A stretch of DNA of 53,954 nt, from the NCBI RefSeq assembly GCF_010672455.1, contig NZ_JAAHGO010000061.1:1-53954 (forward strand). Reading direction: 5' to 3'. This document shows, piece by piece, positions 1 through 53,954 of the stretch. The notes beneath the pieces are model-generated. The model was given only the letters and a program-made list of their open reading frames with translations, ran no database searches and was not told the DNA's origin. How positions within the stretch are numbered: position 1 is the stretch's first letter; every line of letters begins with the position of its first letter. A program made the translations under genes and the position numbers. This DNA comes from Okeania sp. SIO2C9. Its GTDB lineage: Bacteria > Cyanobacteriota > Cyanobacteriia > Cyanobacteriales > Microcoleaceae.

Positions 1-260
1 GGTAAAGGAAGTGTGGGGAGATGGGGACCCACCCGCGCACCCCTCCGGTGGAGGGGAATGTGGGGAGATGGGGAGTGTGGGAAAAATTAAAAAATATATA
101 TCCTCACCATTACCATGCAGGACTACCCAATATTTAATCTTCCCTACTCCCCTACTTTCCCACTCCCCCACTCCCCATCTCCCCATCTCCCCATCTCCCC
201 ATCTCCCCATCTCCCCACACTTCCCCCACTCCCTATCAATTATTCTAAGCGTGACAATAA
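1..260. repeat. Low-complexity purine/pyrimidine repeats, no gene
   Basis: The first 260 bases are short iterations: GGGGAGATGG-type runs on the left and their complement, CCCCATCTCC repeated about five times, at 175-215. An open frame crosses it, but its predicted peptide is only Ser/Pro/His repetition and I do not regard it as coding. From 261 to 418 there is nothing further except a copy of the dispersed ATGCTACCGGATTTGATATTAG-type repeat near 325-345, here with ATACTACC. Confidence 0.6.
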
Positions 261-418
261 ATTGACCCTGCCTCCTGCGAGGGGTTAGGGGTGAGTCCCC
301 GCACTCTTGATCTAATTACACCAATACTACCGGATTTGATATTAGTCTCCTGAGTCGGATAGGAAGACTTGTCAAAAATTATATTTTATAATTTTCAATT
401 TTAAGTTCGATCTTTTAG

Positions 419-3400
419 TTAATTAATAATTATATCACCTACATAAGGAATCACCTGATTTCTACCTTTTTCTTTTGCTTGATAAAGTGCTCGATCTGCT
501 CCTGCAATTAAACTTTGATAAGTGGCTTCAGGAAATGGGATAATACTAGATACTCCTAAACTTAGAGTAACTTGTTTATATATTGGTGAATTTCGATGGG
601 GAATCTGTAATTTATATACTTGCTGTTGAACTATATTGGCAAGATGAATTGCTCCTTCTAGATTAGTATTAGATAAGATAATAGCAAATTCTTCTCCTCC
701 ATAACGAGCTACTAAATCTGTGGGGCGTTTGACTACTTTCGAGATAGCTTTTGCTACTTGCTGAAGACACTCATCACCTTGTTGATGTCCATAGGTATCA
801 TTATATTTTTTAAAAAAGTCTATATCGCACATGATTAAAGATAATGGTTTTTTCTCTCGCCCCATACGTAACCATTCTTTCTCTAAATATCGATCAAAAC
901 AACGTCGATTAGCTATTTTTGTTAATCCATCTAATGTAGCAAGTTGATATAATTCTTGATTAGCATTTTGCAGTTGCTGATAGAGTTGTGATTGTTGAAT
1001 AGCAATTTCTAGTTGAATTCTTAATTGGTCTAATAAATTGATTTCCCATTGTTCCCACTGGCGTTTATTGCTACAGTTATGAGCAACTAAGACTCCCCAA
1101 AATGTATCATCTTTACTATAATTAGCTCTAACAACTAAACTTTTTTCTTGAATATTATTAGTTGTAGATTTTTGGATAAAGATTGGCATAATTAAGAAAG
1201 CTTTAATTTGGAAAAAATCTAATAAATTAGTAGAAGATAGTTTCACTGTAGATTGATAAATATCTGTAACTGCTATAATTTTATCTGATTTTTTTTCTTG
1301 TATAAGCTGTTGAGTTGTAATTATATAATCATTAATTTCCCAATCTAACATTGAGGGTTTCCCTGGAGCTAAAGATTCTGCTAAAACAAGAATAGATTTA
1401 TCTAACATTTTACGTTGAATAATTACTCGCTCTACCTGTAAAATATTTCGCACTTCATCTACAGCCTTTTGCAGAATTTCTGATAAGTTTAAAGACTGGC
1501 GAATACGTTCTGTTATTTTACGAATAAGTTGTTCTTGTTGAGTCTGTCTTTGTAAATAGTCTTCTACTTGTTTACGTTCTGTAATATCGGTGTAGGAACC
1601 TACCATTCGCAATGGGTTTTCTTCTTCATCCCAAAGTGCTTGACCTCTATCTAAAATCCATTTATATGTATTATCTTTACATCGGATACGATATTCAGTA
1701 GTAAAGTACGGTGTTTTCCGATTAAGATGTTCTTGAATAGACTGTATTACTAAATTAATATCATCAGGATGGATACGATTTTTCCAATCATCTACATGAT
1801 TAAAAATCTCCGTTTCTGTATAACCTAAAATTTCTTGGCAACGGGTTGAATAAAAACATTCATTAGTTTTAATCTTCCAATCCCATATACCATCATTATT
1901 ACCGCGCAACGCTAATTCCCAACGTTCTTCACTTTTTTTTAAATCTAATTCCATTTGTTTACGCTGAGTAATATCTTTAATCAAGCCAATTAAATATTTT
2001 GGTTCTTGGGAAGTTTTGATTAAAGATATATTCAAATATGACCAAATAATTTTACCTTTTTTGTGAATTAAACGGTTATCAGTTGCATAATTTTGTATTT
2101 TTTCTGCCATAAGATATCGTAAATTTATTTCATAATCTTGCCGTTCTTCTGAGTAAATAATATCCATCAAATTTAACTTTGATAAATCGGCATTACTATA
2201 TCCTAAAATATTCCTAAATGCTTGATTAAATCGGAATATTTTTCCTGATAAGGTAGCAAAAAATATTCCCATTAAAGTCTGTTCAAAAGTCGCACGAAAT
2301 TTTTCTTCACTTTCTTTTATTACTGCTTCAGCTAAAACATAGGAAGTGATATCTTGAAAAATTACTTGATAAAATTTTTCATCATTCTCTAAGTGAATAA
2401 TTTTATAAATAATATTTATCCAAAGCCAATTGCCGTCTTTCCTCAAAGCCAGAATATTTGGTATAATATTTTTGCCTTTTTTTGCTGTTTCCAGTATTGT
2501 CGCTATTACTTTTTGGTGTATTTCTGGTGGATGGATTTCTTTGGTGTGCATTCGCATAAATTCTTCTCTCTGATAACCCAATATTTCTGTGGCTTTATAG
2601 TTAGCTTCTATAATCTTTCCCTGTAAATCAGCAATTAAAATTGCCTCACCCGCATCTTGCATAAATGCACGGTACTTAAGCTCTGAATTTTTTAATTTTT
2701 TTTCAGTTCTTTTGCATTCTGTTATATCAACATAAGTTGTAATAATTATGTCACTTAAACTTGATATAAAAGTAGATGTCACACTAAGCCAAATTACTTC
2801 TTGACTGTCTTGAATTACCCCCATTTGTAAATTTTCAACAGTGCCTTTTTTTCTAGAAGCTACAATCCAAGCATATTCTTCTTTTGGCATATATGTGCCA
2901 TCATCTCTAATTATTTTCCACTCTGATTTAGTCGCTTTGATTGACTTCATTTCCTGCCATTGCCAACTAAAAATCTGCTTTGCTTTGCGGTTAATTTCAA
3001 TAATATTACCTATATTATCTGTAATAAAAAATCCTATTTGTAAAAGATTTAATACAGTTTTAGACTCTAGCAAACCTCGATGGATATTTCGTTTAATTTG
3101 AGTCAAAGATTGAAAAATATCTTGATTAATCCAGAATTTTTTTGAGGAAATGGTTGAAATTTTATTAAAATAATCAGTTTGTGAAACCCATGCTTTTTGT
3201 CTATTTTGATCGATTCTATATAAATTATCTAATTCAATAAAATGATGTTCAAGTATTTGCTTTTCCAGGTCTCGAGCGAGATATGGAAGTTGAGAATTAT
3301 AGCTTTCTATCAGACTACGATTGAAAAGTGAAATAGGAGATTTTTTTGTACTATCATTTTGTACAATTTCTTGAAAGATTGATATTTTATCATTAGTTAT

Positions 3401-3787
3401 ATCTGTTGAAATACCATCGATCCTAATCATATCTCCGCAATCGTTACAAACAAGTTTAGCTCGAACATCTAACCATCTAATTTCTTGTTCAGAACTAGAA
3501 GAGTAACGAAGGATTCGATATTGTAGTTTTAATAATTTATTTGAGCTAATAATAGCTATAGAATCTTCTACTTTTTGCCGGTCTTCAGGATAAATTACTT
3601 CTAGCCAGGAGAGAGGATTTATTAATAAATCAGATACTGGTTTTCCGTAGATTATTTCAGCACTATCACTAAGGTAAAGAATATTTTTTGTTAATGGTTC
3701 AACTGACCATAATACACTTTCGATAGACTTGATAATATCTTGGCATATTTCCTGACTACTTACACTATATTGATGAGAATTATTCAT
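419..3787 (-). CDS. Multi-PAS/GAF diguanylate cyclase (GGDEF)
   Basis: Predicted 1122-residue cytosolic enzyme making cyclic di-GMP from two GTP. Reading from the N terminus there are about five PAS-type modules (roughly residues 25-135, 245-360, 370-490, 495-615 and 625-745). Several end in the DITxRKQ-type linker typical of PAS/PAC repeats. A GAF-like region follows (about 755-930), then a C-terminal GGDEF domain (about 950-1118). The active-site motif is GGEEF at 1030-1034, and an RPTD inhibitory-site motif lies five residues before it, so the cyclase looks active and product-inhibited. No EAL domain and no membrane segment are visible. The gene is monocistronic, with repeat-rich spacers on both sides. 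The ligand sensed by the PAS/GAF array cannot be told from sequence. The family call is firm. Confidence 0.95.
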   Translation of the reverse strand: MNNSHQYSVSSQEICQDIIKSIESVLWSVEPLTKNILYLSDSAEIIYGKPVSDLLINPLSWLEVIYPEDRQKVEDSIAIISSNKLLKLQYRILRYSSSSEQEIRWLDVRAKLVCNDCGDMIRIDGISTDITNDKISIFQEIVQNDSTKKSPISLFNRSLIESYNSQLPYLARDLEKQILEHHFIELDNLYRIDQNRQKAWVSQTDYFNKISTISSKKFWINQDIFQSLTQIKRNIHRGLLESKTVLNLLQIGFFITDNIGNIIEINRKAKQIFSWQWQEMKSIKATKSEWKIIRDDGTYMPKEEYAWIVASRKKGTVENLQMGVIQDSQEVIWLSVTSTFISSLSDIIITTYVDITECKRTEKKLKNSELKYRAFMQDAGEAILIADLQGKIIEANYKATEILGYQREEFMRMHTKEIHPPEIHQKVIATILETAKKGKNIIPNILALRKDGNWLWINIIYKIIHLENDEKFYQVIFQDITSYVLAEAVIKESEEKFRATFEQTLMGIFFATLSGKIFRFNQAFRNILGYSNADLSKLNLMDIIYSEERQDYEINLRYLMAEKIQNYATDNRLIHKKGKIIWSYLNISLIKTSQEPKYLIGLIKDITQRKQMELDLKKSEERWELALRGNNDGIWDWKIKTNECFYSTRCQEILGYTETEIFNHVDDWKNRIHPDDINLVIQSIQEHLNRKTPYFTTEYRIRCKDNTYKWILDRGQALWDEEENPLRMVGSYTDITERKQVEDYLQRQTQQEQLIRKITERIRQSLNLSEILQKAVDEVRNILQVERVIIQRKMLDKSILVLAESLAPGKPSMLDWEINDYIITTQQLIQEKKSDKIIAVTDIYQSTVKLSSTNLLDFFQIKAFLIMPIFIQKSTTNNIQEKSLVVRANYSKDDTFWGVLVAHNCSNKRQWEQWEINLLDQLRIQLEIAIQQSQLYQQLQNANQELYQLATLDGLTKIANRRCFDRYLEKEWLRMGREKKPLSLIMCDIDFFKKYNDTYGHQQGDECLQQVAKAISKVVKRPTDLVARYGGEEFAIILSNTNLEGAIHLANIVQQQVYKLQIPHRNSPIYKQVTLSLGVSSIIPFPEATYQSLIAGADRALYQAKEKGRNQVIPYVGDIIIN

Positions 3788-4221
3788 AGCCTAACCACCA
3801 GATTTATATAGGAAGTTTAAATTTTAAAGTTGACCTAAACAGAACTTAATAAGAATGAAACTTTTCATGGGAACCTTGACTAATATCAGTCACTTTTAGC
3901 CATATTCATTTATACAATTTCACAACTAAGTATCAGGTAATTTTAATTTCTAATTATTTCCCATAAATCATATAAATGGCTTAAGTAGTCTTTCTTATTT
4001 TTTTCAAATAACTTTAGTAATAATAATTTTATCAGCTGTCATAAATTTAAAATACTTTTTAGAGGGTTTGAAGGCTAATACTATTAGTATATAAATCGAA
4101 TTTAAAAGTCACAAATTCAGGAGAAATAAATATCTGAATTAAATAGCTGTCCTATTTGAGTTATGAGATTTTACTGACAGGATGTATAGAAAAATTTTAG
4201 ATTTTACGCATATTTTTGTAT

Positions 4222-4704
4222 GTATAGCGCTGTGCGCAGGCAACAGCTCCGGAAGGCAACAGCGGTCAGAACCCGCGACGACGCCAGCTTGCTTGCGGAA
4301 TGCTGACTCCTGTGAGGCAATAGGGGGAATAAAAGCTGTTTGCGCAGCATCTCCGTTGGAATAATATAAGACTTTTAGCTATTGGACACCTCCTGTGATT
4401 TGTAAATATGCCAGCGCACATTGCTATATAGAAATCCGGAATAATTTATGAGAATTTTATTACTTCGTGATTCCCTCACAGAAGTGCGCGTTCCCTCTCT
4501 TGGTCGATGGTCGGCCAGCGAGGAGACCCGAAGAGTGACAGAGGAGCTGCCTCTTACAGAGGAGCTTTCCTATCGGAATGCTGCGCAAACGCTAACGCTA
4601 ACGCTTTTCATGTTGCGGAGCAAAACGCCATCCCACCCTACGGGAAGCTGCGCTAACGACCGCTTGCATCTAACGCCGACGCGGGGTCACACCGCTATTT
4701 CCTA
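4222..4704. repeat. GC-rich mosaic of short interspersed repeats
   Basis: Two GC-rich islands (about 4222-4345 and 4478-4704) sit in the very AT-rich spacer between the cyclase gene and the IS701-type element. They are patchworks of short motifs found elsewhere in the window: GGAATGCTGCGCAAAC (4575, 5094, 53301 and, inverted, near 23612), CTCTTACAGAGGAGC (like 15965), and GGCAACAGCTCCGGAAGGCA (4230, 23349). Open frames run through them, but composition and content argue against coding. The rest of 3788-4744 is AT-rich and I see nothing else in it. Confidence 0.55.
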
Positions 4705-4744
4705 AAATCTACAATATCTCACAACTCAAATAAGATTGCTATAT

Positions 4745-6117
4745 CAGGACTTACGCAAAGACACTATATATAGCGTATAGTAAGTAGAGCGATCGCTTAC
4801 CATTACTGGTTTTGTCCCCATCAAAAATTAATAGGACTTAATGCTTAGGTATAGTTGATTTTTACAAGTATAGCTCAATGTAAATAAATCTTGCCAAAAA
4901 ACTCTAACTATTCTCTAATAGTGTGATTATTGGTTTGAGTTAATAATATGAATTTCAACTATGTTGATTATTGTCAATATTTACTTAATTCTCATACAAA
5001 TTATACCATTACAAATTTAGCGAACAATATAGAAAAAGTTAGCGATGATACAATAAATCGTTATTTAAAAGTTAAAGACTTGAGTTTCCTATCGGAATGC
5101 TGCGCAAACACAAGATTTATGGCGAAATGCGAAAGGATAAATTGTCAAAAGCCTAGAGAGATACCTAATTTTTGATGATACAGTTATTAATAAAAAATAT
5201 GCCATAAAAATTGAACTTGTGCGACGACAATACAGTGGTAATGAACATCAGGTAACTCTGGGTATAGGAATAGTTAATTGCATCTATTTTAATCCTAAAA
5301 GTGAACATTTTTGGATAATAGATTATCGTATATATTATTTCAGATAACGATCAAAAAACTAAAATAGATAATGTTGAATAAATGATATTTGATGTGGTAA
5401 ATAAGAATAAATTACCATTGAAAACTGTATTGATGGAGAGCTTTTATGCAATGCCAAGATTAATGGCATTGATAGATAATTTAGGAAAAATTTATTATTT
5501 TTAATTAAAAATGAATCGTTTAGTAGATGATACTGGAGGTGTATAAAAATCTAAAAATATTTCTGCATTAAGTTGGAATCAATCAGAAAAAAGAGCGGGT
5601 AAAATAATAAAAATAAAAGGTTTTCTAAGGGATAAAAAAAATCAAGCTATTCTGGGTTACTATTTCTGCAAATAGGAAAGAATACATTGTTACTAATGAC
5701 TTAAGTCAATTTTCTAAAGATGGTGTATAATTTGAGTCAAAAACAAATAGGAAAATCGAAGAATTTCATAGATAAATCAAGCAGTTAACGGGAATAGAGT
5801 TTTGCCAGTGTCGTCGAGAAAAAATTCAAAAAAATCATATTGCTTGTGCCATGTTAGTCTGGAATAATTTAAAAAAAATGGTCTACATTATGGGGAAAAC
5901 TATTTATCAACTCAAACATCAATTATTATCTAAATATCTAGTATCTGAACTCAAACATACTGCAATTAAAATGACAGTTATTTAAGTTTTTATGGATATA
6001 GATAGTATCAGAAATACTGGGCGATCGCTCTCTAAGAATCATAGCGTTAGCGGAGCTTTGCGTCAGCAATCGCTCTACTTGCTATGGGCTATATATAGTG
6101 TCTTTGCGTAAGTCCTG
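4745..6117 (+). mobile_element. Degenerate IS701-type insertion sequence
   Basis: Bounded by a near-perfect inverted repeat of about 30 bp. The left end begins CAGGACTTACGCAAAGACAC at 4745; the right end is its complement, finishing at 6117. Between the ends lies one broken transposase gene. The same outer motif (AGGACTTACGCA) bounds the approximately 88-bp miniature elements at 21681, 22972, 26598 and 39956, so this element is the likely source of their ends. Flanks on both sides are TATA-rich, which blurs the target duplication. At 5999-6080 the right part also carries HIP1-rich repeat sequence not expected in a minimal IS. Confidence 0.75.
4948..5985 (+). pseudogene. IS701-family transposase, broken
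   Basis: The N-terminal part reads MNFNYVDYCQYLLNS followed by TITNLA and DDTINRYL, matching the start of cyanobacterial IS701-family (DDE) transposases as I recall them. Past residue 45 the frame is lost. Later pieces of the same protein can be read in shifting frames: VRRQYSGNEHQV near 5221, a region around 5420-5520 with GKIYYF-like sequence, and near the end a segment with QLTGIEFCQCRREKIQKNHI and a C terminus in ATAIKMTVI-like residues. There are several frameshifts and stops. A 25-bp interspersed repeat (5085-5109) is inserted near codon 47, identical to 4566-4590. It cannot make an active transposase. Confidence 0.8.
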
Positions 6118-7496
6118 TATATATACTAATTAGGAATGATTGATAAAAATTTTATTGCTTCGGTGTTTCACATTCCCTATTTCCTATTTCCAGTTAAGAG
6201 TTTCCTAAAAGTCTAGGAGACCTAAAAACTCAAATAAGATTGTTATATCATGTCCGGATAATTAGTGATCAAAAAAAATTCTCCTTTTCCTCCTCTTTAT
6301 TCTTTATTCTTGCTTCTTGCTTCTTTATTCTTCCTTCTTTATTCCCTCCTGACTCCTAAGAAATAATCTAGTTATTTGTACCAAATATTTATCAAATTGG
6401 TATTATATCAAATCCGTTGGCTTCGGAGTAATATAATTCTGTTGATAGTCATGCAATCGGTAAGGGCGAATGGCCATTCGCCCCTACAGTATAGACTCTT
6501 ATCTTTAAAGACTGAATAACACCGATGCTACCGGATTTGATATTAGAGAATTTTCCGAAACAGGGAAAGATTAAAATTAAGCTGTACAAATCAATTTCCT
6601 TGAAGAAGGAAGAAGGAAGAAGGAAAAGTGGATGGGGATAGTCAATGACCTGCCACTTTGTGTCTTATAACGCCAACAAGTTTGTAAACACCATGTAGAT
6701 GGTGGGGTATTATACCAATTTCATAAAATATTGCTACAGTCTCAACACGGGCAACAGGCAACAGGGAAAGAAAAACTGGATAAAAAAGGGGAAAAAATGC
6801 TTAACTTTGAAATTTGATGGATATATACAATTTTTAATTGTAGCAATAAATCACAAATTAAGATGTAACTACCTTTTTTGAATTTGGTATTAAACCCAAA
6901 AGAAAAAGATAAATGCTTACAGCTTCCTTGAAGAAGGAAGAAGGAAGAAGGAAGAAGGAAAAAGTGGATGGGGATAGTCAACGACCTGCCACTTTGTGTC
7001 TTATAACGCCAACAAGTTTGTAAACACCGTGTAGATGGCGGGGTATTAAACCCAAAAGAAAAAGATAAATGCTTACAGCGCTTTTCATTTAAGTAGACTA
7101 CAAAATTATTTTTGCGCGCGGGAGCTAAGGAGCAAGGAGCAGGGAATAGGGGATAGAAAAATGGGTAGTGCGTCAAGGAAGTGTGGGGAGGGTGGGGAGT
7201 GTGGGGAGTGTGGGGAGTGTGGGGAGAGCTGAGAAAGAAAGTAGGAGGAATAATTGTTGGGTGTATATTTATTGTGCTTGTCTTGATGCCGTCCTAACTT
7301 TTTGGTCCAACAAGCTTAACAACTCGCACTTTTTTCGCGACAAAAATACGCTCAACCTTATATATATCAGTGCTGAGTGATTACCAACCCCCTGCCCTAC
7401 TTACTTATCCCACACTTTGGTAATGCACAACCGAAAAATGCTTTAGCCACTTTAGTTTATCTATGTGAAAACCGCTATAATTGCAAACCACAAAAA
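6118..7496. repeat. Gene-free repeat region with 120-bp direct repeat
   Basis: No convincing gene. It holds a direct repeat of about 120 bp at 6594-6712 and 6926-7049, containing AAGAAGG microsatellite followed by a unique-looking block with GACCTGCCACTTTGTGTC. A 31-bp block starting AAACCCAAAAGAAAAAG occurs at 6893 and again at 7049. Other items are the palindrome GGGCGAATGGCCATTCGCCC at 6468, the ATGTCCGGATAATTAG motif at 6250, a GGGGAGTGTG microsatellite at 7180-7225, and a pair of ends (TACAGCGCTTTTCA at 7075, TGAAAACCGCTATAAT at 7465) that may bound an insertion. Confidence 0.55.
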
Positions 7497-9149
7497 CTAT
7501 TTTTTAACTGAGAATTTTACAGTAAATATACTGCCTCGATCTAACTTTGAATAAACTTGAATAGTTCCTCCCATTCCTTCTACCAAAGTTTTAACAATAG
7601 ATAAACCTAAACCAGCTCCACCAGAACGATTTCTAGCTTCATCCGCTCGATAAAAACGTTCAAAAATCTTAGCTTGTTGTGATAAAGAAATACCCTGACC
7701 TTTGTCACATACCTGAACGATCGCTTCACCACTTTCTTGACACAAATTTAAAATTATAGGAGAATCTTCACCAGAATATTTAACAGCATTATCAATTAAA
7801 TTTAGTAAAACCTGTTTCAGGCGATTGCGGTCTACCATGACTTCAATTAACGATAAATTTATAGTTTTATCAATCTTATATTGTGATTTACCGACAATAT
7901 TTTTTGATTTTAAACTTAATTTACTAGCAATATAATTATTGTTTATCTTTTGCTCTGAACTTAGTTTTTTAGAGTTGTCAATCTGGGTAGAGACTAGATT
8001 ATTTTTTTCTGTAATAATTGAATTTTTATTATCACTAAATATTTGCTCTAAATTAACAACATTACTTCCATTGCCAAACCTCAGAATAATTTCTCGATCG
8101 CTAAATTGTTTAGCCATTTCTACTACTTCTGCTACCAAATCATTCAGTACAACTGCTTCTAAATGAAAATGAATTTGGCCACTATCTGCTCTTGCCAACT
8201 CCAGCAAATCTTTCAATAACTCAATAGTGCGTTGTGCTTCCCCAGAAGCTATCGAAATAGCCTCTTTCTGAGTCTCTGTTAAATTATTACCCCTTCTCAA
8301 AAGACTCTGAAGATAACCAGAAACAATAGTCAAAGGAGTTCTTAACTCATGAGAAACATTACTCACAAACTGTCTTTGCTGTTCCCAAGAATCAGACAAC
8401 CGGCCCAACATAGTATCTAAAGTTCTCGCCAACTCCTTTACTTCACTAGGAGCGCGTTCTAAATAAACTGTTGCTCGATCCAGAATATCGGCATTAACAT
8501 TATCAGCAAGTTGACTAATATGACGCAGAGGCATGAGAGAACGTTGAATATAGACAGTTATAGCAAGTGTTACTCCAATTATTGCCAAAATACTCGCAAC
8601 ACTTAAACTCATCACCATCGTCACTAGCATCTTTTGATCGCGGGAAATGTCTAGAGCGATATAGAGTTTACCAACATTCATCCCATTAACTGTTAACGGA
8701 CCACCACATAACACAAAATAGCGTCCATTTATTGGATATACTAAAGGTTTTGAGGGCATTTCAGCTAAAGATTTTAAAACAAAGTGGTCACTGTCACTCT
8801 GGAAATTTTGTGATTGAACTATCACAGTACCTTGCTGATTTTTGACCCAAATAAATACATTGGCCAATGTTAAATTATCAATAGCTTTTTGTAAACTTTT
8901 CTTGACGTACCACGTTTCACTGTACATTTCAACATCTCTGGGAAAACGTTCAGCTATCTGCTCAATGTTATGCTTATGAGTGACGATCAATAATTGCTGC
9001 ATCTTCCAACTTGTCCACAAGGCTACACTCCCTAGTCCTAATACTGAAAATAATGCAATACCTAATGTTAGACGTGTTTGCAAAGAAGATGGATCGAGTT
9101 TCCACCGCTCTAATCTGGGATTTTTAGGCCATTTAGTGATAAATTTCAT
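7497..9149 (-). CDS. Membrane sensor histidine kinase (HAMP-HisKA-HATPase)
   Basis: A 550-residue transmembrane two-component sensor. The first membrane segment is about residues 28-48, then an extracytoplasmic sensing region of about 120 residues, a second segment (about 176-200), HAMP (about 200-255), and HisKA with the phosphoacceptor His267 in SHELRTP. The ATP domain shows the N box (QVLLNLIDNAVKYS), G1 (CDKGQGIS) and G2 (GAGLGLSIVKTL). An Asn/Ser/Lys-rich stretch of roughly 60 residues separates HisKA from the N box; this looks like an expansion of the ATP-domain front part. No response regulator is adjacent, so it is an orphan. It is divergent from the hybrid kinase at 9582. The start is supported by MKF preceding the basic region before the first membrane helix. 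Confidence 0.92.
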   Translation of the reverse strand: MKFITKWPKNPRLERWKLDPSSLQTRLTLGIALFSVLGLGSVALWTSWKMQQLLIVTHKHNIEQIAERFPRDVEMYSETWYVKKSLQKAIDNLTLANVFIWVKNQQGTVIVQSQNFQSDSDHFVLKSLAEMPSKPLVYPINGRYFVLCGGPLTVNGMNVGKLYIALDISRDQKMLVTMVMSLSVASILAIIGVTLAITVYIQRSLMPLRHISQLADNVNADILDRATVYLERAPSEVKELARTLDTMLGRLSDSWEQQRQFVSNVSHELRTPLTIVSGYLQSLLRRGNNLTETQKEAISIASGEAQRTIELLKDLLELARADSGQIHFHLEAVVLNDLVAEVVEMAKQFSDREIILRFGNGSNVVNLEQIFSDNKNSIITEKNNLVSTQIDNSKKLSSEQKINNNYIASKLSLKSKNIVGKSQYKIDKTINLSLIEVMVDRNRLKQVLLNLIDNAVKYSGEDSPIILNLCQESGEAIVQVCDKGQGISLSQQAKIFERFYRADEARNRSGGAGLGLSIVKTLVEGMGGTIQVYSKLDRGSIFTVKFSVKK

Positions 9150-9581
9150 CTTAAACTTAACTATGAGTAAAAAATATTTAAACTACAATTTTCATTAACT
9201 TAGCTACAGATCCTGAGAAAACCCTGATAATTTTGTGGAGATATTCATACCTTCTGCTATTTGAAATTGCTACGCTGTAATTAGGAAACTATTTCTAGGA
9301 AAGAAAATTTAAAGAACACTTTTAGACACAATTATGTCTAGGGTAGTAGCTATCAGGGAAAAGCAAATCACTAATTCATAATTCTTATGTTCTAATACCA
9401 AATTGATAAATGTTTGCTACAAATAACTTTCTAGGTATTAGGTGTTAGGTGGTAGGTGGTAGGTAAATTATTAATTATTTACTAGTCAGTTTATTTGTAA
9501 CATTCTTTTTTCAAAATGGTATAACAAGAGTTATCAGAATTTGTAGTGGTTTGCTGCATAGGAGCAATAGGGAAAAAGCCG
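9150..9581. other. Divergent spacer between two sensor kinases
   Basis: About 430 bp that must contain promoters for both kinases. It contains an AT-rich palindromic stretch and a GGTAGGTGGTAGGT microsatellite at 9440-9463. No confident promoter or regulator site can be assigned by eye. Confidence 0.3.
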
Positions 9582-12500
9582 ATGAAACTTCGTCAAAAAA
9601 CATTAATAGTTATTAGTACAGTGATCGCTAGTTTGATAGTGGTCTTGTGTATTACAGCATCAATGATGTTGTTTTATGGCTGCCAAAATTTGGAAGTAAA
9701 TTACGTTTGCCTAGATGTAGCAAGGGAATTAAATAGATTAGATGATGAGATATCTAATTTATCTGTAAAGGCAAAACAGGAGACAATATTTGCCTTATCA
9801 AAAAAGTTACTTGATGAGAAGAAACTAGAATCTAATACTATAAATAAATTTATTAATTTTAATTCAGTCGATAACTTTGAGATTAATCAAAAACTGAACT
9901 TTTTATTACGACTTAATGCTCAAGGAAAAATTTTATTTAGTCAAAGATTCGATCAAAGTCAACAAACGGAAATACTCATACCTGAAAGCTGGAAAAAATA
10001 TCTACCGATAGGTAAAAATATAAGTAAGCATTCAGGTATTATTCTTTTATCAAAAGCTCCTTTCCTGATTGCTTCTACTCCCATTGTGAATGAAATAGAT
10101 AGTCTAAATAACGTCACCCTAATTGTTGGGCACTACCTAGATAATGCAACAATAACAAGGTTAGCTGAATTAACAAAATTCTCACTAACTTTTAGCCGGT
10201 GGGAAAATAACTTGCAACAAATTAATCAGCAACGGAAAACTTCGGAAATAGTCCTACAACCGCTCAATTCAGATCAAGTAAATAGTTATACAACTATCAA
10301 AGATATCTATATTCAACCTGCTCTCATTTTACAAAGAGAAGTAGAGCGAATTATGCACCACCACAGTCGATCGTTTTGGAGTTACTTTATTCTTTTATGG
10401 GTAATAGTAGGTCTAGTTTTTGGGATCGTTATGCTTGCAGTCAGAGCAAAATTGTTAGTCTCTCGTGTTTCACAATTAAACAAAATAGTCAATCAAATAG
10501 CTTCTAGTGGAGACCTTTCAATGCGCCTACCAATGACAGGGAATGATAAATTGTCAAGCCTTGCCCAGACTATTAATAAAATGCTAGAAGTCTTACAACA
10601 TTCTCAATTTGAATGCCAATATAGCGAAGAACGCTATAGATTAATGGCAGAAAACTCCACTGATATGATTTCTCGTCACTCTCCAGATGGGGTTTTCCTT
10701 TATGTATCCCCCGCTTGTCGCAACCTGATGGGATATTCTCCATTAGAAATTGTTGGTACTCATCCAAAAGAGTTTTTTGCACCTGAAGATATTAAAGCAA
10801 TTGCCAAAGCTTATCACACTATTATTAACAATCCCGTAACTTACACTATTGCCTACCGCGTTCTTTGTCAAGAAGGTAAATATATTTGGTTTGAAACCAC
10901 CGCTCGTACAATTCGCGATCCTGAAACTGGGAAAGTACAAGAAATAATTGCAGTTTCTCGTGATATTTCTGACCGTAAACAAAGAGAACAAGAATTACAA
11001 GAAAGTGAAGCTGCTATTCGGAGATTGTATGAAATAACTTCTACTCCTTGTCAAAGTACAAATCAAGATAATTCTATTATCTTCTGTTTTGATGACCGCC
11101 TCCAAAAATTATTAGAAATGGGCTGTCAAAAGTTCGGCCTAGAAATAGGGGTATTGTCTAGAATTGAAGATAATAAATATACTATTGTTGCAGCTAAAAC
11201 TCCAGATAATTCTATTTTGAAAGGAGAAGAATTTGACTTAGAAAAAACATTTATTTTTGCAGCAATAGCAGAACAGCCAATATGTTTTGAATCTATTCAA
11301 TATTCAGGTTTTTGTATCACAGTAGATATGGCTTTCCAAATCGAAGCTTATATGGGAACGTCAGTTATGGTGGGAGGCTCAGTTTATGGTACTCTCAATT
11401 TCTGGAGTCCTCAAGTCCTAAATGAACCTTTGAAAGCCGTAGATAAAGAGTTATTAAAACTAATGGCTCAGTGGATAGGTGGAGAATTAGAACGTCAACA
11501 AACCGCTAATGATTTAGCAAAAGCTAGAGATGAAGCACTCGCTGCAACTAGAGCAAAAAGTGAATTTTTAGCTACTATGAGCCATGAAATTAGAACCCCA
11601 ATGAATGCAGTTATTGGCATGACTGGTTTACTATTAGATACTCCTCTCAAAACAGACCAAAAAGATTTTGTTCAGACTATTCGTAGTAGTGGTGAGACTT
11701 TACTTACACTCATTAATGATATACTTGATTTCTCAAAAATAGAATCTGAGAAACTAGATTTAGAAGCAAATCCTTTTGATTTACAAAATTGTCTAGAAGA
11801 ATCTATTGATTTGTTAGCCGCAAAAGCTAGTGAAAAGAATTTAGAACTTGTATATTTCATCCCTCCAGAAACTCCAACTACTATTATCGGAGATATTACT
11901 CGCGTACGTCAAATTTTAGTTAATCTCTTGAGCAATGCGGTAAAATTTACCTCTCATGGTGAGGTATTAGTTTCTGTTAGCAGTAGACAGCTAGAAGCAG
12001 AAGAAAATTCACAGAATTTAAAGGCAAAAAATAACTCAGAATTTGATAATTGTGATATTTTTCCCGTATATGAAATACAATTTTCAGTCAGAGATACAGG
12101 TATTGGTATTCCTGCTACTCGCATGAATCGTTTATTTAAGTCTTTTAGTCAAGTTGATTCTTCTACCAGTAGGGAATATGGGGGTACAGGTTTAGGATTA
12201 GTTATTAGTAAAAGATTAGCTGAAATGATGGGTGGTCAAATGTGGGTTGAAAGTATGGGTGCAGTTGGAGGTAATCCCCCAGCAGGCTATAAATTTTTAG
12301 ATAAAAAATTAGAGTATATCAACGAAAAATCAGGATCAAATTTTCATTTTACAATAGTCACAGAATGTAGCATTCAAACTATTAAAGATCAATTAATTCA
12401 AACTAATTATTTAGATGATAATCGACATAATTTAATAGATAAAAAAATACTAATAGTCGATGATAATACTACAAACAGAAAAATTTTGTTGAAACAAACT

Positions 12501-13706
12501 GAATCCTGGGGCATGATAGTTAACACTGCTGAAAATGCTACTCATGCTTTAGATTTAATGGCTAAAAAGTACAAATTCGATCTAGCAATTATAGATATGC
12601 AGATGCCTGAAATTGATGGTTTAACTTTAGCCAAGAAAATTCGTCAAAATCCAATGTATCGGGATTTACCTCTAGTAATTTTGACTTCTTTTGGCAGGCA
12701 AGAAATTAATGATTTTTATCAATTATTTGCAGCCATTATTAATAAACCTGTTAAACAATCTCAGCTTTATGAAATCTTACTAAATATTTTTTCTGGTAAA
12801 AGTATTGAAATTAGAATCACAAACAATAATAGTAAATGGAATTCTCAAACTATTCCTTTATTAGCAGAACAATTACCGCTGCGAATATTATTAGCAGATG
12901 ACCATTTAGTTAATCAAAAAGTAGCTTTACAAATTTTACAACGCATGGGATATCGTGCTGATGTTGCTAGTAATGGTTTAGAAGTTTTAGAAGCTGTATT
13001 TAGTTTGCCTTATGATGTGGTTTTGATGGATGTACAGATGCCTTTGATGGATGGCCTAGAAGCTGCTAGTCGCATTCGGCAAAAATATGAAAATATCATA
13101 GAACATCCTAAAAAAGTTTCTCAGCGAAGACCTCGAATTATTGCCATGACAGCTAATGCTATGCAGGGCGATCGCGAAGAATGTATAGCTGCAGGAATGG
13201 ATGATTATATTAGTAAACCAATACGGATGGAGCAACTTATAGAAGCTTTAAGTAAAGCTAAGTCTGTTGTGTCACAAGGAAAGGAAAAATTGACTTTCCC
13301 ACAATCAAATTTATCTCCAGCAACCGTTCCAGACGATAATCACATTTTCACAGAACAGACTATTCTTGAGAGTAAGGTAATAGAAGGATTGAGAGAAGTA
13401 GAAGCTCTAGATGAAGTAATAGATATTTATTTAGATACTTCTCCCGAACTTCTAGAGAATATTAATATTGCTATTAATCAAGCCGATCCACTTATACTCA
13501 AGAATGCTGCTCATTCTCTCAAGTCTATTAGTGGTACTCTAGGAGCAATGATTCTTTATAAAATTTGTCAAGAATTAGAAATTATGGCTCGTTTAGCTTA
13601 TGAGTCAGAAAATGCTACTCCAATAGAAGCAATAGAGATTTTTTCTCAGGTTAAAGTGGAGTATGAAAAAGTTATTGCTGCCTTGAAAATAGAGCGACAG
13701 AAATAG
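9582..13706 (+). CDS. Hybrid sensor kinase, PAS-GAF-HisKA-2xREC-Hpt
   Basis: A phosphorelay kinase of the BarA/ArcB architecture, 1374 residues from ATG 9582. A GTG 12 codons upstream (9546) keeps the frame, but MKLRQKT directly before the first membrane helix is the better start. In order: membrane segment (about 10-30), extracytoplasmic region resembling CHASE4 (about 35-265), second membrane segment (about 268-290), HAMP, PAS (about 355-475), GAF (about 490-640), HisKA with His668 in MSHEIRTPMN, HATPase (GIGIP and GTGLGLVISKRL), receiver 1 with Asp1005 (IIDMQMPE), receiver 2 with Asp1150 (VLMDVQMPLMDG) and Lys in ISKP, and Hpt with His1311 in AAHSLKS. All phosphotransfer residues are present. 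The output regulator is not in this window. Confidence 0.95.
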   Translation: MKLRQKTLIVISTVIASLIVVLCITASMMLFYGCQNLEVNYVCLDVARELNRLDDEISNLSVKAKQETIFALSKKLLDEKKLESNTINKFINFNSVDNFEINQKLNFLLRLNAQGKILFSQRFDQSQQTEILIPESWKKYLPIGKNISKHSGIILLSKAPFLIASTPIVNEIDSLNNVTLIVGHYLDNATITRLAELTKFSLTFSRWENNLQQINQQRKTSEIVLQPLNSDQVNSYTTIKDIYIQPALILQREVERIMHHHSRSFWSYFILLWVIVGLVFGIVMLAVRAKLLVSRVSQLNKIVNQIASSGDLSMRLPMTGNDKLSSLAQTINKMLEVLQHSQFECQYSEERYRLMAENSTDMISRHSPDGVFLYVSPACRNLMGYSPLEIVGTHPKEFFAPEDIKAIAKAYHTIINNPVTYTIAYRVLCQEGKYIWFETTARTIRDPETGKVQEIIAVSRDISDRKQREQELQESEAAIRRLYEITSTPCQSTNQDNSIIFCFDDRLQKLLEMGCQKFGLEIGVLSRIEDNKYTIVAAKTPDNSILKGEEFDLEKTFIFAAIAEQPICFESIQYSGFCITVDMAFQIEAYMGTSVMVGGSVYGTLNFWSPQVLNEPLKAVDKELLKLMAQWIGGELERQQTANDLAKARDEALAATRAKSEFLATMSHEIRTPMNAVIGMTGLLLDTPLKTDQKDFVQTIRSSGETLLTLINDILDFSKIESEKLDLEANPFDLQNCLEESIDLLAAKASEKNLELVYFIPPETPTTIIGDITRVRQILVNLLSNAVKFTSHGEVLVSVSSRQLEAEENSQNLKAKNNSEFDNCDIFPVYEIQFSVRDTGIGIPATRMNRLFKSFSQVDSSTSREYGGTGLGLVISKRLAEMMGGQMWVESMGAVGGNPPAGYKFLDKKLEYINEKSGSNFHFTIVTECSIQTIKDQLIQTNYLDDNRHNLIDKKILIVDDNTTNRKILLKQTESWGMIVNTAENATHALDLMAKKYKFDLAIIDMQMPEIDGLTLAKKIRQNPMYRDLPLVILTSFGRQEINDFYQLFAAIINKPVKQSQLYEILLNIFSGKSIEIRITNNNSKWNSQTIPLLAEQLPLRILLADDHLVNQKVALQILQRMGYRADVASNGLEVLEAVFSLPYDVVLMDVQMPLMDGLEAASRIRQKYENIIEHPKKVSQRRPRIIAMTANAMQGDREECIAAGMDDYISKPIRMEQLIEALSKAKSVVSQGKEKLTFPQSNLSPATVPDDNHIFTEQTILESKVIEGLREVEALDEVIDIYLDTSPELLENINIAINQADPLILKNAAHSLKSISGTLGAMILYKICQELEIMARLAYESENATPIEAIEIFSQVKVEYEKVIAALKIERQK

Positions 13707-13859
13707 TAGGGGCAGGTTCCGCGTTAAGTTAATGGTGTTATAAATTATTCAGATCAACCCGCCCCCAACTTTTAATAAAGGTACAATAATTAATAGTACT
13801 GGGCAGGTTTAGTTAATTAAATTATCCCCATCAAAATCAATTACAGAACCTGTCACTAC

Positions 13860-14618
13860 TTACCGAACTCTCCTGGGTTTACCTCTAAACCCACTCCAAC
13901 CAATAGTTAAATAACAACTTGCCAGTAATAAGCTTGTTAAGCCTATTTTGATACTGGAATGAAAAGTTGATAGTTGTGATTTTTGTATTTCTCGCTGTTG
14001 TTTCCTTTCTATTTGTTGTGTTAAATTTGAGCGAACTTCTTCTACTTTTACTTTAAAAGCATTAGGATTATTCTTAAACTTTTCTAAATTATCTATTTGT
14101 TCTTCACTCAATTGTCTTTTTCTTGTAAAAGCCTCTAATTTTTGCCTATCCCGGAGCATATCACCTATGACATTTTGTTGCTGATCTAAACGTTGTTCTA
14201 ATATTTCTTTCTCTTCTTTGGCAGTTTGATTTGCTGCTTCCACTGCTTCATTGCTTACTGCTAAAGTATTACTAATATGCAGAGGAATAATTAGCAAAAA
14301 TATTATGCCCAAGAAAAAAGATAATAAATAAACCCAAAATTTTAAGCTATTCCAGCTAAGTTTAGGTTGTGTTGGAGCTAAACCAAGAATTTCTTCAAAG
14401 CCATAGGCACAAAACATTAAAGCTATTCCTAAAATTGGTACAATACCTTCTTCTACTATTGTAGTTGTGAAATTGAGACTCCAGTCTGTATCTCCTATCT
14501 TGATAGTAAATAGAAGTAAAACATAATTGATAATAGTAAATAGTACCAAGATAATTCCAGCTAATTTCATAAATCTAACTGCCTGGACTGGTACTTGACT
14601 GATATTAGTTCCTTTCAT
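13860..14618 (-). CDS. HpsJ-like four-helix membrane protein
   Basis: Predicted 252 residues. Membrane helices lie near residues 15-38, 53-72, 88-110 and 222-242. The long segment between helices three and four is highly charged and likely coiled coil (KEEKEILEQRLDQQQN and following). This arrangement recalls the HpsJ family of filamentous cyanobacteria, proteins tied to hormogonium polysaccharide and cyanoexosortase loci. The presence of a PEP-CTERM protein 2 kb away fits, but no exosortase gene is in the window. The C terminus is basic (RGKPRRVR). Family assignment rests on remembered architecture rather than on catalytic residues, so confidence is moderate. The gene is convergent with the hybrid kinase; about 150 bp separates the stops. 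Confidence 0.65.
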   Translation of the reverse strand: MKGTNISQVPVQAVRFMKLAGIILVLFTIINYVLLLFTIKIGDTDWSLNFTTTIVEEGIVPILGIALMFCAYGFEEILGLAPTQPKLSWNSLKFWVYLLSFFLGIIFLLIIPLHISNTLAVSNEAVEAANQTAKEEKEILEQRLDQQQNVIGDMLRDRQKLEAFTRKRQLSEEQIDNLEKFKNNPNAFKVKVEEVRSNLTQQIERKQQREIQKSQLSTFHSSIKIGLTSLLLASCYLTIGWSGFRGKPRRVR

Positions 14619-15003
14619 AGTTTAGATTTATAATGTGTACATCAATCTAGTTGGAGCAAAAATTGCCCACAGTTGAGATTTTGTCTATATCTATCTAGAT
14701 ATCATTTCTACCATATAATCCTATCTTCATATTATCTTTAAAAAAAATTTGTGTATTTACTCTAGTTGACGATCCTGTTTTTTCTGGTTAGGATAGTAGA
14801 TGTAATTCAACAAGAGTGTAGATTGGCTAAAACTAAAAACTCACTAATTCTTCTTCTTTTTGAAATAACTTAGATTTTATAATTTTTTAAAGCAACCTAG
14901 TTATTTAGAAGGCTGAGGATATAAAAAAATACTTATTAGCTCCCGAATATCTAAATTCTGATAACCAATAATTTTTGTTCACTATTTACAGGTAAATATA
15001 TCC
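14619..15003. other. Divergent AT-rich spacer
   Basis: 385 bp between the HpsJ-like gene and the small secreted protein gene. Very AT-rich. No repeat from the window's families is obvious. It must hold both promoters; I cannot place them reliably. Confidence 0.3.
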
Positions 15004-15381
15004 ATGAAAAAATTACTTACAGCGATCGCTTCTACAGCTTTTTTAACTTTCTCTGCTGCTGGGGCTAGTATGGCAGAGGTTGTTGATGTTCCTATAGATG
15101 ACCTTGGAATGGTGTTACTGTCAAATGAAAATTCCTATGGTAATGCAAGTTTAGGTTACGATACGGAGCTAAACGACTATACATCTGTAACTCTTGGAGG
15201 TTGTACCGCCGATCTAATGTGTGTGCAAAATCAAATAGGTGTATGGGGATTAGTCGAGTGTAGTGGGGCTGCTACTGCGGGTGGTAGTATGAGTATACAA
15301 GCTGGAGCAGAATGTGTTATTGAAAAAGGAGGTTTCAGTGCATACGACAGTTGTACAACTGGCACTTGCCCATTAAAATAA
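15004..15381 (+). CDS. Small secreted Cys-containing protein
   Basis: 125 residues, family not recognised. A classic signal peptide runs over residues 1-24 (KK, then a hydrophobic core, ending ASMA before EVVDV), so the mature protein is about 100 residues and exported. The mature part has six cysteines (CTADLMC, VECSG, ECVIE, CTTGTC), enough for three disulfides, and is acidic and Gly/Ser-rich, like a small extracellular structural or toxin-like protein. ATG is preceded by ACAGGTAAATATATCC, a weak ribosome site. The gene stands alone and is followed by a strong intrinsic terminator at 15414, which supports real expression. Function unknown. Confidence 0.8.
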   Translation: MKKLLTAIASTAFLTFSAAGASMAEVVDVPIDDLGMVLLSNENSYGNASLGYDTELNDYTSVTLGGCTADLMCVQNQIGVWGLVECSGAATAGGSMSIQAGAECVIEKGGFSAYDSCTTGTCPLK

Positions 15382-15413
15382 GTACCTTAATTAAACGAAA
15401 GAATTTAAGAGTC

Positions 15414-15455
15414 AGGAGTCAGAATATTTGATATATTCTGGCTCCTATTTTTTTT
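15414..15455 (+). terminator. Intrinsic terminator of the small secreted protein gene
   Basis: The arms AGGAGTCAGAATAT and ATATTCTGGCTCCT form a 14-bp stem with one G-T type mismatch and a five-base loop, followed by a run of eight or more T. It sits 33 bp after the stop codon at 15381. Confidence 0.85.
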
Positions 15456-15890
15456 GATTTTATTGCTCAGTAGTGGTGGGTTTAACCGAAAACCTGAAAA
15501 TTAGGGATAATATAAACGCCGGATAATTTACCCACGTCATTGGGACTGGAATGGAGTGGAAGGAAGCAATCTCAGAGTCGTAGGTTGATTGCTTCCTATC
15601 GTCGCTGCGGACGACTATTTAACTAGATTCTATATAAGTCCTCAAAGCTCGCCTTTCGTTGGGGGCGAGTTAACTTGATTTAATGTTGAGCAAGAATAAT
15701 TTCAGGGGGAACCCACCCCTACTACTGCAACATTTTAGGTGTGTCAGACTACTACTGGATTAATATTATGTCTGGATAATTAGTGATAAAAAAGTTTTTG
15801 TTTGTAGTAGGGCTTCAGCCCTGAGATAGATATTTCAAGGGCTAAAACCCTACTACAAACTTTAATTATAAATATTCAACCGGACATATA

Positions 15891-16175
15891 TTGACATCCT
15901 CCCGACGCTGACCTGACGGTACAGCGCGGGATTCCTAACCATCGCTGATTAGGCCTTTCTGCTGCCTCTTGCAGAGGAGCTGCGCTAACAATGCACCAGC
16001 CTCCAAGGTCGAGCCTCTTTTCGGTCTAAAAGCGCGCTCCACAGACTGAAACTGCTAGCCCAGCAGCCATATTTCTAAGTCTAACACACTATTGACATGC
16101 GCCGCAAAATTGATTGGTTTTCCCATACGACGCTCCCCTTCGGGAGAGCGCGGGTCTTCAACCAACGTTGAGATA
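15891..16175 (-). pseudogene. TnpB relic: 3' end and right end of an IS605-type element
   Basis: Read on the minus strand, a fragment LRNMAAGLAVSVCGA near 16055-16100 matches the C-terminal tail of a zinc-finger TnpB as I recall it. It is followed by GC-rich, strongly structured DNA that ends GAATCCCGCG...CGTCGGGAGGATGTCAA at 15891-15935, the usual hairpin right end of cyanobacterial IS200/IS605 elements. The 5' part of the gene is missing. The preserved 3' end is the section that, in TnpB systems, encodes the omega-RNA scaffold. Upstream, 15456-15890 holds only repeats, including a GTAGTAGGGCTTCAGCCC hairpin at 15800-15862. Confidence 0.6.
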
Positions 16176-16230
16176 AATCTAATTTTGTGGATTAAGGCAG
16201 GATTTATGATTGAATGTTGATGTATTTATT

Positions 16231-16334
16231 ACAGCACTTTTCAAATTGATGAACCACATCGCCATAATCAAAATCTAGGGACGTTGCATGCAACGTCCCT
16301 ACTGTGATTTATTGAAATAAAAACCGCTGTAATT
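16231..16334. repeat. Miniature element with TACAGC ends and a palindromic core
   Basis: Begins TACAGCACTTTTCAAATTG and ends AAAAACCGCTGTAATTT, i.e. imperfect inverted ends. In the middle lies the palindrome GGGACGTTGCATGCAACGTC. A near-identical element lies at 23457-23563, and related pieces at 29395, 26515, 49590 and 44930-45054. Confidence 0.6.
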
Positions 16335-16392
16335 TGAACTGGAAGCCCCCCTACTATTACAACGTTACAAAAAAATAAGGGAGTCTCATCAA

Positions 16393-16575
16393 CTGCTTCA
16401 TAAAACTGATACAAAATATCATATAACGTGACAATCTGATAGCGTAGCTCCGACCTAGGAGGCTGTTTATTTCCTGCTTCAATTGAGGCCGTCGGCGGTT
16501 ACTCATCCACAGGCATTGACGGTCAAGCCAACCGCATCCGTCAAGTTTACACTTGTATTTAAGTCTTTGTCAATA
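16393..16575 (-). pseudogene. TnpB relic: last codons plus omega-RNA/right-end region
   Basis: Minus-strand translation gives VSIDKDLNTSVNLTDAVG then LTVNACG and a stop. This is the tail after the last RuvC aspartate (SIDKDLN corresponds to the usual DRDLN motif). The following non-coding part, ending with GTTTTATGAAGCAG at 16393, is closely similar to the one at 31623-31780. Only about 180 bp of the element remains. It is a useful second copy for defining the conserved 3' RNA region of this TnpB family. Confidence 0.65.
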
Positions 16576-16758
16576 GAAACGACTATCAGAAATGTTTAAG
16601 CAGTGATTAGAACAGAAGATACAAATCTCACACTCATTACTACTATGGGAGAGAATATCGTTTTATATCGCTTACATACGTAAATTGTAAACTAAGTCAA
16701 AACTCCCTCTCCAGACTTTAATACTCACTAACAAAAATAGAGAAGCTATTCTAATGCT

Positions 16759-17592
16759 TTACTTTGCAGACTTACGCTTAGTAGCAGCAACCAAACCACC
16801 GATAGCCATTATACCTAATACTGTAGAAGGCTCAGGTGCATCAGCAGGAGGTTCAGATAAAATACCACCCCCTCCTCCTATAACAACTTCATAGTTACCA
16901 CTGAAAGAACCTGCTGCATCATTGTCAGCTAATCCAGTAGCAGTAGCGGAGTCACTCCAAGCGAAACCAGTAACTCCATCAATATCGTATGCAAGAATTT
17001 CACTCATTTGCACACCTTCTAAGAAGTTTGCTAAACCTATGTGTACGTCTTTGAATCTATCTGCTAAGTTGAAGTGACCTGCTAAACCAACCACAATGTC
17101 GTCACCGACTGCGTTTATGTAAGAAATGTTGGGATCGCTAATCAGATCAAATCCTCCATTGCTTTTAAACATACCATAAGCAGCGCTTTTCATCGCAGTA
17201 CTGCCTGCCAAAGCAGTTTGTGCCCAGGCATCAGAAAACCATTCTAAACCAACAGTTTGTTGCCAAGTAACATCATTGTAAATGTCCTCAGTCACATTGG
17301 TGAATTTAGCAGTTCCCTGACTATTTTGAGCTTGTACTCCAGCAAGTGGGTTACCGCCTGTATCGCTACTACCGAACTCTACATTACCACCAGGATTAGA
17401 GCTATCTCCTTGTAGGACTGAATTTAACTGGCTCAAGTCAGTTTCTTGAAAGCCATTACCTACTTGTTCGCGCAATATCAAATCTGTACCTATTGGGCTA
17501 AAAGTAGCAGCCATTGCTGGAGCGCCGAATACTGCACTCATACCAGCGACAACGGAAGCACTTGCTAAAAATTTCTTTACTAATCCTGCCAT
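16759..17592 (-). CDS. PEP-CTERM sorting-signal exported protein
   Basis: 277 residues. An N-terminal signal peptide (about 1-28, ending PAMAA) is followed by a low-Cys soluble domain of about 215 residues with no motif I can name. It ends in a C-terminal PEP-CTERM signal: APEPSTVLG, a hydrophobic stretch, then basic TKRKSAK. Such proteins are exported, then cleaved and attached by an exosortase. A Gly run (VIGGGGGIL) precedes the sorting signal. ATG is preceded by TTAAGGAAACAAAAATC, an acceptable ribosome site. No exosortase is present here; the HpsJ-like gene at 13860 may belong to the same surface system. Exact family uncertain. Confidence 0.88.
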   Translation of the reverse strand: MAGLVKKFLASASVVAGMSAVFGAPAMAATFSPIGTDLILREQVGNGFQETDLSQLNSVLQGDSSNPGGNVEFGSSDTGGNPLAGVQAQNSQGTAKFTNVTEDIYNDVTWQQTVGLEWFSDAWAQTALAGSTAMKSAAYGMFKSNGGFDLISDPNISYINAVGDDIVVGLAGHFNLADRFKDVHIGLANFLEGVQMSEILAYDIDGVTGFAWSDSATATGLADNDAAGSFSGNYEVVIGGGGGILSEPPADAPEPSTVLGIMAIGGLVAATKRKSAK

Positions 17593-18048
17593 GATTTTTG
17601 TTTCCTTAATTTAATTTGTGTGTTGTAACAATTAGCTAGATTGAAAAATATATATTGACTGGTGAAATGGAAATTTATCTATTATGTTTATCAAAGCATA
17701 AGTAACAAGATATTTTGTGTGTTTCAAATCACTTGAGCTGATGATTCTTGTTTACTCTTTTGTATAACAATGCACCTGTTGTTAGGTTTTATATTGTTTG
17801 CCAGTCATTTAAGTTTTTTTCTTTCACTTAAATCCATTATAAGCAGTTTTATCACCGAATGTCTATATTTCTAGGCGATTTTTATATGAAATTTTAGTGA
17901 AGCTTAGTATTTAGAAAAACTCCTAGAAAACACTTATGTATTTCTACCTAAATCATTATCAATACAAAAATTCTCGTCCATATAATGAATTAATTACTTC
18001 TATAAATAATCATTTTTTCCCATTTCAAAAAAATCCAAAATAAAAGAT
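17593..18048. other. AT-rich upstream region of the PEP-CTERM gene
   Basis: About 450 bp with no gene and none of the common repeats. It is expected to contain the promoter for the minus-strand PEP-CTERM gene. I see no clear operator. Confidence 0.3.
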
Positions 18049-18080
18049 AGTGTTTCCCCAGGATCTTCTCAGGAAACACT
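18049..18080 (-). terminator. Hairpin terminator after the aminotransferase gene
   Basis: Arms AGTGTTTCC and GGAAACACT (18049-18057, 18072-18080) with a 14-base loop. On the minus strand the stem is followed by ATCTTTTATTTTGGATTTTT, a T-rich tail. It lies about 60 bp beyond the stop of the aminotransferase gene. Confidence 0.6.
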
Positions 18081-18140
18081 CACTATGACTAACTTTTAAA
18101 TTAATTTAACCCACTATTGCGTTAACAGCAGCACAAAACA

Positions 18141-19334
18141 TTATTTCTGCAAAAACACTGAAATTTTCTCCACAGCCCTTGACAAAATCTCCGACTTATG
18201 AACCAAAGCAAACCTCACATATCCCTCTCCAGCCTTGCCAAAACCAGCTCCAGGGGCTACTGCCACCCCTGTATTTTTTACTAAGTCCACACAGAACTCC
18301 ACAGAATTATTAGCCCATGCTTCCGGTAGTTTCGCCCAAACATACATAGTGGCCGATGGAGTAGGTACAGGCCAACCAATTTGATGCAATGCCCCAACAA
18401 ACACATCCCGACGTTGGCGAAAAATGTCCACAGTTTCTCTAACTACCTCTTGAGGACCAGTCAAAGCAGCGATCGCTCCATTGAGAATGCCTTGATACTG
18501 ATTAAAATCAATACAAGCTTTAACCTGTCGCAAAGCTTGAATCAATTGAGCATTACCAATGGCATAACCAACTCGGAAACCCCCCATGCTATAAGATTTT
18601 GACATCGTAAAAAATTCTATAGAAACACTTTTTTCTGGGTCAGCTTGAAAAATAGAAGGAGCAATAGATTGTTTTTCGGGTGCTTGAGAAAAGGTATCAA
18701 AAACAAAGTCTAAATATGGAGCATCGTGAACTAAGGCTAAATTATGTTTTTGACAAAAAGCAACTGTTTCTTGGAGAAAAGATAAAGGAGTGATCGCTGT
18801 TGTGGGATTATGAGGATAACTCAAAACCATCATTTTGGCCTGAGATAAAACAGCTTGAGGAATGTCTGCCAAAACAGGCAAAAATCCATTTTCTGCCAAT
18901 AAAGGCATTGGGTAAACTTGACCCCCTGCTAAAAACACCCCACCACTATGAGAAGGATAACTAGGGTCTTGCAGTAAAGCAAAATCACCAGGATTAAGTA
19001 TAGCCAAGGGTAAATGAGCCGTACCTTCCTGGGAACCAATTAGAGGTAAAACTTCAGTTTCTGGGTCTACTGGAATGTCAAATTTATCCGTATACCACTG
19101 AGCTGCTGCCTGCCGAAAAGCTTGAGTGCTAGAAAATAACGAATAACCATGAGTAGTAGAGTCTGACAAAGATTGAGCGATCGCTTCTAAAGCGTGGGAA
19201 GGCGCGGGTAAGTCAGAAGACCCAAGAGACAAATCTATCAAATTTTGCCCTGCTGCTTTTGCCAATGCTTTTGCCCGGTCCATATCGGCAAATACATTAA
19301 AGCTTAAGGGAGCTAAACGTTGTGATAATTGCAT
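18141..19334 (-). CDS. Class I/II PLP-dependent aminotransferase
   Basis: 397 residues, fold type I aminotransferase. The PLP lysine is in TMSKSYSMGGFRVGYA near residue 244. Other family marks are LSLGSSDLPAP at the start of the domain, GSQEG for phosphate/PLP contact, SYPHNPTTA (the Asn contacting PLP), and DAPYLD (Asp/Tyr pair). In many cyanobacteria this clade is annotated as LL-diaminopimelate aminotransferase-like or aspartate aminotransferase; I cannot separate them here. Length is normal. Monocistronic, with a hairpin downstream at 18049. Confidence 0.88.
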   Translation of the reverse strand: MQLSQRLAPLSFNVFADMDRAKALAKAAGQNLIDLSLGSSDLPAPSHALEAIAQSLSDSTTHGYSLFSSTQAFRQAAAQWYTDKFDIPVDPETEVLPLIGSQEGTAHLPLAILNPGDFALLQDPSYPSHSGGVFLAGGQVYPMPLLAENGFLPVLADIPQAVLSQAKMMVLSYPHNPTTAITPLSFLQETVAFCQKHNLALVHDAPYLDFVFDTFSQAPEKQSIAPSIFQADPEKSVSIEFFTMSKSYSMGGFRVGYAIGNAQLIQALRQVKACIDFNQYQGILNGAIAALTGPQEVVRETVDIFRQRRDVFVGALHQIGWPVPTPSATMYVWAKLPEAWANNSVEFCVDLVKNTGVAVAPGAGFGKAGEGYVRFALVHKSEILSRAVEKISVFLQK

Positions 19335-19429
19335 TTTAATTTAACCTCTGAATTGACTTTTGTAGTTCTGATCTACTTTACTTTTGCCAAATATTTGTCA
19401 ATCTTCCAATACCCGCGTCAAAAGTCAAA

Positions 19430-19706
19430 ATTTAACTTCCCTGGCGGGAAGTCCCGCGCTCTCCCGTTGGCGGAGGATGGTGGCGGCAGCTATTAGGGGA
19501 GCGGAGGGATGGTCAAGCCAGGGCCTTGAGTCGGATACCTCCAAAAATAAAACCTTCCTATACCCTTGACAAGCTAGGAGGTATGCATGTTATCACGAAG
19601 GTTAACACAGGGGAAGGACATCACCTCACACGAAACAGCGGTCATTTTTTTCATAATGTAAGAATCCCGCGTTGTCGCGCTATGCGCAACGTCGGGAGTA
19701 TGTCAA
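19430..19706 (+). mobile_element. Relic right end of an IS605/TnpB element
   Basis: GC-rich, heavily structured segment ending GAATCCCGCG...CGTCGGGAGTATGTCAA at 19671-19706. This is the same hairpin end as at 15891-15935 but in the opposite orientation. Two frames are open across it, but the peptides resemble nothing and overlap structured DNA, so I do not call a protein. It may be a remaining omega-RNA/right-end segment. Confidence 0.45.
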
Positions 19707-19812
19707 GAGGCACACAGTCGTACATGGGAATTAAACAATAATTGAAAATACTTTTTTAAGACACCCAACTCCTCATCTATAATTCCCATCAAGATTTTTA
19801 TATCTGAATCAA

Positions 19813-20492
19813 GCGATCGCTCTACATTTCTCCATCAACCTCTGAGCTACATTTATATTACATTGTATTATTGCGACATACGCATTAGTAAAAAAGGGAT
19901 CTCAATTGAGCGATCGCTCCATATTTCTCCATCAACCTCTGAACTACATTTATATTACATTGTAATATTGCGGCATACGCATTAGTAGAAAAGGGATCTC
20001 GATTGAGCGATCGCTCTACATTTCTCCATCAACCTCTGAGCTACATTTATATTACATTGTATTATTGCGACATACGCATTAGTAAAAAAGGGATCTCAAT
20101 TGAGCGATCGCTCTACATTTCTCCATCAACCTCTGAGCTACATTTATATTACATTGTATTATTGCGACATACGCATTAGTAAAAAAGGGATCTCAATTGA
20201 GCGATCGCTCCATATTTCTCCATCAACCTCTGAGCTACATTTATATTACATTGTATTATTGCGACATACGCATTAGTAAAAAAGGGATCTCAATTGAGCG
20301 ATCGCTCCATATTTCTCCATCAACCTCTGAACTACATTTATATTACATTGTATTATTGCGACATACGCATTAGTAGAAAAGAGATCTCAATTGAGCGATC
20401 GCTCCATATTTCTCCATCAACCTCTGAACTACATTTATATTACATTGTATTATTGCGACATACGCATTAGTAGAAAAGGGAGGCGATCACTA
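19813..20492. repeat. Seven tandem copies of a 97-bp unit
   Basis: The octamer GCGATCGC recurs at 19813, 19910, 20007, 20104, 20201, 20298 and 20395, exactly 97 bp apart, with the final, slightly shortened boundary at 20483. Units differ by only a few bases (e.g. TCTACATTT or CCATATTTC, GAGCTAC or GAACTAC). Each has a HIP1 octamer and AT-rich sequence with ATTATTGCGACATACGC. The unit length is not a multiple of three, there are no spacers between units, and no frame stays open, so it is neither coding nor CRISPR. It ends about 40 bp upstream of the SMI1/pentapeptide gene. Confidence 0.92.
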
Positions 20493-20532
20493 TTTAACTA
20501 CTAACAGAAAAAACTTACAGGAGGTAAATCTC

Positions 20533-21576
20533 ATGTCAGCATTAATCGAAGCTTTAGAACGAATGAAAGAGTATCATCTTAAACACAGTCCCTTCGCAGT
20601 AGAAGAACTACAACCAGGACTGACAAGAACACAAATAGATGAGCTAGTTAAAGACTTACCTTTTTCTTTGCCAGAAGAACTCTACGAACTTTACCAGTGG
20701 CATAATGGAATGACAAACCCGCAAATTTTTATTTCGAATGGGAAAGGATTGTATGGATTTTTGTCCCTTGAAAAGACTCTGGAAACTTCTCAAAGAGAAT
20801 ATGAGGCAGCACTTGCTGGATACGGAGATTTTCTTCCTAACTGGCTGTTGATTTTTGAGGCCATTCCAGATAATTGTGCAGAAGGCTGTGTTCTAGTTGT
20901 AGATAAGGAAACAGCGGTCATGCGTACCTACGATTCTGAGTATCGTGACTATCCCATTTCACACACCAGCCTCACAAATATGGTGCTGGCGGATATATGT
21001 GGTGATGGTACAGACTTTAGTGGTGCAGACTTAAGTCATGCTGACTTCCGAAACATCCGCATTCACAGTAGAGTCATATTTAATCAAGATACCAATCTAG
21101 AGTCAGCAGATTTTAGAGGTTCCGACTTAACTAGAGCAAACCTGGGTGCTGCCAACCTTAGCAATGTTAAGTTGAAGGATGCCTTCTACAGTTACCAAAC
21201 AATTTTTCCAGAGGGAACTGACTTGTCTGAACTAGTCTATATTGGACCTGGTGCAAATCTAGCAGGTATGGATCTGCGAAAAATTTATTTTAGCGATTTC
21301 AACCTGGCAGGTGCTAATTTGAATGGAGCCATTTTAACAAAGAAATACATGGATAATGCTAACCTAGAAAACGCTAACTTGACAGGAGCTGACCTCTATC
21401 GTGTTAACTTAGAAGGTGCTAATTTGAGTGGAGCTAATTTCCAAGATGCTAATCTCAGGTCAGCTAGACTGAAGAATGCTATTTTTAACAATACCATTAT
21501 GCCAGACGGTAGTATGAAAAACGGTATTGGTGATGGTCATTTCAGTTATCAGTTATCAGTTATCAGTTATCAGTGA
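20533..21576 (+). CDS. SMI1/KNR4-like plus pentapeptide-repeat protein
   Basis: 347 residues, soluble. Residues about 1-155 look like a SMI1/KNR4 domain (LPFSLPEELYELYQWHNGM, then LPNWLLIFE), a module common in immunity or protein-binding proteins. Residues about 158-330 are pentapeptide repeats of the A(D/N)Lxx type (ADLSHADFR, ANLENANLTGADL), forming a right-handed beta helix. A strong ribosome site, ACAGGAGGTAAATCTC, precedes ATG. The last 12 or so codons (HFSYQLSVISYQ) come from an interspersed repeat at 21535-21574, so the natural C terminus has probably been replaced. The 97-bp array lies immediately upstream. Function not known; it could be a regulatory or immunity protein. Confidence 0.85.
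   Translation: MSALIEALERMKEYHLKHSPFAVEELQPGLTRTQIDELVKDLPFSLPEELYELYQWHNGMTNPQIFISNGKGLYGFLSLEKTLETSQREYEAALAGYGDFLPNWLLIFEAIPDNCAEGCVLVVDKETAVMRTYDSEYRDYPISHTSLTNMVLADICGDGTDFSGADLSHADFRNIRIHSRVIFNQDTNLESADFRGSDLTRANLGAANLSNVKLKDAFYSYQTIFPEGTDLSELVYIGPGANLAGMDLRKIYFSDFNLAGANLNGAILTKKYMDNANLENANLTGADLYRVNLEGANLSGANFQDANLRSARLKNAIFNNTIMPDGSMKNGIGDGHFSYQLSVISYQ
21535..21574 (+). repeat. GGTCATTTCAGTTATCAG repeat forming a gene's 3' end
   Basis: GGTCATTTCAG followed by iterations of TTATCAG. The same block occurs at 52826-52861 upstream of leuS and, inverted, at 21925-21944 across the thrB start codon. Here it supplies the terminal codons and the stop of the pentapeptide gene. Confidence 0.75.
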
Positions 21577-21680
21577 ACCTCCGACTGAAGTCGGAGGCTT
21601 GAAATACTGAACTAAATATTTTTTTCATCCCCTTAAAAGGGGAGGCACATACCCTCATTTTTTGGTAAAGAATATTTTGT

Positions 21681-21765
21681 AGGACTTAGAGAGTACCGCT
21701 ATAAATAGGTAATTTGGTCATTTTTCTGATATTGCAACTATAATCAGTGCCGTTGCGTAAGTCCT
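21681..21765. mobile_element. 85-bp miniature element with IS701-type ends
   Basis: Starts AGGACTTAGAGAGTACCGC and ends CCGTTGCGTAAGTCCT. Ends match the IS701-type element at 4745-6117, and the interior matches the copies at 22972 and 26598. Non-coding. Surrounding sequence 21577-21938 holds no gene. Confidence 0.75.
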
Positions 21766-21938
21766 GAGAATATTGTCAACTGAACAAATTATCAGTATTC
21801 TAAAATAACAATGACCAAAAAAGAGGGTCAATAGCCTCCCCTTAGCTGCGTCGCGACCTGGCGCTCTACAAGGAGATGAAAAACAGTTTGCTATTCCCTA
21901 TTCCCTATTCCCTAGCGTAGCTATAACTGATAACTGAA

Positions 21939-22856
21939 ATGACCACACCTTCTTCTGTTACTATTACCGTTCCTGCAACTACCGCAAATATTGGCCCTGG
22001 TTTTGACTGCATCGGTGCAGCTCTCTCCTTATATAACCGCTTAAAATTCTCTATTGCGGATAGCGCAACAGAACTCAAAATTTCTGTCACTGGCAAAGAA
22101 GCTGCACGAGTCAGCACAGATAAAACCAATCTTGCCTATCAAGCATTCGTCAAATTATATGAACATCTCAACCAAATACCCCCATCTGTGGAAATAGAAA
22201 TCGACTTAGGGGTACCCTTAGCTAGGGGTTTAGGAAGTTCAGCTACTGCAATAGTCGGAGGTTTACTCGGAGCAAATCAACTAGCGGGACATCCTTTGAG
22301 TAAAACAGAAATAATGAATTTAGCGATCGCCATTGAAGGACATCCAGATAATGTTGTACCTGCCTTACTCGGGGGCTGTTGTTTAACTGCTTCGACTCCT
22401 AGTGGTTGGGAAGTATGTGATATTCCTTGGCATTCTGATATTGTGCCAGTAGTAGCAATTCCAGACTTTGAACTTTCAACAGCAGAAGCGCGACGAGTCT
22501 TACCAACAGAATACTGTCGCGCCGATGCAATATTCAATGCTGCCCATTTAGGCATTTTGTTAAGAGGTTTAGAAACTGGTAATGGAGATTGGTTAAAAGC
22601 TGGAATGCAAGATAAAATTCACCAACCCTACCGTAAGTCTCTAATCAAAGGATATGAAAAAGTTAGATTAGCTGCTTTAGATGCTGGTGCTGATGAAATG
22701 GTAATCAGTGGTGCAGGACCGACTTTATTAGCACTGACAAATTCACTCACAACATCAGCAGTAGTAACAGCAATGGCAGATACTTGGAAAAATCAAGGAG
22801 TAGTTACAGAAGTAAAAGCTTTAGAAGTTGACACTAGAGGAGCAATTTGTAATTAG
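21939..22856 (+). CDS. thrB: Homoserine kinase
   Basis: 305-residue GHMP-family kinase converting homoserine to O-phosphohomoserine in threonine synthesis, in the cytosol. Motif 1, PATTANIGPGFDCIGAALSL, is near the N terminus. The ATP-binding GLGSSATA is at about residues 96-104, and the C-terminal motif SGAGPTLLAL is intact. Length is normal for the family. The ATG lies inside an inverted copy of the GGTCATTTCAG repeat (ATGACC is its end), and no good Shine-Dalgarno is present just upstream (CTGATAACTGAA), so translation may be weak or the start context recently changed. No threonine-pathway neighbour is present. Confidence 0.97.
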   Translation: MTTPSSVTITVPATTANIGPGFDCIGAALSLYNRLKFSIADSATELKISVTGKEAARVSTDKTNLAYQAFVKLYEHLNQIPPSVEIEIDLGVPLARGLGSSATAIVGGLLGANQLAGHPLSKTEIMNLAIAIEGHPDNVVPALLGGCCLTASTPSGWEVCDIPWHSDIVPVVAIPDFELSTAEARRVLPTEYCRADAIFNAAHLGILLRGLETGNGDWLKAGMQDKIHQPYRKSLIKGYEKVRLAALDAGADEMVISGAGPTLLALTNSLTTSAVVTAMADTWKNQGVVTEVKALEVDTRGAICN

Positions 22857-22971
22857 CTTAGTGATTTGATAGAACGCGATCGCTACCTTGGTATAATTGG
22901 CAAACAAACACCAATGCTTGTCCAAATTTTCCATAAATTTAGCGATCGTCATAATTTTTTCCTTCTAGATC

Positions 22972-23060
22972 AGGACTTACGCAACGGCAACAATCATACT
23001 GGTTATATCAGCAATAATGACCAAATAATACACTATATGTAGCGGTACTGCGTAAGTCCT
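22972..23060. mobile_element. 89-bp miniature element with IS701-type ends
   Basis: AGGACTTACGCAACGGCAAC at the left and GGTACTGCGTAAGTCCT at the right. The interior includes AATGACCAAATAAT, the complement of the equivalent part of the 21681 copy, so it is in the opposite orientation. Confidence 0.8.
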
Positions 23061-24113
23061 GTAGATTAAATATACATATAGCACTTTCGGTGCAGTTGGT
23101 ATGCAAACGTGCAGGTAATATCATCTCCGGATAATTAGACTTGTCGCTTTATAGAACCCATTTGATAGCTATATAATTATGGTAGTCAAGTCTTTTCGCG
23201 CATCAGTTTTGAGGAAAAATCATTTGAAGGAGTGTTTAATTTTTTGTATTGTCTCTCCCCACATCTTCCCTCTTCCCTCTTACCGAATAATTAATAATTA
23301 ATAATTAATAATATCATGTCCGGTAGCATCGGTCTTGTATAGTAAATAGGCAACAGCTCCGGAAGGCAACAGCTCCGGAAGGCAAGAAAAAAACTTAAAT
23401 TTCCTGCAAATATCCACGCCAACTTTTACACAAACGATTGCCTTCGGACATGATATACAGCGCTTTTCAAATTGATGAACCACATCTTCACACATCAAAC
23501 TTTGTAGGGACGTTCCATGGAACGTCCCTACTGTGGTCTACTAATCATGAAAACCGCTGTAATTAAATAATTCGCGCCTTGAAGCCTCTCCTTTTAAGGG
23601 GAAAAAAAGCGGTCGTTTGCGCAGCATTCCGTAGGATGGGATGGCGCAGGTTTCCTGCGCCATATCCAATCGACCAAGAAAAGAAATAATATCTCCTGAT
23701 ATTCAATTCCGTAACGGTTAAAACCCGAGGTAATTATCAATTATCAATTATCCATTATCCATTAATGAACTCCTATCTCCCCCTCCTAGGAGCAGTAGGG
23801 GTGGGTTGTCTCCTTTCTCCTGACTCAAGGCTAAAAAAACTTGATATTTATGAAGATACGATCAGGGGTTCTATAACTTAAAAAATCCCCAAAAACTTTG
23901 TTCTGTAAGGATTGTAGCCATTGGCAACCAAAAAGTATTAGAATTATTGCTCTGTCTAGGTTGGAGCGATTTTTTTCCCTCTATTTAGCGACAACTCTAT
24001 TATATATCTCCGAAAATAGTCAAACACTTACTCTAACTATCTTTTGGAGAGCGTTCGCCAATACTTAAGATAGTTGATTTTTACCGTAAAATCAGTATTA
24101 TAGATACTTACTA
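23061..24113. repeat. Repeat-only spacer
   Basis: No gene seen. Contents in order: a TATAGAACCCATTTGATA end at about 23149, AATTAATAATTAATAATTA iterations at 23287, ATATCATGTCCGGTAGCATC at 23312, the TACAGCG...CGCTGTA element at 23457-23563, and a composite repeat at 23565-23765 (CGCGCCTTGAAGCC... GGTAATTATCAATTATC) found also near 33410, 36370, 37590 and, inverted, 25870-26050. Confidence 0.55.
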
Positions 24114-24182
24114 TTAGAGCTGATTCATAAAGAGAATCTAAAGAAAGTTTAGTCCCAGTCAAATTAGGTGTTACTATTGAGT

Positions 24183-25178
24183 ATAGTTGATCCATATTGT
24201 AACCAATGAGTCGTCTACCTGCGATCGCCAACCCTAAAAGTCAACCATACCCAAGAGACCTGAGTGATTCGACTGGGGGATATACTTAAGCCTCTGCTAC
24301 CTAAGTTTAAGGGATTTGGGCATCCTGTTCAAGTGGATTTCCGAGAGATTCGTATGGGGTATATTTTATGTACAAAGAACTGGATGTCAATAGACATCTC
24401 CAAAAATCAAAAATAAAATCAATTCTTATCCATAAATTATCAATTATTTATCCCTGTTGCCTGTTGCCTGTTGCCTGTTGCCTCTTTTCTGGAGATGTCT
24501 AATGGGAAATGATGCCCCATGACTTACCACCCTATACAACTGTATACAGGTACTTCCAGAAATTGCAGCCTCGTGGTTTCTGGCAAGTTCTCCACGAGCA
24601 AGTTCGGCAAAAATTAAGAACACAACTAGACAGAGATCAGCACTCCACCGTTGCGATAGCGTACGCTTAACCGGAGGTTATCGCTGATTCCTATGGCAGT
24701 CAAAACAACAGAAAAAAGGGATCTGTCTACGGCGCGCGATGGTGGTAAGAAAGTTAAAGGGCGTAAGCGCCATATAGTCGTAGATTCTCAAGGATTATTA
24801 ATTGGAGTTCTGGTGAGTAAGGCAAATGCCTCAGAATGTTTAGGAGCAGTAGTTGTGCTCAATGAGGCAAAGAGCAAGCTATCGAAAGAGCGAGGTAGTC
24901 TGGGTAGATCAGGGTTATTCTGGTAAAAACTTTGCCAATGCTGTTAGGCAGGTTTGTGGCGATGGCGTCAGGGTGGAAGTGATCAAACGAACATCAGAGA
25001 GTTTTGAGCAATTGCCGTGGGCGATGGATTGTTGAACGCAATGCATGGGTGGCTAAATAGATTTAGACGCTTAAGTAAGGATTATGAAGTCTATTCAGAT
25101 GTAAGTGAAGCAATGATTTATGGCTCATTAATCCAACTCATGGTCAAGCGACTAGCTTTCTTTAGATTTACTTTATGA
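24183..25178 (+). pseudogene. IS5-family transposase, frameshifted and interrupted
   Basis: Pieces in different frames form one DDE transposase: YPRDLSDS and KPLLPKFKGFGHPVQVDFRE near 24236-24345, QRTGCQ just before the insert, WEMMPHDLPPYTTVYRYFQK just after it (24501 on), STARDGGKKVKGRKRHIVVD (catalytic-core start, 24735), VDQGYSGKNFANAV (24906), and RWIVER then SLIQLMVKRLAFFRFTL at the end. At least three frameshifts plus the insert at 24392-24500 inactivate it. The stop TGA at 25176-25178 lies inside the right terminal repeat, as is common in this family. Confidence 0.85.
24392..24500. mobile_element. 109-bp miniature element inside the IS5 transposase
   Basis: Ends AGACATCTCCA and TGGAGATGTCT are exact inverted repeats. 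AAT flanks each side (before 24392 and after 24500), and removing the insert restores the transposase reading TGCQ-WEMM. The interior is TTGCCTG iterations and AT-rich. The same end occurs at 26434-26444 beside the next transposase pseudogene and at 32718. Confidence 0.8.
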
Positions 25179-25315
25179 ATCAGCTCTTAAAAACAAGTTC
25201 AAAAATAGCAATATAAATTCAATAATTATTATCTTGCTCAAGATTTATTTATTACTACAAAATAAATGTCCCTATTCGTAATCTTACTAACCCACAAATA
25301 GTCATAATTATTTGC

Positions 25316-26378
25316 TCAGCCTTTGTAGGGATTTAATCTAAATCTTTCTTGAGCTACCCTAAATATTTTGACTAATCTAATTATATGTTCAACAAAAATT
25401 CGTTAGTAGCGCAAATTCTCTATTTTGAGATTTTTCTGAGTCTGTTAGTTCTCGTTTTTTCGGCTTTTTTTTAGGTGTTTTAATCCTCAGTTCTCCAGTA
25501 TAGGCTTTATCTCCACTAAATTTTTGTTTACTGTCAAACTTTTTCTCAGTTTCACGGAAATATTGTATATCACTTTTTTTCCCTGGTTCTCCTGCTGAAA
25601 TATCCACAATATCCTTACCTTTTGGCAATACAATTACTTGCCCTTTTCTTGAGTGCTTCTTACATTCGCCGTGCGACGGCGAATGAAGCACTCGCTTTTT
25701 TGTATGAGTTTTTTTCTTTCCTGAGTAATATTCCTTTTGTTTTTCATATTCTCTTGGTCTTTCTATCCCCTGTTCGTAGCCATCTACAATTAATTCAAAT
25801 TCTGTTAATATTTCTTTGACAATTTCATAGTCACTTTGTTTTTTTTACCTGTTCTAAGAGACTTGTTGTTCAACAATTAATAATGAATAATGAATAATGA
25901 ATAATTACCTCTCCTTGAAAAGAAGAGGATTGACTAATCATGAAAATTTTTCTTCACAGGAGTCGATTGGATATGGCGAGGAGACCTCGCCATCCCTCGA
26001 CCGCTTATTATCCCCTTAAAAGGGGAGGCTTTAAACCACAATTTTTCGGTAATAAATACCCAATAATTGGCCACCAATAATTAAAGGTATCATTAGCTGT
26101 AGTTTCACTCACTCCAAATTGAATGCCTAGTAGTTGAAACGTTGTCAAATGTCTTAAATAAGTTAAGGTTAAAATAATTTGGTCTGAGATAGATAATTTA
26201 GGTGGCTTACCACCACCATAAGCAATTATTCTAACTTTTTAGCTGTGGCTATTTCTTGCTTATTATTGTGGAGTTTTTCTGCTTGTTTTAGTAACTTTTC
26301 TAGCTGTTCATACTTGATGCCTAATAAACGTTCTGATTCTTGTAGATGATTGTAAATGTACTCAAGCATACTGGTCAT
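25316..26378 (-). pseudogene. Second DDE transposase, broken, with in-frame hairpin insert
   Basis: Minus-strand pieces: MTSMLEYIYNHLQESERLLG (start at 26378), a frameshift near 26232, then PPKLSISDQIILTLTYLRHL and SETTANDTFNYWWPIIGYLL. About 160 bp of composite repeat (25870-26045) follows, then ELIVDGYEQGIERP, SAGEPGKKSDIQYF, FSGDKAYTG, and the C terminus FVEHIIRLVK...RLNPYKG. This is a helix-turn-helix plus DDE_Tnp_4-type transposase, probably in the IS5 superfamily. One end, TGGAGATGTCT, is at 26434-26444; I could not find its partner on the left. A hairpin of about 43 bp at 25651-25693 adds about 13 residues without breaking the frame. Confidence 0.75.
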
Positions 26379-26597
26379 AATTAGCAACTGAAAATTACAT
26401 TTTTTATGATTCTATCACAATTTATTTATTTTTTGGAGATGTCTATTAGTTATGAAAAAAAACTATTCTTTCAGTTGCTATCGCAAATCTCTTTTTGATC
26501 TCTAAGACCTACGGACATTTCATGCAACGTCCCTACTACTCCCTACTCCCTAACCTCACTTATTTATAAGTATTAAACCGGGGGTGAGATCACCAAC

Positions 26598-26686
26598 AGG
26601 ACTTATACAGTACCGCTATATATAGCATATAACTTCGTCATTATTCTAGATACAATCACTATAACTAGTGCTGTTGCGTAAGTCCT
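26598..26686. mobile_element. 89-bp miniature element with IS701-type ends
   Basis: AGGACTTATACAGTACCGC at the left, GCTGTTGCGTAAGTCCT at the right, with a central part like 21681-21765. The remaining sequence between 26445 and 27166 has no gene; it is repeats and AT-rich DNA. Confidence 0.75.
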
Positions 26687-27166
26687 GACCAAATAAATCA
26701 TTTTTTGTACCTTTTTCCCAAAAAGCTCTTCCCTGTTCTACCAAGCGTGAAAAAAATGTTACGAATAATTAGGAGAGTTAAAATACTTGAGATCAGATGT
26801 TACAAGTGACTAAAAAGAAGTCTTCTAGCTAAGACATGATACTTAATATATTAATTCTGTACGTCGCCCTAACGACAGATACCCTAACTGAGTTCCGAGT
26901 TCTGACTCCTAAGTAGTCACATAATTATTTCTAGCAAACATTTGTCATGCTTGGTATTCCCTGTTCCCTACTTCAGGCAAAAATTTATATCTTTTTCACC
27001 AGAGGTCTATTGATCAGTATTCAACCAGACATAATATAACAGGGAACAGAGAAAGACTGTTAAACTATCAGCTCTATTCAATGAGTCAATATTTATATAC
27101 CCAATTTCAATGCTAAACAGCTTATGCTAAATGCTAATATTAAACATGATTTCTCCTAAGCAGTAA

Positions 27167-29008
27167 TTATTTAACTTTCAAAGTCCGTAAACGATTGATT
27201 GCTGCTGCCAACTCAAAACGTCGGAAGATAGCTAAATCTGCTTGTGGAAAAGGAAGCAAAACATCCAAACCTTTAGATTCAATATCTGCCATAATAGCAT
27301 CAACAACTTCTGACAATGTTCGATCACTATCCATGTATTGTTTTTTAGCATAAACCATAGCTGCACCAATCGCCGTTAGTTGGTCTTTACTCACTAACTG
27401 TTCAACACTAGAGAGGTCAACATCCTCGCTACCAAACACCACTTCATCAACATCTCGTACTTTTAAACGCACATCTCGTCGCCCTCGACTAGGATCTAAA
27501 CTTTCTGGTAGTGGTATGCGCGCTCGAATTTCGCCAAATTTTTCACCACCTTCTAGAGTACGACCAGTAACGTATTGTTCGGCAATCTCTTTAGCTTTTT
27601 CTGTAACTTCTCTAGCTTGAAAGTTTTCCATAGCAATGATTTTATCTGCCACTTCAAAATAGTCACCACTACCACCCATAACCAAAATTGTTGATACTTG
27701 ATAGTCAGTATATAACTGTCTTACCTTATCAATAAAAGGAGTTATAGGTTCACTATCTTTGGCAATAAGTTCTTGCATCCGGCGATCGCGAATCATAAAA
27801 TTAGTTGCTGCCGTGTCCTCATCTACTAACAAGACAGGGGAAGTTGTCACAATTTCTTCAGATCCTTCAGGTCTATCATTTTTAATACCTATCTCCAAAG
27901 CTTCCATAATATTTGCAGCTTGAGAGGTACTACCACTAGCATTTTCAGTAGTAAATTGAGTAGTAGAACGATCTTGAGGCAATTGATTAATAAACGGCGA
28001 AATATCTACAGCTGCAACACTACGACCATCCTCTGCTCTAATTTTCACCGCTGCTGGATCTGTCACAACAAATTCACGTCCATCACCAGGAATGTGGTTA
28101 TAAACCCCTAATTCAATCGCTTTGAGGAGGGTAGACTTACCATGATAACCACCACCCACAATTAATGTCACCCCTTTAGATATTCCCATGCCAGAAATTT
28201 TACCTTGATTCGGGCATTCAAACTCTACTTCCAAAGATGGAGGAGACTGAAATGGCACTACATTCTCAGATGACAAAGGGCGACTGTCAATCCCACTACG
28301 ACGTGGTAAAATTGCACCATTAGCAACAAAAGCCACCAGATTTTTTTCTACCAACTGCTTCCGCAAAAAATCTGTATCTTCTACAGTTTCTACATGACGG
28401 CGACAAGCATCAGCATCTAATTGTTCATATTTGAGACTCCGATGAACAATATAAGGCATATCATCACACAACATTTCTGCGGCCTGTCTGCCTAGAATAC
28501 GACGACCATTTGCCGGTAATCCAACTATTAATCGTACTTCAACACCTTTTTGAGTATTGTTTTTTAATTTTATAGGTTTTCCTCTTTGTAAAGCAGGGTT
28601 TGACCCAGGAGAAACAACTTTAGGAGCTGGAGGATCTATATTAGCCAAGTATACTGATGTTCGTTCCAGCACTTCCTGTCCCATTTTCGTAATTGCCACC
28701 ATCCCACTTTTGCCAGTGCCACGCCGTCCACTGACCTCATAAGCCATTCTGTCAAATTTACGAGTTAGGAAATCCCGTAGGGCCACTTCTCGAATTGGAC
28801 TTTTATAAAGTTCTGGAGGAAAGGCAGCAACTGTATAAGGCACCTGCACCCGAAGTTTACTAGGAGCGCCAAAGGGGTCTCCCTGAATATAATCAATAAT
28901 TAGGGTAAAGTCAGGAAATTCGTAACTACCTTGAATATCTCTGTAAGCTTTGTAGTTACAGTTGTCTAAGTCTAAAAGTTTCTGCCTGAGAGTTTGTTGA
29001 TTAGTCAT
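27167..29008 (-). CDS. ABC-class P-loop ATPase (COG3044-type)
   Basis: 613 residues, cytosolic, no membrane segment. It matches the 'predicted ATPase of the ABC class' family: an N-terminal domain with RLIVGLPANGRRILGRQA, a Walker A GGGYHGKSTLL near residue 283, the family-specific PAAVKIRAEDGRSV and ISPFINQLP, Walker B LLVDEDTAATNFM, and a following RDRRMQELI. This family lacks a transporter partner; its role in bacteria is poorly defined and may involve nucleic acid. Length fits. ATG at 29008 is followed by TNQQTLRQKL. The next gene on the same strand (ldcA-like) is 480 bp upstream, with repeats between, so co-transcription is doubtful. Confidence 0.88.
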   Translation of the reverse strand: MTNQQTLRQKLLDLDNCNYKAYRDIQGSYEFPDFTLIIDYIQGDPFGAPSKLRVQVPYTVAAFPPELYKSPIREVALRDFLTRKFDRMAYEVSGRRGTGKSGMVAITKMGQEVLERTSVYLANIDPPAPKVVSPGSNPALQRGKPIKLKNNTQKGVEVRLIVGLPANGRRILGRQAAEMLCDDMPYIVHRSLKYEQLDADACRRHVETVEDTDFLRKQLVEKNLVAFVANGAILPRRSGIDSRPLSSENVVPFQSPPSLEVEFECPNQGKISGMGISKGVTLIVGGGYHGKSTLLKAIELGVYNHIPGDGREFVVTDPAAVKIRAEDGRSVAAVDISPFINQLPQDRSTTQFTTENASGSTSQAANIMEALEIGIKNDRPEGSEEIVTTSPVLLVDEDTAATNFMIRDRRMQELIAKDSEPITPFIDKVRQLYTDYQVSTILVMGGSGDYFEVADKIIAMENFQAREVTEKAKEIAEQYVTGRTLEGGEKFGEIRARIPLPESLDPSRGRRDVRLKVRDVDEVVFGSEDVDLSSVEQLVSKDQLTAIGAAMVYAKKQYMDSDRTLSEVVDAIMADIESKGLDVLLPFPQADLAIFRRFELAAAINRLRTLKVK

Positions 29009-29487
29009 TTTTCAGGTATCAGGTGTCATGCTAGAACGGATAATTAGTAATAATACTGTAGGTTGGTTCTGCACTTAACTTAACCTAACCTACAAAGTGC
29101 CAATTTTTTATGATATAGCAGGGAACAGACAACAAGCAACAGATTTAAAAACATTTCCCTGTAAATAGCTATGTTTTAACCTATCTGTCTATTACAATAA
29201 CTATTAGCATTTCCGAATTATGATATAATATTATACTTGCTTAATTCGGTATGAAAAAATGTTCCATCTCAGCACCATTGTCACATCTTTACTTGATATC
29301 CCCATCTCCCCACACTACCCACCCTATGAATCTAATTACACCGATGCTACCGGATTTGATACAACCCCTAGCTCCTGACTACTACACTAGTAGACCACTC
29401 TAGGGACATTCCATGGAACATCCCTACAAGGATTTTGCTTTTGTCTATGTGGTTCACCCATCTTAAACACTTAAACAGTGCTGCAAA
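29009..29487. repeat. Spacer with dispersed repeats
   Basis: No gene. It contains an incomplete ATAATTAGTAATAATAC element, ACCGATGCTACCGGATTTG at 29340, and a variant of the palindrome GGGACATTCCATGGAACATC at 29402. Confidence 0.45.
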
Positions 29488-30402
29488 TCAGATAAGCGGG
29501 TTTGATTTAATTTCTAAAACACCTGTGTCACCATCAATATGGGCCTCAACTCCTACAGGTAAAGCTGCATTTGGACTATCATGGCCAAAAGGAAGGTCGG
29601 AAACGATGGGAATGTTTAAATCAGCCAGGCGATCGCGCAATACGTCTTCAACAGTAAACTCTGTATTATTCATAAGGCCAGGGGAACATTGACTAAACCG
29701 CCCCAGAGCAATACCATTTACCTGCTGTAAAACCCCAGCCATCCGCCAGTGGGTCAACATTCGGTCAATACGGTAAGGAACTTCATTTGTATCTTCTAAG
29801 GCTAAAATTGTCCCACTCAAATCTGGTTGATACTTAGTGCCTAATAAATGACCAGCTACAGTTAAATTTGCAGGCATTAAATATCCCTTGGCCTGGCCTC
29901 CACCCCAACCATTGCCTTTTAAAGGTTCTAGGGAACGACCCTCCACCAAGTCAAATAGTCGTTGAATTGACCACTCTGGTTCCGCAGCTAAAGTAGTTAA
30001 TAATGGACCATGAACACAGGAAAAATTGCTAATTTTACTAAAAGTCCACAGCAGGGCAGTAATATCAGAAAAACCAATCAACCATTTAGGAATAGGCAAT
30101 GAAAAATCATTGAGGTTTGGCCAGTTTTCGAGTAAGCGAGTCGTGCCATAACCACCCCTAGAGCAGAGAAGACCACGATAATTTTCATTACTCATCGCTG
30201 CTATTAATTGAGTGAAGCGACTTTCGTCTGTACCTGCTAAATAACCCCATTGTTCATCATAACCAGGAGTTAATTCTACTTGGTAGTCATGCGATCGCCA
30301 AATTTCCACTCCCTTTTCAAAAGCATCTAATTCTCGCAGACAACCGCTTGGTGAAATAACTTGTAGTAAGTCACCAGGTTTTAACCAATTTTGATTTAGC
30401 AT
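29488..30402 (-). CDS. LD-carboxypeptidase (S66 family)
   Basis: Removes the terminal D-alanine from muropeptide tetrapeptides during murein recycling; a serine peptidase of family S66, 304 residues from ATG 30402. The frame is open upstream to 30483, but those codons lie in interspersed repeat sequence, so MLNQNWLKPGD is the better start. Seen in order: LKPGDLLQVISPSG, CSRGGYGTTRLL, the nucleophile Ser in IGFSDITALLW, the Glu in LEDTNEVPYRIDRML, and the His in PFGHDSPNAALPVG. The catalytic triad is thus complete. Some members instead cleave microcin C-type peptides (MccF); the sequence here does not decide. No signal peptide, so cytosolic. Confidence 0.9.
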   Translation of the reverse strand: MLNQNWLKPGDLLQVISPSGCLRELDAFEKGVEIWRSHDYQVELTPGYDEQWGYLAGTDESRFTQLIAAMSNENYRGLLCSRGGYGTTRLLENWPNLNDFSLPIPKWLIGFSDITALLWTFSKISNFSCVHGPLLTTLAAEPEWSIQRLFDLVEGRSLEPLKGNGWGGGQAKGYLMPANLTVAGHLLGTKYQPDLSGTILALEDTNEVPYRIDRMLTHWRMAGVLQQVNGIALGRFSQCSPGLMNNTEFTVEDVLRDRLADLNIPIVSDLPFGHDSPNAALPVGVEAHIDGDTGVLEIKSNPLI

Positions 30403-30715
30403 ATTATTATTTAGGGAATAGGGAACTAGGGAGCTAGGGATAGATAATATCATATCCACTGGGGCGCGTTTGTGTAAATTCAAGGGTGAATATTATGAAT
30501 ATATATAGGAAATTGGTAGTCCTGCATGGTAATGGTGAGGATATATATTTTTTAATTTCTCCCACACTCCCCACACTCCCCACACTCCCCACACTCCCCC
30601 ACTCCCTCTACCATTACTATGCACCACCACCTAGGAAATTTAAGTTTTTTTCTTGCTGTTATATTAACTTAAGCCTTCCTGCCTCTTCATTCTTCCCTCT
30701 TCATTCTTCCTTCTT
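30403..30715. repeat. Repeat-only spacer
   Basis: Contains GATAATATCATATCCACTGGGGCG at 30445-30470 (a block repeated at 45172-45196), CCCCACACTC microsatellite at 30562-30602 and TTCATTCTTCC iterations. No gene. It separates the ldcA-like gene from the RsbW-like gene. Confidence 0.5.
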
Positions 30716-31138
30716 TTACCCAACTCTATTCACAACTAAAATATTACGATTTTTGTCACCCACTCGTTTATACATAAACTGATCGACACTGTCTTTTGCT
30801 AAATATACTCCTAATCCACCCATAGGGCGTTTTTCTAAGGCTTGTTGTAAAGTTTCTTCTGTTACCATTTCTGCTTGAGTAGGATCGTAAGGTATAGCTG
30901 TATCTTCAATATAAACAGTTAAATTTTGCTCATTTATTTCGGCTTGTATAGAAATATTCCCTGCTAAACCAGCTTCATCATAGCCATGAGTAATAATATT
31001 TGTTGCTATTTCATCTACTGCTAAACGTAATTTATATGATGCTTTTTTTTCTAAACCAGCTTCTTTTCCTGCCGACATAATATATTGACCAATTTTTCCT
31101 AAAGAGTCTAGGCTACCTGACACTATTAAAGGTTCCAT
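30716..31138 (-). CDS. RsbW-like anti-sigma/STAS kinase (icfG cluster)
   Basis: 140-residue GHKL-type Ser/Thr kinase that phosphorylates STAS proteins, matching the Synechocystis Slr1861 position and type. N box DEIATNIITHGY, G1-type motif EDTAIPYDP (Asp in ED), and G2-type PMGGLGVYLAKDSVD are present, so it should bind ATP. A strong ribosome site AAAAAAGGAGCATT precedes ATG. It is the last gene of the cluster; the pseudogene of its phosphatase ends 39 bp upstream. By analogy with the Rsb/Spo and icfG systems it would phosphorylate the two STAS proteins at 32273 and 37011. Its final target (a sigma factor or other protein) cannot be told. Confidence 0.9.
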   Translation of the reverse strand: MEPLIVSGSLDSLGKIGQYIMSAGKEAGLEKKASYKLRLAVDEIATNIITHGYDEAGLAGNISIQAEINEQNLTVYIEDTAIPYDPTQAEMVTEETLQQALEKRPMGGLGVYLAKDSVDQFMYKRVGDKNRNILVVNRVG

Positions 31139-31240
31139 AATGCTCCTTTTTTGAGTTTTTTTTAGTAATAGTTTTCATTAATTTCTACGCACCGCTAACA
31201 TTGTAAGATCATCAAATTGTGGCGCATCATCAATATAAGT

Positions 31241-31484
31241 AGGGCTTGCTGATTAAATCTAAAAGCATTGACATATAAAGACAAGTGCTTTTTTTAGGTC
31301 AAAAAAAGTACGCCTGTTTGAGCTATTCATGCTCATGCATGGAGCGTATTTTAGGCGCATAGTTGGACAGAAACATCCAGAAAAATTCTTGCTCCTACAT
31401 CCTAGCTCATTCCCATTTCTCCTGTATCCTGTATCCTGTATCCTGTATTCTACCCTCACCCATAAGACTTTTTCAGCAAACCCT
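31241..31484. mobile_element. 244-bp miniature element inserted in the icfG pseudogene
   Basis: Ends AGGGCTTGCTGA and TTTTTCAGCAAACCCT; AAGT lies directly outside both ends (31237-31240, 31485-31488). Excision restores the phosphatase reading ...NLFT-YIDDAPQF.... The interior has no gene and contains a CCTGTATCCTGTAT microsatellite. Sister copies: 32003, 33156 and 36124. Confidence 0.9.
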
Positions 31485-31622
31485 AAGTAAATAAATTATC
31501 TTTAATGCGTTTCATCAATTATGATGCATAACTAGCAGATTTTTATACTATTTATTTTTGCTTATTATCTGTAAATAACTTTCCTTCAGGAGATTTTGCC
31601 TCAGTATAACTGATTAGTATAT

Positions 31623-31905
31623 CTGCTTCATAAAACCGATATAAAACGTCACAAGTGTCACATTTTAATGTTTACTTCCTGCTTCCACCGGAACTGTCGG
31701 CAGCACTCCGTCCACAGGCATCAACGGTCAAGCTGACCGCATTACTTAAATTAATACTTGCGTCTTATACCCGGTCTATAGATATCCCACAATCACCGCA
31801 GTCATAAGTACGATTATTTAAGGGCATATCTTGAACATGACCACAGTAGGAGCAAGTTTTTGAAGATGGAAAAAACCTATCAACTACTACTAATTTAGAA
31901 AAGCA
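31623..31905 (-). pseudogene. TnpB relic (zinc finger to right end)
   Basis: Minus strand: RFFPSSKTCSYCGHVQDMP then NRTYDCGDCGISIDRV, a four-cysteine zinc finger and the last RuvC motif of a classical TnpB. An in-frame stop follows SIDRV, then DASINLSNAVSLTVDACG. The non-coding tail ends GTTTTATGAAGCAG at 31623, as in the relic at 16393. The 5' two-thirds of the gene and the middle of the phosphatase are both missing, so a deletion followed the insertion. Confidence 0.8.
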
Positions 31906-32002
31906 TCGTCAAAGTCTCCAGCTACTTGCTTGGCCTGATGAAAACAGGCAACTATTTTCCAATCATCCAGCTTAGGAATATCGTAGGGAAGAAAGTCTAT
32001 TT

Positions 32003-32202
32003 AGGGCTTGCTGATTAATTCTCAAAGCATTTATATATAAAGGTTTGAACAATTTTATAACTTTAAAAAATAACTGGTTTTCAGCTCTTCATGCTCAAAA
32101 AGTTGGCATTTTGGGCGCATAGTTGGGTAAAAAAAATCTCCCCTACTCCCCTACACAAGCGCTCCCCTACTCCTGAAAAAAGACTAGTGAAGCGCAAACC
32201 CT
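32003..32202. mobile_element. 200-bp miniature element, same family as 31241
   Basis: AGGGCTTGCTGATTAATTC at the left, GCGCAAACCCT at the right, with ATTT flanking both sides (31999-32002 and 32203-32206). It lies at the 5' edge of the surviving icfG fragments, so it too may have inserted in that gene. Confidence 0.85.
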
Positions 32203-32272
32203 ATTTAAAATTGTACGGGCGAACCTTTGTTCGCCTCTACTACTGACTATTTCTTCAATGCATAAATTTTGT

Positions 32273-32611
32273 TCAAATATTCTCTACCTTAGCTGCATCA
32301 TATTCATCCAGTAAATAAATACTTTGATCGAAACCTGTTTTCTTGATGGTATCCAGCACCATTTCTTGAACACCTACCATATAAATATCAACACCTGTTC
32401 CCATTTTTTGTTTGGAGAAAATCAATACCCGGAGACCCGCACTTGCCATATATTCTAGGTCATTCATTATTAAAACAAGTCTTTTCGGGTTTTCGGCTGC
32501 TGCTTCCTCTACTTTTTTCTTAAAAGCTGGAGCGGTAGACCCATCTAGCTCTCCAGATAAAGTTATTTTAGCGATGCCGTTTGTTGTTTCTAGAGTTGCT
32601 TCAAAAGCCAT
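32273..32611 (-). CDS. STAS-domain anti-sigma antagonist (Slr1859-like)
   Basis: 112 residues, a single STAS domain. The conserved phosphoacceptor position is Ser57 in YMASAGLRVL. Partner-switching logic: phosphorylated by the RsbW-like kinase and dephosphorylated by the (here lost) PP2C. The start is supported by AAGGGAAAATT before ATG. In the Synechocystis cluster two such STAS proteins exist; by order this one corresponds to Slr1859. The gene appears intact while its phosphatase neighbour is not. Confidence 0.92.
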   Translation of the reverse strand: MAFEATLETTNGIAKITLSGELDGSTAPAFKKKVEEAAAENPKRLVLIMNDLEYMASAGLRVLIFSKQKMGTGVDIYMVGVQEMVLDTIKKTGFDQSIYLLDEYDAAKVENI

Positions 32612-33155
32612 AATTTTCCCTTATTTATTAATTTCGTCGTAATTTATACTACTGAGCGATATTTTTGGTTTTTCTATCATATCATTCCTGAGTTATATCA
32701 TGTTCGGATAATTAGTAGACATCTCCACCAAAATAGGGGACAGGGAACAGGGAGAATTAACGAAGTCAGAAGTTAGTAGGGGCGAACGGCCGTTTGCTTC
32801 GCATAACTATCGTTAACGCCCGTACAGAAGTTATTTTTGTAACGGGGATTTGAGCAATTCTCCAAAAATATTTCGCTTTAAAAGGCAAGGTTTTATACTA
32901 ATTTCCATGCATTAATGTTCTTCTTTATGAAGATTTCAGTTATTAAGTAATAATAATGTTCCAGTAATGTTTGTAACGATTATCGGTATTAAACCAAGAT
33001 ATCTTATATCTTTGAACCCCACTCCCTAATCCCTACTCCCTACTTTATACTCTCTAGGAGATGTAGCAAGAATTTTGAGATTTTGTATTAGATACAATTT
33101 TTTTGATAATTGATAATTTATGGATAATAATTGATTTTATTTTCACCGAATAATT

Positions 33156-33391
33156 AGGGCTTGCTGATTAAATCTAAAAGTATTTATAGATAAAGGTTTT
33201 AGTCTTTTTAAGTATCAAAAAGTGCGAAATTTTAAGTGGTAATGGTTCAAAAATGAGCGGATTTTGGTCAAGATTTGGGCAGAAAAATCATTCTTACAAT
33301 TCTTGCTCCTACCTCCTCGCTCCCGAGCCATTTCTCCTGTCTCCTGTCTCCTGTCTCCTACCCCTACTAAAAGACTTTTTCAGCAAACTCT
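33156..33391. mobile_element. 236-bp miniature element, same family as 31241
   Basis: AGGGCTTGCTGATTAAATC to CAGCAAACTCT, flanked by AATT (33152-33155, 33392-33395). The spacer 32612-33763 also contains AGACATCTCC at 32719, a composite repeat at 33410-33645 ending in TCAATTATCAATTATC iterations, and the palindrome GGGCGAATGCCATTCGCCCC at 33713. No gene is present in this spacer. Confidence 0.85.
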
Positions 33392-33763
33392 AATTAATAA
33401 TTAATAATTAACAATTAAATAATTAGCGCCTTGAAACCTCTACTTTTAAGAGGAAAAAGCAGTCGTTAGCGCAGCTTCCCGAAGGGTGGGATGGATGGGT
33501 TTCCTAACCATATCCAATCGACCAAGAGAGAAAAAATTTTCCTTTTATTCAATTCTCTTCCTTTTAGGGAGAGGTAATTATCAATTATCAATTATCAATT
33601 ATCAATTATCAATTATCAATTATCCATTATCCATTATCCATTATTAAACAGATGTCTAGCGATCAAAAAAACTTTCTCTTTCTTCTTCTTTCTTCCCTCC
33701 TGACTCCTTTACGGGCGAATGCCATTCGCCCCTACGACTCCTTCATCTCAACCGGACATGATA

Positions 33764-35884
33764 TTATTTTCCTATCAGAATAACTACTGAGCGATCGCCA
33801 ACTAATAACCCCTGTTGATTTCCCAATACAGGTTCAGTTCCTGGTTCCCAAGCATCTTCTGGCGATGGACAGGTAGTATTAGCAAAAACGTGCCACTGCA
33901 TTCCTTGGGGCAAACCAGGAATTTCAAACCAGAGACTTTCCCAGTGCATATTCATTGCTACATAAATATAGTTATCTGGCTGTTTTCCTTCTTTAGCGTG
34001 TTTGCCACAGAGCATAAAAGCAATAGTACGGGAGCTTTCAGACCAATCTACATTCCACACCTGGGTTCCATGCCAAGTAATATCTGCATAACCACTACCA
34101 ATATAATCTTGATTTCTGAAATGGTTGCGATTTCTTAATACTGGATGTGCTTTCCTGAATGCAATGCAGTTTTTCACGAATCTAAATAACTCCGCATTAG
34201 TTTTGAGAAATTCCCAGTTAAGCCAATTTAGTTCCGAGTCATGGCAGTAGGTATTATTATTACCATGTTTACTGCGTCCTATTTCATCTCCCATCAATAA
34301 CATAGGTACACCTTGACTAACCATCATAATCGCGATCGCATTTCGCATCTGACGGCTACGCAAAGCATTAATTCCCGGGTTATCTGTCCAACCTTCTGCT
34401 CCACAATTCCAACTTTCGTTATCATTAGCACCATCGTTATTATTTTCGCCATTAGCTTCGTTATGTTTCCCATTGTAGGAAACCATATCTGCTAGGGTGA
34501 AACCATCATGGGCGGTAATAAAATTAATAGATGTTGCAGGAGCGCGACCTTGCCAAGCATATAGGTCTGGGGAACCTTGTAATCTTTGCGCCATTTCCCC
34601 TACAGTACAATCACCTTTGATAAATTTGCGAATTGCATCGCGATACTTACCATTCCATTCAGCCCAACGTCCAAAAGCTGGAAAAGAACCCACTTGGTAT
34701 AAACCCCCTGCATCCCAAGCTTCTGCAATCAATTTACAGTTAGCTAAAATGGGGTCAAAAGCTAAAGTCTCTAAAAGTGGAGGATTTGCCAATGGCGCTC
34801 CCCAGGGGTCACGACCGAGAATTGAAGCCAAATCAAACCGGAAACCATCAATATGATATTCACTTGCCCAATAGCGCAAACAATCTAACACTACACCACG
34901 AACAATAGGGTTATTACAGTTAATCGTATTACCACAGCCACTAAAGTTATAGTAATAACCTTCTGGCGTTAGCATATAATATACTTTATTGTCAATACCC
35001 CGGAAAGAAATAGTCGGACCGTTTTCGTTACCTTCTGCTGTGTGATTGAATACAACATCTAGAATTACCTCTATTCCATTTTTGTGCAGTTCTTTAACTA
35101 GAGTTTTTAACTCATCCATCTGCATCCCTAACTTACCTGTGGCTGCATAACCTGCTTTTGGGGCAAAAAATCCGACCGTACTATAACCCCAATAATTGTA
35201 GAGCATTTCTCCTGTAATTGGGCTGGGGCGGGAATTTTCAAACTCATCAAATTCATAGATAGGCATCAATTCTACTGAATTAACACCCAATTCTTTGAGG
35301 TAAGGAATTTTTTCGCGGATGGCAGCAAATGTTCCAGGATATTTGACTCCAGAAGAGGGATGAGCGGTAAAACTCCGAACGTGCATTTCATAGATAATTT
35401 GGTCTTCTGGTGGAATTTCTAGAGGGCGGTCATTTTCCCAGTCAAAATCATCATAGGCAATTCTAGCTCGATGTTGATAATTGTCATCCCAGTTAGGAAA
35501 TACTCCCCAAACATCTCGACCTCCAATAATTTTAGCGTAGGGGTCCATGAGAATTTTACTCTTGTCGAACCATTGACCTTCCTGGAAGTTATTCGGTCCC
35601 TCCATCCGGTAGCCATATTCGATATTTTCTATATCCAGGTCGAAGATGACCATACAATAAACGTTCCCAATTCTAAATTCTTCAGGAAAGGGAATTTCTG
35701 CCATTGGTTGGAGAGCGCCTTTTTTAAACAAAACCAATGTACAGGATGTAGCATTAGAGGAGAATATGGAAAAATTCACTCCTCCAGGTACTAGAGTTGC
35801 ACCGAATGGAAAGGGTTTCCCACTACGCAGTTTCAAGTCACCGTGACTGTGGGTAGGATGAATATCAATACGATCTAATTGCAT
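33764..35884 (-). CDS. glgX: Glycogen debranching enzyme (isoamylase type)
   Basis: 706-residue GH13 enzyme that hydrolyses alpha-1,6 branches of glycogen or limit dextrins in the cytosol. An N-terminal CBM48-like region (GKPFPFGATLVPGGVNFSIF) precedes the catalytic barrel. Seen: DVVFNHTAEGNE, the nucleophile Asp in GFRFDLASILG, the acid Glu in LIAEAWDAGG, and the transition-state Asp in FITAHDGFTL. Length is normal. It is part of the icfG-type cluster between the two STAS genes, as slr1857 in Synechocystis, linking the regulatory module to carbon reserve use. Spacers on both sides are over 1 kb and full of repeats, so an operon transcript is uncertain. Confidence 0.95.
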   Translation of the reverse strand: MQLDRIDIHPTHSHGDLKLRSGKPFPFGATLVPGGVNFSIFSSNATSCTLVLFKKGALQPMAEIPFPEEFRIGNVYCMVIFDLDIENIEYGYRMEGPNNFQEGQWFDKSKILMDPYAKIIGGRDVWGVFPNWDDNYQHRARIAYDDFDWENDRPLEIPPEDQIIYEMHVRSFTAHPSSGVKYPGTFAAIREKIPYLKELGVNSVELMPIYEFDEFENSRPSPITGEMLYNYWGYSTVGFFAPKAGYAATGKLGMQMDELKTLVKELHKNGIEVILDVVFNHTAEGNENGPTISFRGIDNKVYYMLTPEGYYYNFSGCGNTINCNNPIVRGVVLDCLRYWASEYHIDGFRFDLASILGRDPWGAPLANPPLLETLAFDPILANCKLIAEAWDAGGLYQVGSFPAFGRWAEWNGKYRDAIRKFIKGDCTVGEMAQRLQGSPDLYAWQGRAPATSINFITAHDGFTLADMVSYNGKHNEANGENNNDGANDNESWNCGAEGWTDNPGINALRSRQMRNAIAIMMVSQGVPMLLMGDEIGRSKHGNNNTYCHDSELNWLNWEFLKTNAELFRFVKNCIAFRKAHPVLRNRNHFRNQDYIGSGYADITWHGTQVWNVDWSESSRTIAFMLCGKHAKEGKQPDNYIYVAMNMHWESLWFEIPGLPQGMQWHVFANTTCPSPEDAWEPGTEPVLGNQQGLLVGDRSVVILIGK

Positions 35885-36123
35885 GACTTTTGATTAAAGG
35901 GAGAATACGTTGTAGGTGGTAGGTTTTAGGTTGTAGGTTTTAGGTAAGCTAAGAAGCATTTAGATTTTATATTTCCTAGTCCCTTTCACAAAAATTGGAT
36001 ATGTACTTAAATGCTAAACAGCTTAACAAGATTTTACCAAATAATTAGGGTTTAAAGTCGATCCTCTTATTTTGAAGGAGAGGTAATTAATAATTAATAA
36101 TTAATAATTAATAATTAATAATT

Positions 36124-36366
<243 letters not shown>

Positions 36367-36679
36367 AATTAAATAATTCGCGCCTTGAAGCTTCCCCTTT
36401 TAAGGAAAAGAAATAATATTTCCTTATATTCAATTCCGTAGCGGTTTTAACCAGAGGTAATTATCAATTATCCATTATCAATTAATGAATAGACAGTACA
36501 AACTTCTTGGAAAAACTATTGCTAGCTAAAGCTTTCGGCAATCTTAAGGTTATAAACTAGCACTTTAGGAACTGTATGTGCTGCAAGTCTTTTCTAGTAA
36601 TATTTTCAGCCTTGAGATTAAGTCATTTTTTTTGAATAACTTTGTACTCTCCAGTAATTATTAATTATTAATTATTAAT

Positions 36680-36975
36680 GGCTTTGTTGCATGAAAGTAT
36701 ATAGCTGCGACTAGACTCCCGAGATGTACAACAATAATGCGCGGTAACTGCTGTAACTATTGGACAATAGATAAATCACCCCATCCATCTCCCGAAACTG
36801 AGCGATCGTGAAACGGAACGGATGTTCTATCGCTTGACTCTGACTCTATCTAAACTCAACATAACTATTGGATAATAGATAAATCACCCCATCCATCTCC
36901 CGAAACTGAGCGATCGCTTGAGTAAGGGACTAGCAAAAAAATAGCTTACCAGATCGTCTTTTGTGCAACAAAGCC
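36680..36975. mobile_element. 296-bp element with GGCTTTGTTGCA ends
   Basis: Perfect 12-base inverted ends GGCTTTGTTGCA / TGCAACAAAGCC. Inside, a block of about 55 bp starting TAACTATTGGA(C/T)AATAG occurs twice (about 36755-36810 and 36861-36917), each ending at a GCGATCG site. No coding frame. The ends resemble those of IS6- or IS5-like elements, and it sits in TTAATTATTAAT repeats, so a target duplication cannot be read. Confidence 0.7.
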
Positions 36976-37010
36976 ATTATTAATTATTAATTGTTGAACT
37001 ATTGCCTTCT

Positions 37011-37352
37011 TTAATTTAGTGTTGCCATTCCTGACTCAACATTTTCAGCAGTGGCAAAAAAGTCTAGAAACCCAGTCACAGACATAGTATCTTGAAGCTC
37101 TTCAGAAAGTCCAACTAATACAACTTTTCCTTCCTTTGCTGTTGTTTGTCGGTACAATGATAGTAATGTGCGCAACCCTGCACTAGACATATATGGCACA
37201 TTGCTCATATTTATCAGAATTTTGCACCCAGGAGTCGCTAGGGGGAGAATTTCTTCTGAAACTTTAGGTGCTGTACTAGCGTCAATGTCCCCTGTTAGTT
37301 CTACTACTGTAATATTTTCTTCTATTGTTCTAATATTAATTTCGATTGCCAT
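37011..37352 (-). CDS. STAS-domain anti-sigma antagonist (Slr1856-like)
   Basis: 113 residues, one STAS domain. The phosphoacceptor Ser57 lies in YMSSAGLRTL, with a second Ser at 56. About 50% like the other STAS protein by eye in the core, distinct elsewhere. Position between glgX and the AGE epimerase equals slr1856. Expected substrate of the RsbW-like kinase at 30716. Start ATG at 37352. Confidence 0.92.
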   Translation of the reverse strand: MAIEINIRTIEENITVVELTGDIDASTAPKVSEEILPLATPGCKILINMSNVPYMSSAGLRTLLSLYRQTTAKEGKVVLVGLSEELQDTMSVTGFLDFFATAENVESGMATLN

Positions 37353-37584
37353 TGGATTTAGTCTAATAATACTCAGGTGTTTAGATAGATTGGGTTGAGA
37401 AACGTTTGTCTAGGACAGACTAATGCCAATGTGAAACGTCTCCGTTAGGGCAACTTATCCACAGGATAAGGAGAAAACCCAACACACAAGTATTATATAT
37501 AATCCGGGTAGGGAGTAGGGGAGTAGGGAGTAGGGAGTAGAGGAGTAGGACAGGGCAAATTCTTTGCCTGGAGAGAATATTTAC

Positions 37585-37839
37585 CGAAGAATTAATAATT
37601 CAATAATTCAATAATTCAATAATTCAGGTAAAAATCCTCCCCTTTCAAGGGGAAAAAATAAATTTTTTCCTTTTATTCAATCAATTCCGTTTTAGGGAGA
37701 GGTAATTATCAATTATCCATTATCAATTATCAATTATTGAAAACCCTATATTTTTTTGAGTTCCCACACTCCCCACACTCCCCACACTTCCCACACTCCC
37801 CACACTCCCCACACTCCCCACACTCCCCACACTCTTCCT
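37585..37839. repeat. Composite repeat and CCCCACACTC microsatellite
   Basis: AATAATTCAATAATTC iterations (37590-37625), the AGGGAGAGGTAATTATCAATT composite block (37690-37740), then about eight copies of CCCCACACT(C) at 37766-37832, ending right at the stop codon of the AGE epimerase gene. Not coding. Confidence 0.6.
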
Positions 37840-39660
37840 TCAGGTAGGCACAATATTTACCTTAACTTTCACCCTTTCTTTAGTATCAGGCAATTTGACA
37901 CTCAGTTTCTCAGCATCAAAATCACTATAGGGTTGACCATCAATTTCTACAGAGCCAATTTTAATACTACCCGGAGGTAGAATATCTGGCGAAACCCGCA
38001 GAATATTATCGGGAAAACCACCAGGAATAGGTTTAAAATAAAAATCCATTGGCTGCTTATTAACCAAAAGATTAGTATAAACAGCAGAAAGAAAACATAA
38101 CTCTGTAGAGTGATAACCACTCATGGAGTGAGACCCCTTACCTCGTTCGTTACCACTTGCCAAGAAAGGAATACCATTAGCAAGAACATTGAAATAAACT
38201 CCGCCATCTTCTGTATCCAGGAACCAAGCATTGTAAAAAGCAGCAGCTTCCCGCGCTAAACGATGATATTCTGGCTCTCCCAAAACTCCTGCGAGAATAT
38301 AATATGCAAGAATAGACTGTTCCTGTTGCCACCAAGCTTTACGGTCGTGCCAAACAAAACGGTGGATTTTTTCGTCTTCACCTAATACCCTCTCCACCAC
38401 ATCATACCAACCACCCCGTTGTTGGTCGCTGCCCACTGCTGGCATAAGATCGGCAATTTTCTTGGCCAAATCCACATAAGAATCTTTAGCTTTGAGACTA
38501 TTCATCCGCATCAAATTCCAGGCAATTTTCATATTGTGACCAACCACTGCTCGGTTTTGCTGCCATCCCCAAGTATGGTCTGGACTCCAGTCTTCAAAGA
38601 ATTTTTCATTGACAAAGGGAGAATTTTCGTAGTCTGGGAACCGCTTTTCAATAGTGTCAAAGGTATATTCGAGCATATCAGCATATTCTGGTTTTTCTGT
38701 TGCTAACCAGAGATTAATTAAATATGCTGGTGCGTGGTCCCCCACTGAGTTCCAGTTTTTGGTACCTTTATTTCGTCCTAATGATTCGCTGAGGGGGTCT
38801 AGAGTTATGGGGTCTAGGTGAGAGTAGTAACCGCCGCGATCGCTCTTATCCAGGTAGAAGTTGTTGAATAGTTTGATGGTTTTATCGGTATCGTCCATGA
38901 TCCGAGGGTCGCCATTGAGTCGATATGTTTGTAACGGACCTGCAAGGGCGTAAATTTGTTCGTAAGCAGGGATAGCATCGTAGTCATCGCCAAATTCTGA
39001 AGCGAAGATTTTTTGTTCCCGCTCTCCTTGTACATCAATACCGTGATACCAATAGACAATTCCTTCGTCTAGGTCTACAAATCTCATATGGTCTCGCAGA
39101 TATTCGGTGCCTTTTTCTGCTGCTTCTAGAAAAGTTTCTTCCCCAGTCATCATATAAGCAGTTGCCATTCCGTAAACCATCCGGGAAATAGTATCAGTTT
39201 CTTGAGAGAAGTTTACCTGAGATTTTGCACCGGATAGACTTAGGGTTGTGCGATAGTTGCGGTAGTCAATTTCTTCGTCGCCAAACTGAGCTTTGACATA
39301 AAAATTAGCAAGGGAACGCACCTGGTCTACCCACCAGTTTGGTTTCTCAAAAACGTAGTCATCTGCTTGACGACCGACAAATATAATTTGTTTGGCTTCA
39401 AATATGGGACTATCTGGGAAGAATACTCCATAAGTGAATAAATACCGACCGGGTACTAACATTGACCGCATGGAACCTGTAGCATCTGGGTATGCTTCGT
39501 CTAAGTTTTGTACGAGTTTGGCGTAAGAGATCGGACTTAGTCTGGCTTGAAATTCTCTGCCGTCTGTTGTTTTGATACCAAAAATATCTGTTTCTGAGTC
39601 GTATTTGGTAACATATCCTGCGATTAAGTCAGAAAAGCTAAATTCTATTTGGGTAGTCAT
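37840..39660 (-). CDS. AGE-family epimerase/isomerase
   Basis: 606 residues, larger than plain N-acylglucosamine 2-epimerases (about 400). The first 120 or so residues form an extra N-terminal domain (FSDLIAGYVTKYDSETDIFG), followed by the alpha6/alpha6 barrel (SRMVYGMATAYMMTGEETFL, GHNMKIAWNLMR, HDRKAWWQQEQSILAYYILA) and a short C-terminal beta part with IKIGSVEIDGQPYSDFDAEK. Likely acts on a free or phosphorylated sugar; the substrate is unknown. Neighbour to STAS and DJ-1 genes as slr1855 in the Synechocystis icfG cluster. Start ATG 39660 (MTTQIEF). Confidence 0.88.
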   Translation of the reverse strand: MTTQIEFSFSDLIAGYVTKYDSETDIFGIKTTDGREFQARLSPISYAKLVQNLDEAYPDATGSMRSMLVPGRYLFTYGVFFPDSPIFEAKQIIFVGRQADDYVFEKPNWWVDQVRSLANFYVKAQFGDEEIDYRNYRTTLSLSGAKSQVNFSQETDTISRMVYGMATAYMMTGEETFLEAAEKGTEYLRDHMRFVDLDEGIVYWYHGIDVQGEREQKIFASEFGDDYDAIPAYEQIYALAGPLQTYRLNGDPRIMDDTDKTIKLFNNFYLDKSDRGGYYSHLDPITLDPLSESLGRNKGTKNWNSVGDHAPAYLINLWLATEKPEYADMLEYTFDTIEKRFPDYENSPFVNEKFFEDWSPDHTWGWQQNRAVVGHNMKIAWNLMRMNSLKAKDSYVDLAKKIADLMPAVGSDQQRGGWYDVVERVLGEDEKIHRFVWHDRKAWWQQEQSILAYYILAGVLGEPEYHRLAREAAAFYNAWFLDTEDGGVYFNVLANGIPFLASGNERGKGSHSMSGYHSTELCFLSAVYTNLLVNKQPMDFYFKPIPGGFPDNILRVSPDILPPGSIKIGSVEIDGQPYSDFDAEKLSVKLPDTKERVKVKVNIVPT

Positions 39661-39807
39661 TTTTGATTATCTTTAACTGTGTTTACGAGTTTTTTTATAG
39701 ACTTCTTGTAGAAGTCAGGGAATAGGGAATAGGGAGATTAAATTGTTTACATATATATTATATTGTCTTGAATTGATTGAATTAACACTTTTGCAAGAAG
39801 TCTTATG

Positions 39808-40372
39808 TATAGAACCCATTTGCTATGTTTGGACGCGGTATGTGCTTTTGGTAGCAGTCCTCCTGGATGACTGAGTCAGAAGTCAGGAAATTTATACTGT
39901 TTCACGGAAGTCAGAAGTCAAATTTTAACTGAATTGGTATTAGTTAGAGAATAGCAGGACTTACGCACCAAGCACCATATATAGTAGGGGTAAATTGCAT
40001 TTTACCTCTACAGATAGCGTTTTATCTAATAATTTGCGTAAGTCCTGAATAGAAGAAAAAGGTAGAAAAATGAGTAGTCCTGGTCGCATAATTGTATACA
40101 ATAACAACGGATACCTGGCACGGAAGCAAGATGCTCCCACTGTTTTTGTCACAAACATTGCCAGACAATACACGACCAATGAAAATGCACCACTACCAAA
40201 AAATTCTCCTATCTCCTCCACTCCCTATCTTTGATACAGCAAATTCCAAGTATATGAAGTACAGATATGAAAAATTAAATGTTCCCAGTGCGAGCATCTT
40301 GCTCGCTTCGGGGTGTATCTCACCAAGGTGGAACCCGCTGTAAATAAATAGATATATCAAATGGGTTCTATA
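39808..40372. mobile_element. 565-bp element ended by TATAGAACCCATTTG
   Basis: TATAGAACCCATTTG at 39808-39822 and its exact complement at 40358-40372. It has no gene. Inside are the miniature element at 39956 and, at 40234-40345, a block with a single copy of the 21-bp CTTGCTCGCTTCGGGGTGTAT unit that is expanded to 12 copies at 49018. A shorter element with the same ends is at 49398-49658. Confidence 0.65.
39956..40046. mobile_element. 91-bp miniature element nested in the 39808 element
   Basis: AGGACTTACGCACCAAGCAC to ATTTGCGTAAGTCCT. It shares the IS701-type ends, but the interior differs from the other three complete copies, so it is a distinct subtype. Confidence 0.75.
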
Positions 40373-40460
40373 TTGAGTATTGAGTGTGGCAGGTTTTAAT
40401 TTTTATCCTCTAATTTAATCCTAAATCTTGAGGTAACACCTACCACCACAAAAAGCAATA

Positions 40461-41066
40461 TTAATTGTTAGCTTCGATCGCTTCTACAAATTTTTCCATA
40501 AATTCATCTGTTACCCCTGGATGTTTGGCTGTGATTAAGTTTCCATCTATCACTAAATCTGCTGTTTGATCTCCATCAAATATTACATCTGCTCCAGCGT
40601 TTTCTACATCACAAATAATGTTATGAGCGCAGGTGACTTTTTTATTTTTAATCATTTCATTGTCGGCACAAAATAGCCATAAACTATGACAAATTGCTCC
40701 TAATTTTACATTTTCAGTATTGACAGCTTTGCGAAGAAATGCTACTGCTGGTGCTTGGTTTGGTTCACCTTTTTTGGGGTTTACCTGATATCTCAATCTA
40801 TCCATAGCGTAAGCGCCAATACAAATTATCCCTTTATAGTCTGAGGGGTTAATATCATTAACTTCTGTAGAAACAGTAACTTGTTGTTCGACAATATTAT
40901 TCTCTGGGTTAGAGCCAAAATGTAATTCTTTGTTACCCCATAAATGAGTAATATATTCTACTTCATAGCCTTTTTTAGGGAAAAATTCATTAAATTTCAG
41001 ATATTCTGTAGGATCAAAATGGTCTTCTATTAAGACTCCAATTTTACCTTTTGTTGCAGTAGTCAT
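40461..41066 (-). CDS. DJ-1/PfpI family protein (icfG cluster)
   Basis: 201 residues, glutamine-amidotransferase-like fold. The nucleophile elbow cysteine is in GAICHSLWLF and is followed by CAHNIICDVENAGAD. A GKIGVLIEDHFDPTEYLKFN start and IITAKHPGVTDEFMEKF-like end match the PfpI branch (protease, chaperone or glyoxalase-like activities known in the family; here undetermined). The gene lies between the AGE epimerase and the SnoaL-like protein, as slr1854. Ribosome site AAGGAGTAAAAAAG before ATG is good. Confidence 0.9.
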   Translation of the reverse strand: MTTATKGKIGVLIEDHFDPTEYLKFNEFFPKKGYEVEYITHLWGNKELHFGSNPENNIVEQQVTVSTEVNDINPSDYKGIICIGAYAMDRLRYQVNPKKGEPNQAPAVAFLRKAVNTENVKLGAICHSLWLFCADNEMIKNKKVTCAHNIICDVENAGADVIFDGDQTADLVIDGNLITAKHPGVTDEFMEKFVEAIEANN

Positions 41067-41298
41067 TCTTTTTTACTCCTTACTATTTACAAAATATAAT
41101 CAAACAATGAATCTACGAGGGATAACATTATCCTCATTGATTCTGAGTAACTATAATTTTACACATCATTATTATCAAAAAATAGCTATTTAGTTGCTCT
41201 TTTTAGATTTAAACTCAGATGTAATAACTCAGTCTCTATAGAACCTAATTCTTTCAATTACCTAATAGGATATATGAAAAGTTGTTTAATACTGAATT

Positions 41299-41385
41299 TT
41301 GCCCCCCTAGCCCCCCAATTCTGGGGGGAACAAGAATCAATTAGCTGGTAAAAGTTCCCCAAAATTGGGGGATTTAGGGGGCTTT
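41299..41385. repeat. Inverted GCCCCCCTAGCCCCC repeat
   Basis: TTTTGCCCCCCTAGCCCCCC facing GGGGGATTTAGGGGGC with an inner pair CAATTCTGGGG/CCCCAAAATTGGGG. This is a dispersed hairpin type common in cyanobacterial spacers. It is in the 540-bp gap 41067-41605, which has no gene. Confidence 0.7.
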
Positions 41386-41605
41386 GATGTAGTAAATGAG
41401 ACTTCTCAGACAACCTCTAAGTTTTAACTTTTTATTTGTGTCTCAATTATTATCTGACAGCCTACCTTTGTGATTTTTTTTGACTCTAATATTGCTGTCA
41501 AACAATAGATTTGAGATTAAATACTTTTTCTGCAAAAAAAAATAGTTAATAGGGAGCTGGAAACTATTATCAACTCCCTTCAGTTCAACTATCTAACTTT
41601 TTCTC

Positions 41606-42172
41606 TTATGTTGTAATTAACTTCAAGAGTGAATCAGGAGCAAATACATCACGATAGAATGTTAATTGCTCAGTCTTTAAGTAACAACCACCTCTGTGAC
41701 CACGACGTACCCAAGTGACATTTCCCTTGGCAATAGTTTCGTTGGTTTCGAGATCCACACTTTTCCACTCGAAGAATGTATGTTCTCCAGAAAACATAAC
41801 AATTGGCCAACACATAATAACTCCTGGTTGAGAAATTAACGCCCACCAATGCTGTTCCCTTTCTTTTTGTTCCTCTAGACCAAAATATTGTCCGTCTTGG
41901 CACAAATAGACTAAATCTTGATAATATTCCGCCGTGAGAATATCACCGCGTCCCTGTCTCAAAGCTTCACAATGAGTAGGCCACCACTCTTTATTTTCTT
42001 TCTCTATTTGTTCTAATGTGTAGTCAGGACCTAGCTCTGGTAATGTTGCTTCTTTCATAGCAATGATTTTTTCTGCTAGAGCAATCATCTCTGTAGCAAC
42101 ATCAGCAGCTGCTGGAACAGCTCGAGAATAATCTACTGCTAGGTCTTTGTAGTAATTTGTGCGCTTTTTCAT
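41606..42172 (-). CDS. SnoaL/NTF2-like protein of the icfG cluster
   Basis: 188 residues, soluble. The region GRGDILTAEYYQDLVYLCQD, then HWWALISQPGVIMCWPIVMF and TWVRRGHRGGCYLKTEQLTF resembles SnoaL-like/NTF2-fold proteins (cone-shaped beta sheet binding small hydrophobic ligands). No catalytic residues can be assigned with confidence. Position fits slr1852 of Synechocystis as I recall, adjacent to the CMD gene but here separated from it by an inserted TnpB element. ATG at 42172 follows a TATGAAAAAGCGC context with MKKRTNYYKDLAVDYSRA. Confidence 0.75.
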   Translation of the reverse strand: MKKRTNYYKDLAVDYSRAVPAAADVATEMIALAEKIIAMKEATLPELGPDYTLEQIEKENKEWWPTHCEALRQGRGDILTAEYYQDLVYLCQDGQYFGLEEQKEREQHWWALISQPGVIMCWPIVMFSGEHTFFEWKSVDLETNETIAKGNVTWVRRGHRGGCYLKTEQLTFYRDVFAPDSLLKLITT

Positions 42173-42298
42173 AATATCTAGATTTGTAGTTGTTTTTTCA
42201 TTGATTGAAACAAAATTGCTGGGGGAGACGAGCGATCGCTAAAGAAACCTCACCGTTTCACGGAAGTCGTAGGGGCGAATGGTATTCGCCCTTAAAAA

Positions 42299-42400
42299 GT
42301 AAGATTTTACAGGCTCAAAACTTTGACAATACAGTAATTTCAGAAAATTATTTCACATCTTAGATTTGAAACTATTTGTGACATCTCTAAACTGAATTAG
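42299..42400 (-). repeat. 100-bp repeat downstream of tnpB, possible RNA segment
   Basis: On the minus strand, from GATGTCACAAATAGTTTC to TTTTGAGCCTGTAAAATC, this block is about 85% like 46081-46182 (plus). It lies about 80-180 bp beyond the tnpB stop, where right ends and guide-RNA scaffolds of TnpB elements lie. It could be the element's 3' non-coding end or an unrelated miniature repeat. Confidence 0.5.
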
Positions 42401-42481
42401 TATAAAATTGTGCTTTCTTCGAGCTTGAAGATATTAGTAAATTTTTGTGTCTACCGCTCAACTAAACTTACTCAAACTTAC

Positions 42482-43714
42482 TTAAAGGTCTGAAAGTCTA
42501 GTCATTCGTAGTGGATCAACCACTACAGGGTTAAACGGCAAACCCTTTATTCCCTGGTCAAAAACATCAGGAATTACTTTTTTAATAATGTTTAACGACC
42601 CATTTACATCTGCATTTAATAATTTATTTTCTCTGGTTTTATACAATCCTCTTGTTACTCTTTTTCCACTAAATTTCGGTTTTTGTTCTCCATATTTAGG
42701 CAAATCATCCCCATCTAAACAGCTTGATTGAGATGTATAGGATTCTTCGGTAATTATTACTTTTATTCCTCTTAGTTGGGCTTTATACCTTAACATCTCT
42801 ATTAACCTATAGTGAGGGATATTCACAAACTGTTGATTGTTCTTTTTCCCTAATTTTATTTCTTGTTTCCAATTCTGATTATGGCCAATAATTAAGGTTC
42901 CTATTTGATGGTTGATACACCAATCTATTACCCTTTTACTTGCTGTATGGAGATAGTTTTCTACTCGACTATTTCGTTTGTGAGTTAATTTTTTTAACCG
43001 ATGAGAATTAGTTTGGTTGTGGCTATTTAATTGAGATTGTAAATAAGAGCGTTGTTTATTATAAAAGGTGTTAATTGCTTTTAATGGTCTGCCTTTAATC
43101 AAAAGAGGTGAAACTCCTGTTTGATTTGTAGTTACAGCTATTAAGTTATTTACTCCTAAATCTACTCCTGCTATTTGTTGATTTTCTGTTGTTGAATCGG
43201 ATTTTTCATAGACTATTTCTATTATGTAACAGCTACTTTTGGGGATAATTCTGGTTTCTATTATTTCTGTCTGTGAAGTGGGTATTTTTATTTCACTCAT
43301 CGACAGGTGACAAATTCCTTTTTTTAAGGTTTTTTTGTATATTGATTCATCTGGATAGGGCAGAATATTTCGGCCTTTTGTTTTATGTTTATATTTGGGG
43401 ATTTTTGGTTTCCCTAAAAATTTATTTGGCTGTTTTTGCCATGCTTTTAAAGCTGCAAAATAACTACTCCAAGCTGAGTCTAATCTTCTGATTATTTGCT
43501 TGCTAACTTTAGTTGGTAAAGCTTGATAATCATCCGTCTTAGATACTAGATGATAAAGTTGATTAAAGCTAAGTTTCTTTTTGTTTTCAAAGAAATATTG
43601 GCGATAATAATAGTTAGCTAAATTGAATAAATTTTTCGACAAAAAAGCCTTGTGGTCTATTTCTGACCACAAATAATGTGATTTGGTAATAACATGACGT
43701 TCAACTAGCTTCAT
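42482..43714 (-). CDS. tnpB: TnpB-type RNA-guided nuclease homologue, zinc-finger-less
   Basis: 410 residues, IS200/IS605 OrfB family, complete reading frame. RuvC-I Asp185 (AGVDLGVNN) and RuvC-III Asp369 (LNADVNGS) are present. The usual RuvC-II segment reads TLIIGHNQNWKQEIKLG: the expected Glu is replaced by Gly-His, with Glu285 seven residues on as the nearest candidate. The four-cysteine zinc finger is absent: after YTSQSS there is only one Cys, and a SGKRVTRGLYK stretch takes its place. This is a known alternative TnpB clade, but its activity is uncertain. No TnpA is beside it. It is inserted between the CMD and SnoaL-like genes of the icfG cluster; upstream at 43765-43810 lies an inverted repeat with AAAATTACTCAT. 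Confidence 0.88.
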   Translation of the reverse strand: MKLVERHVITKSHYLWSEIDHKAFLSKNLFNLANYYYRQYFFENKKKLSFNQLYHLVSKTDDYQALPTKVSKQIIRRLDSAWSSYFAALKAWQKQPNKFLGKPKIPKYKHKTKGRNILPYPDESIYKKTLKKGICHLSMSEIKIPTSQTEIIETRIIPKSSCYIIEIVYEKSDSTTENQQIAGVDLGVNNLIAVTTNQTGVSPLLIKGRPLKAINTFYNKQRSYLQSQLNSHNQTNSHRLKKLTHKRNSRVENYLHTASKRVIDWCINHQIGTLIIGHNQNWKQEIKLGKKNNQQFVNIPHYRLIEMLRYKAQLRGIKVIITEESYTSQSSCLDGDDLPKYGEQKPKFSGKRVTRGLYKTRENKLLNADVNGSLNIIKKVIPDVFDQGIKGLPFNPVVVDPLRMTRLSDL

Positions 43715-43999
43715 ATCCTAATTGTAGCTGATAACGACTCAATGAATAGACAATTGAGCAAAATTACTCATTTTAGTTTGATAGCTATAATTATGAGTAA
43801 TTTTGATGAACTTTAGATAAGTTTTTGCTTTCTGTATTTACCCCCGATCGCGATTAACGATATTTATCTTTTCTGTGGCAGGTTTAATACCCCACCGTCT
43901 ACAGGGTGCTGAAAATTGTTTGGGTTTTTTTTTGGAGCTTTTCTCAAATCCCCGTTACAAAAATAACTTCTAACTTCTAACTTCTGACTTCTGACTTCG

Positions 44000-44347
44000 T
44001 TAAGCGGAGGGGCCTAAAATTTCATTCAGAGCGCCGAAGCAACCTGCTGCTTTATTAAATCCTGCATAAACACAGGTGAATAATAATAACTCCTCTATTT
44101 CTTCACGGGTAGCTCCTTGTTGCATTGCCATATTAACATGAGCGCCAAAAGGGTTTCCCGGACCTACATGATCTTGATTGACTACATCAATTGCTATTGT
44201 AATCAGAGCTTTGGTTTTTTGGTCTATGAGTGGTAGACCCCATGCTTCACCTGCCACACGAGTACAAAAGTCCCCGAATTTGGGGTTGATACCATTTAAA
44301 CCTTCTTGCAGAGCTTTGTCATCTAGGACTGCGTTTTTGTATTCCAT
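44000..44347 (-). CDS. Carboxymuconolactone decarboxylase family protein
   Basis: 115 residues, all-helical CMD fold: FCTRVAGEAWGLPLIDQKTK, ALITIAIDVVNQ, HVNMAMQQGATREEIEELLL, AGFNKAAGCFGALNEIL. The CxxC pair of AhpD-type peroxidase members is absent, so it is not an alkylhydroperoxidase of that kind; role unknown. Corresponds by order to slr1853. It begins the icfG-type cluster on the minus strand, with ATG at 44347. Confidence 0.9.
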   Translation of the reverse strand: MEYKNAVLDDKALQEGLNGINPKFGDFCTRVAGEAWGLPLIDQKTKALITIAIDVVNQDHVGPGNPFGAHVNMAMQQGATREEIEELLLFTCVYAGFNKAAGCFGALNEILGPSA

Positions 44348-45447
44348 AGTTTATCCGCTTAATTTTTCCAATTTGCTATGGTATGTTCGTTTCAATACTG
44401 TGTTTGTGTCAGCGTTCTAGAGCAATATCGCGTTAGCATTACCTAGCATAATCGCTTTCTTACACAGTTTAACATCTAATTTTTTAGTAAGTTATCGGCC
44501 TTTACCCGAGCAGATGACGGCCACTCGATCGAGATATTAAATAATATCATTGTCCACACTTCTGACCTATCTGATTTGCTGTTCAGATGTGAGGCAAATC
44601 TATTAGACATATCCGAAACATTTTTTCTATCAACTAGATTATCACCTTAACTTACATTAATTCATTAATTAAATTGATTTTATGATTTTTTTATTAGAAT
44701 AAACTGATATTTTCCGATAAATATTCTAAAATGTTACTTAGTGATCTAAATTAACAATGATCTAAATCATTTTTGTCGTTTTTTATTATTACTTAATTAC
44801 AAGCATTTAAGTATTGTTAAGCTTTTCTAAGTTGATGAGAATAAATTAACTGTAATCATATTTTATATAAAGGCTGTTATTATAACCTATATGATAAATT
44901 TTGTATATACTTAATTTGTTAAAATTACAGCACTTTTAAGGAAGCTTGAGGTACGGTTGTAACACTATTCTTATCCTATATTTCCTGTTCCCAGCTCCGG
45001 TGTTCCCTAGAGCAGTCAAACTTTGTGCCTCCAAGACTCGAAAACTACTGTAATAGGACTTACGCACCTGCAACATATTTTCGTCGGCAGCGATCCACAG
45101 GGTTTACGGAGCAGTCTGGAACGGAAAGCAATTCTTTAGGAGTCAGGAGTCAGGAGTCAGGAGGGAAAAAATAATATCATGTTCGCTGGGGCGTTTTTGT
45201 GTAAAATAAAGGGTGAATATCTACAGGAAATTTACGTTTTTTCAAGCTTTTAAGCCTTCTTCCCCCCCCTTTCAAAGGAGGGTATGGGGGATACCTTCTT
45301 CCTTGCTTCACTATACAATACCGATGCTACCGGACATGATATTAAGAAGCAAAGAGCAGTAGAAGAGAAAGTTTTTTTGTTCGCGCTCTTATCCGGACAT
45401 GATATCATAACTCAAATCACCAACGCCCAAAATTCAAGGACTTAAAC
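44348..45447. repeat. 1.1-kb AT-rich spacer with repeats at its right side
   Basis: 44348-44925 is AT-rich without repeats and likely carries promoters. From 44930: a TACAGCACTTTT...AAAACTACTGTA element (44930-45054), then AGGACTTACGCACCTGCAAC at 45058 with about 85 bp shared with 45790-45875, a GTCAGGAGTCAGG run, the GTGTAAAATAAAGGGTGAATATC block (cf. 30470), and two ATGTCCGG-type motifs at 45330 and 45390. Confidence 0.5.
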
Positions 45448-45780
45448 ATGAATCAAGCAAATGAAGACAAAAAATTTACACTTGTTTTAGCTGGGAAATA
45501 CAAAATTAAACCGGAAAAACGAGAACGATTTTTAGAACTCGCAAAACCTGGTATTGAAGAAACTCACAAAGAAGCTGGAAATATTAGTTATACTTTATAT
45601 GAAGAGTTTGATAATCCTAATACGTTTTTGTATTTTGAAGAATGGGTAGATCGAGAAGCTCTTAATTCCCATCTTAAGCAACCTTACATTGCACCTTTAA
45701 TTGAAGAAATATCAGAACTTTTAGCTGAAGATGCAGAAGTAAGAGTTTATGATATTGATAAATTGAGCTTCGGACTTTAG
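45448..45780 (+). CDS. Antibiotic-biosynthesis-monooxygenase (ABM) family protein
   Basis: 110 residues, ferredoxin-like dimeric alpha/beta fold. Seen: KFTLVLAGKYKIKPEKRERF, EAGNISYTLYEEFDNPNTFL, FEEWVDREALNSHLKQPYI; the His in SHLKQPY is typical. This family includes quinol monooxygenases (YgiN) and heme-degrading members; substrate unknown. Divergent from the CMD gene, 1.1 kb away. It may or may not belong to the icfG cluster functionally. Confidence 0.9.
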   Translation: MNQANEDKKFTLVLAGKYKIKPEKRERFLELAKPGIEETHKEAGNISYTLYEEFDNPNTFLYFEEWVDREALNSHLKQPYIAPLIEEISELLAEDAEVRVYDIDKLSFGL

Positions 45781-46080
45781 TTGATTTTTAGGACTTACGC
45801 AGTTGCAACGTATTTTTGTCTGAAGCGACTGACAGGGTTTGCGGAGCAGTTTGGAACGGAAAGCAATCTCACATTCTGGTTTTTTGTACCTCATGTGTAA
45901 TATCATGTCCGGTAGCATCGGTATTGTATAGCAAAGGTAGGCAACAGCTCATCTGGCAACAGGCAACAGGCAAGAAAAAAACTTAAATTTCTTGTAGATA
46001 TCCACGCTAACTTTTACACAAACGATTGCCTTCGGACATGATATAAGTCCTGATTTTTTATTTGTAGATTTTGTAGATAT

Positions 46081-46182
46081 ACCAATTCACTTTCAAGATG
46101 TCACAAATAGTTTCCAACTTTAAATGTGAAATAATTTGCTGAAATTATTGTATAGTAAAAGTTTTGAGCTGATAAAATCTGA
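46081..46182 (+). repeat. Second copy of the tnpB-adjacent 100-bp repeat
   Basis: ACCAATTCAC to GATAAAATCTGA, matching the minus strand of 42299-42400 with about 15 differences. No tnpB is next to it. It is followed by TTTTAACTTTTAAC iterations up to 46228. Could be a stand-alone miniature derivative. Confidence 0.6.
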
Positions 46183-46267
46183 TTTTTAACTTTTAACTTT
46201 TAACTTTTAACTTTTGACTTTTGACTTCCATGCGATCGCTAGCTCAGAAAATAAATAGCATATCAAA

Positions 46268-46564
46268 ATGCCGAAATACATTATCTTGTCAATTTTTTTA
46301 TTCATATTCTTTTTTGCTGTTGCACCCCCCGCAGCAGCATCTTTTTGTCGTAACTATAACGGCAATAAAATTTGTATTCTCAATATTAAGCGCAGTGCTA
46401 AAAACTATTGGGAATATCGAGCAGAAGTTAGTATTAATGGTAGGAGAAAACCATTGGAAATTTATAATTGTCGCACTAAAGAGAAAATACAAAAAAATGG
46501 TAAGATTGTTAAATTTAAACGTAATGGTGCGGGTAATTTAATTTGCAATGTTCTGAATAAATAG
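46268..46564 (+). CDS. Small secreted basic protein
   Basis: 98 residues, family not recognised. Signal peptide of about 24 residues (ILSIFLFIFFFAVAPPAAA, cut before SFC). The mature part is about 74 residues, Lys/Arg/Asn-rich, with four cysteines (CRNYNGNKIC, NCRTK, LICNV), likely two disulfides. No good ribosome site (GCATATCAAA) precedes ATG. An overlapping frame from 46221 is open for 106 codons, but it lacks a signal peptide and looks like the shadow. Followed by AAGAAGG microsatellite (46572-46648). Confidence 0.6.
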   Translation: MPKYIILSIFLFIFFFAVAPPAAASFCRNYNGNKICILNIKRSAKNYWEYRAEVSINGRRKPLEIYNCRTKEKIQKNGKIVKFKRNGAGNLICNVLNK

Positions 46565-46901
46565 TCATTTGAAGAAGGAAGAAGGAGGAAGGAAGAAGGA
46601 AGAGGGAAGAGGGAAGAAGGAAGAAGGAAGAAGGAAGAAGGAAGAAGGCTTAAAAGCTTGAAAAAACCTTGAATTTCCTGTAGATATTCACATGATAAAG
46701 TTTAGATAGAGAAAAGTTTTTCCTACTGTTCCCTGTTTCCTGTTCCCTGCTTATGAACCTGCAACAGAGGAGATTGTCCAAATGGTATAACTAGACTCAT
46801 GTTTATAAATTTTGATACTTTTTCTAATCTATCAGAAAATAGCCTTTCTATTAATTATCATCATAAAAAAATTGAAGTTATTTAACTTAAATAATTTTCA
46901 T

Positions 46902-47225
46902 TTATCTTGAAATTTTTTTTTGAATTTCTTCCTGTCTCTCTGCTTTCAGGCTGGAGCATAAACCTGGTAGTTCATCTAGTAATTGGTATATCGTATCTTC
47001 TTTAATATCTGGCATTGAATTACTATTTTTATCGATTGATTTTTGGAATAGGTAGTGAGCTTCTTTGTTGAGACGTTGCCATATTTGTTTTATCCTATCT
47101 TTAGTATCTAAAGAGTTAGTTGTATCTTGGTTTTTTTTGCTATCTAATTTAATTTTTATTATGTTGTTTTCTTCGCTCATCTTTAACAAAGATACTAGAG
47201 CTTGAGTGAGAAAATCAATGTTCAT
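46902..47225 (-). CDS. Hypothetical protein, third gene of a small cassette
   Basis: 107 residues, no recognised family. Charged and Lys/Glu/Asn-rich with likely helices (RIKQIWQRLNKEAHYLFQKS, QLLDELPGL). No signal or membrane segment. It starts 18 bp after the stop of the upstream 261-residue gene, so the two are likely co-transcribed and related in function. Confidence 0.55.
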   Translation of the reverse strand: MNIDFLTQALVSLLKMSEENNIIKIKLDSKKNQDTTNSLDTKDRIKQIWQRLNKEAHYLFQKSIDKNSNSMPDIKEDTIYQLLDELPGLCSSLKAERQEEIQKKISR

Positions 47226-47243
47226 TTTTAATAGTTCTTATGA

Positions 47244-48029
47244 TTATTTAAATGATTTCGGTGAAGCTGAACTAGCTTTTTTTGACTGATTATTAATTTC
47301 ATAAATTGTACTTTCTATTTCATTTATAGATTTGTAGATGTCTGTTATATACTTGTCTAGCTTTTGTAAAGTTGCTTCAAACTGATATGGAGAAGGGGGG
47401 AATATGGATTTACCATCTTCCGAAAGTCTAGCAATTACTTTTAAAAACGGGTAATCGCATCTTTGTGATTGATGGTATTTCGATACATACATACCAATAA
47501 GAATTTTATGATATTGATATTCTGAATCTTCCTTATTTCCTCTTATTAGGCTTAACTTCCAAATGTATTGTAACCATACTGTAATTACCTCATTTACTTC
47601 AGGTTTTGTTATACTTATTGCACTTTTTCTGTAAGCATGAGCCATTGTTAAGGAGACTGCTCCAAAGCTGGTAATTAATGATATCAGGAAGAAAAATAGG
47701 GAGAACCCCAGACCGTCTAAATCCCCTTCTATTGCCTTACTAAAGAAGTTTTCAAAGGCTAACCTTAGTTCCTCTGAACCAACTTTTATATTACCTTTCT
47801 CGTCAAAATGACGTTTGTATAACTCATCTGTTTCTTGACTAAGGAATTGTAAATCGTTTCCTATCTCGCTGCGACTCTCAGGTTTTTCATTCCATGCGTT
47901 TTCACTCTTTTCTACTTCCTCTTTTAGAATGTCCGCTTTGGGACACCAGGGTATGCTTTCTAAGGGGTATTCGCTCCAGTCCATCCCACTTTGCTTTTGT
48001 TCATAGCTACCATAAGTTTCTAAGTACAA
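47244..48029 (-). CDS. Hypothetical single-helix membrane protein
   Basis: 261 residues from TTG 48029; no ATG lies near, and the frame is open further upstream to about 48145, so the start is uncertain. An internal ATG (SGMDWSEYPLES) 16 codons in is another option. One strong membrane helix, about residues 113-135 (LGFSLFFFLISLITSFGAVS), divides a mostly helical N-terminal part from a C-terminal domain of about 120 residues. Unrecognised. Lies between the broken membrane-protein gene (48132) and the 107-residue gene. Confidence 0.65.
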   Translation of the reverse strand: MYLETYGSYEQKQSGMDWSEYPLESIPWCPKADILKEEVEKSENAWNEKPESRSEIGNDLQFLSQETDELYKRHFDEKGNIKVGSEELRLAFENFFSKAIEGDLDGLGFSLFFFLISLITSFGAVSLTMAHAYRKSAISITKPEVNEVITVWLQYIWKLSLIRGNKEDSEYQYHKILIGMYVSKYHQSQRCDYPFLKVIARLSEDGKSIFPPSPYQFEATLQKLDKYITDIYKSINEIESTIYEINNQSKKASSASPKSFK

Positions 48030-48131
48030 CGACGATCGTTCTTGACTGCTGAAAGATGTATTTTGAAGTAGCTTTCTGTTGTTTGCACAGGTGTCTCTAG
48101 CAATAATATATTGGTTATATTTTGAGTGTTT

Positions 48132-48778
48132 TTATCTGCTATTTAATGCAGTTTGCTCTTCAATTTTCTCCTGTGCTAGTTGGTAACTTAGCTCACCTCT
48201 ATTATTAATTAGTTCAGAACCAACACCAGCGACTAAAGATTGTATAATGCTTATTACAAAAAATAAGGATGCTCCTATCCTAAAAAAAACTTTTTTTCAC
48301 CATGTTTTATGTCTGATGCTGCTGTGCCTGATTTATTAGTCCAATTGAGTAAAATTAGGTTGATTAACAATGGCGCTAAGGTTGTTAAAATACCTGGGGT
48401 TAATAGAGCTAAACTAGAAATACTTAAATCTTTGAAGGCATAAAAAAGTATTGGTAAGTTTGTTATTGCATTGATTAAAGTTGCTCCTGATACTACTCCC
48501 GCTGTGATATCAGAATCTTTTTTTAGGCTGTCTGGTGGTGATTCTTCACCATCAAAGTCCCTCGCATTTGCAAATATTAATCCATGTAGTGCTATCCATA
48601 ACTTTCCTAAGAATCTCTGAGTACTATACCATGTTTTTCTTTTAGCTTTGTCTCTTGCTTTGCGAACCATATATTCATAATCTGGATTAGTTTCAAGCCA
48701 TTCAATCAGAATGTCTGGATACGATTATTGTTGTTCGTAATTATTGTTAAAATCTGGTAATTTGTCGGGAGTAGTCAT
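48132..48778 (-). pseudogene. Membrane protein gene with early stop and frameshift
   Basis: ATG 48778 opens MTTPDKLPDFNNNYEQQ, then TAA (48725-48727). The same frame resumes SYPDILIEWLETNPDYEY and runs through a 131-residue open part with two or three membrane helices (AGVVSGATLINAITNLPILF, LTPGILTTLAPLLINLILL). At 48283-48298 (minus GAAAAAAAGTTTTTTTTAGG) the frame ends. A -1 shift restores RIGASLFFVISIIQSLVAG and an end at 48132 in EEQTALNSR. Either a pseudogene, homopolymer sequencing errors, or programmed frameshifting. Family unknown. Confidence 0.6.
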
Positions 48779-49017
48779 TGTTAGGTAAAGAAAAGGTAGA
48801 TGAATTAAAGAATCTAAATCATAACTATTTTTGAAACTTTCTGTAGAAAATTTCAACTTTTTAACCTTCAATTCATAAAATCCAGATTCCGAAAAACAGA
48901 TCGGGAATTAGGAATATTTCCAACAAAAACTTCATATATTAATAATATAAAAAACAGATACAGCAAATTACAAGTATATGAAGTACAGATATTAATAATT
49001 AAATCCTATCAGTGCGA
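48779..49017. other. AT-rich leader of the three-gene cassette
   Basis: No gene. At 48960-49017 starts a block (GATACAGCAAATT, AAGTATATGAAGTACAGAT) that is a copy of 40234-40290 and leads into the tandem array. Confidence 0.4.
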
Positions 49018-49272
49018 GCATCTTGCTCGCTTCGGGGTGTATCTTGCTCGCTTCGGGGTGTATCTTGCTCGCTTCGGGGTGTATCTTGCTCGCTTCGGGG
49101 TGTATCTTGCTCGCTTCGGGGTGTATCTTACTCGCTTCGAGGTGTATCTTGCTCGCTTCGGGGTGTATCTTGCTCGCTTCGGGGTGTATCTTGCTCGCTT
49201 CGGGGTGTATCTTGCTCGCTTCGGGGTGTATCTTGCTCGCTTCGGGGTGTATCTTGCTCGCTTCGGGGTGTA
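49018..49272. repeat. Twelve tandem copies of a 21-bp unit
   Basis: Unit CTTGCTCGCTTCGGGGTGTAT, repeated 12 times with one variant copy (TTACTCGCTTCGAGG at about 49129-49142). Because the unit is a multiple of three without stops, all plus frames and one minus frame stay open; this is an artefact, not coding. The flanks match 40234-40345, which has only one unit. Confidence 0.95.
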
Positions 49273-49397
49273 TCTCATCAAAGTGGAATACGCTATATGT
49301 CTCTACGCATTAATTTAGTACATTCTTATGCTGCTTTTTAGCTTTTGCAAGAATGCCTTTTAACCCAGATTTATTGTCCTAAGCAAAAAACGTACTA

Positions 49398-49658
49398 TAT
49401 AGAACCCATTTTGGATCTATTTAAAAATAGAGAAGGAGATGGGGGGATGGGGAGAGGGGGGGGGATGGGGAGAGGGAGCATTTTTCTACTTTCAATATAT
49501 CAAATTATCATTAAATATCTCCAATCATAAAAAATCAAATCAATTATTGCACTTTTATTTATCAATTCTTTCCCTCTACTCCTCACTCTCTAAAGACGTT
49601 GCATACAACGTCCCTACTTTTGGAGCAGATGTATAAAAGATACCAAATGGGTTCTATA
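49398..49658. mobile_element. 261-bp element ended by TATAGAACCCATTT
   Basis: TATAGAACCCATTTTGG at the left and CCAAATGGGTTCTATA at the right. It contains GGGGGATGGGGAGAGG microsatellite and GACGTTGCATACAACGTCCC, but no gene. Same ends as 39808-40372. The interval 49659-49914 has only AAGTCAGAAGT and TTCCTTCTTCC iterations. Confidence 0.6.
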
Positions 49659-49914
49659 TAATTAGGAATAGTAGGGAAGTGGCACAGAAACTCCCCACCT
49701 TAATGAAGTCAGAAGTTAGAAGTCAGAAGTTATTTTTGTAACAGGTATTTGAGCTTCGCTCCAAAAATATTTTGCCTTAAAAAGCGAGGTTGCGCGACCC
49801 AATTATTTTGATAAATCAAGCTATAGCAGTCAAAACAAAGCTTAGGAAATATCAAAAGCTTAAAACTCAGACAACGGAAAATTCTTCCTTCTTCCTTCTT
49901 CCTTCTTCCTTCTT

Positions 49915-52704
49915 CTACACCACAAAATTAACTAATTTTCCAGGTACCACAATTACCTTTTTAATCTCCTTACCTTCCAAATGACGCTGTGCGACTTCCG
50001 ACTCTCGCGCTAACTTTTCCAAAGTCGCTTTATCTGCTTGCGCTGACACCTGAATAGTACCCCTAGTTTTACCCTTAATCTGAATCACCAAGGTAATTTC
50101 ATCTACAACCAAAGCATCCGGGTCAAACTTAGGCCAAGAATGGGTATGCACCGAACCAAAATTACCAGCAACTTGCCACAACTCCTCAATAATATGAGGT
50201 GCAAACGGCGCCAACAACAACAGCAAAGTTTCCAAACCTTCCGCATAAATAGGGGAATCTTTGCAACTAGCATCAGCAAGAGCGTTACTCAATTTCATCA
50301 TCTCAGAAACAGCAGTATTAAACTGATAATCTCCATCCAAATCTTCTGTCACTTCCTTAATAGCAATATGTACCGCCCTGCGTACATCTTTCTCTGCTTT
50401 AGTTAACTCTTTAGCAAACCTAGTTGCTATCCAACTCAACCCTTTCTGTAAATCATTCTTAGTCTCTTGTTGAGTTTCTGGATGATTAAACTTTGCTTCT
50501 ATTGCAGCTTTCACATCAGCAGCAGCATAAACTTTCACCACATTTTTGAGTTTAAAAGCAGCAAGATTTTTCGTGATTTCAGTAATCAAATACCGAGACC
50601 AACCCAACTGTTTCAAGTCTGCTTGAGTAATACCGCTATTTTTTACTTTCAACTCACTTAAACTATGATTTTCTGCAAATTCAGTTATCAATAACCACAC
50701 CCGGTTGAGGAAACGAAACTGTCCTTGCACATCTGCATCATCCCACTCTAAATCTTTTTCCGGTGGCGCTTTAAACAAAATAAACATCCGCGCGGTATCA
50801 GCTCCATATTTTGACATCACATCTAAAGGATCGACACCATTATATTTAGATTTAGACATCTTCTCAAAAAAGACTTCCAACTCGTCTCCAGTTTTCGGAT
50901 CTTTGGCATCTTCCGGGTTGACTTCAGCAGAGGGAATATATTTACCCGTAACTGGATTTTTGTAAGTGATACCTTGTACCATTCCTTGAGTTAACAAACG
51001 TTGGAATGGTTCGTCAAAATTGCACAAACCTCTGTCGCGCAAAACTTTAGTAAAAAATCTGGAATACAACAAATGCAAAATTGCGTGTTCGATACCACCT
51101 ACATATTGATCTACAGGCAACCAGTCATTAACTATTTCCGAGTCAAACACCTGTTGTTCGTTGGTTGCATCTGGATAACGCAAATAATACCAAGACGAAT
51201 CAATAAAAGTATCCATGGTATCCGTTTCCCGTTTTGCAGGAGTGCCACAACTCGGACAAGGAACATTCACCCAATCTTCCAATTTTGCCAACGGTGACGG
51301 ACCGCGACCAGAAAATTCTACACTATCTGGCAACTTCACAGGCAAATCTTCATCTGGTACAGGTACAGCACCACAGTTCGGACAGTGAATAATAGGTATT
51401 GGTGCGCCCCAATAACGTTGTCTCGAAATTAACCAATCTCGCAAACGATATTGTACGCGACCTTCTCCATAACCTTCGTCTTCTGCAAGTTCAATAATTG
51501 CTTTTTTGGCAACAGTAGATTTTTGACCATTAAACGGACCGGAGTTGACCATGACACCAACATCGGTATAAGCATCTGTAAATTCCCAGTCATCATTATC
51601 CGAATCATCTGGCAGAATAACATTTGTAATGGGTAGCTCGTATTGTTTGGCAAACTGGAAGTCGCGTACATCGTGAGCGGGTACTCCCATAACTGCACCT
51701 GTACCATATTCATAGAGTACATAGTCGGCGATCCAGATGGGAATTTCTTGGTTATTGAATGGGTTGATAGCTTTGCCACCAGTGGGAACGCCACGTTTTG
51801 GTTTGTCTTCAGCGGTACGTTCTAGTTCACTTTCGGCAGCTACTTCTTGAATGAAAGTTTCGACGGTAGTTTGTTGTTCTGGGGTTGTCACCTGTGCTGT
51901 TAAAGGATGTTCGGGAGCTAAGACAACGTAACTTACGCCGTAGACTGTATCGGGTCTGGTGGTAAAGACTCCAATTTTTTTATCCATACCGACTATGGGG
52001 AATTCGAGGTAAGCACCGACAGATTTACCTATCCAGTTGGCCTGCATGGTTTTAACTCTTTCTGGCCAACCAGGCAATTTGTCCAAGTCGTTGAGGAGTT
52101 GTTCGGCGTAGTCGGTAATTTTGAAGAACCACTGACGCAACAATTTACGTTCGACTTTTGCCCCGGAACGCCAGGAACGACCTTCGCCATCTACTTGTTC
52201 GTTGGCAAGTACGGTTTGGTCGATGGGGTCCCAGTTAACGGCGGATTCTTTTTGATAAGCGAGACCTGCTTGGAAAAATTGGAGGAATATCCATTGGGTC
52301 CAGCGGTAATATTCGGGGGAACAGGTGGCGACTTCTTTTTCCCAGTCGATGGAGAAACCCAAACGTCTTAGTTGTTCTTTCATTTGGGCAATATTTTGGT
52401 AGGTCCATTGGGCGGGTGGGATGCCACGATCAATGGCTGCGTTTTCTGCGGGTAGTCCAAATGCGTCCCAACCCATGGGGTGCAGGACGCGATAACCTTG
52501 CATCCGTTTGAGTCGGGCAATGACATCGGTGATTGTGTAGTTACGAACATGACCCATGTGTAAGTTCCCGGATGGGTAGGGGAACATGGATAGAGCGTAG
52601 AATTTTTGTTTATTCTTGTCTGTAGGGGTTTGATTTTGGTTTTGTTCGGTCCAGATTTTTTGCCACTTTTGTTCAATGGATACAGGGTTATATTTGGAGT
52701 CCAC
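49915..52704 (-). CDS. leuS: Leucyl-tRNA synthetase
   Basis: 929-residue class I synthetase charging tRNA-Leu, with editing. The HIGH motif reads HMGH at residues 49-52 within [15 protein letters not shown]. The editing domain CP1 carries [16 protein letters not shown] and [19 protein letters not shown] (the conserved Asp is present). KMSKS in [15 protein letters not shown] lies near residue 615. The zinc-binding insert shows [10 protein letters not shown] and VPCPSCG. The C-terminal domain ends with [13 protein letters not shown] and [15 protein letters not shown]. Length and order are normal for bacteria. The 3' end of the gene directly abuts TTCCTTCTTCC microsatellite. Essential housekeeping gene; firm call. 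Confidence 0.98.
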
Positions 52705-52940
52705 AGTTTTTCTCCGTATTATTTTCGATAGTCTTGTTTTCTTGATTATTTTTGCATATTCCCCGACTTTGAGGATTCATGGTTACATTATACTACTGAG
52801 TGTAATATATGGAGTTCGGAAAGGTCATTTCAGTTATCAGTTATCAGTTATCAGTTATCAGTACCTAAGGCTTTTTGCGCAGCATTTCGTAGGAAAGCAA
52901 AGTAAATTGAAAATAGGGAATACTCTTTTTTTATCTCCTT

Positions 52941-53120
52941 AAAAGAGTCAGCTCTTATACCAAAATTTTTCGGTAATAATTTTTGTTGGTTGTGGAGAGA
53001 TTATTTTGAACTTCTACACTGCATAACTTTAAAAGAGTCAGCTCTTATACCAAAATTTTTCGGTAATAATTTTTGTTGGTTGTGGAGAGATTATTTTGAA
53101 CTTCTACACTGCATAACTTG
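52941..53120. repeat. Exact 90-bp tandem duplication
   Basis: 52941-53030 and 53031-53120 differ at only the last base. The unit starts AAAAGAGTCAGCTC (itself a palindromic GAGTCAGCTC) and ends CTGCATAACTT. The rest of the spacer 52705-53536 has TTATCAGTTATCAG iterations (52830), the TTGCGCAGCATTTCG repeat (52873) and GCGGAATGCTGCGCAAACAG (53296); no gene. Confidence 0.95.
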
Positions 53121-53536
53121 AGGAGAAATAGAACTATTAGTAGTCGGAGCGATCGCTTCTTTTTCTATTACCCTAATACTTCTATTTTATATAAGATTAA
53201 AATTTATGAAAATAATAGCTAGCTACAAAAATCTGAGCAAAAATTAATTAAGGTATAATCGAAATGTAAGTATTAGGAAAAAGTAAGTATTTCCTGCGGA
53301 ATGCTGCGCAAACAGCTATTAGCCATCAGCTCTCAGCAAACCCTATCTAAACCTTTAAATGAATATAACCTTTAAAGTCGGCTTTGATAGTAAGATTAAA
53401 TTTACCTCAGCTAATAAAGCTTTTATCTGAAACTAAAATAAATAGCTGACCGCTGAATGCTGACTGCTGACTGCTTACAGGAAGTATATCCAATAATTTA
53501 ATTGCTTCCTATTCCCTAAAAACCGACTAAAAACCC

Positions 53537-53954
53537 ATGAATAATTACCCCAATTTTTCTTCTCATGGCTATCAAATAATTAGAGAACTCGGACACAATA
53601 ATATTGGTGGGCGAGTCACTTATTTAGCTGAAAATATCAAGACTCAAAAAAACGTAGTTATCAAACAATTTCAATTTGCCAAGCTAGGAGCAACTTGGGC
53701 AGAATATGATGCCTACAAACAAGAAATAGCTGTATTAAAAAGTCTTAAGCATCCAGGGATTCCTAAATACTTAGACTCCTTTCAAACTACCGATGGTTTC
53801 TGCATGATTCAAGAATATATTAATGCCGAATCTGCTGTAATTTATCGTCAGTGGCAACCTCAAGAAATTAAAAAGATTGCTATTTCAATTTTAAAAATTT
53901 TAGTCTATCTCCAAAATCAACCACAACCTGTTATTCATCGAGATATTAAACCGG
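53537..53954 (+). CDS. Ser/Thr protein kinase, 5' part
   Basis: Runs off the window after 139 codons. The translation MNNYPNFSSHGYQIIRELG shows the glycine-loop region (ELGHNNIGGRVTYLAE), the invariant Lys in NVVIKQFQF, the helix-C Glu in EIAVLKSLKHPGIP, and the start of the catalytic loop, VIHRDIKP, at the very edge. This is the cyanobacterial eukaryotic-type kinase family, often fused to C-terminal WD40, TPR or pentapeptide domains; what follows here is outside the window. ATG is preceded by CTAAAAACCC with no clear ribosome site. Confidence 0.9.
   Translation, partial: MNNYPNFSSHGYQIIRELGHNNIGGRVTYLAENIKTQKNVVIKQFQFAKLGATWAEYDAYKQEIAVLKSLKHPGIPKYLDSFQTTDGFCMIQEYINAESAVIYRQWQPQEIKKIAISILKILVYLQNQPQPVIHRDIKP

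What the first reader, a model, noticed from the sequence alone, without database searches (positions are those of the whole stretch)
30716..44347. An icfG-type partner-switching cluster whose phosphatase gene is destroyed
The order CMD, SnoaL-like, DJ-1, AGE epimerase, STAS, glgX, STAS, phosphatase, RsbW-like kinase is that of the Synechocystis slr1852-slr1861 (icfG) cluster as I remember it. Here the kinase and both STAS proteins have intact reading frames and Ser57 acceptors, but the PP2C gene is in pieces. Inference: unless another phosphatase acts, the STAS proteins would stay phosphorylated and the switch would be locked, or another genomic PP2C has taken over.
Basis: partly seen in the sequence, partly recalled or inferred. 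Interest (0 to 1): 0.78.

Follow-up and report, generated by a model that had tools for sequence, protein, structure and literature searches.

The report
Carbon switch that lost one phosphatase
In this marine Okeania-type cyanobacterium, deletions and mobile DNA have destroyed the phosphatase gene of a carbon-linked protein switch, but the rest of the switch looks preserved, and a second, membrane-bound phosphatase elsewhere in the genome probably keeps it working.

Summary
Confirmed: the window carries the icfG cluster of an Okeania-type genome, and its GAF-type PP2C gene survives only as three remnants (31181-32000, minus strand). About 378 of 477 codons are gone; three in-frame stops, two MITEs with 6-bp target duplications and a truncated tnpB are present. 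All 4 congeners held have it intact at the same place.

The "locked switch" reading is not favoured. Kinase and both STAS genes, tested together, are under purifying selection on this branch (omega 0.19; neutrality rejected, p 0.0006), while the remnants have decayed; STAS2 alone is inconclusive. The genome keeps one unlinked IcfG-clade phosphatase (G000:C179:36902-38596) with two predicted membrane segments. Its sensor half is 36-54% identical to phosphatases inside the same cluster in 10 of 16 loci I compared.

Of 73 kinase-bearing genomes, 61 have an IcfG-clade match within 15 kb, 8 (this one included) only elsewhere, 4 none detected. One of the four, G057, has its own decayed icfG and is the better candidate for a locked switch. 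That the unlinked phosphatase acts on these STAS proteins is inferred.

The parts
44000..44347 (-). CMD (carboxymuconolactone decarboxylase family) gene
   Evidence: PF02627 E 3e-13; 100% identical in G002 and G003
42482..43714 (-). intact IS605-type tnpB inserted between CMD and the 188-aa gene
   Evidence: PF01385 and PF07282; absent from that gap in G002 and G003, the two congener loci that reach it
   Evidence: no Pfam or NCBIfam hit; found in 11 of 20 further icfG-region loci at 63-76% identity
40461..41066 (-). DJ-1/PfpI family gene
   Evidence: PF01965 E 4e-17
37840..39660 (-). AGE-type epimerase gene
   Evidence: PF07221 E 6e-15 over residues 319-489
37011..37352 (-). STAS protein 1, at the Slr1856 position, motif Ser57
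   Evidence: PF01740 E 1e-23; Ser57; omega on this branch at the lower bound, neutrality rejected p 0.016
33764..35884 (-). glgX (isoamylase-type debranching enzyme)
   Evidence: TIGR02100 above its cut-off
32273..32611 (-). STAS protein 2, at the Slr1859 position, motif Ser57
   Evidence: PF01740 E 9e-20; Ser57; neutrality alone not rejected, p 0.36
32004..32201 (.). MITE-B, flanked by the 6-bp repeat TAAATA
   Evidence: ends and target duplication read; repeat family D2
31899..32000 (-). icfG remnant 1 (IcfG residues 219-252)
   Evidence: tblastn 88% identity, E 9e-15
31623..31900 (-). 5'-truncated 3' end of an IS605-type tnpB, in place of icfG codons about 253-408
   Evidence: 94% over 278 bases to an unlinked copy, L181, which by eye continues beyond the truncation point; further copies in the genome
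31489..31623 (-). icfG remnant 2 (about residues 409-457; 3 stops, 4-codon gap)
   Evidence: tblastn E 1e-10; codon count
31242..31483 (.). MITE-A inside the icfG remnants, flanked by the 6-bp repeat TACTTA
   Evidence: target duplication; 41 matches listed in this genome, itself included, with only 40 of 540 candidates scored
31181..31240 (-). icfG remnant 3 (residues 458-477)
   Evidence: tblastn 89% identity over 19 residues, E 5e-6
30716..31138 (-). RsbW/Slr1861-like kinase (anti-sigma type), intact; ribosome-binding-like site AAGGAG kept (by eye)
   Evidence: PF13581 E 4e-20; 89-94% identity to 4 congeners; omega 0.14, neutrality rejected p 0.006; upstream bases printed
29488..30483 (-). 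LD-carboxypeptidase, the conserved downstream neighbour (marks synteny)
   Evidence: directly after the kinase in G001 and G003, after a second kinase in G002; G004's contig ends before it; NF008424 E 4e-41 but below its cut-off

Best explanation
This is the icfG partner-switching cluster of an Okeania-type cyanobacterium whose GAF-sensor PP2C gene was destroyed in this lineage by deletions, a tnpB element and MITE insertions. The kinase (Slr1861-like) should still phosphorylate Ser57 of both STAS proteins. Dephosphorylation is most likely done in trans by the unlinked phosphatase at G000:C179:36902-38596. That protein has two predicted membrane-spanning segments around a sensor, then a PP2C domain, and its counterparts sit inside the same cluster in other genera. 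The switch has therefore probably lost its cytosolic GAF input and kept its membrane input. Shown: the destruction, the intact gene in 4 of 4 congeners, selection on kinase plus STAS as a set, and the unlinked phosphatase with its relation to in-cluster phosphatases. Inferred: that it acts on these STAS proteins, and that the kinase's output is a SigC-type sigma factor as in Synechocystis.
For: Break. Congeners intact, 4 of 4. Selection: kinase+STAS1+STAS2 on this branch omega 0.19 against 0.26 background (p 0.53 for a difference), omega = 1 rejected p 0.0006; three congeners with intact icfG give 0.10, 0.14 and 0.18 as foreground. Private non-synonymous codons: 14 of 99 in the remnants (3 stops included; 5 codons belonging to the inserted element dropped from 19 of 104) against 7 of 353 in kinase+STAS1+STAS2, Fisher p 8e-6, or 11 of 96 and p 2e-4 without stops; intact congeners have 4-6 of 104 at the same codons. 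Second phosphatase: in 5 of 5 Okeania; two hydrophobic segments; sensor half (1-280) matches phosphatases of the cluster in 10 of 16 loci that I chose, 36-54% identity; a PP2C tree puts it in one of two clades (split support 92/97) with the in-cluster phosphatases of G009, G254, G235, G245 and others. In G009 (same family), G254 and G159 that type is the only phosphatase seen with the cluster. G202 carries both types beside one kinase. In this genome two other strong SpoIIE-type genes, with receiver-like N-termini by eye, lie near their own HATPase genes, and no kinase or STAS match lies within the 19 kb fetched around the unlinked phosphatase. Possible precedent for working in trans: in single-contig G162 the only IcfG-clade match is about 1 Mb from the kinase.
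Against: No biochemistry. In Synechocystis IcfG dephosphorylates Slr1856 but not Slr1859 (PMC12329169, passages), so phosphatases of this clade may be substrate-specific, and the unlinked one may serve another set: 6 further STAS matches in short frames and a fourth HATPase kinase at C278:5503, with no phosphatase within the 1.5 kb seen on either side, lie elsewhere in this genome. STAS2 alone does not reject neutrality on this branch (omega 0.44, p 0.36): 3 non-synonymous and 1 synonymous private codons, where G001, G002 and G003 have 0 non-synonymous and G004 has 3. The branch includes time before the loss, so selection after it is argued from the remnant comparison, on only 99 codons. G001 was left out of the branch test because its contig lacks STAS1. 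The unlinked phosphatase was in the genus before the loss, so it is a survivor and not a new recruit. The place of the Okeania unlinked group within its clade is unresolved.
Confidence: 0.62

Rival explanations
1. Locked switch: with icfG gone no phosphatase acts, both STAS proteins stay phosphorylated, and the kinase stays free and permanently holds its sigma factor. (Rivals overlap in part, so the confidences do not add to one.)
For: No intact PP2C in the cluster. G057, another genome of the family, has two intact kinases, intact STAS genes, its own decayed icfG and no IcfG-clade phosphatase detected, so such a state may occur.
Against: The window's genome keeps an IcfG-clade phosphatase, and STAS1, which would be dead weight in such a state, shows no private non-synonymous change in 112 codons.
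Confidence: 0.15
2. Dying module: phosphatase loss is the first step of losing the whole switch, and kinase and STAS genes remain only because too little time has passed.
For: G059 shows wider decay of the cluster (kinase fragment, AGE in three pieces, no STAS or GlgX match in the 14 kb fetched) and G060 has no kinase match. STAS2 alone does not reject neutrality.
Against: Kinase+STAS set omega 0.19, neutrality rejected; the remnants have about 7 times the density of private non-synonymous codons.
Confidence: 0.15
3. Kinase kept for other partners: the kinase acts as anti-sigma factor or as kinase for unlinked STAS proteins (as Slr1861 does for Ssr1600) with a different phosphatase, and the cluster's own STAS proteins matter less.
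For: Slr1861 phosphorylates Ssr1600, whose phosphatase is unknown (PMC12329169, abstract and passages); 6 further STAS matches in short frames lie elsewhere in this genome.
Against: STAS1 is at least as constrained as the kinase on this branch.
Confidence: 0.2
4. Assembly artefact: the gene is whole in the organism.
For: Draft genome of 317 contigs.
Against: The break consists of two MITEs with exact 6-bp target duplications, a tnpB piece truncated against a remnant, and three stops; completeness 99.98, contamination 0.99.
Confidence: 0.02

Closest known systems
icfG (slr1852-slr1861) cluster of Synechocystis sp. PCC 6803
   Same: STAS, isoamylase/GlgX, STAS, phosphatase place, RsbW-like kinase; the content slr1856, slr1857, slr1859, slr1860, slr1861 is stated in PMC12329169 (passages read).
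   Different: Phosphatase gene destroyed here; in the congener protein tested it is a soluble GAF-PP2C of 477 aa. No Synechocystis sequence was compared.
HmpU-HmpV-HmpW of Nostoc punctiforme
   Same: Partner switch in a filamentous cyanobacterium with phosphatase, STAS and kinase (PMC8256260 and PMC6495340, passages).
   Different: No Hmp sequence was compared; homology of the unlinked Okeania phosphatase to HmpU is untested.
RsbU/RsbP-RsbV-RsbW and SpoIIE-SpoIIAA-SpoIIAB of Bacillus subtilis
   Same: SpoIIE-type PP2C, STAS with conserved Ser, HATPase kinase (Pfam). In B. subtilis more than one sensor phosphatase (RsbU, RsbP) feeds one switch (recalled).
   Different: Cluster tied to glycogen and carbon genes; the target sigma factor is unknown here.

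Membership tests
icfG partner-switching cluster | conserved gene order with two STAS genes flanking glgX and a kinase at the end | tested here: met
   similar order in relatives
icfG partner-switching cluster | RsbW-like HATPase kinase of the Slr1861 type | tested here: met
   PF13581 E 4e-20; kinase match in 73 of 292 genomes of the order. Slr1861 itself was not compared.
icfG partner-switching cluster | STAS proteins with the acceptor serine | tested here: met
   Ser57 of the SAGL motif in both; phosphorylation not testable here
icfG partner-switching cluster | intact PP2C phosphatase in the cluster | tested here: not met
   three remnants with stops; present in 4 of 4 congeners
icfG partner-switching cluster | IcfG-clade phosphatase somewhere in the genome | tested here: met
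   G000:C179:37760-38587, E 5e-92, 55% identity; tree
icfG partner-switching cluster | kinase phosphorylates and phosphatase dephosphorylates the STAS proteins | not testable with these tools
   needs biochemistry
membrane-sensor IcfG-clade phosphatase (for the C179 gene) | two membrane segments, sensor, PP2C, similar to in-cluster phosphatases over the sensor half | tested here: met
   hydrophobicity only; 10 of 16 loci; Pfam finds only SpoIIE, no HAMP or sensor domain, in the Okeania protein
HmpU | sequence orthology to Nostoc HmpU | not tested
   no HmpU sequence at hand

The most novel reading that the evidence does not exclude
The cyanobacterial icfG switch has two exchangeable input phosphatases, a soluble GAF type and a membrane-sensor type. 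Lineages keep either or both, in the cluster or unlinked, and this Okeania is a natural strain in which the GAF input was destroyed and the unlinked membrane input alone drives the switch. Boldest form: the two inputs serve different STAS proteins, so this strain has one arm locked (perhaps STAS2, the less constrained one) and one arm live, and the membrane type is the unidentified second phosphatase of the network.
Probability: 0.35. Interest if true: 0.65.

Novelty: new variant of a known kind. Interest (0 to 1): 0.48.

Why it matters
The icfG cluster is linked to carbon metabolism, and its kinase controls SigC in Synechocystis, where the Ssr1600 phosphatase is still unknown and IcfG does not act on Slr1859 (PMC12329169, abstract and passages). 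Finding that cyanobacteria carry two sensor-phosphatase types with the same cluster, and a natural strain that has lost one, gives concrete genes for the missing phosphatase activity and a test of how partner switches swap inputs. G057, with two kinases and no detected IcfG-clade phosphatase, is a natural test of a switch without its phosphatase.

Tried and rejected
Considered and set aside: assembly error (target duplications and stops argue against it); an icfG copy moved intact elsewhere (the only match at E <= 1e-40 in the genome is the 55% identical membrane type); recruitment of a PP2C with a receiver-like N-terminus (the two such genes lie near their own HATPase genes). The fourth HATPase kinase (C278) shows no phosphatase in the 3.3 kb seen. 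Searches on Trichodesmium pseudogenes gave listings only, as did. Searches for icfG, partner switching, Hmp genes and Okeania pseudogenes (listings) and passages in seven papers showed nothing on loss of icfG in Okeania; this covers open-licence PMC papers only.

Limits: searches scored at most 14 and 5 candidates per genome, and G009's kinase fell just below the cut-off. Its counts are not corrected for these: G218's nearby match is a fragment (188-codon frame), G294's two nearby matches are halves of one gene, G235's two belong to two kinases, and the additional unlinked matches of G066, G176 and G218 are partial. G196 and G295, counted as without a phosphatase, have their kinase on short contigs (6.6 and 5.1 kb). 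For one search I dropped four rows (two own outgroups, one duplicate, one partial) and added four; one added row (L185) kept an over-long domain cut. The branch model is my own script, not a published program.

Full report
What is there. The window is contig C276 of a 10.9-Mb draft genome. The four named relatives of its kinase are all Okeania, at 89-94% identity; the window's own record is not named. Between 30716 and 44347, on the minus strand, lie CMD, an intact tnpB, a conserved 188-aa gene, DJ-1, AGE epimerase, STAS1, glgX, STAS2, a broken phosphatase and an RsbW-like kinase. The 188-aa protein has no Pfam or NCBIfam hit, so "SnoaL-like" is not confirmed. Both STAS proteins carry the motif serine at residue 57.

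How the phosphatase is broken. Using a congener's IcfG as query, the window gives three collinear remnants: residues 219-252, about 409-457 and 458-477 (positions). Residues 1-218 and about 253-408 are missing; 99 of 477 codons remain. Remnant 2 has a 4-codon gap and three in-frame stops. The gap between remnants 1 and 2 is filled by the 3' end of an IS605-type tnpB (31623-31900), 94% identical to an unlinked copy, L181, that by eye continues beyond the truncation point. A 242-base MITE (31242-31483) with a TACTTA target duplication lies between remnants 2 and 3, and a second MITE (32004-32201) with a TAAATA duplication lies just upstream of remnant 1. The MITE-A query has 41 listed matches in this genome, itself included, with only 40 of 540 candidates scored. 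The order of events is not known; insertion and deletions with MITEs landing during or after the decay would fit.

The loss is lineage-specific. All 4 congeners held (5 genomes in the genus search, this one included) have an intact icfG directly before the kinase; three are 88-95% identical to the fourth, G003's, which was the query. The G003 protein is a GAF domain followed by a SpoIIE-type PP2C domain, and none of the four has a predicted membrane segment.

Is the rest of the switch still used? As controls, the congeners G002, G003 and G004, with intact icfG, give 0.10, 0.14 and 0.18; G001 could not be used, as its contig lacks STAS1. Gene by gene for the window: kinase 0.14 (neutrality p 0.006), STAS1 at the lower bound (p 0.016), STAS2 0.44 (p 0.36, not rejected). 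The remnants show 19 private non-synonymous codons of 104, against 4-6 of 104 at the same codons in the four intact congeners. After dropping five codons that belong to the inserted element this is 14 of 99, three of them stops. Kinase+STAS1+STAS2 of the window show 7 of 353 (Fisher p 8e-6; 11 of 96 and p 2e-4 without stops). The phosphatase has therefore been decaying long enough to show it while its partners, as a set, have been kept. STAS2 is the weak point: 3 private non-synonymous codons, against 0, 0, 0 and 3 in G001, G002, G003 and G004.

A second phosphatase. The genome has six SpoIIE-family matches. Two, with receiver-like N-termini by eye, have an HATPase gene close by (C179:77218 and C157:86967). 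The only match to IcfG at E <= 1e-40 is the protein at C179:36902-38596, 564 aa, 54-55% identical to IcfG in the PP2C domain, with two hydrophobic segments before it. It occurs in 5 of 5 Okeania, with shared neighbours in the four congener loci fetched, and no icfG-set kinase or STAS matches in the 19 kb fetched around it. Its sensor half (residues 1-280) matches 10 of 16 loci that I chose for comparison, at 36-54% identity, in each case beside the icfG cluster or its kinase. In several loci (G009, G254, G159, G165, G245, G138, G201) the membrane type is the only phosphatase seen with the cluster in the stretch fetched, and in G202 both types flank one kinase. A PP2C tree of 61 rows separates two clades (split support 92/97): one with the Okeania membrane protein and these in-cluster phosphatases, the other with the Okeania GAF type. 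Architecture and clade do not coincide fully: membrane-type proteins occur in both clades and some proteins without predicted membrane segments fall in the first.

Survey. Of 292 genomes of the order, 73 have the kinase at E <= 1e-25 and 85 an IcfG match at E <= 1e-40, some of them to the GAF part alone. With those set aside, of the 73 kinase genomes 61 have an IcfG-clade match within 15 kb (one of them, G218, a fragment), 8 only elsewhere or on another contig, and 4 none (G020, G057, G196, G295). Most of the 8 are drafts; G162 is one contig with the two about 1 Mb apart. Eleven of the 61 have an additional unlinked match, three of these partial.

Relatives that bear on the locked reading. G057, of another genus of the family, has two intact kinases and intact STAS genes, its own icfG remnants (residues about 348-371 and 429-477, with stops), and no IcfG-clade phosphatase detected: its best IcfG match is E 5e-19, among four SpoIIE-family matches. 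Since other genomes of that genus keep icfG intact (G054, G056, G058), its loss appears independent of the window's. On the G057 branch the kinase alone does not reject neutrality (omega 0.53, p 0.38), while STAS1 and STAS2 do. G059 shows wider decay of the cluster and G060 has no kinase match.

Mechanism. In Synechocystis the Slr1861 kinase phosphorylates Slr1856, Slr1859 and Ssr1600 and binds SigC; IcfG dephosphorylates Slr1856 but not Slr1859, and the Ssr1600 phosphatase is unknown (PMC12329169, abstract and passages). By analogy, the kinase here should keep the STAS proteins phosphorylated until a sensor phosphatase removes the phosphate. With the GAF phosphatase gone, the membrane phosphatase is the best candidate. 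This step is inferred. The substrate specificity reported for IcfG, the 6 further short-frame STAS matches and the fourth HATPase kinase at C278:5503 are reasons for caution, since the membrane phosphatase could serve another set.

Verdict. The most likely outcome is a change of input and not a locked switch. The wider point, two sensor-phosphatase types for one cyanobacterial switch, is the more interesting one. I found no paper describing it in the searches made, which cover open-licence PMC papers only.

Noticed in passing
L015:6333-8222 (G002) and L082:930-2831 (G056): icfG and the kinase lie in one continuous reading frame (630 and 634 codons), a possible phosphatase-kinase fusion; an AAGGAG-like site before the kinase start is still present in G002.
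   Followed up: partly
L015:4043-4456, L019:5907-6323, L082:3666-4079, L080:10559-10972: A second RsbW-like kinase, 61-66% identical to the window's, lies next to the LD-carboxypeptidase gene in G002, G004, G056 and G057; not present there in the window.
   Followed up: partly
L080 (G057:C605): DJ-1, AGE, STAS1 and GlgX are 93-97% identical to the window's while STAS2 is 82% and the kinase 69%: the cluster looks mosaic, as if recombined between genera.
   Followed up: no
L081 (G055:C872) and L054 (G055:C949): G055 holds one icfG copy with stops and a break and one intact copy on another short contig; strain mixture or duplication not resolved.
   Followed up: no
L085 (G059:C472): The cluster is decayed more widely: AGE in three pieces, only a kinase fragment, and a second LD-carboxypeptidase copy in pieces.
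   Followed up: partly
window 33151-33397 and 33562-33652: A third MITE-like copy and an AATTATC tandem repeat lie between GlgX and STAS2.
   Followed up: no
L185/L186 (G089) and L187/L188 (G272): Two genomes of 3.7-3.8 Mb carry the full cluster with a 635-639-codon phosphatase frame having predicted membrane segments, plus a second unlinked IcfG-clade phosphatase whose N-terminus by eye holds a histidine-kinase-like HELRTP motif.
   Followed up: partly
L096 (G000:C278): A fourth HATPase_c_2 kinase of this genome (158 aa) stands without a phosphatase or STAS gene in the 3.3 kb seen; its partners are unknown.
   Followed up: partly
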